Source: a virus | IMG/VR virus record: IMGVR_UViG_3300012000_000046 | Coordinates: 1-40,962 of that record | Strand: one strand, 5' to 3' | DNA length: 40,962 nucleotides | Part shown: positions 1-40,962 of the stretch, in pieces | Position numbering within the stretch: position 1 is the stretch's first letter | Layout: the number at the start of each line of letters is the position of its first letter | Translations under genes and position numbers: made by a program | Notes under the pieces: generated by a model | The model's input: the letters and a program-made list of their open reading frames with translations, nothing else | Databases searched by the model: none | What the model was told of the DNA's origin: nothing

Positions 1-114
1 CCGCCGCGGGGTCCGCCCCGTCGCGGCGACCGAGCCCAGGCAGGCGAGTCTCGCCTCGCGGAGCCCGTCGTTCGAGAGGAACTCGACCACCCGCTGCGTG
101 TCGTCCTCATTCAT
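1..114 (-). CDS. Partial hypothetical protein (5' end only)
   Basis: An ATG at 114 opens a frame with no stop for 38 codons to the window edge (it begins MNEDDTQRVVEFLSNDG). Its start overlaps the stop of the upstream gene by four bases (ATGA), the close coupling used throughout this cluster. Only the N-terminus is visible and I recognise no family, so no function is given. It is probably the next gene of the operon that carries the Ro60-type protein. Confidence 0.55.
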   Translation of the reverse strand, partial: MNEDDTQRVVEFLSNDGLREARLACLGSVAATGRTPRR

Positions 115-299
115 ACCGCTGTCCTCCAGTTCCGAAGCAGGGCTGCGAGGGCTGCCGCCGCATCCCGCAGCGTGTCGTGGCTGCCGTCGAGCGTATCGCC
201 GCCGGCGATGATTCGCCAGCGGCGGCCGACGAGGCGAATCGAGAACCACTCGTCGTCGCCGCAGAGATAGTCGCCCGCTGCTAGTCGTCGCAGTTGCAT
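111..299 (-). CDS. Small hypothetical protein, 62 residues
   Basis: The ATG at 299 is preceded by GGAGG with an 8-base spacer, a strong ribosome binding site. The product (MQLRRLAAGDYLCGDDEWF...) has alternating hydrophobic residues typical of a small beta-rich domain (WFSIRLVGRRWRIIAGG) followed by an Ala/Leu-rich helix. It has no membrane segment and only one cysteine. It lies 61 bases downstream of the Ro60-type gene and is coupled by ATGA overlap to the gene that runs off the window edge. I do not recognise a family. The strong ribosome binding site, the coupling and the position in a tightly packed operon support a real gene. Confidence 0.6.
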   Translation of the reverse strand: MQLRRLAAGDYLCGDDEWFSIRLVGRRWRIIAGGDTLDGSHDTLRDAAAALAALLRNWRTAV

Positions 300-360
300 C
301 GTCGCTGCCTCCCTGCCGGTTGTCGTGTCCGGACAAGGGTAGCGACGGCCGGGCGGTCGG

Positions 361-1638
361 TCAACGGGCCTCGACGTCAGCGATGTACCGGATCACGTTC
401 TCGGAGAACCCGTTGATCCTCGTCCACTCGCCGTGCGAGATGCCTCGCTCGTACGAGGCCACGTTGATCAGGTACGCGTGGCGGGCCTGGGGAGAAGGCA
501 CGACGTCATGCGACTGCTCGTCGCTGATCACGATCAGCCGGTCGTGCGGCTTGCCGTTGATCGCCTCGACGGCCCGCCCCAGGAGCGTCCCGCCTTGAGG
601 CTGCGACCCCAGCACGGTGTCGATGCCGGCCATGCCCCGTCGCGGCGGCACCTCGACCAGCGAGTCGGAGAACGTGAAGACTCGCAAGTCTTCGCAGGGG
701 ATGATCGACGCCAGGGCCGCCGCCGCGTCAGCCCGCGTCAGGTCAGAGCGGCGAGAGAGCGGCGAGTGCATCGAGCCGGAGACGTCGACCAGGACGATCG
801 TGTGACCACCGAGCGTGGGCATCGTCGCCAGCGAGGCGAGGAGCGAGATGTCGAGCGTCGGCTCCAGGGCTGGCACGGCCCGAGCCGCCGCGACGTAGCG
901 GAACGGCAGCACTCGCTCGGCGCCTCGCCGCGACAGGATCGCGGTCTTGATGAGCAGCGGATCGACGCCGGCCTCGGTCATGTTGCGGAGGTTGCGGAGC
1001 AACGCGAGGTAGCCGAGCCCGCCCTCGCGGAGCAGACGCTCGAACGTCGCCCGCTTGTCGTCGCCGCGACTGAGCGAGACCTCCCAGGTGTCGGGTGACG
1101 CGAGGGTGCCGGCGGCGAGACTTGCCCAGAGTGCGGCCTGCGTCTCGTCCACCGGCTTCGCGTGGCAGAGGAACAGCACGTCTCGCAGCCGCACCGCACC
1201 GTCGCGGTTGTACTTCGCCAGCGAGTACGCGTTGAACTTGCCAAACGCGCGAGCGAGGCCCCGCTTCATCTGGTTCGTGAGCGGCCGCCGGCCGTCCTGC
1301 CAGTAGATCGCGACCAACTCGGCGAGTTCGTCGGCCCGCTGGATGACTCGCTCGATCGTGTCGGCGACCATGCGGCCCTGCCCGCGACGGATCACCTCGC
1401 GGGCGAGAAGCAGCGAGACGTGGCGGAGGTGGTGCGTGGTGCGGGCCTCGATCGCGAGCGAGGCGATCTCCTCAGGCGAGACGTCGTCGCAGAGCGTCCG
1501 AATCCGGTCAGCGATCTGCTCGCCGTCCTCGTAGAACTCGTCCTCCCAGAGGAGACACGACATGACGGTGCGTCGCAGCGTCTCCAGGGACGTCGAGCGA
1601 GCGGGCGAGAGGCGTCGCGGGCGAGAGTTGACCTTCAT
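361..1638 (-). CDS. rsr: Ro60-type RNA-binding protein (TROVE + von Willebrand A domains)
   Basis: Ro60/Rsr proteins are ring-shaped RNA chaperones that bind Y RNAs and misfolded RNAs; in bacteria they assist RNA decay and stress survival. Residues about 20-265 show the TROVE HEAT-repeat ring (LRHVSLLLAREVIRRG near 71, KFNAYSLAKY near 134, LRDVLFLCHAKP near 151, LALLRNLRNM near 211). The rest is a vWA domain with an apparently complete metal (MIDAS) site: DVSGSM at 285-290, a Thr in GGTLLG near 351 and Asp in ISDEQS near 373. The length (425 residues) is in the range I expect for bacterial Rsr. The ATG at 1638 has AGGAG nine bases upstream. The 221-base gap before it carries a promoter and folded repeats that may be Y RNA. 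Phage-borne Ro60 genes occur but are uncommon. The family call is strong; the role in phage biology is unknown. Confidence 0.9.
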   Translation of the reverse strand: MKVNSRPRRLSPARSTSLETLRRTVMSCLLWEDEFYEDGEQIADRIRTLCDDVSPEEIASLAIEARTTHHLRHVSLLLAREVIRRGQGRMVADTIERVIQRADELAELVAIYWQDGRRPLTNQMKRGLARAFGKFNAYSLAKYNRDGAVRLRDVLFLCHAKPVDETQAALWASLAAGTLASPDTWEVSLSRGDDKRATFERLLREGGLGYLALLRNLRNMTEAGVDPLLIKTAILSRRGAERVLPFRYVAAARAVPALEPTLDISLLASLATMPTLGGHTIVLVDVSGSMHSPLSRRSDLTRADAAAALASIIPCEDLRVFTFSDSLVEVPPRRGMAGIDTVLGSQPQGGTLLGRAVEAINGKPHDRLIVISDEQSHDVVPSPQARHAYLINVASYERGISHGEWTRINGFSENVIRYIADVEAR

Positions 1639-1663
1639 GTCGCCGATCTCCTGGTGATGAAAG

Positions 1664-1815
1664 AAGACCGGCGCCGAGAACAGGCGAGTGCGGCGTCCTG
1701 CGTGATAGTGAAGTAGCCGCTCTCTTCGCTACGGCGCCGGTCGGTGGCTCGCGAGAACAGTCAGCCACGGCGTTTTCTGCCATGAAGTAGCCGTCGCCAT
1801 CGCTACGCGAGCCGC
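1664..1815 (-). ncRNA. Candidate Y RNA (two tandem hairpin units) upstream of the Ro60 gene
   Basis: The gap contains two copies, 74 bases apart, of the same arrangement on the minus strand. Each is an outer stem whose 5' arm runs into a GTAGCGA...GGCTAC hairpin followed by TTCA. Unit 1: GGCTCGCG (1813-1806) pairs with CGCGAGCC (1753-1746), hairpin 1806-1787. Unit 2: GACCGGCGCCG (1742-1732) pairs perfectly over 11 bp with CGGCGCCGGTC (1676-1666), hairpin 1732-1713. A good promoter lies directly upstream. Bacterial Y RNAs are often encoded beside rsr and have a long end-to-end stem that Ro60 binds, which fits the place and architecture. Primary-sequence similarity to known Y RNAs is not convincing to me. 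The alternative is a structured 5' leader of the Ro60 mRNA. Confidence 0.42.
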
Positions 1816-1820
1816 AGCGG

Positions 1821-1848
1821 ATTGTATGGAGAACCCAACCCACCGCAA
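1821..1848 (-). promoter_or_regulatory. Sigma70-like promoter for the candidate Y RNA / Ro60 transcript
   Basis: The minus strand carries TTGCGG (1848-1843), a 16-base spacer and TACAAT (1826-1821), a near-consensus pair. Transcription would start near 1814, immediately at the first predicted stem. The promoter sits just after the stop of the thioredoxin-like gene, so the RNA and Ro60 gene can be made independently of it. Confidence 0.55.
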
Positions 1849-1859
1849 GCGTTTTTTTG

Positions 1860-2147
1860 CTACGGCTCGCGACGCAGTTTGGCGAGCCACTCCCGCAGCC
1901 GGCCTGAGCCAGTGAAGCCGACGAGCCGCGAGACTTGCCGCTCGTTCTCGATCGCGACGAAGGTCGGCGTCGAACGCACTCCACACCGCTTCGCGAGGTC
2001 GGGCCTCTCGGCGACGTCGACCACGACGATCTGCACCGGCGAGTCGATCTCACCGGCGGCGAGCGACTGCTTGAATGTCTCGCACGGCGGGCAACTCGCC
2101 GCCGTGAACGCGACCACGAACACGCCTGCTGCTACGGTCGCATCCAT
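1860..2147 (-). CDS. Thioredoxin-like protein with CPPC active site
   Basis: This 95-residue protein has the core of a thioredoxin fold: a hydrophobic beta strand (GVFVVAFTA), then SCPPC at the start of a helix, a second strand with QIVVVDVAERPDLAKRCGV, and the loop RSTPTFVAIE containing the cis-Pro (TP) of thioredoxins. CPPC replaces the usual CGPC. The frame is open further upstream, but ATG 2147 has AGGGAG nine bases before it and starts directly at the first strand, so I choose it. The protein has no signal peptide and should act in the cytoplasm as a small thiol-disulfide reductant or as a glutaredoxin-like partner of a redox enzyme. Its partner is not identifiable here. It is encoded directly upstream of the Ro60 promoter. 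Confidence 0.8.
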   Translation of the reverse strand: MDATVAAGVFVVAFTAASCPPCETFKQSLAAGEIDSPVQIVVVDVAERPDLAKRCGVRSTPTFVAIENERQVSRLVGFTGSGRLREWLAKLRREP

Positions 2148-2161
2148 GCGATCAAGTCTCC

Positions 2162-2395
2162 CTAGTCTGGGTCTCGCTCGAACGGAGTTCCACGCTTGAA
2201 CTCGCCGCACCAGTCACTCTCGAACGTCTGCGGGAAGCAGGCCGTCGGCTCGATGCCCACGCAGTCGGCGTCGGAGTACGCCGGCGGTGAGATGCGGCAC
2301 TGGCCGACGCTGGGGCCAGCGATTGTGTCGCGGTGCAACTCCCAGTAGTAGCAGGAACCGCACGTCTGGCGGCGGTCTTGGCTAGGTCGCGGCAT
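2162..2395 (-). CDS. Small cysteine-rich protein, probable metal-binding
   Basis: This 77-residue protein has its six cysteines spaced as C-x2-C (CGSCYYW), then GQCRISPPA, two more Cys, and a final WCGEF. The same layout is common in small phage proteins thought to bind zinc or an iron-sulfur cluster; no enzymatic residues are evident. ATG 2395 has GGAG eight bases upstream. It sits between a small membrane protein gene and the thioredoxin-like gene in the same direction. I do not know its function; zinc binding is inferred from the Cys pattern only. Confidence 0.65.
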   Translation of the reverse strand: MPRPSQDRRQTCGSCYYWELHRDTIAGPSVGQCRISPPAYSDADCVGIEPTACFPQTFESDWCGEFKRGTPFERDPD

Positions 2396-2410
2396 GACGG
2401 TCGCTCCGTG

Positions 2411-2659
2411 TCACTCGACGTGCTTCACCCTGACGAACCGCACGGGTGCGGACAGGATGAAGATCGAGACGAGGCAGGCCAGCGACTCGGCCCAGGTCGC
2501 CGGCGGGAGATCGAAGAGTTGGGCAGGCCCGTGATTCCAGGCGAGCGACAGAAGCAGCGAGCCGACGAGCGAGGCCACGACGGCCACCAGGGCCACGCCG
2601 ATCATTCGCCCGATTGCCTCGGGGAGCCCCTCGGGGCTCGTCTCGGAGGTCTCATCCAT
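2411..2659 (-). CDS. Small membrane protein, two predicted transmembrane helices
   Basis: The ATG at 2659 (MDETSETSPEGL) overlaps the end of the DUF3310 gene by eight bases. The 82-residue product has an acidic N-terminus and two hydrophobic segments, at about 17-42 (IGRMIGVALVAVVASLVG) and 55-72 (SLACLVSIFILSAPV), and ends in a short basic tail (RFVRVKHVE). It should be an inner-membrane protein. A holin is conceivable from its size and two segments, but no endolysin gene lies nearby and it is grouped with early-type genes, so I leave it unassigned. An upstream in-frame extension inside the DUF3310 gene is possible but less likely. Confidence 0.6.
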   Translation of the reverse strand: MDETSETSPEGLPEAIGRMIGVALVAVVASLVGSLLLSLAWNHGPAQLFDLPPATWAESLACLVSIFILSAPVRFVRVKHVE

Positions 2660-2909
2660 GCTGAGACTGTCTCCTGCTGATCTCTCGCTCGATGTACCAG
2701 ACCGCCTTGCGGAGGTCTTCGACATCCTTGCCCTTGTGATCGCACCGCCACAAATACTTGCAGGCCGTCGCGAGATTGAACGGCCAGTCTTCGATCACGT
2801 CGATGCACTCGATGCCCTTCGGGTGAGCGTTGTAGTGCGACGGATGATCGACCGCCTCGCCCTGCGGCGGAGGTGCGTCGGACGATGATCGTCGCCACGG
2901 CAAGTGCAT
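2652..2909 (-). CDS. DUF3310 family phage protein
   Basis: Residues about 19-78 match the DUF3310 pattern: VDHPSHYN, then GIECIDVIEDW, NLATACKYLWRCDHKGK, DLRKAVWYIEREI. The family is widespread in phages, usually in nucleotide-metabolism or early regions; a nucleotide-kinase-related role has been suggested but not proven. The 85-residue length is normal. ATG 2909 has no visible ribosome binding site. A good promoter ends only seven bases upstream, so the mRNA may be leaderless (see the promoter entry). Confidence 0.85.
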   Translation of the reverse strand: MHLPWRRSSSDAPPPQGEAVDHPSHYNAHPKGIECIDVIEDWPFNLATACKYLWRCDHKGKDVEDLRKAVWYIEREISRRQSQHG

Positions 2910-2915
2910 GGCCCG

Positions 2916-2943
2916 AATGTACGGACACGCGAACGGGAGTCAA
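2916..2943 (-). promoter_or_regulatory. Promoter for the DUF3310 gene, likely leaderless
   Basis: The minus strand has TTGACT (2943-2938), 16 bases, then TACATT (2921-2916). The expected start site, about 7 bases beyond the -10 box, coincides with ATG 2909. The -35 box overlaps the stop codon of the upstream helix-turn-helix gene. Confidence 0.5.
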
Positions 2944-3386
2944 GACGTTTTTTTCACGCGACGGCGTCCCGTCGTCCGCTTCGCGGGCCGATGATTGCGC
3001 GACAGGTCACGCGGGCGGCCGCCGTTGGCGTAGGGCGACCTCATGTACTCGCGGATGTTCTCCTCCGCGCTGCGACGATCGACCGCCCAGGCGTTGTCGT
3101 TGAGGCGGAAGCCCTTGAGTCGGCCGTCGTTGAGCATCCGGATCACCATGCCGTCGGTGACGCAGACGATCTCGCAGGCTTCCGGCACCGAGACGTACCG
3201 GCCACAGAGCCGACCGAACTCGGCGGCCGAGACCGGCTGGCCCGCGACGGACTCCTGCGAGACCATGAAGCCCTTGCTCGACAGGGGCAGGGCCAGGAGT
3301 GTCCCCCGGCGGATGCGTTTCATCGCCGCTACGGTGCTGATGCCGAGCCGGGTGGCGGCTTCCTGAACGGAGATCGGGGCTTTCAT
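2940..3386 (-). CDS. Helix-turn-helix DNA-binding protein, excisionase/regulator type
   Basis: This 148-residue protein appears to have two winged-helix/MerR-like helix-turn-helix units. One is at 5-30 (ISVQEAATRLGISTVAAMKRIRRG). The second, near 62-105, starts YVSVPEACEIVCVTDGMVIR, runs on to LKGF, and ends in WAVDRRSAEE. The C-terminal 40 residues are strongly basic (RPAKRTTGRRRVKK). The pattern is that of phage excisionases and small repressors. ATG 3386 is chosen because GGAGG lies eight bases before it; a TTG five codons upstream overlaps that GGAGG and is unlikely to be the start. It diverges from the plus-strand integrase island, the usual place for an excisionase or lysogeny regulator. 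Which of the two it is cannot be told from sequence. Confidence 0.75.
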   Translation of the reverse strand: MKAPISVQEAATRLGISTVAAMKRIRRGTLLALPLSSKGFMVSQESVAGQPVSAAEFGRLCGRYVSVPEACEIVCVTDGMVIRMLNDGRLKGFRLNDNAWAVDRRSAEENIREYMRSPYANGGRPRDLSRNHRPAKRTTGRRRVKKTS

Positions 3387-3436
3387 AGGTTTATCCTCCA
3401 AGTAGGGGGTATCGTCTCCAGACTACACAGCACAAA

Positions 3437-3464
3437 TCAAGGCCCCCCGCGAGAGGGGCCTTGA
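3437..3464. repeat. Perfect 10-bp inverted repeat in the divergent intergenic region
   Basis: TCAAGGCCCC (3437-3446) and GGGGCCTTGA (3455-3464) are separated by eight bases. No T-run follows on either strand, so it is a poor intrinsic terminator. Its right arm overlaps the -35 box of the plus-strand promoter at 3461, which would suit an operator for the neighbouring helix-turn-helix protein. Confidence 0.5.
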
Positions 3465-3489
3465 ACTGTGGAATGGCGGGGACGACAAT
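3461..3489 (+). promoter_or_regulatory. Candidate promoter for the small gene and integrase
   Basis: TTGAAC (3461-3466), a 17-base spacer and GACAAT (3484-3489) match four of six consensus bases each. It points to the ATG at 3549. The overlap with the inverted repeat suggests repression by the divergently encoded regulator; this is inference. Confidence 0.35.
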
Positions 3490-3548
3490 CCCTCCGGGCA
3501 GCAAGCGGTTACGGATTCGCTGCGATCGATACTCACGGAGGAGTCACC

Positions 3549-3713
3549 ATGACCATCAACCTCGACCACATCGATGAACTCTATGTCCTGCAAGAAGCCG
3601 TCGACGCGTTCATTGCGAACTGCGACCGCGACAAGCAGTGGCGAGCCGTCGCTGCGGCCGAATCCCTGGCGGCAAGGCTTGCGCAGATTGCGCGGGACGA
3701 ATGTCCCGCATGA
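3549..3713 (+). CDS. Small hypothetical protein, 54 residues, ahead of the integrase
   Basis: ATG 3549 has GGAGGAG five bases upstream, one of the best ribosome binding sites in the window. The product (MTINLDHIDELYVLQEAVDAF...) is predicted almost wholly helical, as two amphipathic helices, with a net negative N-terminal half. It has no membrane segment. I do not recognise it. Its position on the plus strand, between the divergent regulator and the integrase, suggests a lysogeny-control role or a small partner protein, but nothing in the sequence proves this. Confidence 0.6.
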   Translation: MTINLDHIDELYVLQEAVDAFIANCDRDKQWRAVAAAESLAARLAQIARDECPA

Positions 3714-3755
3714 TCGTCGCAGGCTGAACGTCTAAAGCGCGTTTTTTTATCACCA

Positions 3756-3774
3756 CCCACTCACGATGAGTGGG
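3756..3774. repeat. 7-bp inverted repeat upstream of the integrase
   Basis: CCCACTC (3756-3762) and GAGTGGG (3768-3774) flank a five-base loop, eight bases downstream of a run of seven T. It could be a recombinase arm or core site or a leader hairpin of the integrase mRNA. It is not a standard terminator because the T-run precedes it on the plus strand. Confidence 0.35.
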
Positions 3775-3835
3775 CAGACCCCGAATGGAATCGCATACTC
3801 CCCCTAACAGCGGCTCGCCCGTAGGAGTGGTTGCG

Positions 3836-4699
3836 ATGGTTCTCTCTGATTTCTTCCGACAGGTGTATCGCCCCCTGAGGTTGCGGGGCCGCAGCCCAAA
3901 CACGGCACGGCTGTACGAGAACACGATCCACCAGTTCGACAAGTTCCTTGGTCGCCCAGCAACACTGGCCGACCTGACTGACCTGGAGGTGTCTCGCTTC
4001 CTGGAGCATCGTGCCAGTGTCCGCAGTCCGTTCACCTCCGAGAAGGAGCGGAACCAACTCTGCTCGCTCTGGCGGTGCGCCTGCGATCGCAGACTCCTCG
4101 ACGAGCGGCCGTGCATTCCGCCGACGCCGCTGCCGGTTCGAGTGCCGCAGGCCTGGAGCATCGACGAGTTGAAGCGGCTGATCACACACGCGAAGGTCTC
4201 GCCGGGCAAGGTCGGCGACGTCCCAGCGAGAGTGTTCTGGAGCGCGATGATCCAGGTGCTTTGGCAGAGCGCGGAACGAGTGGGTGCGATCCTGGCCTGC
4301 CGCAAAGGCGACTACACTCGTCCTCGCCTGCTCGTTCGGGCCGAGTACCGCAAAGGCGGCAAGCGGGACAAACTCTACTCGTTCACCGCCGAGACGTGCG
4401 ATCTGCTCGACGTCCTCGCGTCGACCGGCGAGAGCCCGATGCTCTTCGCGTGGCCGAGCGCGAAATGCTATCTCTGGAACCGGTTCGGCAAACTGATCGA
4501 CAGGGCTGGCCTGGGCGGCAACAAGCGATGCAAGTTCCACCAGTTGCGACGGAGCGCGGCGACGCACTACTGCGCGGCCGGCGGAGACCCGACCGCACTC
4601 TTGGATCACTCGTCGCCTCGGATCACCAAGGCGTACCTCGATCCTCGCTACATCGACACCGGGCCTCGCCCGTGTGACGTTCTGCCAGACTTGGGGTAG
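3836..4699 (+). CDS. int: Tyrosine recombinase / phage integrase
   Basis: This enzyme would catalyse site-specific integration and excision. The N-terminal 90 residues hold the SAM-like DNA-binding domain (SPNTARLYENTIHQFDKFLG). The catalytic domain follows and shows the expected residues in order: Arg in QSAERVGAIL, Lys in the YRKGGKR beta-hairpin, HxxR in FHQLRRSAATH, His in LLDHSSPRIT, and the nucleophile Tyr in KAYLDP. The frame is open to GTG 3770, but ATG 3836 has AGGAG eight bases before it and begins directly with the core-binding domain (MVLSDFFRQVYRP), giving 287 residues. It is one of only two plus-strand genes here. Its stop is three bases from the convergent DUF551 stop. No attP core could be identified by eye. 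Confidence 0.93.
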   Translation: MVLSDFFRQVYRPLRLRGRSPNTARLYENTIHQFDKFLGRPATLADLTDLEVSRFLEHRASVRSPFTSEKERNQLCSLWRCACDRRLLDERPCIPPTPLPVRVPQAWSIDELKRLITHAKVSPGKVGDVPARVFWSAMIQVLWQSAERVGAILACRKGDYTRPRLLVRAEYRKGGKRDKLYSFTAETCDLLDVLASTGESPMLFAWPSAKCYLWNRFGKLIDRAGLGGNKRCKFHQLRRSAATHYCAAGGDPTALLDHSSPRITKAYLDPRYIDTGPRPCDVLPDLG

Positions 4700-4702
4700 C
4701 GG

Positions 4703-4924
4703 CTAGAGCAACGGAGCCGGAGGCAGCGGCATCCAGTGGGACACAGCCGACAGCGGCGAGGCAGCCACCTCGTCGCTATCGGACTCCCAGTGCCGCTCAC
4801 CTTCGCTCGTCTCCAGGGAGCCGATGACGATCAGGCCCTCTGGCGAGACGAAGAGGAGAACCTCGACGCCCTCGGCAGGCAGCCGGTCGCGAATCGACAC
4901 CCATCCGCTTGCGTCGCTGATCAT
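4703..4924 (-). CDS. DUF551 family phage protein
   Basis: The 73-residue product has the DUF551 signature: GWVSIRDRLPAEGVEVLLFV at the start and SHWMPLPPAP at the end. These small proteins are common in phages and have no established function. ATG 4924 is preceded by AGGA at a 7-base spacing. It converges on the integrase. Confidence 0.82.
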   Translation of the reverse strand: MISDASGWVSIRDRLPAEGVEVLLFVSPEGLIVIGSLETSEGERHWESDSDEVAASPLSAVSHWMPLPPAPLL

Positions 4925-5004
4925 GTCGGAATCCTACCACCGCCCAGTTGGGGGGGCAAGGACTCAGCGGGAGGGTTTTCGCTACGCGTGTGGGTTTTCA
5001 GGCA

Positions 5005-5337
5005 CTATGCCTGTGAGTTTTCAGACAGATAGATGATCTCCAGGCCCAGGTGGGCCGCGAGCATCCACTCGATTCGAGCCCCGCCAGACCTCTCCCACCC
5101 AGGCAGCATCGCGATCGCGTCGGCGTCGCAGATCGCCGACAGGTCTCGCCGGAGCGCGTCCCGCAGGAACGCATTGTCCACCGGTGTCGACAAGGGATCG
5201 AAGCCGACGTCGCGATCCATCTGGGCCGGATTGAGGACGGTGTGTCCCTGCCCGGCGAGCGTCTCGGCCGCCCTGTCGAACGCCGGGAAGTTGAACAACG
5301 GCAGGCCGGTCATCGGCCCCGCGACGTAGATGGTCAC
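5005..5337 (-). CDS. DUF4406, nucleoside 2-deoxyribosyltransferase-like protein
   Basis: The 110-residue product begins TIYVAGPMTGLPLFNFPAFD, the hallmark of DUF4406, a Rossmann-like family related to nucleoside 2-deoxyribosyltransferases. Later motifs NPAQ, LRRDLSAICDADAIAMLPGW and SGGARIEWMLAAHLGL also fit: an Asp-rich loop followed by an ARIEW helix carrying a likely acidic catalytic residue. The start is GTG 5337, coupled by GTGA overlap to the stop of the dATP/dGTP diphosphohydrolase gene, which suggests a shared role in deoxynucleotide metabolism. Actual activity is unproven in this family. A short hairpin (4999-5013) overlaps its stop codon. Confidence 0.82.
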   Translation of the reverse strand: MTIYVAGPMTGLPLFNFPAFDRAAETLAGQGHTVLNPAQMDRDVGFDPLSTPVDNAFLRDALRRDLSAICDADAIAMLPGWERSGGARIEWMLAAHLGLEIIYLSENSQA

Positions 5338-5867
5338 GCGACGTCTCCGATGTCGTAGTGCTTCGGGCTCTTGCCGGCGTGAAGTTCCTGGAGCCTCGCC
5401 ACGATCGGCGTGAGCGAGTCCATGAGTTCGCGATGACCTCCCGGAAACTGTCGATCATCGATCAGTTTTCCGGCCGCGTCGCAGTCGACGAGGATCGCCA
5501 GACACGCGAGCGCCGCGCCCAGGTGAGGCACACCTTCCTCGTCCTGCTGCTCGCCCTCGAACCACGCCGCGAGGTGACGCTGGCAGGCGTCGACGTAGAT
5601 GGAAGCGCGGACTCCGATGCTCCTCCAGTTGCTGCGGCCGTACTTGAGAGCGCCGTTGAGCAGAGCCACGCTGCCCATCGCTGAGGCCGTCGTCGGCCAG
5701 AGGTGCAGCGGAAGTTTCGACGAACCCACGATGTCCTTGGGGTTCTCTTGCGCTGGCGACTCGGGAGCAGCGGCCCGCCTCGCTGCGTTTCGCTCTTCGA
5801 CAATCCGGCGGATCACCTCGTTCGCATCGTCAATGTTCGAGACGTGGCCGCCCTCAATCGCAGACAT
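5334..5867 (-). CDS. dATP/dGTP diphosphohydrolase-domain protein (DUF5664)
   Basis: Proteins of this all-alpha family are annotated as cleaving dATP or dGTP to the monophosphate and pyrophosphate. After a 45-residue flexible N-terminus, the domain shows KLPLHLWPTTA (51-61), GALKYGRSNWR (72-82) and RHLAAWFEGEQQDEEGVPHL (97-116); the Glu/Asp/His of the last motif are the likely metal ligands. The length (177) is usual. The frame is open further upstream, but ATG 5867 has GGAG seven bases before it. It is translationally coupled to the DUF4406 gene. Related enzymes feed base-modifying pathways such as diaminopurine (Z) DNA in some phages; no purZ or modified-DNA polymerase gene is visible in this window. 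Confidence 0.83.
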   Translation of the reverse strand: MSAIEGGHVSNIDDANEVIRRIVEERNAARRAAAPESPAQENPKDIVGSSKLPLHLWPTTASAMGSVALLNGALKYGRSNWRSIGVRASIYVDACQRHLAAWFEGEQQDEEGVPHLGAALACLAILVDCDAAGKLIDDRQFPGGHRELMDSLTPIVARLQELHAGKSPKHYDIGDVA

Positions 5868-5902
5868 AGATGCACTCCATTGCGTGGGATAACGTGGTTG
5901 CA

Positions 5903-6187
5903 TTATCCAGACAACGATTCCGGGGGCAAGCGCCTGTATCCGAGCGAGTGGAGAATCCGAGCGATGTCTGCGGCGGCAGAAGTAATTGCCGACTCTGAGA
6001 TGGCGGGGCCGAGACTTGCGTGAAGGCCTTCGTGAATTTCGCACTCAAGTCTCGCCCTGCCCTTGAGTTTTTCGTGGATCAAGACCTTGCGGGTAGCGAA
6101 CTCCGTCCAGCCCTCGGCCGAGCCTTTGAGTGACGAGTACCTCCAGAGCCATTTCTGGTCGTTGATCGTGAACTTGTGATCTTCCAT
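5903..6187 (-). CDS. 94-residue protein with HExxH zinc-peptidase-like motif
   Basis: The sequence holds IHEGLHA (HExxH at residues 52-56) in a predicted helix, followed by a second helix, ADIARILHSLGYRR, typical of a family of very small HExxH proteins seen in phages and plasmids. An acidic third ligand could be the Glu of AISES. At 94 residues it would be a minimal metallopeptidase fold, or a degenerate one that merely binds metal. ATG 6187 has AGGTG six bases upstream and lies nine bases past the stop of the giant tail gene, so it may be the last gene of the late operon. The substrate is unknown. Confidence 0.7.
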   Translation of the reverse strand: MEDHKFTINDQKWLWRYSSLKGSAEGWTEFATRKVLIHEKLKGRARLECEIHEGLHASLGPAISESAITSAAADIARILHSLGYRRLPPESLSG

Positions 6188-6195
6188 GACGGCAC

Positions 6196-9100
6196 CTAGT
6201 CGAACTGCGTCCACGGGAAGTCTTCGGGGCCGCCGGCGGTGACGTTGGCGGCCGTACTGCTGAACACGTTGTCGATCAGGGGGACTTTCGCCACGGCGGT
6301 CGCTGGTCGCGTGGGGGCCACGTCGCTGTTGGGTGTGATCGTCACCGTCGGCGAGGCCGGCGACGCTTGGCCGAAGTGATGCTCCAGGCGAACGTACTCG
6401 ACGTAGCCGTCCGAGAGGAAGGCTCCGTGGAGCCGGTAGCCGGCGGCGTAGAGTTCGTGCTTGATTTCGTCGGGAAAGTCCGCCGGCACGGAGTCGCTCG
6501 GCCCCAGTTCAACGGCGTCGAGGACGTTTCGCACGGACACGGTCGTTCGTCGTCGGCGACGCTCCGGAGGAATGAAGGCTCGCCGCAGGGTGCAGTTCTC
6601 CAGCGCTACGGAGTAGCGGCTGTCAATGAACTCGCACATGGCCGCGACAGCCTCGCTCTCCTCGGCCACGGTCTCGCGGTCGACGATCACGACGGTCGCC
6701 GACGTGTAGCCGCTGCCACGGCTCAGGATGCGAATCGACGAGATCGTGCCGGTCTCGGGGTTGATCGCCTTCTGAGGAATCTCCGCCGTCGCGCCTTCTC
6801 CGTCGCCGACGATGAACACAAGTGGCGGACGCGTGTAGCCCTTGCCACCGTTTTGGATCGTCACGGCCGAGACTCGGCCTTGCCTCACCTGGGCGGTCGC
6901 AGTGGCAGGGTTGTCCCAGGCCAGCGGCCTGCCGCCTCGAAGGCGGAGCCTCGCGCTCAACGCGTACTCAGACCCGCCTCGCGAGAGTACGGCGTCGCCG
7001 ATCCACTTCACCGAGATCGCGCCGCTGGCCGGCAGCGACGCTGTCGTGATCGACGCTCCGGTGCCGTCTTCGTCCTCGATGGTCATCGTCGGCGCGGTCG
7101 AGAAGAATCCGGCCGGAGCATCGAAGAAGTCTTGATCCTCCTCGGGCCACTCCTGCCGCCCGACGAACGGAGAGAATCCAACGACGCTTCCGACGACATC
7201 GAGACGAACGTCCTGCGGCAAGGATGCGGCTGAGTCGAATCCGCTGATCCAGTTTCGCAGAAAGAGTTTGCTGCGATTCAACGACGACTTATTCATTCGC
7301 CGCGACCAGAACTCATGCTCCGGCCCTCGCAGGCACACAGAAGGAAGTTGTCCGTCGCCCTCTACGGCCACTCCGGCCAACGTCAGTGCCGTGTCGGCCT
7401 CCACTTCGTGGTCGCCGTCGAAGATGACCTGGGGCGCGTAGTAGCACTCCAGCGGATGATCGAGTTCTGCCGTCAGGGTCGCGCCGCTGCCCTGAACACC
7501 TGTGGAGTCGATCTCGAACTGCGGAGGCGAGGTGTACGCGGCGACGCCGGCCGGCAAGCCCATCGGTGCTTGAAACTCTGCATTGACTGCTCGCTGAACT
7601 ACTCCGATGATTTCGCCGCTGCTGCCAGAGTAGGCGTACGCGACGATGTCTCCTTCTCTTGGCGGCATAACTCCGCCCAGGCGAGTCTGATCGTTGTCGA
7701 CGAGCAGACGAAACCTGTCATCCTTCGTCCCACCACCGCGAAACACTATGGGAATCAGCGTGTGTGGCACATACCCACTTCCCGGAGTCTGCACCCGAAG
7801 TCGTGTGACGACCTTGGGCAGCAAGACTTCGCCGATTGCCCCCCCGGAGCCTGCGCTCGCCCCAACAACCTCCGCGATTCCGAGTAGCGGAAATGTGTTG
7901 AGCCAATCGTGGATAGCGGTGCGATAGGCAAACCCGCGATATGTCGGCAACTTGCTCTTGGGCAGCGGCCCAACAGGCCCAACGATATTTGTCGACCAGT
8001 CACTCGACAGAGGCGATGAGAAGAAAAACGACCCCTTGCCGAACACGATCGGCCTGCGAACTGGACTGGACGGAGTCCTGAGCCCGTCGCCTGCCGGCGA
8101 CGCTTGCTGCGAAAAAAACGGCGGGTAGTAGTCGCTGCCCTGATCGGTAACAGAGACGCTGGTGGGTCGGCCAAGGATCACAGCCTTGATGATCGCGTTG
8201 CTGCGAGCGAGCCCTTCCACGGGCTGCGAGACGTGATCGCACGAAACCGCAGGAGGCTTCTGGAGGTTGCCTCCAGGATTCGTGACGTCCACTGCGACCA
8301 CTGACCCATTGATCCTCGCAGTGGCTGCCGCCCCGGAACCGACAGCCGCGATGCTGGCTGTGCCGGCCGCACCGAGTCCGCCGCCTCCCGTGATGATGAC
8401 TCTTGGGGGAGACTCGTAGCCATCTCCTCTGGATGTCAGTTCGATGGAGGAAACGAAGCCCTCGATCTCAGCCACTGCATCAGAGCCGCCTCCGGAGCCG
8501 GTGCTGATCACGCGAACGGTTGGCCGCGACGTGTAGCCCGTCCCGCCGCTTGTGACCTCGATGCGAACGATCCGGCCAGAGCCTGAGTCGAGGACGGCCC
8601 TCGCTGCCGCCCCCGATCCGCCGCCTCCGGTGATCTCGACGGTCGGCGTCGTGATGTATCCAGAGCCCTGCGAGAGCATGATGATCTCGGAAACGGAGCA
8701 TGAGATCGTAGCCGTCGCGGATGCCCCGCTGCCGCCGCCCCCGACGACGGTAACGCTGGGTGCTTCGGAGTAACCGTTGCCGCCTGACGAGACGGCGATG
8801 CTCTCGACGTCAAAGACTGCCTCAAACGAAACAAGCGGCGGCTGCTGGTGGTACATTCCGCCAGACGTGACCTCGACGGACGTCACTCGCCCATTGTCGT
8901 CGATCCGCGAGATCGCCTCGGCCGGCAGCCCTGGAGACGAGAATCGAACTCGCGGAGGGTGTCGGTATCCAGTGCCGCCTGCCGTGACGTCGATCCTCCA
9001 CACACCCCCGGCGATCGTCGTCTGCGCGGCAGCGCCGACGACAGTTGGAGGCGTCTCGTATCCAGACCCGCCGTCGACGACAGCGATGCCGACGACCTTG

Positions 9101-12100
9101 CCATCGATGGTCACCGTGCCTGAGGCGACGCCGCTGGGTTTGCTTGTCGTCACAGACGGCGGATAGTCGTAGCCCTCGCCGGTGTCGGTCGCGGCGATCG
9201 CGATCGGAGCCACAACTCGCGGGGTTGAGGGCTCCGAGATCGCGAGCCCTCGCAGAAACGGGCCAGTCCCGACTAAGTTCCAGCCCAAATCCTCAGAGCG
9301 AACTGCCCAGAGCCTGCCGCCAACGTCGCGACAGACGTGAGTCGCATCGCCCTCGTCGTAGTACGGCAGTGGAATGTTTTCGGGGGCGACCGCCGTTACT
9401 CGCGTCACTGCCTGAAATGACGCAAACGCCTCGGGAGTAAACGACAGCCTGTCCCGCACGCTTCGCAGGGTTCCGTCCGGAGCGACGGCTACGCCCGCGA
9501 AATATGGACGCGAGAGAAGCCCGCGCTGCTCGACGATCGCTGGAGAGGGCTCGACTGTCTCGCTGAGACTGTCGAGGCACCACAGCGAAAACGGCGTGAA
9601 CCGGAGTTCAGGAGACTCGAATACCTCAACAACGACGCCTTGCCCGTTAGTTACGCTGGCTGTGGGGGGCGTGTCGCTGACGAGGCTGATGTACACCGGA
9701 GTGCGGATACCTCCGCGAGACGACATCGGCGCTTCGATGCTGCCGTTAGATAGAGTTCTACTGACAGAGAACTCGTTCCGGACTCCTCCCGGAACCGGTT
9801 CGCCTCTAGCGGAGAGCGACAGCCTCGGGCCGGAGACGCTCAGTATTCCTGTGCTGCCTCCTGACCCTGGCGTCCGCACGACGGCAATGAAGTTCCGTTG
9901 CTCTACTCGATCGCCGTCAACGGCCGTGTATCTCTGCGCAATGCGGGTGGAGGCGCTTATTCCGCAGTCCGACCGTTCGACATCCACCACGGTAACAGTC
10001 CGCTCGTCGATGGTCGTTGGATTCCACTCTGGCGGCGCCGCGGGGCTCCACCATCCCGTGACGCTTCGGGTTGCCTCTGAGTATGCCCCCGCCTCCGGCA
10101 CTCGCCACCGCCCCGATGAGTCTCGCAGGAGCCCGTTCTCGCCGACGTGAACGATTCCATGCCCGACAACGCTGGCGGTGAGCGACAGTGTGTGCGGCGA
10201 GAGGCCCGGCCCCCGGTAGTCCACCGTAACGCTCCCGGCATACCCCACTCCGTGATCCATCAAACGGAGGGCTCGCGGCCTGTATCGCAAGAGTGCGGCA
10301 TCACTGTCCTGAGTCCCGGCCTTGAGCGCGTAAACTCCCCTTGTCTCCTGAGAGGCAAAGACGTGACTGAGCGATGCGACCTTGTTTCCGTAAGAAGGCC
10401 TCGGGGCTCTCATAAATGCCACCCCACCGAACGCATCGAAGGCGAGGTCTCCCGAGACCGCAAAGCGGAGATGGCCGCCTGTTGGTGTCGGCTTTGCGGT
10501 GACTCCTGGCCGAGCCCTCGCGATGTCTCTGAGCCTGCGTCTGTACACAGCGGCGGCATCAGTCATGTCCGTCGGATCGTCCTGGAATCTTGCTGGCAGC
10601 GATGCGTTGTCAGCAATCGCCGCAGAGTTGCCCCACCACAAGAGTTGCCCGCCTGCGTATGCAAAAGCATCACCATTCAAGCCGAACCCTGCCGACGTGC
10701 AAGCAGTCAGTCCAGAGTTATGCGGTGCAGGGTCTCCGCCAAAGTACACAAGTGCCTCTGGTTCTTCGTCGTACTTCCCGTTCTCGGCGACCGTAACAGG
10801 CCCGACGACTGGATGCCGTAACGTCTCGTCGTACACAACCTCGGCGATCGCCCTGGCTGAAAAGTCCCCTCCGGTCGGATAGATAAAGTGAACGCGCTGC
10901 GCATCTGATGGCTTCGACCAACTGGGAGATGGGTCGGCAAGTACGTTCTCGCGAACGGGGCCACGGTACTGCTGTGCGCCTGAAATGGTCGGCGTCGGCG
11001 TTCCGTCCGGGAGGGGGCTCGGGGCTGACCTGTGGCTGACCGAATGCTCACGCAGGACTCCGTCGACAGACTGATAGACCCGCTTCGACTCGCCGACGCC
11101 CGTGACCGCAACCTCACCGCCGACGAAGAACGGCACAGACGTGTTGAGGAGGTCGTTGTCCCGACGTCCATCCGCCCACCAAGACTGCGATCCATCGGCC
11201 TCTTCGGCCCCGAAAATCTCAGGGACGTAGCAGCCGACTCCGCTGCCTGCACCAGCAAAGCCGACGTTTTGTGCAGCCAAGGGCCAATACTTGTGCGGCC
11301 TTGCCAGAACCTCGATGCACAAGGCCGGCGGCTGAGGCATTGACAGCGAGGCAGCGAGCGAAACCTTGGCTACATATCTCGAATCGACGGTGACCTCAAG
11401 CGGGTGTCGCTCATGGTTTGGCCCGAGAAGGTAGGCCCTGATGCACTCCGAGACGTAGTCGACAAACTGCTGCCTGCCGCTTTCGCTGTCCTCAAACTGC
11501 GGAGAGTAGGGGCCGAGGAAAATTGTCTCCTCGAATGGATGAACGACACCTCCGGATGCTGCCGTAAGCCCCGACATCGCCAGTCGGTGTCGCTTGAGCA
11601 TCTCGGCCGGTTCAATAATGAGTTCCGTACTTTCTGTCGGAGTCCTGTATGGATTCCTGTGCGGATTGATGTAATCCGCCGCGTCTTCATCGACGCTGAC
11701 GATCTCGCTTGGGGCGAGAATGGCCTCGCCGACAATCACGCCCCCGTCGAATCGACGGCCGCCAACCGCACCCGACGCTGCGACAACAGCGCAGGGAAAA
11801 TACTGCGACCGTTCAGTGGTGTATGCGCCCGTCGCCATCGCAAATCTTGTCGCCGACTTTGTGTAGCCGCTTCCCCCTTCATCTACAGACAACGAAAGCC
11901 GCCCGATGATTCCATCGACCACCGCTGCCGCCTCGCTGCCTCCGCCTCCGGCAAACGACAACGTCGGCGGCAGCGTCCACACTTCGGGGTTCGAGATCAC
12001 CTTGACCTCAAGGACTCTCGACCCGGCCGGAATGGCCCTGGCACTGGCTCCCTCTCCGTCGCCGGTGACCTCCACGTCAAGCGGCTCATCGTCGAGCGGC

Positions 12101-13455
12101 GAATAGACGGGAGACCCAGGCGAGTTCAGTGTCCAATCAATGATCGCCCCTGCTGGGCTGACGACCGCCGTTGCTGTTGCGCCTGTTCGCGTCTCGACCG
12201 CAGTGGCGAACGTGTACCCGGAGCCTCCGCTGGTGACCTCAAGTCCTCCAACTCCGCAGCGAGACATCTCAGAGACTTCGATGTACGCGGCGTTGGGCTG
12301 TGCGTCAGCGGACTGATCTCCAGCCGCTGGTGCTACGTTGACCGTCGGAACAGAGGTGTATCCAGTCCCTTCGCTGATGACCCGCACTCGCTTGGGCTCT
12401 GCGATGGAGATCGTCGCATTCCCAGTCACCGTGGCCGTGACCGGGTGACGGTAGCCCTCTCCTGGATCGAGAATGACGACGGACTCTACGGCGCCTGTTG
12501 CGCCGACCCTTGCCTTGATGACGGCACCTGATCCTGTGCCTTCATGTCCCGTCACCGTCACCGTTGGTTCGCTGCTCGGCGTGTACCCGGAGCCTCCGGA
12601 CGAGATCGTTGCCGAGAGAATACAGCCGTCGTCGATCTTCGCGCGATATTCGGATCGAACCGTAGCGCCGCTGCCGGGCTCGCCGGTGGCAACAGAGATA
12701 TCATAGTTATCGACGTACCCCGATCGCCTGAGGCGGAGTCGCAACTTCTGAATGCTTACGGAAGACCGGGGCGTTTCGGTAAACCAAACTGGCAGGAATC
12801 GTGGTTGGTCAAGTGAAAAGTCAGTTCGTAAACTTGAGATCGGTGAGTTCAGTTTCGCTCGCCACGCTGCCGGTGACGGAGATGCGATACTGCCAGAGAA
12901 CGTACCGCCCGAACTCCAGTCGCAGTCGACACCGGACTGCCAGTCGCCCAGTGTCCACATCGACCCGTCCGTCTTTACTGCGATGATCGCGCTTTGGGAC
13001 ACGGTCGCTTGACTGCCGATCACGGTCGGTACGCTGGCGGCGGGGGGAGACGCCACGAACTTCCAGTCGGCGTCGTCGCCGACCTGGAGCAGCGAGGAAA
13101 GGGGCTCCAGGCCGTCGCTCCAGAGCAACGTATCGGTGACAGAGTATCTCATACTCCGGTCGACGATTCTCGTTGCGACACTCGATTTGCGATATGCAGC
13201 AGCCTCAAATGCTGCACCGCCCCATACATACAACTTTCCGTCCTCAGACACGCCGGCTGCGCCGCAGACGGACTTGAACTTGACTGGGCTAGTCACGACT
13301 CGACCAGACCTAGCCCCAGCGGGGTGCAGAGCCTCGGAATGCCGAGGCCGCCCGGCGGGAAACTCGGGGTTGTATCCGTCCGGAAACTGTCTCGGAATGC
13401 CACGGCCAATCGTGTTGGCCTGCGGAGGCTTGCAGCACAGGGGCCAGAACGACAT
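6196..13455 (-). CDS. Giant tail/tip protein with RCC1-like segments and GGSGYT repeats
   Basis: At 2,419 residues this is the largest gene. It is downstream of the tape measure, where tail-tip and host-recognition proteins are encoded. The N-terminal part has RCC1-like blade motifs (VSEDGKLYVWG near residue 70, VKTDGSMWTLGDW near 170, and GGQLLWWG later), suggesting a beta-propeller. Three blocks carry about twenty 40-50-residue beta repeats of the form V-x-V-x-S-G-G-x-G-Y-x-x-x-P-x-V-x-I-x-G-G-G-G-x-G-A: near residues 280-540 (DNA about 11845-12620), 1415-1745 (8230-9205) and 2180-2260. No catalytic motif, signal or membrane segment is seen. ATG 13455 is chosen over GTG 13458 because GAGG sits seven bases before it. 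Adhesin function is inferred from size, repeats and position. Confidence 0.8.
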   Translation of the reverse strand: MSFWPLCCKPPQANTIGRGIPRQFPDGYNPEFPAGRPRHSEALHPAGARSGRVVTSPVKFKSVCGAAGVSEDGKLYVWGGAAFEAAAYRKSSVATRIVDRSMRYSVTDTLLWSDGLEPLSSLLQVGDDADWKFVASPPAASVPTVIGSQATVSQSAIIAVKTDGSMWTLGDWQSGVDCDWSSGGTFSGSIASPSPAAWRAKLNSPISSLRTDFSLDQPRFLPVWFTETPRSSVSIQKLRLRLRRSGYVDNYDISVATGEPGSGATVRSEYRAKIDDGCILSATISSGGSGYTPSSEPTVTVTGHEGTGSGAVIKARVGATGAVESVVILDPGEGYRHPVTATVTGNATISIAEPKRVRVISEGTGYTSVPTVNVAPAAGDQSADAQPNAAYIEVSEMSRCGVGGLEVTSGGSGYTFATAVETRTGATATAVVSPAGAIIDWTLNSPGSPVYSPLDDEPLDVEVTGDGEGASARAIPAGSRVLEVKVISNPEVWTLPPTLSFAGGGGSEAAAVVDGIIGRLSLSVDEGGSGYTKSATRFAMATGAYTTERSQYFPCAVVAASGAVGGRRFDGGVIVGEAILAPSEIVSVDEDAADYINPHRNPYRTPTESTELIIEPAEMLKRHRLAMSGLTAASGGVVHPFEETIFLGPYSPQFEDSESGRQQFVDYVSECIRAYLLGPNHERHPLEVTVDSRYVAKVSLAASLSMPQPPALCIEVLARPHKYWPLAAQNVGFAGAGSGVGCYVPEIFGAEEADGSQSWWADGRRDNDLLNTSVPFFVGGEVAVTGVGESKRVYQSVDGVLREHSVSHRSAPSPLPDGTPTPTISGAQQYRGPVRENVLADPSPSWSKPSDAQRVHFIYPTGGDFSARAIAEVVYDETLRHPVVGPVTVAENGKYDEEPEALVYFGGDPAPHNSGLTACTSAGFGLNGDAFAYAGGQLLWWGNSAAIADNASLPARFQDDPTDMTDAAAVYRRRLRDIARARPGVTAKPTPTGGHLRFAVSGDLAFDAFGGVAFMRAPRPSYGNKVASLSHVFASQETRGVYALKAGTQDSDAALLRYRPRALRLMDHGVGYAGSVTVDYRGPGLSPHTLSLTASVVGHGIVHVGENGLLRDSSGRWRVPEAGAYSEATRSVTGWWSPAAPPEWNPTTIDERTVTVVDVERSDCGISASTRIAQRYTAVDGDRVEQRNFIAVVRTPGSGGSTGILSVSGPRLSLSARGEPVPGGVRNEFSVSRTLSNGSIEAPMSSRGGIRTPVYISLVSDTPPTASVTNGQGVVVEVFESPELRFTPFSLWCLDSLSETVEPSPAIVEQRGLLSRPYFAGVAVAPDGTLRSVRDRLSFTPEAFASFQAVTRVTAVAPENIPLPYYDEGDATHVCRDVGGRLWAVRSEDLGWNLVGTGPFLRGLAISEPSTPRVVAPIAIAATDTGEGYDYPPSVTTSKPSGVASGTVTIDGKVVGIAVVDGGSGYETPPTVVGAAAQTTIAGGVWRIDVTAGGTGYRHPPRVRFSSPGLPAEAISRIDDNGRVTSVEVTSGGMYHQQPPLVSFEAVFDVESIAVSSGGNGYSEAPSVTVVGGGGSGASATATISCSVSEIIMLSQGSGYITTPTVEITGGGGSGAAARAVLDSGSGRIVRIEVTSGGTGYTSRPTVRVISTGSGGGSDAVAEIEGFVSSIELTSRGDGYESPPRVIITGGGGLGAAGTASIAAVGSGAAATARINGSVVAVDVTNPGGNLQKPPAVSCDHVSQPVEGLARSNAIIKAVILGRPTSVSVTDQGSDYYPPFFSQQASPAGDGLRTPSSPVRRPIVFGKGSFFFSSPLSSDWSTNIVGPVGPLPKSKLPTYRGFAYRTAIHDWLNTFPLLGIAEVVGASAGSGGAIGEVLLPKVVTRLRVQTPGSGYVPHTLIPIVFRGGGTKDDRFRLLVDNDQTRLGGVMPPREGDIVAYAYSGSSGEIIGVVQRAVNAEFQAPMGLPAGVAAYTSPPQFEIDSTGVQGSGATLTAELDHPLECYYAPQVIFDGDHEVEADTALTLAGVAVEGDGQLPSVCLRGPEHEFWSRRMNKSSLNRSKLFLRNWISGFDSAASLPQDVRLDVVGSVVGFSPFVGRQEWPEEDQDFFDAPAGFFSTAPTMTIEDEDGTGASITTASLPASGAISVKWIGDAVLSRGGSEYALSARLRLRGGRPLAWDNPATATAQVRQGRVSAVTIQNGGKGYTRPPLVFIVGDGEGATAEIPQKAINPETGTISSIRILSRGSGYTSATVVIVDRETVAEESEAVAAMCEFIDSRYSVALENCTLRRAFIPPERRRRRTTVSVRNVLDAVELGPSDSVPADFPDEIKHELYAAGYRLHGAFLSDGYVEYVRLEHHFGQASPASPTVTITPNSDVAPTRPATAVAKVPLIDNVFSSTAANVTAGGPEDFPWTQFD
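8230..9205 (-). repeat. Dense block of GGSGYT-type coding repeats
   Basis: About eight imperfect repeats of roughly 120-150 bases follow one another inside the giant tail gene. In protein they read GGxGYxxxPxVxxxGGGGxGAxA. Short DNA strings such as the complement of GGCGGGGGCTCCGG-like runs recur. Similar blocks lie at 11845-12620 and near 6700-6900 in the same gene. Confidence 0.75.
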
Positions 13456-13464
13456 CACTCAACC

Positions 13465-13815
13465 TCAGCACTGCGAGTTCACCAGCACCAGCGTGGTGCC
13501 AGACGGGGCCACCAGGGCGATGCGATAGGCTGGGTCTGGGAGGATCGAGCAGAGAAAGTTCATCGCGGCTGCCGTCGACGTGTTGGTCGTGTCCGACGCG
13601 TAGAAGACTTGCTTGACCGTATCTTTCGGCCACGCGCCGACGAAACGCACCTCTTCGATGCCGCCGCCGCCGCCGCCGGGGGCTCTGGGAAGAGTGCTGG
13701 AGGTTCGACCTCGTCGGGACGACTCGAAAGCCAGCACCGCATTGTTGATCCGCTGCGCGTCTCGAACGCGGAAGCGGACGAGTTGCTCGCTCTTGTTGCT
13801 TGGCTGCCCGGACAC
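13465..13815 (-). CDS. Hypothetical small virion-associated protein, 116 residues
   Basis: GTG 13815 has GGAGG five bases upstream. The product has an N-terminal polar part (QLVRFRVRDAQRINNAVLAFESSRRG), a Gly run of six, and a hydrophobic beta-rich C-terminal half with IALVAPSGTTLVLVNSQC. No family is recognised. It lies between two tail-region genes in the same direction, with small gaps on both sides, so it is likely a minor tail component or assembly factor. Confidence 0.6.
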   Translation of the reverse strand: MSGQPSNKSEQLVRFRVRDAQRINNAVLAFESSRRGRTSSTLPRAPGGGGGGIEEVRFVGAWPKDTVKQVFYASDTTNTSTAAAMNFLCSILPDPAYRIALVAPSGTTLVLVNSQC

Positions 13816-13824
13816 CGGAGCCTC

Positions 13825-14781
13825 CTAGAGGTTGTATGGGTAGCCAACGAAGGCCTGATTCGGAATCGGCTCGAACGTCCCGACGAACGGCAGCATTCGA
13901 TACAGACGGAACGTCAGAAGATCAGGCGGCTGGCCTGGAGTCTTGGCGACTCCCCTGCTCAGTGCCGCTGGCTCGCTCACGGGCTCAGAGCCGGCGAGAA
14001 TCTTTCGCCGCTTTCCGGCGACCAACTCATTGAAGCCGACGTCCCAAGTCTGCAAGTCCCATTTCGACGCCCTGTAGGCCAAGGTGATCGTCGTGTCGAA
14101 GAAGTACGTCTTGACCGGCGGTGCGTCCGGAGTCAGGGCCGGAATCACCTCGAACTTGCGAGACGCAGAGACGCTCTGACACTTCCAGGTCTTCGGTGCG
14201 CCTCCGCTCCAGGTGTCGGAGTTGATCGCACCGACGTACAACTGCGCCTTGGCGTAGTCGAATGGCGGCTTCTGGTTGTACTGGATCGTGACATTGAACT
14301 CGGACTCGTCGCGGTCGAGTCCCGAGAGCGGGTCGCCAGCCGTGTTGATGATGACCTTGGTCTCGGTGTTGTTGTTGTCTCCGCCGGAGTAGTGCCAGAA
14401 GGCGGGAGCCGAAGTGAGCGAGCCCGAGAACGTGTACTGGGAAGGGCGACGCCACGGAATCTTGTCGGACTCGTCGAGGTGCCGGTAGTTGTAGGTGACC
14501 TTATAGTGAAACGGGCTTTCGCCGTCCTGGCTTGTGCCGGATTCGACCAGCACGGCGTTTGGGTCGTCGGGATACGGGTCTCTCCAAGAAATCCCCGGAG
14601 CAGCCGCGACGCACGACATATTCGGATTGATGACTTCTGTCCGCACCAGAAAGACGCGAACGTACTGCGGCACGCCCTCCAGGTTCGCAGTCCGCGAACG
14701 GCCTCGATACATCTCGCGACAATCTAGGATGCCCGGAAGGCCGACGTCCCACGGCGGCCCGACTGGATTTGGCTCTGGCAT
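13825..14781 (-). CDS. Putative minor tail / virion structural protein, 318 residues
   Basis: The protein is soluble, rich in aromatic and beta-forming residues (TYNYRHLDESDKI, FNVTIQYNQK, TTITLAYRASKWDLQTWDVGFNELV) and lacks cysteine clusters, signal peptide and membrane segments. Placed immediately after the tape measure gene (6-base gap) and ahead of the giant fibre, it occupies the position of distal tail or tip components in siphoviruses. The segment about residues 215-250 reads like a jelly-roll or tail-tube-type beta domain, but I recognise no named family. ATG 14781 has GAGG upstream at a somewhat long spacing. Confidence 0.6.
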   Translation of the reverse strand: MPEPNPVGPPWDVGLPGILDCREMYRGRSRTANLEGVPQYVRVFLVRTEVINPNMSCVAAAPGISWRDPYPDDPNAVLVESGTSQDGESPFHYKVTYNYRHLDESDKIPWRRPSQYTFSGSLTSAPAFWHYSGGDNNNTETKVIINTAGDPLSGLDRDESEFNVTIQYNQKPPFDYAKAQLYVGAINSDTWSGGAPKTWKCQSVSASRKFEVIPALTPDAPPVKTYFFDTTITLAYRASKWDLQTWDVGFNELVAGKRRKILAGSEPVSEPAALSRGVAKTPGQPPDLLTFRLYRMLPFVGTFEPIPNQAFVGYPYNL

Positions 14782-14787
14782 GGCGAA

Positions 14788-17700
14788 CTACCTCGCTGAG
14801 AGTTGCGCGATCACGTCCACGGCCTCGGGCTCGTTCTGGGCCTCGGCCAGGATGCGGGTGTTGCGGGCGATCTCCAACTGAGCCTTGAGGCTCGGGTTGT
14901 CTCGGCCCTGAAGAATCCGGAAGAACGTATCCACGCCACCCTTTGAGCGGACGTCTGAGGCTCCGACTTGGCGGCGATCCTGCTGAAGGTTGTCGAGCGC
15001 TGGCCGCAGGCCCTCCTGCAACTCTGCGCGGAGCGTGTCTCGCCGACGGCCGGCGTCATCCTGGTCAATCAGGCCGTCCTGGGCTGCGCGATTGACCGCA
15101 TCCATGTCTCGCTGGAACTTCTTCACCGGCGACTCGTCTTCACCGCCTGGGAGCATCGCGCGTCGAGCCTCCTCCTGGCCCCTTGTGAACTCTTCCTGCG
15201 TGATCTGGCCCCTCGCGAACGCCTCGCGGAGGTCGTTCATCCGCTGGCCGAGTTGAACGACGGGGTCGAGTGGGATTCCGAGCGACTGAAGCAGTGCGTT
15301 CTTGGCCTGCACCGTACCCTTCGCGAGTTCGTCGGCGCTGATTTGGCCCTTGCGGAAGGCCTCGCTGAGTTTGTCCAGGGCCTCGCTGGCCTGTTGGGCC
15401 GGCGACTTGGCGATGCCAAGCGACTCCAAGAGTTTGTCCTTGGCTGCCTTCAGTCCCTTGGCAATCTCATCAGAACTCAGTTCCGATGCGTTCTCCTTGA
15501 TCTTCGCGACGGCGTCCTCGAAGTCCTCGGCTGGAGACTTGGAAATGCCCAGCGACGACAAGAGTTCATCGCGTTGCTGCTTGAGAGCCTTGTCTCGATC
15601 CTGCGCCGTGATCACGCCGTCTGACAACGCCTTGTCAAGTTTTGCGCGGCTTTCTGCGACCTTCTGGGCGCCGGTTTGCTCGACGCCGACAGAGGCCTTG
15701 GCGGCATCGGTGTTCTTCTTGAGGGCCTCCTGGTACTCGGCGAACTGCGATGGGGTGAGTTTCTTCTGAATCTCTTCCATGCTCAGGCCCGTGACGCCAA
15801 ACACGTCTGCGATGTTGTCGGCACCTGCCTTGAGTTGCTGGAACGCAGTCGCGTCGAGGCCGGCGGCCTTCCTGGTCTCGATGTCCAGTTTCGTTCGCTC
15901 GGCCGAAGCGCGGGCGTCGCCGGCAGCGCGGTTGCCCTCTGACGACATGAACGCCGTGCGGCCATACTGGTCGCGGGCCGTAGCCTTGGTGAACATCTCC
16001 TCACGCTCCCGCAGCGACTGACCAGCCGACTTTCCGAACGTCGACTCGACCATCTGCTTCTGCTCTGCCACGGTCGCGAGTGACTTCTCCTGGGCAGTCA
16101 GAGACTTGTTGTTCTGAATGCTCTTGAGGCGATTCTCGTACTTCTGGAGCGGACTCAGGAATGCCTCTTCAAGCGCCTTCCTGATCTCGTTGGCGAACGA
16201 GATGTCGGCTTCGATCTTGCCGGCGTTGCGGTCGAAGTCAGCCTTCGCTTGCTCCTTGGCCTGCTGCGCGGCTCGCAACGCGCTGCGGCCCTTGCCAAAC
16301 TCGCCGGCCTGGAGGGCCTTCTCGATCTGAACCAACTGTTCCTGGTAGGCCATCGCAAACTGCTCGGCCTGCGCTTTCACCTCGTCGGACGTCGGGAAGA
16401 ACCGATTCGTCGACAAGTCGCTGCCGAGGTCTTGGCCCCGCATCGAGGCGCGAGTCTGGGCGAACGCGTCGTCAACGGCCTTCCGCATGTCCTCAGCCGA
16501 CTGCTGCAACTGCTCCGGAGAGATGACGTCCGCCAGACTGAGGTTCTCCCGCAGCCGGCCCTTGATCTCCTGCGAGCGTCTCTCGAACGCTTCCAGTGCG
16601 GTCTCGGCTCGTTCGATCCCGTTCGCGTCAACAATCACACCTGTTTCGAGCGTGTTGTCAGCGAGTTGCTGCTGAAGTTGATCGAAGTCAGCCCTGGCGG
16701 CGAGGAAAGCCTTGCGTCCAGACTCGCCAAACTTCGCCGCCTCCAGCGACAGGCCCATCATGTCTTCGCGGGCGGTCTGAATTCCCGTCGACAGGGCGTC
16801 GATGTCCTCCGTGGGAGCCTCCAGGCCAGCCGTCGGCCGTCCAATGGCAGTCGCGGCAGCGATTGCGGCCTGGGACTGTGCCTGCTGCTGGCCCTGCCTC
16901 GACGCAACCACGTCAGAGACGCTCGACTGCGCGGCAGCGATCTTCTCTGGAGTCTTGATGCCGTTGAGTCGCTTGATGATCCCCTGGATGATGTTGCCAA
17001 AGAATCCAGTGATGTAGTTGAACACCGACAGGAACGCGTTCTTGATCGCCTCGGCTACGGCGGAGGCGGCATCAGCAAGACCCTCGAAAGTCAGGAGACT
17101 GCCGATGTTGTTTCCGAAGTCTGCGAAGTAGGCGTAGAGTTTGTCGAAGTTCTGGATGACCGCAATGATCGCGACGACGATGGCGGCGATACCAAGCGTG
17201 CCGATGATCCACGCGGCCGCCATCGCGTACCCGGTCAACGTCGCGGAGGTTGCGATCGCTGCGTTGCCTGTGATAATCGAAGCCACGGCCCCGATGAACG
17301 GCGTCACGAAGTTGGCGATTGCGCCGACTCCCATAAGCGTCATGCTCGCGACCCAGCGAATCGCCGTCGCCGTGACGTCAATCGTGATCAGTTTGAGGAA
17401 TCCGATGATCCCGCTGAACACCGCCGCGAAGTTGATCGTGAGCAGCCCGGCCGCGAACTTGGCAAGCGCGGCTCCGGCTGCGATGCCGAACGACTGCATG
17501 ACCGCCGACGCGATGCCGGCCGAGAGAATCACGGCTCCGAACGTCTTCGCAGCGAAAACAAGTTTGTCAAAAGCCGACGCCGACTTGTCGATCGACGGCG
17601 TCATCTCGTCGGCGAACGCAGACGCCACCCGCTCCGCGTACGAGAGTGCCTGCTCGATGAATCCGAGGAACGACTTGATCGCGTCGCCGAGTGCGTTCCA

Positions 17701-19422
17701 GGCCGGAAGTAACGCTGCTGCGTTGGACATCGCTGTGAAGAACTTCACGACGACGCCGACCGCGCGGAGAAGTATGTTGACAAGCCTTCCGGTCACCTCC
17801 ATGAACACCTGGAGCGGCGCCGTCGCGGAGGCCATGAGCGTCTTGATCGGCCCGATGGCTGCGACAAGGCCGCCCTGTAGATCGGCCATCAGGTTGTTCC
17901 AGCCCGTCTGAAGCGGTGCGAACGAGACCAGCATGGTCTGCGCGAGATTGCTGCTCGCCTGCCTCAGCCGGTCGAAGGACTGGTCGACGTTCTCGAACAT
18001 CGAGAAGTCGATGCTGCTGGTGACCGTGCCGAGGCGGGCAGCGTCGCTGGCTGCCTCTTTCAGGCCACGCAGGGCAGGCAGGATGTTGCTGGCCTGCTTG
18101 CCAAAGAGGTCGAACGCGATTGCCGCACGGTCGGATGCGTCCTGAACTCCGTCGAGCCTCTCGGCGACAAGCCGGAACACCTCCTCGGGCCTCTGGTTCC
18201 GCAAGTCTTCGACCGAGATGCCAAGTCTGTCGAAGGAGAACTTCGCCTCCTTGATCGACTCGGTGTTCAGTTGTCCGATCTTGACCTTGCCGACGTTCAT
18301 GTAGAACGCCTGCTGCGCCTTTGCCAACTGCCCCATGCTGACGCCGGCGCTCTCGGCCGCAAACGACAAGACCTGAATCTGGTCGGCTGTCGTGCCGAAC
18401 CGCTCGGCCATGTTCCTGACGCTTTCGGCTTGCCCGCCGAGAGCATCCATCGACTTTTGGTACTTGCCGGAAGCGACCGCGATGAGGCCGAACGACGTGG
18501 CGATTCGACCAAGGTTGGCGGCGATCGATCCGGCGGCGCTGGCGGCTGTTGAGCCAGCCTTCGCCATGACGCTGGAGAAGAACTCGGCCGACGACGACGA
18601 CCTGGACAGAGAGTCATAGATCGCTGCGAAGGCGGAGTTTCCGGCCGCAACTCCCACTGCCGCAACCGTCGAAGCCGTGGCGAGTGACGTCCAGCCAAGA
18701 ACGGCTGCGCGAGCCTCTTCGCTCAGGCCGGACGTGGCAACCCTCGCGATTGCCATGATGCCCGCGTAAGCCGCGACGCCGGCTGCCGCGACGGCGGTCG
18801 CCGCGCCCAGTGATGCGACCACGCGAACGGCGGATGCCACGTTTCCTCCGAATGCCGCCAGGACTGTCCTGGCTCCACCGGCGTAGGCGAGGAAACTTCC
18901 GGTCGCGGCCGCCGCCGAGGCGGCGACCCCCTCCCAGTCGCCGAAGGCTTTCTCGGCACGGCTCGCCGCGACAACGATTCCGCTGAGTGACGTCGACGTT
19001 CCGTCCAGGACGTCGCCGGCAGCGGTGGCCGCAGACGCGATTGACTTGACCGATGCGCCGGCAGATTTTCCAAGAGCCTGGATCGTCTCTCCGTAGCCCT
19101 GCAACTGCGACGTCACCTCGCCGGCGAAGTCACTCCCAAGACTTGCCAGAGCCGACGTGTCTGCGGTCACCTTGATGGCGGGCGAAGACTTCTCGACCTT
19201 GGACTCCAGGTCTTCGACCTCCTTCTTGGCGGACTGCACCGCCTTGGTGTCAGTCTCCGCCTTGATCTTGATCTTCTTCTCGGCGACGCCGTCGAGTTTC
19301 TCGTTCAGGTCTTCGAGCGACTCGGAAATGTCGTCGAAGAGGTCGAGGACGTCCTCAACGCCAGACTTTAGGTTGCTGAGATTGGCCTCGAACGCTACCG
19401 AGATGCTGCCGATCGTAGCCAT
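14788..19422 (-). CDS. Tail tape measure protein
   Basis: The 1,544-residue product has the makeup of a tape measure: an N-terminal coiled coil (residues 1-75, rich in Leu/Glu/Lys heptads), Ala/Gly-rich helices, the motif GTTADQIQVLSFAAESAGVS found in many tape measures, a block of strongly hydrophobic helices at about 625-770 (AAIVVAIIAVI and neighbours), and long charged helices to the end. Residues about 1245-1470 contain five repeats of roughly 44 residues (KSPA...A...G.IT..E..K....A...LL.SLGI). It sets tail length and is ejected ahead of the DNA. ATG 19422 has GGAGG seven bases upstream. The preceding genes are the G/GT chaperones, the standard order. No lysozyme or peptidase domain is evident. 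Confidence 0.9.
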   Translation of the reverse strand: MATIGSISVAFEANLSNLKSGVEDVLDLFDDISESLEDLNEKLDGVAEKKIKIKAETDTKAVQSAKKEVEDLESKVEKSSPAIKVTADTSALASLGSDFAGEVTSQLQGYGETIQALGKSAGASVKSIASAATAAGDVLDGTSTSLSGIVVAASRAEKAFGDWEGVAASAAAATGSFLAYAGGARTVLAAFGGNVASAVRVVASLGAATAVAAAGVAAYAGIMAIARVATSGLSEEARAAVLGWTSLATASTVAAVGVAAGNSAFAAIYDSLSRSSSSAEFFSSVMAKAGSTAASAAGSIAANLGRIATSFGLIAVASGKYQKSMDALGGQAESVRNMAERFGTTADQIQVLSFAAESAGVSMGQLAKAQQAFYMNVGKVKIGQLNTESIKEAKFSFDRLGISVEDLRNQRPEEVFRLVAERLDGVQDASDRAAIAFDLFGKQASNILPALRGLKEAASDAARLGTVTSSIDFSMFENVDQSFDRLRQASSNLAQTMLVSFAPLQTGWNNLMADLQGGLVAAIGPIKTLMASATAPLQVFMEVTGRLVNILLRAVGVVVKFFTAMSNAAALLPAWNALGDAIKSFLGFIEQALSYAERVASAFADEMTPSIDKSASAFDKLVFAAKTFGAVILSAGIASAVMQSFGIAAGAALAKFAAGLLTINFAAVFSGIIGFLKLITIDVTATAIRWVASMTLMGVGAIANFVTPFIGAVASIITGNAAIATSATLTGYAMAAAWIIGTLGIAAIVVAIIAVIQNFDKLYAYFADFGNNIGSLLTFEGLADAASAVAEAIKNAFLSVFNYITGFFGNIIQGIIKRLNGIKTPEKIAAAQSSVSDVVASRQGQQQAQSQAAIAAATAIGRPTAGLEAPTEDIDALSTGIQTAREDMMGLSLEAAKFGESGRKAFLAARADFDQLQQQLADNTLETGVIVDANGIERAETALEAFERRSQEIKGRLRENLSLADVISPEQLQQSAEDMRKAVDDAFAQTRASMRGQDLGSDLSTNRFFPTSDEVKAQAEQFAMAYQEQLVQIEKALQAGEFGKGRSALRAAQQAKEQAKADFDRNAGKIEADISFANEIRKALEEAFLSPLQKYENRLKSIQNNKSLTAQEKSLATVAEQKQMVESTFGKSAGQSLREREEMFTKATARDQYGRTAFMSSEGNRAAGDARASAERTKLDIETRKAAGLDATAFQQLKAGADNIADVFGVTGLSMEEIQKKLTPSQFAEYQEALKKNTDAAKASVGVEQTGAQKVAESRAKLDKALSDGVITAQDRDKALKQQRDELLSSLGISKSPAEDFEDAVAKIKENASELSSDEIAKGLKAAKDKLLESLGIAKSPAQQASEALDKLSEAFRKGQISADELAKGTVQAKNALLQSLGIPLDPVVQLGQRMNDLREAFARGQITQEEFTRGQEEARRAMLPGGEDESPVKKFQRDMDAVNRAAQDGLIDQDDAGRRRDTLRAELQEGLRPALDNLQQDRRQVGASDVRSKGGVDTFFRILQGRDNPSLKAQLEIARNTRILAEAQNEPEAVDVIAQLSAR
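15000..15693 (-). repeat. Five tandem ~44-residue repeats in the tape measure C-terminus
   Basis: Each unit reads roughly L-x-x-A-x-x-x-G-x-I-(T/S)-x-(E/D), then an A-K/R-rich helix, then LL-x-S-L-G-I, then K-S-P-A. The best copies are near 15230-15420 and 15420-15560. Repeat-number change would be a direct way to alter tail length. Confidence 0.6.
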
Positions 19423-19425
19423 GCG

Positions 19426-20087
19426 TCAGCCTCCGCCCGGTTGGTGGCGGAGCCCCGTGGCGGCGGCCAGTTTGCGCAACTCCGCGAACATCTCCTCGGG
19501 AGTCTGCTCTCGCTTCCGGTGACTGGGCATGAGCATCTCTTCCTTGAGTTTCTGAGAGCCCCATGCCGTACATAGGACTGTCGCGAGACGAGCGGTCTGA
19601 CGCCACTCATCTCCCCAAGGTTCTATTGTCCAGAACGCCTCCCACTCTGCGAGTTCGGCCGCGTCGACCGTACTCAGAAGTTCGGCGTGAGACCGCCCAA
19701 GCGCCAGCGCGAGCCTGAACTCGAACAGCCGGCGAGGGCGGTCTAGGAGTTTTTTGCGAGGTCGTCGACGTCGCTCTTGCTGAAGCGGTTCAACTTCATG
19801 CACTCGGCGAACAGACGGTCGAGAACGGCCGCGCTCTTCTCGCCCAGTTCAGGAATCTCCTGCTCCGTGAACAGCCGCTTGCCTTCGTCGTCGCACAGGC
19901 ACTTGGCGACAAGTTTCGCCCGCACCATCTCGACGCTCTTGTTGCCGCCGACGAACTCGGACTCGAAGCGATCACGCTCAGTGCCGGTCATCACCCGCAA
20001 CTTGACCGACCCTCCCCACTCGGGGACTTCGTGGTCGACCATCTTCTTATCGTCCGCCGCCAGAATCGCGCTCTTGGAGAGGGCCAT
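19426..20087 (-). CDS. Tail assembly chaperone GT fusion, made by -1 frameshift
   Basis: Ribosomes starting at ATG 20087 that slip back one base on the heptamer at 19755-19749 would read on in the second frame to 19426, giving a 220-residue fusion. The T part (from LLDRPRRLFEF) resembles lambda gpT-type domains: LAELLSTVDAAELAEW-like helices followed by EAFWTIEPWGDEWRQTARLA. The second frame has no well-placed start of its own. In lambda-like phages G binds the tape measure and GT recruits tail-tube subunits; the position just ahead of the tape measure gene agrees. The frameshift is inferred from sequence. Confidence 0.78.
19691..19755 (-). promoter_or_regulatory. Programmed -1 frameshift site: slippery heptamer plus stem-loop
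   Basis: On the minus strand the G frame reads GCA AAA AAC, giving the heptamer A AAA AAC (19755-19749). Five bases later comes GACCGCCC (19743-19736), which pairs perfectly with GGGCGGTC (19698-19691). Inside it, CGCCGGC (19734-19728) pairs with GCTGGCG (19708-19702) with one G-U. A -1 slip leads exactly into the T frame; the G stop codon TAG (19745-19743) lies at the base of the stem. Confidence 0.85.
19743..20087 (-). CDS. Tail assembly chaperone G
   Basis: The unshifted product has 114 residues, ending AKNS just after the slippery site. It has the expected features of gpG-like chaperones: a beta-rich N-terminus (VPEWGGSVKLRVMTGTERDRFESEF), a central motif LVAKCLCDDEGKRLFTEQEIPELGEKSAAVLDRLF and a helical C-terminus. 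The pattern of an 'EWGG..+LR.MTG.ERD' start is common in tail-chaperone families of siphoviruses. ATG 20087 has GAGG five bases upstream. It is a scaffold for tape measure and tail-tube assembly and would not be in the virion. Confidence 0.85.
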   Translation of the reverse strand: MALSKSAILAADDKKMVDHEVPEWGGSVKLRVMTGTERDRFESEFVGGNKSVEMVRAKLVAKCLCDDEGKRLFTEQEIPELGEKSAAVLDRLFAECMKLNRFSKSDVDDLAKNS

Positions 20088-20103
20088 AACTACCTCGGGG
20101 GTT

Positions 20104-20538
20104 CTAGTCTCCGGACAACCTGAACGTGGCGCTACCGCTCACGAACTCTCCGACGCCGACGCCGAGACTCATCTGCGTCAGCACCGCCTTGCTTTCGATC
20201 TTGAACCCCTCTCCAAGTCCTCGATCGTTCGCAGGAAATATCAACCTGAGTTGCTTCTTGAGCCCAACGGCAGACGTGGTCTTCGACGTCACCATCCACG
20301 GCTCAAGGAAGAAATCAATGGACAGCGAGACGTCTCCTTCGCCATCGAAGGCGGAGTCGATGTCTCGCTTTACCAGTCGCTTGCCTGTGTTGTCCGGATC
20401 GACTCTCGTCATCGACGACATCGACGTCATGTCGATCTCGTTTCCGCCGCCCGACCCGGACTGCACCGACACCGATGTCAGCAGAAACGTCGCAGTTCCC
20501 CAGGTGCAGGTTGTTCCGTGTCCGCTGACGGGATTCAT
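20104..20538 (-). CDS. Tail tube-like protein, copy 2
   Basis: The 144-residue product is beta-rich: TCTWGTATFLLTSVSVQ near the start, a middle DVSLSIDFFLEPW, and an end FVSGSATFRLSGD. Both ends resemble the neighbouring protein at 20546-20917 (FLLTSVSF, then IKGSATMRI), so the two genes look like a duplication. The size and beta content fit a small tail-tube or tail-tube-related protein, which this position, just upstream of the G/GT chaperones, would predict. The start ATG 20538 has only a weak ribosome binding site (GAAAGA). Confidence 0.65.
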   Translation of the reverse strand: MNPVSGHGTTCTWGTATFLLTSVSVQSGSGGGNEIDMTSMSSMTRVDPDNTGKRLVKRDIDSAFDGEGDVSLSIDFFLEPWMVTSKTTSAVGLKKQLRLIFPANDRGLGEGFKIESKAVLTQMSLGVGVGEFVSGSATFRLSGD

Positions 20539-20545
20539 GCGTCTT

Positions 20546-20917
20546 TCAGGACTGCGTGATCCGCATCGTCGCCGAGCCCTTGATCAGGTCGCCGGCGGCG
20601 GCCTGGAGCGAGCAGGACGTGCAGAGCGCAACGGTGGGAAGCGCCGCGACCAGGGCCGAGTTGGTGCCGCTGTTGTCCATCGTGAAAACGAGGGCTCCAG
20701 TGGCGGTCATCTGCGGAAACTCCATCCCGTAAAACTCGATCGAGAGTTCGTCGCCGTCGCGGAGCGGAGCCGGGCGATACGTCCGGAACTCGCCGTGTTT
20801 GGTCTGGAGCGTGGAGACGTCGGTCTCGGAGACCTTCTTGTTGAAGGAGACCGAAGTGAGCAAGAATTCCTTGCCAGAGAACTTGAACGTCATCCCCTGT
20901 GCGGATTCGTAAGCCAT
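20546..20917 (-). CDS. Tail tube-like protein, copy 1
   Basis: This 123-residue protein (MAYESAQGMTFKFSGKEFLLTSVSF...) is a compact beta protein with strands LSIEFYGMEFP and ALVFTMDN and the ending GDLIKGSATMRITQS. The order (tail terminator, tube, chaperone, tape measure) makes it the best major tail protein candidate, with its paralogue next door as a second tube or decoration protein. ATG 20917 has GGAGG ten bases upstream. The tail-tube call rests on position, length and fold impression, not on a recognised signature. Confidence 0.65.
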   Translation of the reverse strand: MAYESAQGMTFKFSGKEFLLTSVSFNKKVSETDVSTLQTKHGEFRTYRPAPLRDGDELSIEFYGMEFPQMTATGALVFTMDNSGTNSALVAALPTVALCTSCSLQAAAGDLIKGSATMRITQS

Positions 20918-20920
20918 GTT

Positions 20921-21328
20921 TTACGCCCCTCCCTGGACGCTTTCGTGAAATCTGACTTCGTAAATCTGGTCGACTCGGTAGAGCGGCTTGGCCTGCCCCT
21001 CTAGCGGACGTTCCATGTTGTCCGCCTCGGAAACGAGGGCCGTATTTACGATTGTCACCCCGTCGGAAGCACCCGTAAAGTTGTCGACTCCGACACGAAT
21101 GTCGTCGGCGATCTGCTTGGCCTCCGAGTAGGTGGCCGAGACCACCGAGACCGAGAACGTCGCCACTGGCCTGCCCACGTTGCCCCGCATGTCCCGCTCG
21201 CGACGGGTTCCGTTTCGGCGATAGACGACCAGGGGCAGCGACGCATTCTGGGGGGCGAGAACCGGATGGATGCCGGCCGTCGTCGCCGCGTCGAGCCTGG
21301 AGCGAAGCCACTTCTCAGGAAAGGCCAT
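20921..21328 (-). CDS. Tail terminator / completion protein (DUF3168-like)
   Basis: The 135-residue protein follows the layout of DUF3168-type proteins: a helix with LRSRLDAAT, then HPVLAPQNASLPLVVYRRNG, a strand VATFSVSVVSATYSEAKQIADDIRVGVDNF, and an end YRVDQIYEVRFHES. Such proteins cap the tail tube at the head-proximal end and set the head-tail join. It overlaps the preceding HK97 gp10-like gene by 14 bases and is coupled to it. ATG 21328 has GGAG upstream. Confidence 0.75.
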   Translation of the reverse strand: MAFPEKWLRSRLDAATTAGIHPVLAPQNASLPLVVYRRNGTRRERDMRGNVGRPVATFSVSVVSATYSEAKQIADDIRVGVDNFTGASDGVTIVNTALVSEADNMERPLEGQAKPLYRVDQIYEVRFHESVQGGA

Positions 21329-21713
21329 TGGCGATGCTCCGCTCGATTACGCTGCCGATCTCGTCGGCACTCTCGTCGACCGTCTCTTCCAGGATGGTCT
21401 CCAGTTCCTCCGCCCCGACCCAGCGTCGCTTCCTGGCGACCACGGAGCGGCCAGACGTGCGGGGCCTCGTCACGCTGTCGCTGCCGGCTGTTTCGACGCC
21501 GGTCTCGTATCCGACCGTGAAGCCGTCGTCTGTCTGCTCGAAGACCACCGAGTCAGGCAACTTGCGGTTGTAGCCGGGCGGAGTTCGCTCGCGGAGGATC
21601 GCCTCCAGGCGTCGGCCGGCGTCGCCGAATGCGGACTCGACGCCGATTGTGGACGGCAGCGACCTGACCTTCTCGATCACGTCATCAAGGCCGACGAGTT
21701 TGGCCGAAATCAC
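21315..21713 (-). CDS. HK97 gp10-like neck/tail completion protein
   Basis: The 132-residue protein opens ISAKLVGLDDVIEKVRSLP and continues DAGRRLEAILRERTPPGYNRKLPDSV, the typical start of the HK97 gp10 family, ending in a helix with ETILEETVDESADEIGSVIERSI. Members lie between the head-tail connectors and the tail terminator, as here. The start is GTG 21713 with AGGAG eight bases upstream; it overlaps the previous stop as GTGA. Confidence 0.75.
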   Translation of the reverse strand: MISAKLVGLDDVIEKVRSLPSTIGVESAFGDAGRRLEAILRERTPPGYNRKLPDSVVFEQTDDGFTVGYETGVETAGSDSVTRPRTSGRSVVARKRRWVGAEELETILEETVDESADEIGSVIERSIANGLS

Positions 21714-22045
21714 GCGACTTGCTCCTTGCAGACGAGCCGCTGCGAGAAGCGGTTGTCCTGCTCTGTTACCGACACGATGTCGAAAATCCGGGGCGGAGTG
21801 CGGCTCTCCCAGACGAGCCGCATCGAGGCCGTGAGTTCGGGGACATACCGGAACTCCACCTCATGCGTGGCGACGGTGTAGGCTCCCTGAGCCCGCATCA
21901 GTTCGTCCGTACGAAGCCCGCGAATCGCAGCGCGGCGACGCGTTAGCGGCGACCACGTCAGCGTCGACTCGCCGTATGCGTTCGTCTGCTCGACCGGAGA
22001 CTCGATCACGACCGACTCTCGCAAGTCTCCGGCCCGCAGCGTCAT
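21710..22045 (-). CDS. Head closure / head-tail adaptor protein
   Basis: The 111-residue product begins MTLRAGDLRESVVIESPVEQ and continues NAYGESTLTWSPLTRRRAAIRGL, the pattern of small phage head-tail joining proteins (SPP1 gp16-like). The rest (VEFRYVPELTASMRLVW, IFDIVSVTEQD) is a small beta barrel. The frame is open far upstream, but ATG 22045 overlaps the previous stop by ATGA and begins the conserved domain, so I use it. It would plug the portal channel after DNA packaging. Confidence 0.82.
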   Translation of the reverse strand: MTLRAGDLRESVVIESPVEQTNAYGESTLTWSPLTRRRAAIRGLRTDELMRAQGAYTVATHEVEFRYVPELTASMRLVWESRTPPRIFDIVSVTEQDNRFSQRLVCKEQVA

Positions 22046-22668
22046 CGGTACTGCCCCCAGTTGATCGCGCCGAGGAGCAGTTCGACTGCCATCGGGACGG
22101 GGTTCATGCCTCCCTGGATGACCGCCTCTCGCTGGGCGAACCAGTGGGCCGCGAGCATCAATATGCAGTGGCGGGCCGGCGGAGGAGTGCTGGTGCCTGA
22201 CTCGCCGTAGCCGGCCCAGTATGTGATCGTGATGTCGTTCTCTGCTCCTCTCGCTGAAGGCCACGACCCATTCCACTCGGGGCGGATCACAGCCGGCGTG
22301 GAGTCGCGATCGACGCGAAACGCCGTGTACGACTCCACGGCATTCGGGCGAGCCGACGGAACGTAGGTCACGACGACGTCGCCTGGGGCGATCGGCGGCC
22401 TGGGGAGTTCGATGTCCCAGGACGGAAAGAGGTCAAGTTTGAGTTGCCACTGCGAACGCACCAGCGTCCGGTCGGACACGGTCTCGACGTGATGTCTGGC
22501 TGCCGAGATCAGCGACTGGACGTACAGGTCGTCGTCCGTGAACGTCGAGTCGATGCCCAGGTGCGCCTTGGCCTCAGCCAGGGACACCGGCTCCGTCACA
22601 GGCTCGACGATTCGGCGGATGGAGCGATACTTGAGGTTCGCTCGACTCACCAACTCGTAGTAGGTCAA
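22042..22668 (-). CDS. Head-tail connector protein (HK97 gp6 / phiE125 gp8 type)
   Basis: The 208-residue protein has the family features: EPVSLAEAKAHLGIDSTFTDDDLYVQSLISAARHHVETVSDRTL in its N-terminal helical part, and a beta region with ITYWAGYG followed by a closing helix, HCILMLAAHWFAQREAV. These proteins form a ring below the portal. The start is TTG 22668 with GAGG five bases upstream, overlapping the previous stop as TTGA. Confidence 0.85.
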   Translation of the reverse strand: MTYYELVSRANLKYRSIRRIVEPVTEPVSLAEAKAHLGIDSTFTDDDLYVQSLISAARHHVETVSDRTLVRSQWQLKLDLFPSWDIELPRPPIAPGDVVVTYVPSARPNAVESYTAFRVDRDSTPAVIRPEWNGSWPSARGAENDITITYWAGYGESGTSTPPPARHCILMLAAHWFAQREAVIQGGMNPVPMAVELLLGAINWGQYR

Positions 22669-22877
22669 CGTCGCCTCGCTTGGTGACGGCGAACCGCTCG
22701 CTCGGCCTGCTCAGGCAGCGGGCTGTCGGCCGCCTCGACCTCGATGTCTCGCCGCTCGACTTCAATGACGGGGTCGGCAATCCCGCTGGCGATCCAGTTC
22801 TTCCCCGTCGGCTCGAACACGTCGACGACGTCTCCGGCCTTGTGGAAGTTCCAGTCTTTCTTCAGTTGCACCTTCAT
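22665..22877 (-). CDS. Small hypothetical protein, 70 residues
   Basis: The protein begins MKVQLKKDWNFHKAGDVVDVF, a small beta-barrel-like opening that recurs in short phage proteins encoded near head-tail connectors, and ends in an Arg-rich tail (RRHQARRR). ATG 22877 overlaps the stop of the glycosyltransferase-like gene. It may be a minor head or connector accessory. The function is unknown. Confidence 0.6.
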   Translation of the reverse strand: MKVQLKKDWNFHKAGDVVDVFEPTGKNWIASGIADPVIEVERRDIEVEAADSPLPEQAERAVRRHQARRR

Positions 22878-23656
22878 GTCGCTGGCATCTCCGATCTCGA
22901 CGCGTGTTCAGGCGATCCCCAGGCCTCCGGTGGCCTCCGCCCGCCGCTTTGCCAGTAGTGGTTCGGGTACTGGTGAATCGCTTGCAGCCGCTGGTCGGGC
23001 CATGTGATGACCAGTTCCGCGTGGCCGATCGCGACCTGGGGGCAGACCGCCAGAGTGTTGCCGCACTCTCGCCACTGAGCCCAGAAAGCCATGTCAGGGT
23101 CAACTCTTGCCCGCTTGCCTTCCGGCAAGTCTTCCCAGCCGCCTTCTTCGTTCGGGACGCCGAGGAACCAAGGCTTCGGCAGGCGACGAAGGGCCGAGCA
23201 GCGGATCACCGTCAGGCCGAAGTGGGCGCTGTCGGCGGGCTGGACGGGCTGCTCCCACCACTCGTTCGGCAGCGTGACGGTGCCACAATTGCCTGCCATG
23301 CCCTTGGGCGTGAACAGGAGCCGCTGGTCGTCCCGCTTCGTCTGGAGCGGAGCCACCGCGTCGTAGCCCGAGATCAGGGCTGCGGAGACGAGCCGCGACA
23401 CGCAGTCCGGTTCGTACACGGAATCGTAGTCCATCGTGATGATGAACTGATTTCCAGTCTCTTCGCGGCACTGCTCCGAGAGCAGACGGTAAATCGTCTG
23501 ATCCCAGAAGGCCCCCGTACCCTTGGTGATCGGGATGCCAAACTGAGAGAACGCCTGCACTGAACAGTAGAAGTTGTCCATGAAGCCCAACCGTGGCGCG
23601 CTGATCACGCCAACGATCTTGACTTCATGCTCTACGTTGCCAACAACAACTCGCAT
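22874..23656 (-). CDS. GT-A-like glycosyltransferase in the head gene cluster
   Basis: The 260-residue protein has a nucleotide-sugar transferase layout: an N-terminal strand VKIVGVISAPR, a helix with WDQTIYRLLSEQCRE, then FIITMDYDSVYEPDCVSRLV where DYD (76-78) matches a metal-binding DxD, followed by YDAVAPLQTK, GLTVIRCSALRRLPKPWF, RVDPDMAFWAQW and AIGHAELV with a possible metal-binding His. It has no signal or membrane anchor. An enzyme in a capsid operon could glycosylate virion proteins or host surface sugars; the target is unknown. An 8-bp stem ends directly at its start codon and may limit translation. Confidence 0.65.
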   Translation of the reverse strand: MRVVVGNVEHEVKIVGVISAPRLGFMDNFYCSVQAFSQFGIPITKGTGAFWDQTIYRLLSEQCREETGNQFIITMDYDSVYEPDCVSRLVSAALISGYDAVAPLQTKRDDQRLLFTPKGMAGNCGTVTLPNEWWEQPVQPADSAHFGLTVIRCSALRRLPKPWFLGVPNEEGGWEDLPEGKRARVDPDMAFWAQWRECGNTLAVCPQVAIGHAELVITWPDQRLQAIHQYPNHYWQSGGRRPPEAWGSPEHASRSEMPAT

Positions 23657-23691
23657 CCCAAGCCTCTGTGTGTAAAGAGAGACGGCTTGGG
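23657..23691 (-). promoter_or_regulatory. Hairpin abutting the glycosyltransferase start codon
   Basis: On the minus strand CCCAAGCC (23691-23684) pairs perfectly with GGCTTGGG (23664-23657) across a 19-base loop, and the ATG follows at once at 23656. The likely ribosome binding site, AGAGG, lies partly in the 3' arm, so the fold would hide it. Confidence 0.45.
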
Positions 23692-23754
23692 CATCCTTGC
23701 CCGACTAAAACCCTCCGTGGTCGAAGCCGTCCTTGGCCCCGCCTGAGATTTGTC

Positions 23755-24177
23755 TCAGCCGCTGACGTAGTTGCTGACGCCGGCGCTGGTAGCGTCGTAG
23801 GGCTCGTCCTCGACCTTGCCGAGGCGGGCCACCGAAGCGACCGTGGCGGGCTTGGCAGGGTTGCCAACGACCGTCAGGTAACGCTTCTTGCCCCGCATGT
23901 CCACGTTCAGCCGGCAGACGTGATTGCCGGTCGTCCGTCCGGCGACCGGAGTCACCGTCAGGCCGGGGACGTCCTGCTGGCCCGAGCCGCTGGTGTCGCT
24001 GTGCTGCACCTTGAGGCTCGTCGCGTACGCCGACGAGGTCGCCGTAAACGTCGAGTAGCAGACGTCGACGGAGACGTAGTCAGCGCCGTAGGTGTCGATC
24101 TCATGGCTGAACGAGCCGCCGTCCACTGCGACGCTGGCGATCTTGACAACCGTCTTGGTGGCTTCGAGATGATTCAC
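23755..24177 (-). CDS. Putative capsid decoration or minor head protein
   Basis: The 140-residue protein is encoded immediately after the major capsid gene, the usual place for head decoration or stabilisation proteins. It is beta-rich with Thr/Ser/Val-rich strands (YVSVDVCYSTFTATSSAYATSLKVQ, NHVCRLNVDMRGKKRYLTVVGN) and has no catalytic motif. The start is GTG 24177 with GGAG ten bases upstream. Assignment as decoration is by position and composition only. Confidence 0.55.
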   Translation of the reverse strand: MNHLEATKTVVKIASVAVDGGSFSHEIDTYGADYVSVDVCYSTFTATSSAYATSLKVQHSDTSGSGQQDVPGLTVTPVAGRTTGNHVCRLNVDMRGKKRYLTVVGNPAKPATVASVARLGKVEDEPYDATSAGVSNYVSG

Positions 24178-24236
24178 TGTTGAGATTCTCCAGTCAGGGG
24201 TTCAGGGGATGGGTTTTGTTACTGTGTCCGCACAAC

Positions 24237-25781
24237 TCAGGTGGCAGCAGTCCGAAGAGCCACGATCGGCCCGGCCTTGACAGAGTCGCCGCAGTCGTGC
24301 GTAACGCAATCGAACCTCGTCGTGGCGACCATCAAAGTAGCGTCCTGTTCCAGGTAGCGGTCTTCGCTGGTCTTGATCGTCACGCCACGCCGAGTCGCGT
24401 AGATGCTCGACAGCGACAGGTCGCCGTAGAGCAACTTGACCACGCTGGGGTCGGCGTCGACCTTGCTCGACATGGTGTGAACGAAGACCACCGGCGAACC
24501 GAGCAGACGCAGTTCGGTCGGAGCCGCGAGGGTCGCAGCGGTGTTGCCACCGGAGAGGCCCACGTTGTTCACCAGACCGAGCCGCTGAACGCTCGCGGCG
24601 AACACGGCGGGATTCACGAACCATCGAGCATTGGCCCTCGCGTACAGCGGCAGCCGGCCCGCAGCGGCGATGAGGTCATCGACGTCGAGGGTCAGGGCCG
24701 AAGTGTTGCCCGTGGCGGCCGTCACGATGCTGGCGTTGTGGGTGCCGTCGGCAATCTTCGTGCAGACACCGATCATTCCGCCGTGATCGCCAATCCCCGT
24801 GCCAACAAACCCGACGGCGTCGACGAGTTCCGCGATGCTGCGGCTCACCTCGCCTGTCAGATAATCGGCAAGCCCAATGACAGAGTCTTCGAGCAACTCC
24901 GAAGAAATCCGATTGGCACAGGCCGCCTTCTTGCAGACCAACTGCACCCGATCCCAGGCCGCGTCGCTTTCTCCCACCTGAGTATTTTCCCCGACAAAAT
25001 AGGCCTGGAGGCCGCCAACCCGCCGAGGAATGATGAGGGTGTCCGACTTCATCTGGATGTTGCGGGCGTTGGCAGGAAAGGCACCGTACTGCTCGACCAG
25101 GACGATGATCTCGTTGAGAATCTCATCCTGCAAAAAGATGCCGCCCTTCGAGTTCACGCCCTCGACCTGAGCGCGAGCCTCGATGCCGTGGTCGGCACAC
25201 CAGCGGGCCGCGTTCTTGTCGCCGAGCAGCGTGGCCCGGTAATACTGACCGGCACGGTAGGCCCGCTCTTCGGCGTTCGGCCCACGGAAGTTCTTCAGCC
25301 GGCCAGCGCCGGGAAGGTTGTGGTAGATCGACACGGATCGGGTCTCCTTGGCAGAGGGACGGAAGCCCGCATCACCAGCGGGGGTGGACTTGTCGAGAAC
25401 GGCCCGAAGTTCGAGTTCCTTCGCGGCGACGCCCTCGTAAAACTTGATCTTGTCGCGGAGTTTCTCGGCGCGAGAGCAGAGGCAACGGAGTTTCTTCTCC
25501 TTGTCCTCGTCGGAAACCTCAGCGTCCTCAACCTCCTCGTCCTCGCCGACGGGGGACATCCGCTTCTTGGCCGAGGCCTCCTCGACCTCCTCCTCGTCCT
25601 CGTCGTCGCCGGCCGGGTAGTCCCCGCGAGCCTCTTCCTTCTCGTCCTCGGGCATCATCTCGCCGCTGCCCCTCTCGGCAACCATCTCCTCGTCCTGCAT
25701 GGCGCCCATCTCGGCCAACACGGCGGCGAGTTCGTCGAGCAGAGACTTGACCTTGGAGTTGGCTTCCATGTTGATTCGCAT
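24237..25781 (-). CDS. Major capsid protein, HK97 fold, with acidic delta (scaffold) domain
   Basis: The 514-residue protein has an N-terminal region of about 130 residues that is extremely acidic and helical (DEDEEEVEEAS, DEEVEDAEVSDEDKEKKLRCL), matching the delta domain that HK97-type capsids use in place of a separate scaffold and lose to the prohead protease. The shell domain follows: GGIFLQDEILNEII, NIQMKSDTLIIPRRVGG, an E-loop with FVGENTQVGESDAAWDRVQL, the spine-helix ELLEDSVIGLADYLTGEVSRSIAEL, and the P-domain/A-domain with VNPAVFAASVQRLG and LLGSPVVF. ATG 25781 is used; a second in-frame ATG lies four codons later. A terminator-like hairpin lies upstream, so it probably has its own promoter. 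Confidence 0.9.
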   Translation of the reverse strand: MRINMEANSKVKSLLDELAAVLAEMGAMQDEEMVAERGSGEMMPEDEKEEARGDYPAGDDEDEEEVEEASAKKRMSPVGEDEEVEDAEVSDEDKEKKLRCLCSRAEKLRDKIKFYEGVAAKELELRAVLDKSTPAGDAGFRPSAKETRSVSIYHNLPGAGRLKNFRGPNAEERAYRAGQYYRATLLGDKNAARWCADHGIEARAQVEGVNSKGGIFLQDEILNEIIVLVEQYGAFPANARNIQMKSDTLIIPRRVGGLQAYFVGENTQVGESDAAWDRVQLVCKKAACANRISSELLEDSVIGLADYLTGEVSRSIAELVDAVGFVGTGIGDHGGMIGVCTKIADGTHNASIVTAATGNTSALTLDVDDLIAAAGRLPLYARANARWFVNPAVFAASVQRLGLVNNVGLSGGNTAATLAAPTELRLLGSPVVFVHTMSSKVDADPSVVKLLYGDLSLSSIYATRRGVTIKTSEDRYLEQDATLMVATTRFDCVTHDCGDSVKAGPIVALRTAAT

Positions 25782-25870
25782 TCCTTGCTGCGGGTGTGTT
25801 GGACGAGCCGCGAGTGCGACTGACAGACTTCACCCTAGCCAAGTCATGCAACCGACTGAAAGTAGCGCGG

Positions 25871-25903
25871 AAGAAGAAAAAGTTGTGTCACACAACTTTT
25901 CCA
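25871..25903 (-). terminator. Intrinsic terminator between the zinc-ribbon gene and the capsid gene
   Basis: On the minus strand AAAAGTTGTG (25900-25891) and CACAACTTTT (25887-25878) form a perfect 10-bp stem around a 3-base loop that is the TGA stop of the upstream gene, followed by TCTTCTT. The A-run before and T-rich run after fit a rho-independent terminator, though the stem is A+T-rich. Confidence 0.6.
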
Positions 25904-26076
25904 GGCGGGGCGACGGCTCGCCTCCACGACCGATCGGCAGAGACGACTGACCGCCCCTGGGCTCCGCAGCAGTTGCACCGCAGATAGCGAACCTGTTGAG
26001 GCCCCACCTTCTTGGAGGTGCGAGTGGTGAGCCTTCCCGTGACGCACGATGAACACCGATCGCCGGCCTGGGCCAT
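25888..26076 (-). CDS. Small zinc-ribbon protein
   Basis: The 62-residue protein has CSSC near the N-terminus and CNCCG 22 residues later, a Cys4 zinc ribbon; between them lies a basic linker with QQVRYLRC, as in the phage-type ribbons of transcription factors (Ogr/Delta-like). ATG 26076 has AGGAG twelve bases upstream, which is long. It sits between the 622-residue modular gene and the terminator before the capsid gene. A DNA- or RNA-binding role, perhaps in late transcription, is inferred. Confidence 0.62.
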   Translation of the reverse strand: MAQAGDRCSSCVTGRLTTRTSKKVGPQQVRYLRCNCCGAQGRSVVSADRSWRRAVAPPGKVV

Positions 26077-26081
26077 GCTGG

Positions 26082-27950
26082 CTACGTTCTCCTGGGCTTG
26101 GGGAGGTTTCCGAGCAGGACTTCCCCGGCCTTCTGGGCCACCTTGGTCTTCTCGATCTCGATCCCAGTCGCCGCCTCGATGGCGGTTCCGGCGATCGCCG
26201 GCAACGTCGGAACAACGAACGCGGCGACCAGGGCTCCAGCGGCGTCCACGGCGAGCGTAGCGCCGGCCTTGACGAGCCTCGACAGCGTCGAGGTCGGCAC
26301 GGCGTTGACCACAATCTCGACGCTCTTGGGCGAGTTTTCCTCGGCGATTCGCTTGATTTTGTCGATCTCTCGCCGAGTCATGTCGCCCTTGCCCTTGGCG
26401 GGGCTGATCGTGACCTTCGACTTGGTCATCCGGACGCTGAAAGACTTGGAGCCGTCCTCGTCCTTGATCTGAATGGTCACGGCGTTCTTGCCGTCGGCCT
26501 CGGCGACGGACTTCGGGCTGCCGCCGAGTCCCTTGACGAGCGACGCGACCTTCTCGTCGCTACTGCCGATCTCCTTGATCGCCTTGCCGGCTCGCGTGGG
26601 TCGCATCCGGTTGTCGTAGAGCCCCTTGACCGCACCGACGGCCGCGCCTGTGGCCGCGCCGGCGGCGACTGCGGGAGGGAATCCGCCGGTCTTGCCGACC
26701 GCGCCGGCCGCGCCGATCACGGCTCCCTTGGCCGCACCGGCGGCGACGTCAGCCACTGCCTGCCCTGCGCAAGTGTTTCCCTTCTGGAACCCGCCGGAGC
26801 CGGTGCCGCAGTTGCGTCGCTCCGCCCTGGCGAAGCCCGGCCACGAATCGAGGTCGACGCCCAGGTGCGAGCGGCGAACGAAATCGATGAAGTCCAGGTA
26901 GTCTCGGCCTTCGCCTCGCTTCTTCGCGCGGCGGTGCTTGTCGAGGAAGTCGCGGAATCGCTTGTAGCCGAGCGAGTCTTTCTTGCTGAAGTCCAGTTTC
27001 ATGTCCATGCCGTCGCCGTTCTGCGACCACCACCGTTCCCCCGCCTTCGTCGAAAGAACCTGCTGGAGGGTCACCTCTCCGGAGGAGAGAACTCTCGATG
27101 CCTCACCGGGCGGCAAGAGTCCCTGGTCGCTCTTGCTGATGTCTTGCAAGAACTTGCCGAGAATCTCGCCTTCGACATTTCCGTCGAAGCCAAATCGGCC
27201 CCACAGCCGGTAGCCCGCGAAGATTGAATCGTTGGGGCTGCCAGCGGCGGAGGTCTTGGCGATCTTGATGCCAGCATCATCCGCAGCGGCGAGCGACTCC
27301 AGCATCTGACCAATCAAGGCCGCGCTGACTCGTCGCTCGGTTGGTGACATTCCCGCTCCGGACTGCGCCTTCTCTAGTCGAATCTGATCTCTGACCTTCT
27401 GGTCGACCTGGAAGTAGTCGTAGTAGACGTAGGGCTCCTGTCCCTCCAACTCTCTCAGCGACACTTCGGTGGTGGCTTGGCCGCCGCCGGTGCCTTCGAC
27501 AGGCGAATAGGAGTCAATCCGAACTCTGCGAAACCTCTTGTCGCCGTTGGAAGTCCACCTCACCGTATCGGTGGCTTCGATCGCGACATCGGAGCCCTTC
27601 GCGGTTGCGGCTCCGACAGTCAGGAGGTGATTGATTCCGCCGATGCCAAGATCGGACGCGATCGACCTTGCGAGTCCTGGGTTGTTGACATTCAGCGATG
27701 AGGCGCCGCCGGCTGGGCGATCCCAGGGCTCGCTGCCGCTAAAACTCGGAGGAAACCCCGTTCGCTCGTACGGAGCGTCGCTGCTGCTCTCTGCACCTGC
27801 GCCACCGCCGCCCGCGCAGTCGTTGCCGGGGCCGAATCGGCCGCCTCCTTGGCGGTCGTCGTCTCCGCAGTCCGAGAACGACAGAGTCAACTGCCGGTCG
27901 CGGGCCTCAACAAACGCCCGGAGGGATGCGATCCTGGACTCGACGCTCAT
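26082..27950 (-). CDS. 622-residue modular virion/morphogenesis protein
   Basis: No named family is recognised, but its modules recur in the two upstream genes. Residues 28-45 and 381-394 are two-cysteine motifs (C...GGRFGPGNDC and C...GGFQKGNTC). Residues 85-346 are a copy of the large repeated domain, with GYRLWGRFGFD at 246-256, GERWWSQNG at 304 and SLGYKRF at 326. After a Gly/Ala-rich hydrophobic stretch (400-443) comes a second shared module (462-550, SLVKGLGG start). The C-terminus has another Ala/Gly-rich hydrophobic helix (556-595). It starts by ATGA overlap with the protease-fusion stop. It may be an internal capsid protein; this is inference. Confidence 0.72.
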   Translation of the reverse strand: MSVESRIASLRAFVEARDRQLTLSFSDCGDDDRQGGGRFGPGNDCAGGGGAGAESSSDAPYERTGFPPSFSGSEPWDRPAGGASSLNVNNPGLARSIASDLGIGGINHLLTVGAATAKGSDVAIEATDTVRWTSNGDKRFRRVRIDSYSPVEGTGGGQATTEVSLRELEGQEPYVYYDYFQVDQKVRDQIRLEKAQSGAGMSPTERRVSAALIGQMLESLAAADDAGIKIAKTSAAGSPNDSIFAGYRLWGRFGFDGNVEGEILGKFLQDISKSDQGLLPPGEASRVLSSGEVTLQQVLSTKAGERWWSQNGDGMDMKLDFSKKDSLGYKRFRDFLDKHRRAKKRGEGRDYLDFIDFVRRSHLGVDLDSWPGFARAERRNCGTGSGGFQKGNTCAGQAVADVAAGAAKGAVIGAAGAVGKTGGFPPAVAAGAATGAAVGAVKGLYDNRMRPTRAGKAIKEIGSSDEKVASLVKGLGGSPKSVAEADGKNAVTIQIKDEDGSKSFSVRMTKSKVTISPAKGKGDMTRREIDKIKRIAEENSPKSVEIVVNAVPTSTLSRLVKAGATLAVDAAGALVAAFVVPTLPAIAGTAIEAATGIEIEKTKVAQKAGEVLLGNLPKPRRT

Positions 27951-30907
27951 CGTCTCGCTTCCAGGAAGGCGCGAAGTTCGGCGGCCGTCTCCGAGAGAGA
28001 CCGCTCGCCTCGCTTCTTCTTCTGGGCCTTGATCTCGTCTTCGGCCTGACGGTACGCGTCAGAGCCATCGCTGCCGGCCGGGAACTCGTACTTCTTCGTC
28101 TTCGTGCCGTCGGGATGCTGCCCCTGGACGTAGCCGCCCTTGCTGCTGTCGCCGACTTGCTTCGCCGTCCACGGGTAGGCGTCGCCCTTGCTCCAGGTCT
28201 GCACGCCTGAGCCGTCGTCAGACTTGCCGCCAGACTTGCCGCCGCGAGCCAGTTGATCCGTCCTCGCCTTGTCGACGAACTCCTGGGCTTTCTTGTCGTC
28301 GCCCTTCTTCCACTCCATGTAGGGAGGCTTCTTCTTGCCGTCGCCTGCAACCTTCGTGGGCTCGTCGCCGGTCTTTCTCGGCTTCCGTCCCAGAACGTCT
28401 TCGCCCGCTGCGGTCTTGCGGCCAAGAAAATCCTCGTCGTCGGAGGGCTTGGCCGTGTACTCGTCTCCAGACTTCTTCGCCTTCGGCGATGGAGCCGAGT
28501 AGTCAGTCGCTGCCTTGCCCTGGAAAGCCGACTTCTTCGGAGACGACGTCAAGCGATCGTAGTTGGACGGGCTCCTCTTGCCATCGCCCGCCGGCTTGTC
28601 GCTGCCAGTGCCTTCGTCTTCCTGGCACTTGTTGCCGGAGCCGAACCTGCCGTCCTCGCCACGGCCGCAGTCGCGACGCGACAGTTTAGGGGGGGAAGCA
28701 AGACTTCTTTTGCCGTCTGCGAAGTAACTGTCGAGCCTCTTCCTGGCCCATTGCATGAACTCCCTAGGGTCTCCGTTGAAGGTCACCAGACCGGAGTACA
28801 TTTCGTCCTTCGGGTTGCGGCCATTCTTTTTTGCGTATTCGCGGACTGCGGAGGCAAGCGTAGCCCCCTTGATATTTGCAGCGCGAAGCAGTGACCCAAT
28901 CCGTTTCGCTGTCTGATCGTCCTCCTTGTTTCCCCACCCGCCTGTCCTGCGGGGCGTGTACTGCTGACGAGTGCCGCCGAACAACTTCACCTTGTCATCG
29001 GGTGTCACTCTCTCCAGTGTTCCGCCGAACCGCTTGCTCTTCATAAACTCCGGCACGGATACGCCGGCGGCCTTTGCGGAAAGGGTGATGAATTGCGCGA
29101 CTTGGTCTGGGTCGTCAACATTGATCTTTGTCTTCGTGTTCGTTCCTGGGACCGTAACCTCTCGCGTGAGGTCGGGAAGGAACCCCCCGTGGTCGCCGCC
29201 GTCGTACGGAGCCCCAACAAATGGGTCGATGCGATCATCCCAAGTGCCAGCGGCCTCAAGCCTCTGCTGTTCGAGGGTCTTGACTGGTGGGCGCGAACCT
29301 CCGCCTCCAGAGATGTTTGAGCCGCCGTCGTCGGCGGCGCAGTTGTTGTTTGCGCCGAACCTTCCGCCGGCTTCTCGGCCGCAGTCTCGTCTCTCCGCGA
29401 GAAACGCCTCTGCTGTGATGCGAGCGCGAAGAACCTCGGCCCGCTTGGCGAGCGAGTCGAGCCGCTGCTTTCGCTTCTCGACGGCAGGCTTCTGCGGCTT
29501 GCCTGCGAACTGCTCGTAACTCCGCTTCGCGACCGACACGCTGGAATCGCTGTACGCCGGGTAGGTCACGGGGCCGCAATCCAGAATCGACTTCACCTTC
29601 GTGACGATTCGCCGCGACTGGCCGTTCTCGGTTGTCCACCGCTCGCCGCCCTCGGCCACGACGAAACTGAAACTTGAGCCCTTGAGGTCGCCGCGAGCGA
29701 TCAATTCTTCGAGATCACTGCGAGTCTCGGGGAGCAGGCACTCGTACCGCAGCCCCTTGTCGTCGACGACCATTCGCATCGTCGTCGGGAACCGGCCCAG
29801 GAGGTGATTCGGGTCGTGGTTGAAGAGACAGCGAGTCTCCAGCGGCTTGCCGTCGGCGTCCTGGCGGTTCGTCACGATCTCGAACGCGCCTGGGTCAATC
29901 TGCTCGACGAAATCCCCCAAGAGCAAACTATCACTGTGGAAGCGGGCCGCGTAGCCGACAATGTAGGTGCGAGGCTTCCCGGTCTCAGGGTCGGCCCGCT
30001 TCTCGATGCGAAGCAGTTCCGGGTCGAGCCGCTCCGTGCTGCTGAAGTTGCCGATGTATCGTCGCTCGACTCCAGGCTGGGCCAGGGGAGCCCGACGCTG
30101 CTCTTCGGTGCCGCTGCTGAAGTAGTCCTCGATCACTTTGCGTAACTCCTCGGCTAAGGGCTGTCGCTGCTCGTCACTCTCCAGACGCTGTAGGCACTCG
30201 TCCTTTGGGGTGTCGACGTGGACGTACTGCACCGGGACGTCGGACAACTGCGACTTCATGTCGTCGCTGACCTTGGTCGTGATGATCCAGGTCTTGTCGA
30301 CCTCCGGCTTCTGCATCGCCTTCTTCAGGATAAGGGTTCGGATGTCCAGACAATAAGAGACGAGATGACCGTTCGGCTGGTACATCGGCCGACCTGAGAC
30401 CGCTGCCATGATCGAGTCGTAGTCGAACACGACGTCGTTCTCGCCCAGGTGCTTGGCGACGTAGTCCTTCTTGCCGCTGCAAGGGGCTCCGTGGACGACG
30501 TAGACCTTCGGCCGGATGCCGTGCGTCGAGCCGTACGGCCGCAGGCCTCGCTCGCTCTTCTCGTCCGCCGCGTTCATCTGGGCGACGACCTTCTTGGCCC
30601 ACGACCAGCCCGCGTCGGAGCCCCACATAGCCCACGCAATTCGGGAGTTGGACGGGAAGCCGTCCTCGTCTGGGCTCCAACCAGGCGCGGACTTGTTCTT
30701 CTGGTGACGATCAAAGAACGCCTTCATGCGTCGCACTGTCGAGGGCGAGAGTTCGACGCCGTTTGCCAAGTCTCTGGCTCTCGCGATGCCGACGGCCGTG
30801 CCGCCTCGGCCGAACTCGCGCCGCCACGCGAGAGACTTCTCGGCCTCGTCGCGGGCTCCCTGTGGGGGCTTGAAGTCGATGTGAGCGTATTTCTCAGGCT
30901 TTGCCAT
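27947..30907 (-). CDS. Prohead protease fused to a P-loop kinase-like domain and modular tail
   Basis: In order (counted from an in-frame GTG at 30934): residues about 15-117, a domain with GTAVGIARARDLANG and AWAMWGSDAGWSWAKK found on phage head proteins; 140-255, a P-loop kinase-like domain (VVHGAPCSGKKDY, VVFDYDSIM, WIITTK, HVDTPKDECLQRL); 292-470, an HK97-type (U35) prohead protease with catalytic His in LFNHDP and Ser in GSSFSF. Then two cysteine motifs (518-532, 756-770), a middle domain (550-745) and a Lys/Gly-rich low-complexity end. The protease cuts the capsid delta domain and probably itself. The ATG at 30907 is preferred; GTG 30934 is possible. The three-domain fusion is unusual. 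The kinase substrate is unknown. Confidence 0.85.
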   Translation of the reverse strand: MAKPEKYAHIDFKPPQGARDEAEKSLAWRREFGRGGTAVGIARARDLANGVELSPSTVRRMKAFFDRHQKNKSAPGWSPDEDGFPSNSRIAWAMWGSDAGWSWAKKVVAQMNAADEKSERGLRPYGSTHGIRPKVYVVHGAPCSGKKDYVAKHLGENDVVFDYDSIMAAVSGRPMYQPNGHLVSYCLDIRTLILKKAMQKPEVDKTWIITTKVSDDMKSQLSDVPVQYVHVDTPKDECLQRLESDEQRQPLAEELRKVIEDYFSSGTEEQRRAPLAQPGVERRYIGNFSSTERLDPELLRIEKRADPETGKPRTYIVGYAARFHSDSLLLGDFVEQIDPGAFEIVTNRQDADGKPLETRCLFNHDPNHLLGRFPTTMRMVVDDKGLRYECLLPETRSDLEELIARGDLKGSSFSFVVAEGGERWTTENGQSRRIVTKVKSILDCGPVTYPAYSDSSVSVAKRSYEQFAGKPQKPAVEKRKQRLDSLAKRAEVLRARITAEAFLAERRDCGREAGGRFGANNNCAADDGGSNISGGGGSRPPVKTLEQQRLEAAGTWDDRIDPFVGAPYDGGDHGGFLPDLTREVTVPGTNTKTKINVDDPDQVAQFITLSAKAAGVSVPEFMKSKRFGGTLERVTPDDKVKLFGGTRQQYTPRRTGGWGNKEDDQTAKRIGSLLRAANIKGATLASAVREYAKKNGRNPKDEMYSGLVTFNGDPREFMQWARKRLDSYFADGKRSLASPPKLSRRDCGRGEDGRFGSGNKCQEDEGTGSDKPAGDGKRSPSNYDRLTSSPKKSAFQGKAATDYSAPSPKAKKSGDEYTAKPSDDEDFLGRKTAAGEDVLGRKPRKTGDEPTKVAGDGKKKPPYMEWKKGDDKKAQEFVDKARTDQLARGGKSGGKSDDGSGVQTWSKGDAYPWTAKQVGDSSKGGYVQGQHPDGTKTKKYEFPAGSDGSDAYRQAEDEIKAQKKKRGERSLSETAAELRAFLEARR

Positions 30908-33900
30908 CGTTGTACTCGTAGTCGTCCAGGTCACCCTCGTCCCACACCTCCTGCCACATTTCGTCGAGCCGGATCAAGTCTTCGGGCGAGAGCCAGTCGC
31001 TGCCGGTGCCGAGCGGCATCTCTCGGCGGCTCCGCATGAAGTGCTTGATGAACCGGTCGACAATCTTGTTCTGCGGGCTCGAACGGTCACCGATCCGCAG
31101 CGAGACGTCGATGTCCTCGCCGTTGTCGGCCCACCACTGCGTCCCCTCACGCGTGGAGTGAAGATCGAGCAGGCTCGTCGCGTGGGAGAGGCTCTCTGGG
31201 AGTTTGGCTCGGATGCGGTCTGGCAACTTGGCGTCGAAGCCCATGCGAGGCCAGATCGTGTAGCCACGGAAGCCGGAGGGCTCGCCGGCGTCGCCGGCGG
31301 CACTGAACTTGATCTCAGCGATCCCAGACTTGCGGGCGCTCTCGATGCTGGAGACCATCGTGCGGTAGAAGGCCCTGGCGGCAGCGTGACGCTTGGTGGC
31401 GTCACGCTCTACCTCTGGCATCACCTCGAACACGTTGTGGTACAGCACCTTCTCCTGCTTTCCGGTCTCCTCGTTCTTGCGGGAGCCAAGAACAGAGGAG
31501 CCGGACATTCCGCGACGAATGCCTGCGACATCCGCAGTGAAGTCCATGAAGATTGGCTTGGCGTCGCCGCCAGAGAACGTCTCGCTCGGGGAGAACTCGG
31601 GCGCCGTTCGCAGCGTGACCTCGGCCCGCTCCGGCGCACCGGTGGCGGCGATCGCCTCGCCGGGCTCCACGCCCATTGCGTCGAGCGACTCAGCGATCCT
31701 GGCTCCGCCGCTGGTGGACACGCTGCTGTACTTGCCCGCGCCGCTGAATGGCTCCGTGCCATCGGCCGGGAACCAACTCTTGTTCTCGTTCGTGGCAAGC
31801 AGCGTCGGCTTCTCAGTCTCGCTGCCGCCCTGCCCTGCCCCTTCCTGGCAGTCATTCTTCGGGCCGAACTTGCCGTCCTCCGTGCGACCGCAGTCGGAGG
31901 AGCGTCGCTCCTTCTTGAGTCGCTGCTTGGCGGACAGGCCAGCCCACTGCTTCGACGTCTCGTCGGGGCTGTTGACGACGTAGACCGGATAGTCACTGCC
32001 GGCGCCCCAGAGGCGATTGTCGATCGCCTTGGGCATGAACTCCTTGGCGACCGATTGGATTCGTGACACTTCCTGGGCCGGGACGGTCTCGGTCGTGTAG
32101 ATCGTGGCGCCGTAGTAGCCGATGTGGACGTAGTGAGTCTCGTTGTTTTCTCGATCTCGGACGAAGACGTTCACCCCTTCGTCGCCCCTAGTCGAGTCGA
32201 TCTCGACGAGCGTGTTGCTCACCTTGCCGCCCAGGCTGCGGACGAGCGACTTCAGGTTCTTCTCAGGAACCCGCATCTGATAGAGTTTGCGAGCCACCTT
32301 GGTCTGGGTCTTGTCAGACTTGCGTCGCACTCCCCGGAGCGACTCGCCCTTGCTGTTCGAGGGGCCTTCGCCCTTAGCGCAGGTGTTGCCGTCTCCGAAC
32401 ATCCCGCCGTCTTGGCGGCCGCAGTCGGCGGAGCGAATCTCGACCCCGTAGTCGAGCGCGGCGAAGTTGCGACGCTCCTCGACGTCGTCTTCGAGCAGCC
32501 GGAGGACTTCGAGGAGGTCGATGCCCAGGTCGGCGAAGTTCGACTCCCAGGCCGACTGCTCGGCATCAAACGGATTGACGTCGAAGTCGTCGTCGCCAAA
32601 GTCCTCGGGCTGCTCCAGGTAGTCTCGCCGCGACGCTGGCGTAAACGGCTTGTCTCGCTTGATCTTGCCGCTGGTGACGCCGTCTGCCGCAGCCGAGAAC
32701 AGGCTGTTCTCGGTGATGTTCGTCTTCGCGCCCATGTGCTTCCAGAGCCGCTTCTCGTACTGCCACAGCGCGGCTTGAATCTCGTCGATGTCCGCTTCCC
32801 GGCCGCTCCGTGACTTGATCTCCTCCTGCACCCTTCGGAAGACCTCGCGGATGTTGCGGCGAGCCGTTGCCGTCTTGGGGTCTTGCTGCTCTAGGATCAA
32901 TGCCTTGAATATCGAGTTGCCGGCGTTGTGAAGATCGTGAATGTCTGGGTCTTCGTGCTTGCCGTAGCCACCACCGGATGGTCGCTTGACCTTGCCCATC
33001 GACCGCTCGGCGGCCGTCGCCCAAATGAAAGCGGCGCCGTTCTCTTCGATGACGCCGGTGCGGGCCTGAATCTTGAGGGATCGAATCAGAGCGGCCTTGG
33101 TGATGCCGTGAGTCTTGTCGACTCCGAAGAGTTTGCTCTTGCTCCAGTTGCCCTTTTCAAGGGCTGCCAGTGCGACCTTCGCGCGATCCTGGGCGCCATC
33201 GGCCTTGAGTCGCGTGACCAGTTCGCCTGACACCCGGCCGACAGATCGCATGAGCCATCTGTCCATCGTCAGGAAGTCGTGGCGACCAGACAGGTTCGCG
33301 TTGAACGATCCGATCTTCGGGCCGAAGATAGCGGCGACCGGAACGATCTCGTCCTTCAGTTCACCAGACACCATCTCCTTCCGCTTACCTTTGCTGTCGA
33401 CCGGCACAGCCCAGGGCGATGCACCGGCCCTCGCTCTCCACTCGTCGAGGGCAGACTTGCCAGCAAGCCTCTCGAACGTCTTCTCGATCTTTCCAGCCGT
33501 GGTGTAGCCGGAAAGCAGCCTGCGAGTGCGGTCTTTGCCGAATGAGTCGAGCAGTCCCTGGAAGACCTTCAGCGACGCCGTGACGTCTCTCGCGCCGCCG
33601 CCGTAGTTTGTCGGGACGACGGTTCCGTGTTCACGGAACATTCGATACAGGTCGTCGGCGTCGCGGAGGTTTGCATCCGGGCCTTGGCCTGTAGACGTGA
33701 TGGCGAGCAGGGTTGTGAAGATGAACTTGGCGTTCTCGTCGTCAGCAAACTCGGGCCAACGGGAAGTCATCTGCCGCATCGTGTCCTGGAGATCGCTGCT
33801 GTAGAAGCCTGGGTCGACTCCGAGAACGTCGTACGCGTGAATCGCGTCCTCGGTCAGCGAGTCAACGAGATACTTCATCTGGGCCTCGGGAATCTCGGAG

Positions 33901-36488
33901 GCCGATGTGTCGATAATCGCGGCCGGGCCTTCCGCGCCGGTCTTGCGTCGCTCTTCTTCGTGCCTGTTCGACAGGTACTGGCCGACCGATTCGTGGGCGA
34001 CGAACTGTCCGTTCTGGCGGAGATCGCTTTCCGGAAAGACTGGGTCAGTGGACGTGATCTTGTTCTTCTGCTTGCCCTCTCCCCGTTGAACAAACTCACG
34101 GCCCCAGAGGTCCGTCGTCGATCCGGCGGCGCTGCCAGTTCTCCCTGGATTCGCCTTGAAGTCGGCAATCGCGCGGTCGCGTGCCTCCTTGTCAATCACG
34201 GCGACTCGCTTCCCCCCGGCGAACATCACGTCGACATCTCGGCTGTTGGCCTTGGCGGCCTCCTGGGCGACCGACGGGCCGCCCTGGCCGGATTCTTCCT
34301 GGCAGTCGTTGCCTGGGCCGAACTCGCCCGACTCGTTGCGATCAGACTCGGTGCAGTCGCCCCGCCGCTCGATGGCCTTTGACAGACCTCCAAGCAGACC
34401 GAGCAACGACATCGACCTCCGGCTCACCTCCTCGATCAGCCAGCCCAGGAGGCTTCGGCCTTCTGCGACGTTTCGCTCCTTGAGTCTGGGCAGAATCTTC
34501 TTGAGTTTCGCGAACCGCTTGTACCCCAGGGACTTCTTGTCCTTGAGGTCGAGAGTCATGTCTGTTCCGCTTCCGTTCTCGTCCCACCACTTCTTGCCTT
34601 CTCGGGTCGAGATCAACTGCTGGAGCGTGTAGCCCTTCTTCGTGAGTCTCTCTGCAACCCGAGCAGCGGACTGTGCGGAAGGTGGAACGGCCATCTTGAA
34701 CGAGGCCAAGATGATCTCGGGCGGAACCCGAAACTCGGACAGGTCTAACTTCGTGTCGAACCCGAACTGCGGCCACAGCCGGTAGCCCGAATAGATCGGG
34801 TCGTCTTTCATGCCGGCGGCATACGTCGTCGCCTTCACTGCCTTGGCCTTCTCGGCCGCCATGAGCGACTCGATCATTCGCTCCTGCATGAGGCTCGCGA
34901 TTCGGAGGCGAGTCTTGTCACTTGTGCCGGCTTCGAGTTTCTCGGCATCAGAGACGCTGCTTGGCGTGTTGAGTCCTCCATAGTTGACTTCCAGGCCGTC
35001 GCCGTAGTTGGCGATGTCGACCTGAGTCACCACGCTGCCACTGTCTTCTTCGTTCGGGTCGACCGGCGACGTGATAATGACGCTTACGGCGTCATAGAAC
35101 GCACTGACTCTGACATCGGCGCCGCGAATGGCGCCGCCGCCGATCTTGACGGCCGTGTCGAGGTCTTTGACGCCGAACCTGTCGAGGGCTGCTGCGACCC
35201 TCTTTGGCTTGCTGATCGCCAGTTCGTGAAGCCGCTCGCCGCCGATGACGGGTGAGTTCTCGGCGAGGCCCTTCGAGTCCAGTAAGATGCTCTCCTCCTC
35301 GGACTTCCGCCACGACTCCCGCTTGGCTCGCGATGGTGGACGAGCCGTCGCTGCGGCTCCGCCCTTGCCGCCCTCCTGGCAGTCGTTCTTCGGGCCGAAT
35401 CGCCCGCCCTCGACGCGGCCGCAGTCGGCGTCTCTCGCCTCGATCTCGTCGATCGGATACCAGGAGCGGCCTTCGTTCCGCTTCTTGAGCGAGGGCAGTT
35501 TCTTCTGCTCCTGCTGGAACCGCTTGTATCCCAGCGAGTTCTTGTCGCTGAGGCTGAGGGACATCTCCATCGAACTGCCGTTCTCAGTCCACCAGTTCTC
35601 GCCGTCGCGGAACTGCATCAGTTGCTGGATCGTCACGCCCTTCACTTGCTGGCGGAGGTTCTTGATGACGACCGCTCGCGGAATCCGGCCCGTCCCCTGC
35701 GAAGGAATCTCCACGCCGACGGCGCGGAGCAGAACCTCGTCTGGAATCTTCGCCATCAAGTCTCGGGGAACTTTGGCGTCGAAGCCGAACTGCGGCCACA
35801 GCCGGTAGCCCTTGACGTACGGGTCTCTCTTGCTGCCGACCGCCATCGCGACTGCCTTGCCGATGCCAGACTTGTCGGCTTCGATCAGCGACTCCAGCAT
35901 CCGCTGCTTGAGAATGCTGGCGACACGGAGGCCGCTGGTGCCGGTTGCGTTCGCGATCCGGACGTCCGAGTGGAAGTCCGAGTAGTCGACAACGACCTCG
36001 CCTTCGCCGAATCCCTCCATGATCATCACGCGGGTGGTGGCGAACTTTCCTGACTCGCCAGACGGATCGATCGGAGATGTCATCGTCACGGTCAACGCCT
36101 CATCGTCAGCGTCGCTGACCGCGATTCGCGAACCGCGAACAGCGCCTCCGCCGATCGTGACCACAGAATCGAGGTCGGCCATGCCCAGCCGCTTCATTGT
36201 GGCGGCAACCGCCTTGGGCTGCGCGATCGTCAGGGACTCGATCTTCGATCCGCCCGAGATGGGCGACGAGCCTTTCATCTGCTCGCCAGTCAGCGAGACG
36301 CTGCTGCTGCTCTGCTTCCAGGAATCATCGCGAGGAGCGGGTGGCAGGGCTCCGCCTTTGCCGTCGTCCTGGCAGTCGTTCTTCGGAGCGAACGTGCCAT
36401 TCGACTCGCGGAGGCACCCGGACGCGCGGGTTTCGGCGACAAGCGATGCGTAGCCCCTGGTCTCGATCTGCTCGGGGCGAAAAATCAC
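30894..36488 (-). CDS. 1,864-residue modular protein with repeated domains
   Basis: Five two-cysteine motifs (residues 25-39, 356-370, 712-729, 1356-1370, 1533-1547) split it into sections. Sections 78-343 and 415-680 are clear duplicates (GGGA.RG, QRM.ESL, GYRLWPQFGFD, WW.ENG, SLGYKRF); 1590-1812 is a diverged third copy (GYTIWPRMGFDAKLP, QWWADNG). Helices around 190-240 look like the core of an acetyltransferase (GNAT) fold, but no activity is claimed. The middle (about 775-1255) resembles a large domain of phage polyvalent proteins (HDFLTMDRWLMRSVGR, ALWQYEKRLWKHMGA). Residues 1406-1505 match a module of the 622-residue protein. Placed between portal and protease genes, it is probably packaged in the head. 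It overlaps the portal stop (ATGA). Confidence 0.72.
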   Translation of the reverse strand: MIFRPEQIETRGYASLVAETRASGCLRESNGTFAPKNDCQDDGKGGALPPAPRDDSWKQSSSSVSLTGEQMKGSSPISGGSKIESLTIAQPKAVAATMKRLGMADLDSVVTIGGGAVRGSRIAVSDADDEALTVTMTSPIDPSGESGKFATTRVMIMEGFGEGEVVVDYSDFHSDVRIANATGTSGLRVASILKQRMLESLIEADKSGIGKAVAMAVGSKRDPYVKGYRLWPQFGFDAKVPRDLMAKIPDEVLLRAVGVEIPSQGTGRIPRAVVIKNLRQQVKGVTIQQLMQFRDGENWWTENGSSMEMSLSLSDKNSLGYKRFQQEQKKLPSLKKRNEGRSWYPIDEIEARDADCGRVEGGRFGPKNDCQEGGKGGAAATARPPSRAKRESWRKSEEESILLDSKGLAENSPVIGGERLHELAISKPKRVAAALDRFGVKDLDTAVKIGGGAIRGADVRVSAFYDAVSVIITSPVDPNEEDSGSVVTQVDIANYGDGLEVNYGGLNTPSSVSDAEKLEAGTSDKTRLRIASLMQERMIESLMAAEKAKAVKATTYAAGMKDDPIYSGYRLWPQFGFDTKLDLSEFRVPPEIILASFKMAVPPSAQSAARVAERLTKKGYTLQQLISTREGKKWWDENGSGTDMTLDLKDKKSLGYKRFAKLKKILPRLKERNVAEGRSLLGWLIEEVSRRSMSLLGLLGGLSKAIERRGDCTESDRNESGEFGPGNDCQEESGQGGPSVAQEAAKANSRDVDVMFAGGKRVAVIDKEARDRAIADFKANPGRTGSAAGSTTDLWGREFVQRGEGKQKNKITSTDPVFPESDLRQNGQFVAHESVGQYLSNRHEEERRKTGAEGPAAIIDTSASEIPEAQMKYLVDSLTEDAIHAYDVLGVDPGFYSSDLQDTMRQMTSRWPEFADDENAKFIFTTLLAITSTGQGPDANLRDADDLYRMFREHGTVVPTNYGGGARDVTASLKVFQGLLDSFGKDRTRRLLSGYTTAGKIEKTFERLAGKSALDEWRARAGASPWAVPVDSKGKRKEMVSGELKDEIVPVAAIFGPKIGSFNANLSGRHDFLTMDRWLMRSVGRVSGELVTRLKADGAQDRAKVALAALEKGNWSKSKLFGVDKTHGITKAALIRSLKIQARTGVIEENGAAFIWATAAERSMGKVKRPSGGGYGKHEDPDIHDLHNAGNSIFKALILEQQDPKTATARRNIREVFRRVQEEIKSRSGREADIDEIQAALWQYEKRLWKHMGAKTNITENSLFSAAADGVTSGKIKRDKPFTPASRRDYLEQPEDFGDDDFDVNPFDAEQSAWESNFADLGIDLLEVLRLLEDDVEERRNFAALDYGVEIRSADCGRQDGGMFGDGNTCAKGEGPSNSKGESLRGVRRKSDKTQTKVARKLYQMRVPEKNLKSLVRSLGGKVSNTLVEIDSTRGDEGVNVFVRDRENNETHYVHIGYYGATIYTTETVPAQEVSRIQSVAKEFMPKAIDNRLWGAGSDYPVYVVNSPDETSKQWAGLSAKQRLKKERRSSDCGRTEDGKFGPKNDCQEGAGQGGSETEKPTLLATNENKSWFPADGTEPFSGAGKYSSVSTSGGARIAESLDAMGVEPGEAIAATGAPERAEVTLRTAPEFSPSETFSGGDAKPIFMDFTADVAGIRRGMSGSSVLGSRKNEETGKQEKVLYHNVFEVMPEVERDATKRHAAARAFYRTMVSSIESARKSGIAEIKFSAAGDAGEPSGFRGYTIWPRMGFDAKLPDRIRAKLPESLSHATSLLDLHSTREGTQWWADNGEDIDVSLRIGDRSSPQNKIVDRFIKHFMRSRREMPLGTGSDWLSPEDLIRLDEMWQEVWDEGDLDDYEYNDGKA

Positions 36489-39400
36489 GGAATCACCTCG
36501 TTTCCGGCTACCTCCCTGGCGAGCGACAAGATGTCGTCTCCGTACAACTGGCCTGCCATGATGCCGGCCAGCACTTCGGCCACCAACTCGCGTCGCCCCT
36601 GGCCGGCGAGCGTCGACACCTCCCGCTCGGCGAGCGATCGCTGCTCGGCCGTCAGCGGCTCGCTCTCGCAGGACTCGTACGACGCCGGGTTCGCCGACGC
36701 GTGAATCCGGTGGGCGGCCTCATGGAGGTAGGGGTTCACCTGAGAGGCGAACCCGACAGGCATCTCGGGCGGCGTGTCCGGCGAGACGAGCAGGACATCG
36801 GCCGCGTGATCGTAGACCGCGACCGCAGGGCCGATGTCGCGAACCTCGACGCGAGGCATCTTGCTGCCCATCGCGCGAGATGCGATGGAGATCAGGCTGT
36901 CTCTTGCTTGCCGTGCAACCAGGGCATTGCCTCGGGGCCGTCCTCGTACCAAGCGGGATCGAGTTTCTCCCCCTTGGCCTCGACGACCCTCTCGAAGTAC
37001 GCCCTCATCGCGCGGAACATCTCCAGCGGCCCCTTGCCGGATGCCGGGATGTCGAATCGCTGAACCTTCTGGTCGGCTTCCATCTGATCTGCTCTCCTTC
37101 GGCATTCCATCATACGCACGAACTGTCTTTTTTCCATGCTTCGCCAACTCGCCTGCGTGGTCTTCGTCCTGTAGGTCGGTCGAGTCGCCCTCGTAGACTT
37201 GTTTCACAGTCGAGTCTTTGCGAGCCCTGGCGAATCCGGCATCCCAGTCGGCCGGCTTGCGATCGTCGTCTGGCTCGTACTTGACCCAAGTCTCCTTGAA
37301 AGTCTTGAGGTTGAAGACCGCCAACTGGCCCGCCTTTCGGCCTGCCTCCAGAGCCTTGTCGGCATCCGAATCGTCGAACCTAGTTGCAATGTCAATGTAG
37401 AAGTCGTCCCCTGTCTTCCAGCCGCCGATGAATCTCGACGGGTCTGATCCGATGACGTCGCTGTTGTTTGCCAGCCATTGGCCGAGTTGGGCGGCCGCCG
37501 ACGGAGACTTTATTTCCCCCGCCCTGATCTTCACAGACCTCCTTGAGTCATTGGCGAACTCGGAAACCATGACCCCATCAGACGGCTGCTCGGCAGACAG
37601 CGGATCGAGAGTGAATCCGTCTGGAGACTGCGAGATTTTTTCAAGCAGTTTCTGCACGTCAACCGGCGAGACCGAAGGAGGCTTCGGGGCGCCGGCGAAA
37701 GCCGTCGCGGCTGCTTCGCCCGGTGACGAAGACTTCTCGCGGGAGTCGTCAGGCGAAGCGTCGCCGCTGCCCTGCCCGGCACCTTCCTGGCACTGATTTT
37801 TTGGCCCGAACAAGCCTCCCTTCTGCCGCCCGCAGTCGTCGCGGGTCTCGGGCTCATTCTCCCGCTGCTCCGGAATCGAGAGCCGCTCCTCGGGGATGAT
37901 CCACAGTTTGCAGATCGCGTCGGGGCGGATCGAGCCCTTGACGATCTCGCAAGAGCCGCCCTCTTCGTAGTAGACGCAGTTGCGACACAGGATGCCCCGC
38001 GACGCGAACGGGTTTCGCTCCTGGTAGTGCGAGTCCGCCTGCGACCAGCGGCCCTTGTCCTGGACGATCTCCTCCTGGGCGTCGTAGAGCGCCTGGTTCT
38101 GGGGCGAGAGCCTCCGCTGCTCGACGGCCTCGGCCTTCTTCGCTGGCTGAAGTTCGGCCGCCTTGACTGCAAACTCTTCGCCGCTCTTGGGATCGACGAC
38201 GAGAGCCACGGGCTCGCCCGGCTGCACCTCCACCTTCTCGCCACTCTTGAGGTCGAGAGTGCCTTGATCCATGACGTGCTTGAGTTCGCCGATCTTGCCG
38301 TCGCCCCAGGTGACGATGTCTCCCTCGGCAAACTGCGGCCCTGGCTTCTTCTCGGACGGGTTGCCCTTCGGAGCCTCGGGCGGCGCGTGGCCGTCCTTGA
38401 CTCCGGGCAGACTCGGCTTGGAGCCGGGCATCTCGGGTGGCGGGCCGCCGGCAGCCGCGCCCATCATCGCTGCCATCGGGTCTTGCTGCTGCGGCCCCTT
38501 CACGGCCTGCTCCAGCGGAATCATGTTCATGGCGACGAAGTGCTTGTCTCCATGCTCGATCGGCGGCAGGCCTTCGTCCTTGCGGCTGTCGTTGATCGAG
38601 TAGATGCCCAGGTTCTGCATGGTCGAGTAGAAGCCCGCGCGGCTGTTGCCGTCCGCCCGCATCAGGGCCTTCGCGTCGAACTGGGCGAAGAACACGTCGT
38701 CGTTGTAGATCAGCGATCGACTGATTCCGCCCTCGATCCGACTCAGCCACGGAACCAGCGTGTAGGTGACGAACTCTCGTCCGCTCGACTCCATGTTGCC
38801 GCTGCTCTGGCCTTGCACAAGCGACAGAGGCAACCGGTAGACTCGCGCGATCTCCTCGGACTGAAAGCGGCGTGTTGACTCGAACTGGCTCTGCTCGGCG
38901 TTGTAGCCGATCTGCTCGACGCGGAGCCCGTTGGTGAGGATCGCGGTTCGGTGAGCGCGGTCGCTGCCGCGATGCAATCTCTCCCAGTTGTCCCGCAGCC
39001 GCTCGGCGGCCTCGGGCGAGAGCGAACTCTCGGTCTGAAGAACCACGCCTGGGCGGGCCGAGTTCGCCCAGTATTTCGACGCGTGAATCTCGCAGGCCCT
39101 GGCGAGGGCGATCGCCTCGCGGGCCACCTCGATCGGCACCATGCCCTTGATGCCATCGGGCTCCGCCGTCCAGCGGATGTGCATGATCTGATCCTGCGTG
39201 TACCGCTCCATGCGTCCCGTCTCGGGATTCGTGTAGGTGTACCGCAGTCGCCCGTTCTCCAGACGCTCGACGTCCATCCGCGAGGGGTGAAGGTTGTCGA
39301 GAGCCGACACCGCTCCGTAGCGGCCCGACCGAATCAGGCTGTACGAGTTGCCCCAGAGCGTCAGGTTCATCACCATCTGCTCGAAGAACTCGAACTTTGT

Positions 39401-39724
39401 CTGCCACTCGTTCGGCGCGAACGACAAGACCTTGTGCAGCGGGATGTCCGACGCGACCTCGGCTCCGCCGCCGGGCTTCCGCCGCATCACGCTGATCGGA
39501 AGACTTGAGATCGTTTCCGCCAAAATCCGGCAGCAAGCCAGCACCACCGTCGATGCCAGGGCCGTGTCAGGAGTGATGCGAATCTCGGCCGCCGTGCGAG
39601 ACCGACCCAGGAACATCTCGTCCGAGAGTAGGAAGTTGTTCCAGGCGACGCTGCGAATCTCGGGCGTCTCGGCCCCACGTTCCGGTGTCCAGACAATGTC
39701 GGACAGAACCCGCTCCTCGCTCAT
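36485..39724 (-). CDS. Portal protein fused to C-terminal domains
   Basis: Residues 1-410 are an HK97-type portal (TALASTVVLACCRILAETISSLP, LLNHLP-like DNLHPSRMDVERL, YTQDQIMHIRW, FQSEEIARVYRLPLSLVQ). A Pro-rich linker follows. Residues 464-525 form a small beta domain (FAEGDIVTWGDGKIGELKHV). Residues 580-606 have four Cys (CRNC, C, C-K-L-W) like a high-potential iron-sulfur or zinc fold common in phage head proteins. The two-cysteine motif is at 631-645. Residues 755-815 match a phage domain with FIGGWKTGDDFYIDIATR. Residues 1001-1005 are HEAAH with a later Glu in ELVAEVLAG, a zinc-metalloprotease pattern. Residues about 866-943 look out of frame. The start overlaps the terminase stop (ATGA). 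Confidence 0.85.
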   Translation of the reverse strand: MSEERVLSDIVWTPERGAETPEIRSVAWNNFLLSDEMFLGRSRTAAEIRITPDTALASTVVLACCRILAETISSLPISVMRRKPGGGAEVASDIPLHKVLSFAPNEWQTKFEFFEQMVMNLTLWGNSYSLIRSGRYGAVSALDNLHPSRMDVERLENGRLRYTYTNPETGRMERYTQDQIMHIRWTAEPDGIKGMVPIEVAREAIALARACEIHASKYWANSARPGVVLQTESSLSPEAAERLRDNWERLHRGSDRAHRTAILTNGLRVEQIGYNAEQSQFESTRRFQSEEIARVYRLPLSLVQGQSSGNMESSGREFVTYTLVPWLSRIEGGISRSLIYNDDVFFAQFDAKALMRADGNSRAGFYSTMQNLGIYSINDSRKDEGLPPIEHGDKHFVAMNMIPLEQAVKGPQQQDPMAAMMGAAAGGPPPEMPGSKPSLPGVKDGHAPPEAPKGNPSEKKPGPQFAEGDIVTWGDGKIGELKHVMDQGTLDLKSGEKVEVQPGEPVALVVDPKSGEEFAVKAAELQPAKKAEAVEQRRLSPQNQALYDAQEEIVQDKGRWSQADSHYQERNPFASRGILCRNCVYYEEGGSCEIVKGSIRPDAICKLWIIPEERLSIPEQRENEPETRDDCGRQKGGLFGPKNQCQEGAGQGSGDASPDDSREKSSSPGEAAATAFAGAPKPPSVSPVDVQKLLEKISQSPDGFTLDPLSAEQPSDGVMVSEFANDSRRSVKIRAGEIKSPSAAAQLGQWLANNSDVIGSDPSRFIGGWKTGDDFYIDIATRFDDSDADKALEAGRKAGQLAVFNLKTFKETWVKYEPDDDRKPADWDAGFARARKDSTVKQVYEGDSTDLQDEDHAGELAKHGKKTVRAYDGMPKESRSDGSRPEGSAIRHPGIRQGAAGDVPRDEGVLREGRRGQGGETRSRLVRGRPRGNALVARQARDSLISIASRAMGSKMPRVEVRDIGPAVAVYDHAADVLLVSPDTPPEMPVGFASQVNPYLHEAAHRIHASANPASYESCESEPLTAEQRSLAEREVSTLAGQGRRELVAEVLAGIMAGQLYGDDILSLAREVAGNEVIP
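36892..37081 (-). CDS. Nested or displaced small gene within the portal fusion
   Basis: In the frame one base offset from the portal gene, a natural-looking 62-residue protein (MEADQKVQRFDIPASGKG...AWYEDGPEAMPWLHG) ends at TGA 36892-36894. Over the same stretch the portal frame is Arg/Gly/Pro-rich and shadow-like. ATG 37081 has AAGGAG ten bases upstream. Either this is a separate gene overprinted on a linker, or the portal frame is disrupted here by indels, possibly near the six-A run at 37128-37133. The family is unknown. Confidence 0.5.
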
Positions 39725-40962
39725 AGGACGATGATCTCCGGATCGGGCATCTTGGTGCCGGCGTCGGCGTCGCTCGCCAGAGCCAGGGCCATCGAGAGGG
39801 CGACCATTCCGTCAACTCTGGCTGGGCTCATGGGCGACGGCTTCTGAATCTTGATGTACCCCTCACTGTTCGTTCGCACGACGCAGTTCGAGGCGTGGCT
39901 GTTGAGGATCGGATTGTCCGAAGTCCGTAGGCGCCCCTGCGCAATGAGGGTGTCCATCAACTTCGTAGGGCCATTGAGGGACTGGAACGTCTGCGAGAAG
40001 CCTAACACGTTGAGGCCCTCGGCCTGAAGTTGCTGCTGAAGGTGGTGCGCGTTGTGAGGGTCGGTCGCGATCTTGGCGACCTGATGCGTCTTCGCGAACG
40101 CCAGGATGTCTCGCTTGATGAAGTCGTAGTCGCAAGTGTCGCCCGGTGTCAGCGTCAGGCCCGACCGGGCGGCATCCCTGGCCCAGAGGACGTACGGCAC
40201 CTCCTCGCGACGCTGGGCCGCGTTGTCCTCGGGAATCCAGAACCGACAGATGACGTCGAACACCTCGTCGCCGTTCTCCTCGTCGATCGTCTTCGAGACG
40301 GCCACGAACGCGTTCACGTCCCAGGTCTGGGCGAGGTCGAGCCCGCAGTGCCAGACTCGGGACGGAGCCGGAGGCTCGTAGCCCCGCTTGCACCGCTCCC
40401 AGCGGGTCAGGTCGACGAACTTGTTCGAGCCCTGCACCCAAACGTTGAGCCTGTACCTGAGGAAGTCGGCCAGCCTCGCCTTCGAGCCCTCGGCGTCGAG
40501 GACGTCGGCCTTGAAACTCTCCTCGTCCATCGTGACGCCGAAGGACGGATTGGCCGCCCGCCAGACGGTCGGGTCTCGGTAGTCGTCATCGATGGTCGCT
40601 CCGGCGACGAACGCGAAGAACTGCGGGTCGAAGTTAGGGTCGACCATGCACTTCAAGGCGTGTTCGTGGAGTTCGTAGCAGACGCTCGCGCGGTCGGTGC
40701 CGGCTGTCGTGATCGCGAGAATCAGGCTCTGGGCTCGGGAAATGCCGCCGTAGCGGACGGCCCCCCATAATTTCCGATCCTTCGCCTGATGAATCTCGTC
40801 ATAGCAGAGCGAATGGATGTTGAGGCCTTCCTGGCGGCCGGCGTCAGACGAGATCACCCGCCAGAACGAGTTCGTGGGCGTGCAGGCGATCGTCTTCCGG
40901 GACTCGACCACCTCCAGCATCTGCGTCAGGTGAGGGCTCGCCTGGACGAGTTCTTTCATTTG
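39721..40962 (-). CDS. terL: Large terminase subunit, partial (N-terminus beyond the window)
   Basis: The visible 413 residues hold the end of the ATPase and the whole nuclease domain. LCYDEIHQAKDRKLW carries the Walker B Asp and catalytic Glu; ILAITTAG is the coupling motif. The RNase H-like nuclease shows GLDLAQTWDVNAFVAV (first Asp), a middle with KIATDPHNAHHL (second Asp) and RVDGMVALSMAL (third Asp). The Walker A motif lies upstream, outside the window. The enzyme drives and cuts DNA during packaging. It runs into the portal gene by ATGA overlap. It belongs to the HK97-like terminase group by context. Confidence 0.93.
   Translation of the reverse strand, partial: QMKELVQASPHLTQMLEVVESRKTIACTPTNSFWRVISSDAGRQEGLNIHSLCYDEIHQAKDRKLWGAVRYGGISRAQSLILAITTAGTDRASVCYELHEHALKCMVDPNFDPQFFAFVAGATIDDDYRDPTVWRAANPSFGVTMDEESFKADVLDAEGSKARLADFLRYRLNVWVQGSNKFVDLTRWERCKRGYEPPAPSRVWHCGLDLAQTWDVNAFVAVSKTIDEENGDEVFDVICRFWIPEDNAAQRREEVPYVLWARDAARSGLTLTPGDTCDYDFIKRDILAFAKTHQVAKIATDPHNAHHLQQQLQAEGLNVLGFSQTFQSLNGPTKLMDTLIAQGRLRTSDNPILNSHASNCVVRTNSEGYIKIQKPSPMSPARVDGMVALSMALALASDADAGTKMPDPEIIVL

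What the first reader, a model, noticed from the sequence alone, without database searches (positions are those of the whole stretch)
26769..37834. A two-cysteine motif repeated ten times marks domain boundaries in four consecutive head proteins
The sequence shows C-x(7-12)-G-x-F-x3-N-x-C, usually DCGR..GG.FG..N.CQEG.G, in the portal (1), 1,864-residue (5), protease-fusion (2) and 622-residue (2) proteins. Each copy follows a charged helical or basic stretch and precedes a low-complexity linker. I know no named family. It may be a disulfide or metal knob, a packaging tag, or a site next to which the prohead protease cuts. Proteins that share the tag could be directed to the same place, for instance the capsid interior.
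Basis: partly seen in the sequence, partly recalled or inferred. Interest (0 to 1): 0.75.

Follow-up and report, generated by a model that had tools for sequence, protein, structure and literature searches.

The report
Cargo tag in phage head proteins
A short two-cysteine sequence tag, repeated ten times here and found in over a hundred other virus fragments, marks the start of each passenger (often toxin-like) domain fused to phage head proteins; it may be the label by which phages load or release proteins carried inside their capsid.

Summary
In detail: ten in-frame copies of C-x(4-8)-G-x-F-x3-N-x-C lie in four consecutive head-region ORFs (portal 1, 1,864-aa 5, S78-protease fusion 2, 622-aa 2); shuffles give about 0.0003. 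It is a short linear motif in predicted disordered linkers, not a domain, and no Pfam model covers it.

It is not private to this phage. At least 118 IMG/VR loci carry it in frame. It sits in portals of three Pfam families, MuF proteins and maturation proteases, next to ADP-ribosyltransferase, Zeta-toxin, 2H and GNAT-like domains. In whole records, 102 of 103 copies lie within 15 kb downstream of the portal gene, same strand. It behaves as a leader: 107 of 108 last copies are followed by more than 40 aa, while 27 of 98 first copies start within 40 aa of the N-terminus. Modules are gained and lost between tags.

The residues just before it vary with the phage. With S78 proteases they are R-[S/A/D/R/N/G] (67/77 versus 12/90), resembling KE[TSAG]RSV in the capsid protein's linker. 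I infer a cargo leader, loaded into the prohead and probably cut beside the tag by the maturation protease. Packaging and cutting are unproven.

The parts
37790..37834 (-). tag in portal protein (aa 631-645), CGRQKGGLFGPKNQC, leader PETRDD
36372..36416 (-). tag 1 of the 1,864-aa protein, CLRESNGTFAPKNDC, 25 aa from the N-terminus
35379..35423 (-). tag 2 of the 1,864-aa protein, CGRVEGGRFGPKNDC
34302..34355 (-). tag 3 of the 1,864-aa protein, CTESDRNESGEFGPGNDC
32379..32423 (-). tag 4 of the 1,864-aa protein, CGRQDGGMFGDGNTC
31848..31892 (-). tag 5 of the 1,864-aa protein, CGRTEDGKFGPKNDC
29339..29383 (-). tag 1 of the S78 protease fusion, CGREAGGRFGANNNC, about 40 aa after the protease domain
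28625..28669 (-). tag 2 of the S78 protease fusion, CGRGEDGRFGSGNKC
27816..27869 (-). tag 1 of the 622-aa protein, CGDDDRQGGGRFGPGNDC
26769..26810 (-). tag 2 of the 622-aa protein, CGTGSGGFQKGNTC (the form most common in other phages)
38573..39547 (-). portal domain (PF04860, HK97 type)
35439..36371 (-). domain A copy 1 (GNAT-like candidate)
34374..35378 (-). domain A copy 2
32742..34223 (-). domain B, homologous to part of giant virion proteins of podoviruses MW202640, MW202722 and Limnohabitans phage DC33
31944..32321 (-). domain C-like module between tags 4 and 5 (resemblance to p622 domain C read by eye, not tested)
   Evidence: sequence
30954..31811 (-). domain A copy 3
29507..29980 (-). 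prohead protease domain (PF04586, Peptidase_S78)
28670..29338 (-). module between the two protease tags; absent in the relatives L032, L034 and L037, which have one tag here
26856..27755 (-). domain A of the 622-aa protein, folded in the model (pLDDT mostly 80-94)
26304..26600 (-). domain C of the 622-aa protein (model pLDDT about 60-78)
25332..25349 (-). KETRSV in the major capsid protein linker, candidate maturation site resembling the tag leaders

Best explanation
The motif is a leader-type short linear tag for virion cargo. Each copy opens a module of disordered linker plus folded effector-like domain. A module can be fused behind a portal, MuF or maturation-protease domain, strung in a polyprotein, or carried at the N-terminus of a free-standing protein. 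The tagged proteins are built into or recruited to the prohead, the maturation protease cuts the leader beside the tag (in S78 phages probably after Arg of E-x-R before S/A/D), and the modules are released inside the capsid to enter the host with the DNA. SHOWN by computation: repeats, position in linkers, polarity, head-module confinement, cysteine pairing, link to effector domains, module gain and loss, and a leader that differs with protease class. INFERRED: recruitment, cleavage, packaging, injection, and the role of the cysteine pair (a local disulfide or metal contact stabilising the recognised turn).
For: Confinement: 102 of 103 copies in 35 records within 15 kb downstream of the portal domain on the same strand, 23 expected if uniform. 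Carriers: portal, MuF and S78/XkdF domains with ART-PolyVal, ADPrib_exo_Tox, PARP, Zeta toxin and 2H domains. 14 of 15 ART-PolyVal domains start 5-170 aa in frame after a tag, 12 within 50 aa. Polarity and domain-sized spacing of at least 122 aa. Disordered linkers around folded domains. Module gain and loss. Leader R[SADRNG]: 67/77 in S78 loci versus 12/90 elsewhere; 25/28 versus 8/58 by locus. Leaders alike within genomes (permutation p 0.0002), downstream flanks not (p 0.26). KE[TSAG]RSV invariant in an otherwise variable capsid-protein linker of the same phages. Precedent: in SPN3US, gp245 cuts after A-x-E with Ser favoured at P1' and processes portal and ejection proteins (PMC10052503).
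Against: No mass-spectrometry or cleavage data exist for these phages. A general test that tag leaders match the same phage's capsid-protein linker was not significant (p 0.26); the match is convincing only by eye and only in S78 phages. Related genomes are not independent, and within-genome leader likeness could partly be paralogy. The same tag occurs in phages without a detectable S78 protease, so if cleavage is the function, different proteases must act. Most domain identities (A, C) are unknown or weak.
Confidence: 0.5

Rival explanations
1. The tag is a structural two-cysteine hairpin (disulfide after release into an oxidising compartment, or a shared metal between copies) that spaces or staples modules, for example to survive passage through the portal and tail; no protease is involved.
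For: Cysteines are nearly always paired: 221 of 225 core matches keep both; all cysteines of p1864 and p622 are motif cysteines.
Against: AlphaFold gives no ordered element there (pLDDT about 30-39). A cysteine-free RDxxGRFxxGGGG counterpart sits in the same protein classes. The leader varies with protease class, which a passive knob does not explain.
Confidence: 0.2
2. The tag is chiefly a landing site for modular shuffling: repeated sequence between domains promotes recombination and is kept because it lets effector cassettes be swapped.
For: Whole tag+module units are gained and lost between relatives; domain A recurs behind different tags.
Against: Window copies encode the same residues with different codons in 70 of 187 comparisons, so protein rather than DNA is conserved; strict cysteine pairing and one-way polarity are not needed for recombination.
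Confidence: 0.12
3. A self-processing (intein-like) or host-protease site instead of a phage maturation-protease site.
For: Conserved Asn close to a Cys at the end of the motif; the tag is found with at least three portal families and several protease types.
Against: No Hint/intein domain or other self-cleaving fold was found in any tagged protein; the motif is N-x-C, not N-C; leaders track the phage protease class.
Confidence: 0.06

Closest known systems
T4 capsid-targeting sequence / propeptides of head proteins cut by prohead proteases (T4 gp21, SPN3US gp245)
   Same: Short sequence ahead of proteins packed in the head; cut beside a short consensus; can target proteins into the prohead core (PMC10052503).
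   Different: Known ones are one N-terminal propeptide per protein; here a two-cysteine tag recurs up to about five times per polypeptide, at internal module joints and behind portal and protease domains. No sequence likeness was tested; packaging unproven.
Polyvalent proteins of phages and conjugative elements (Iyer et al. 2017, PMC5512222)
   Same: Multi-domain effector chains with ART, GNAT, 2H, zincin and ParB-like domains, near or fused to portal/MuF, predicted to be packaged and injected; release by peptidases proposed.
   Different: That paper's text has no mention of a cysteine motif or linker tag; here the joints themselves carry a conserved tag.
MuF polymorphic toxins (Jamet et al. 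2017, PMC5576092)
   Same: Head protein fused to variable C-terminal toxin domain, downstream of portal.
   Different: No joint motif reported; here portals and proteases also carry cargo behind the same tag.
RDxxGRFxxGGGG tag (cysteine-free counterpart found here)
   Same: Same protein classes, same polarity (73 of 74 followed by more than 40 aa), Gly-rich linker after it.
   Different: No cysteines; profile comparison aligns only the GxFxxG core (8 columns, probability 3.5%), so common descent is not shown.

Membership tests
Capsid-targeting/propeptide sequences of phage internal proteins | Lies ahead of (N-terminal to) the cargo it serves | tested here: met
   107 of 108 last tags followed by >40 aa; 27 of 98 first tags within 40 aa of the N-terminus
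Capsid-targeting/propeptide sequences of phage internal proteins | Carried only by head-associated or packaged proteins | tested here: met
   By gene position: 102 of 103 copies in the portal-downstream head module; virion presence itself not testable
Capsid-targeting/propeptide sequences of phage internal proteins | Cut by the phage's maturation protease at a consensus shared with the capsid protein | tested here: inconclusive
   Leader follows S78 presence and resembles KE[TSAG]RSV of the capsid protein, but the general own-versus-other test was not significant (p 0.26)
Capsid-targeting/propeptide sequences of phage internal proteins | Necessary and sufficient for packaging | not testable with these tools
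   needs genetics and virion analysis
Polyvalent proteins | Several effector-type domains in one polypeptide of a phage or mobile element | tested here: met
   L112, L063 and L065 contigs: tandem ART modules, portal+ARTs+ParB-like; in the window only domains A (GNAT-like, weak), B and a zincin-type HEAAH are suggestive
MuF polymorphic toxins | MuF domain in the protein | tested here: not met
   Window proteins: no PF04233; some other carriers do have it (5 of 59)
Described domain in Pfam/NCBIfam | Model match over the tag | tested here: not met
   None for the tag itself or the tagged proteins at the tag
Zinc ribbon / metal knuckle | Four ligands (two CxxC-like pairs) in one unit | tested here: not met
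   Two cysteines per copy, copies at least 122 aa apart
Intein | Hint fold between splice junctions, C-terminal Asn directly before Cys/Ser/Thr | tested here: not met
   No Hint domain; motif is N-x-C

The most novel reading that the evidence does not exclude
One class of joint tag, with cysteine and cysteine-free versions, is a general 'cargo label' of tailed phages: any domain placed behind it is taken into the capsid, cut free by whichever maturation protease the phage has, and delivered with the DNA, so that portals and proteases double as carriers of effector polyproteins.
Probability: 0.3. Interest if true: 0.9.

Novelty: new variant of a known kind. Interest (0 to 1): 0.74.

Why it matters
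How phages choose which effector proteins to carry inside the head is known for few models. A tag that marks cargo modules across at least three portal families would let injected effectors be found by sequence alone (many are unannotated), would give a testable rule for loading and release, and could be used to load chosen proteins into laboratory phage capsids. It also recasts many oversized 'portal', 'protease' and 'MuF' genes as carriers of effector polyproteins.

Tried and rejected
Pfam, PHROG and NCBIfam for the tag: nothing above threshold. Early degenerate DNA patterns returned mostly out-of-frame matches. tblastn of the bare tag against isolate phages gave no match, perhaps because of low-complexity filtering. 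Cultured relatives of the carriers, sampled by hand, have no cysteine tag in frame in a plausible gene; one uncultured record, MW202897, has two cysteine-free copies in its protease. Host: the strict pattern hit 1 of about 85,000 species genomes (Singulisphaera acidiphila prophage portal) and the looser one 1 of 392 Planctomycetota genomes, so the hosts stay unknown. Own-versus-other test of leaders against capsid-protein linkers: not significant (an earlier version, used a region that missed the relevant stretch in the window clade, p 0.06). Single-linkage clustering of modules chained most into one cluster and was not used. AlphaFold of domain B: mean pLDDT 50, not searched further.

Full report
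Observation. Reading both strands in six frames, the pattern C-x(3-12)-G-x-[FWY]-x3-N-x-C occurs ten times in the window, all on the - strand, in frame, in four consecutive ORFs: portal (36485-39724), a 1,864-aa protein (30894-36488), a fusion containing an S78 prohead protease (27947-30934) and a 622-aa protein (26082-27950). Residue shuffles give 0.0003 per set. The actual first gap is 4-8 residues. All ten cysteines of the 1,864-aa protein and all four of the 622-aa protein belong to the motif. Window copies use different codons for the same residues in 70 of 187 comparisons, so what is kept is the protein sequence.

Anatomy in the window. The window is an IMG/VR virus record with an HK97-type portal, S78 protease, PF05065 capsid protein and terminase. 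Domain A (about 300 aa, GYRLWPxFGFD, WWxxNG) follows tags 1, 2 and 5 of the 1,864-aa protein and tag 1 of the 622-aa protein. AlphaFold on 18 sequences gives mean pLDDT 65: domain A folded (mostly 80-94), domain C moderate, and both tags in stretches of about 30-39. Foldseek finds only weak PDB matches, led by the acetyltransferases CBP/p300 and including several GNATs (best E 5.6e-3); among viral models a head-morphogenesis protein scores E 5.7e-8. Domain A is therefore a GNAT-like candidate, not an assignment. Domain B is homologous to part of 2,800-3,200-aa virion proteins of podoviruses lying between a lysozyme/peptidase-bearing virion protein and the tail fibre gene.

Modules come and go at tags. 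Relatives show the protease gene with one tag instead of two, the middle module missing cleanly (L032, L034, L037); the 622-aa homologue of L035 with a third tag and an extra module; and L034 with one copy that lost its second cysteine.

The tag is widespread and viral. By my own rough estimate about 5 would be expected by chance in a collection of that size. A stricter pattern, carried by 102 of those viral loci, hit one of about 85,000 prokaryote species genomes: the portal of a Singulisphaera acidiphila prophage. Of 59 non-redundant carriers, Pfam finds Phage_portal 7, Phage_portal_2 7, Portal_Mu 2, MuF 5, S78 4, XkdF 1, ART-PolyVal 8, ADPrib_exo_Tox 5, Zeta toxin 3, PARP 2 and 2H ligase 1; PHROGs agree.

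Confinement and polarity. A profile of 35 tags was run over 48 whole records; portals were found in 35 of them. Of 103 listed copies in these, all are on the portal's strand and 102 lie 0-15 kb downstream of the portal domain, against 23 expected if spread evenly. Of 15 ART-PolyVal domains, 14 begin in frame 5-170 aa after a tag, 12 within 50 aa. In contig G410 (locus L065) three ARTs each start 18-20 aa after a tag. In closed ORFs 107 of 108 last tags are followed by more than 40 aa (median 236), while 27 of 98 first tags lie within 40 aa of the first Met; neighbouring tags are at least 122 aa apart. So the tag leads a cargo-sized domain.

Cysteines. Searching for the core without requiring cysteines, 221 matches have both cysteines and 4 have one: two in the L114 contig, one in L034, and one chance match in an unrelated frame. 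Seven core matches have neither and are mostly parts of other domains. The pair is kept as a unit.

Leader and protease. In loci encoding an S78-type protease, R-[S/A/D/R/N/G] lies within six residues before the first cysteine in 67 of 77 distinct copies, versus 12 of 90 elsewhere (Fisher 6e-23; by locus 25/28 versus 8/58). Relatedness makes these p-values optimistic. Leaders resemble each other within a genome more than between genomes (permutation p 0.0002), while the eight residues after the tag do not (p 0.26). In the same S78 phages the capsid protein has an invariant KE[TSAG]RSV inside a linker otherwise variable in sequence and length, and more distant ones keep E-x-R there; one phage, L149, has KESRSV in the capsid protein and KESRSA before a tag. 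A general own-versus-other test over 18 phages was not significant (p 0.26), so the protease-site reading rests on the S78 group.

Cysteine-free counterpart. An uncultured phage relative (MW202897) has NPNHDERGRFSSGD and NPNHDENGRFASGD in its prohead protease. A pattern for RDxxGRFxxGGGG hit 95 viral stretches; of 53 carriers, Pfam finds portal families, MuF, S78, XkdF and DUF2213, plus ADP-ribosyltransferase, Zeta, NUDIX, inorganic pyrophosphatase, 2H and the anti-CBASS protein Acb1. Polarity is the same (73 of 74). Profile comparison aligns only GxFxxG, so I call it analogous, not homologous.

Interpretation. Portal crowns, MuF proteins and maturation proteases are, from established phage biology, inside the prohead. 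A leader that sits on the joint between such proteins and effector domains, only in head genes, is best read as a loading and release tag. Iyer et al. (PMC5512222) predicted packaging and peptidase release of polyvalent proteins; they, and Jamet et al. (PMC5576092), do not mention a joint motif in the text searched, and a literature search for the cysteine-free form found nothing relevant. Open-access text only was searched. Recruitment, cleavage, packaging and injection remain inferences.

Noticed in passing
window 36485-37100 (-); compare L034:1-620: The end of the 1,079-aa portal ORF reads a conserved portal C-terminus out of frame (RFDIPASGKGPLEMFRAM...QETA* lies in another frame) before entering a zincin-like domain with HEAAH (36710-36724). 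In relative L034 these are two overlapping ORFs. Indel in the assembly, a fusion, or a programmed frameshift.
   Followed up: partly
window 37910-37987 (-): Four-cysteine cluster CRNCVYYEEGGSCEIVKGSIRPDAICKLW in the portal, just upstream of its tag; looks like a small metal or Fe-S site.
   Followed up: no
window 30104-30910 (-): The S78 protease protein begins with a PHROG 2859 domain and a P-loop kinase/terminase-small-subunit-like region (PHROG 4581, ATPase PHROG 2071) ahead of the protease.
   Followed up: no
L182, L189, L195, L200, L207 and others: Short or stand-alone proteins starting MARxYKRDKNGRFAGGGGGG: the cysteine-free tag at the very N-terminus, followed by a glycine linker and a cargo-sized domain.
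   Followed up: partly
L114 (IMGVR_UViG_3300049043_000103): Tags with one cysteine lost and broken portal and ART frames suggest a decaying prophage.
   Followed up: no
L040 (PQ492659.1): Limnohabitans phage DC33 is filed under Inoviridae, but its 39-kb gene order matches tailed podoviruses of the MW202640 kind; the taxonomy line looks wrong.
   Followed up: no
L160:2179-4986 (Singulisphaera acidiphila DSM 18658): Prophage portal with the tag, a long KPNAST-repeat linker and a C-terminal nuclease-like domain; the only cellular genome hit.
   Followed up: partly
L112:7278-12563 (+): A 1,762-aa protein with four tags, ART-PolyVal matched in four stretches, and an ADP-ribosyltransferase exoenzyme domain at the end.
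   Followed up: partly
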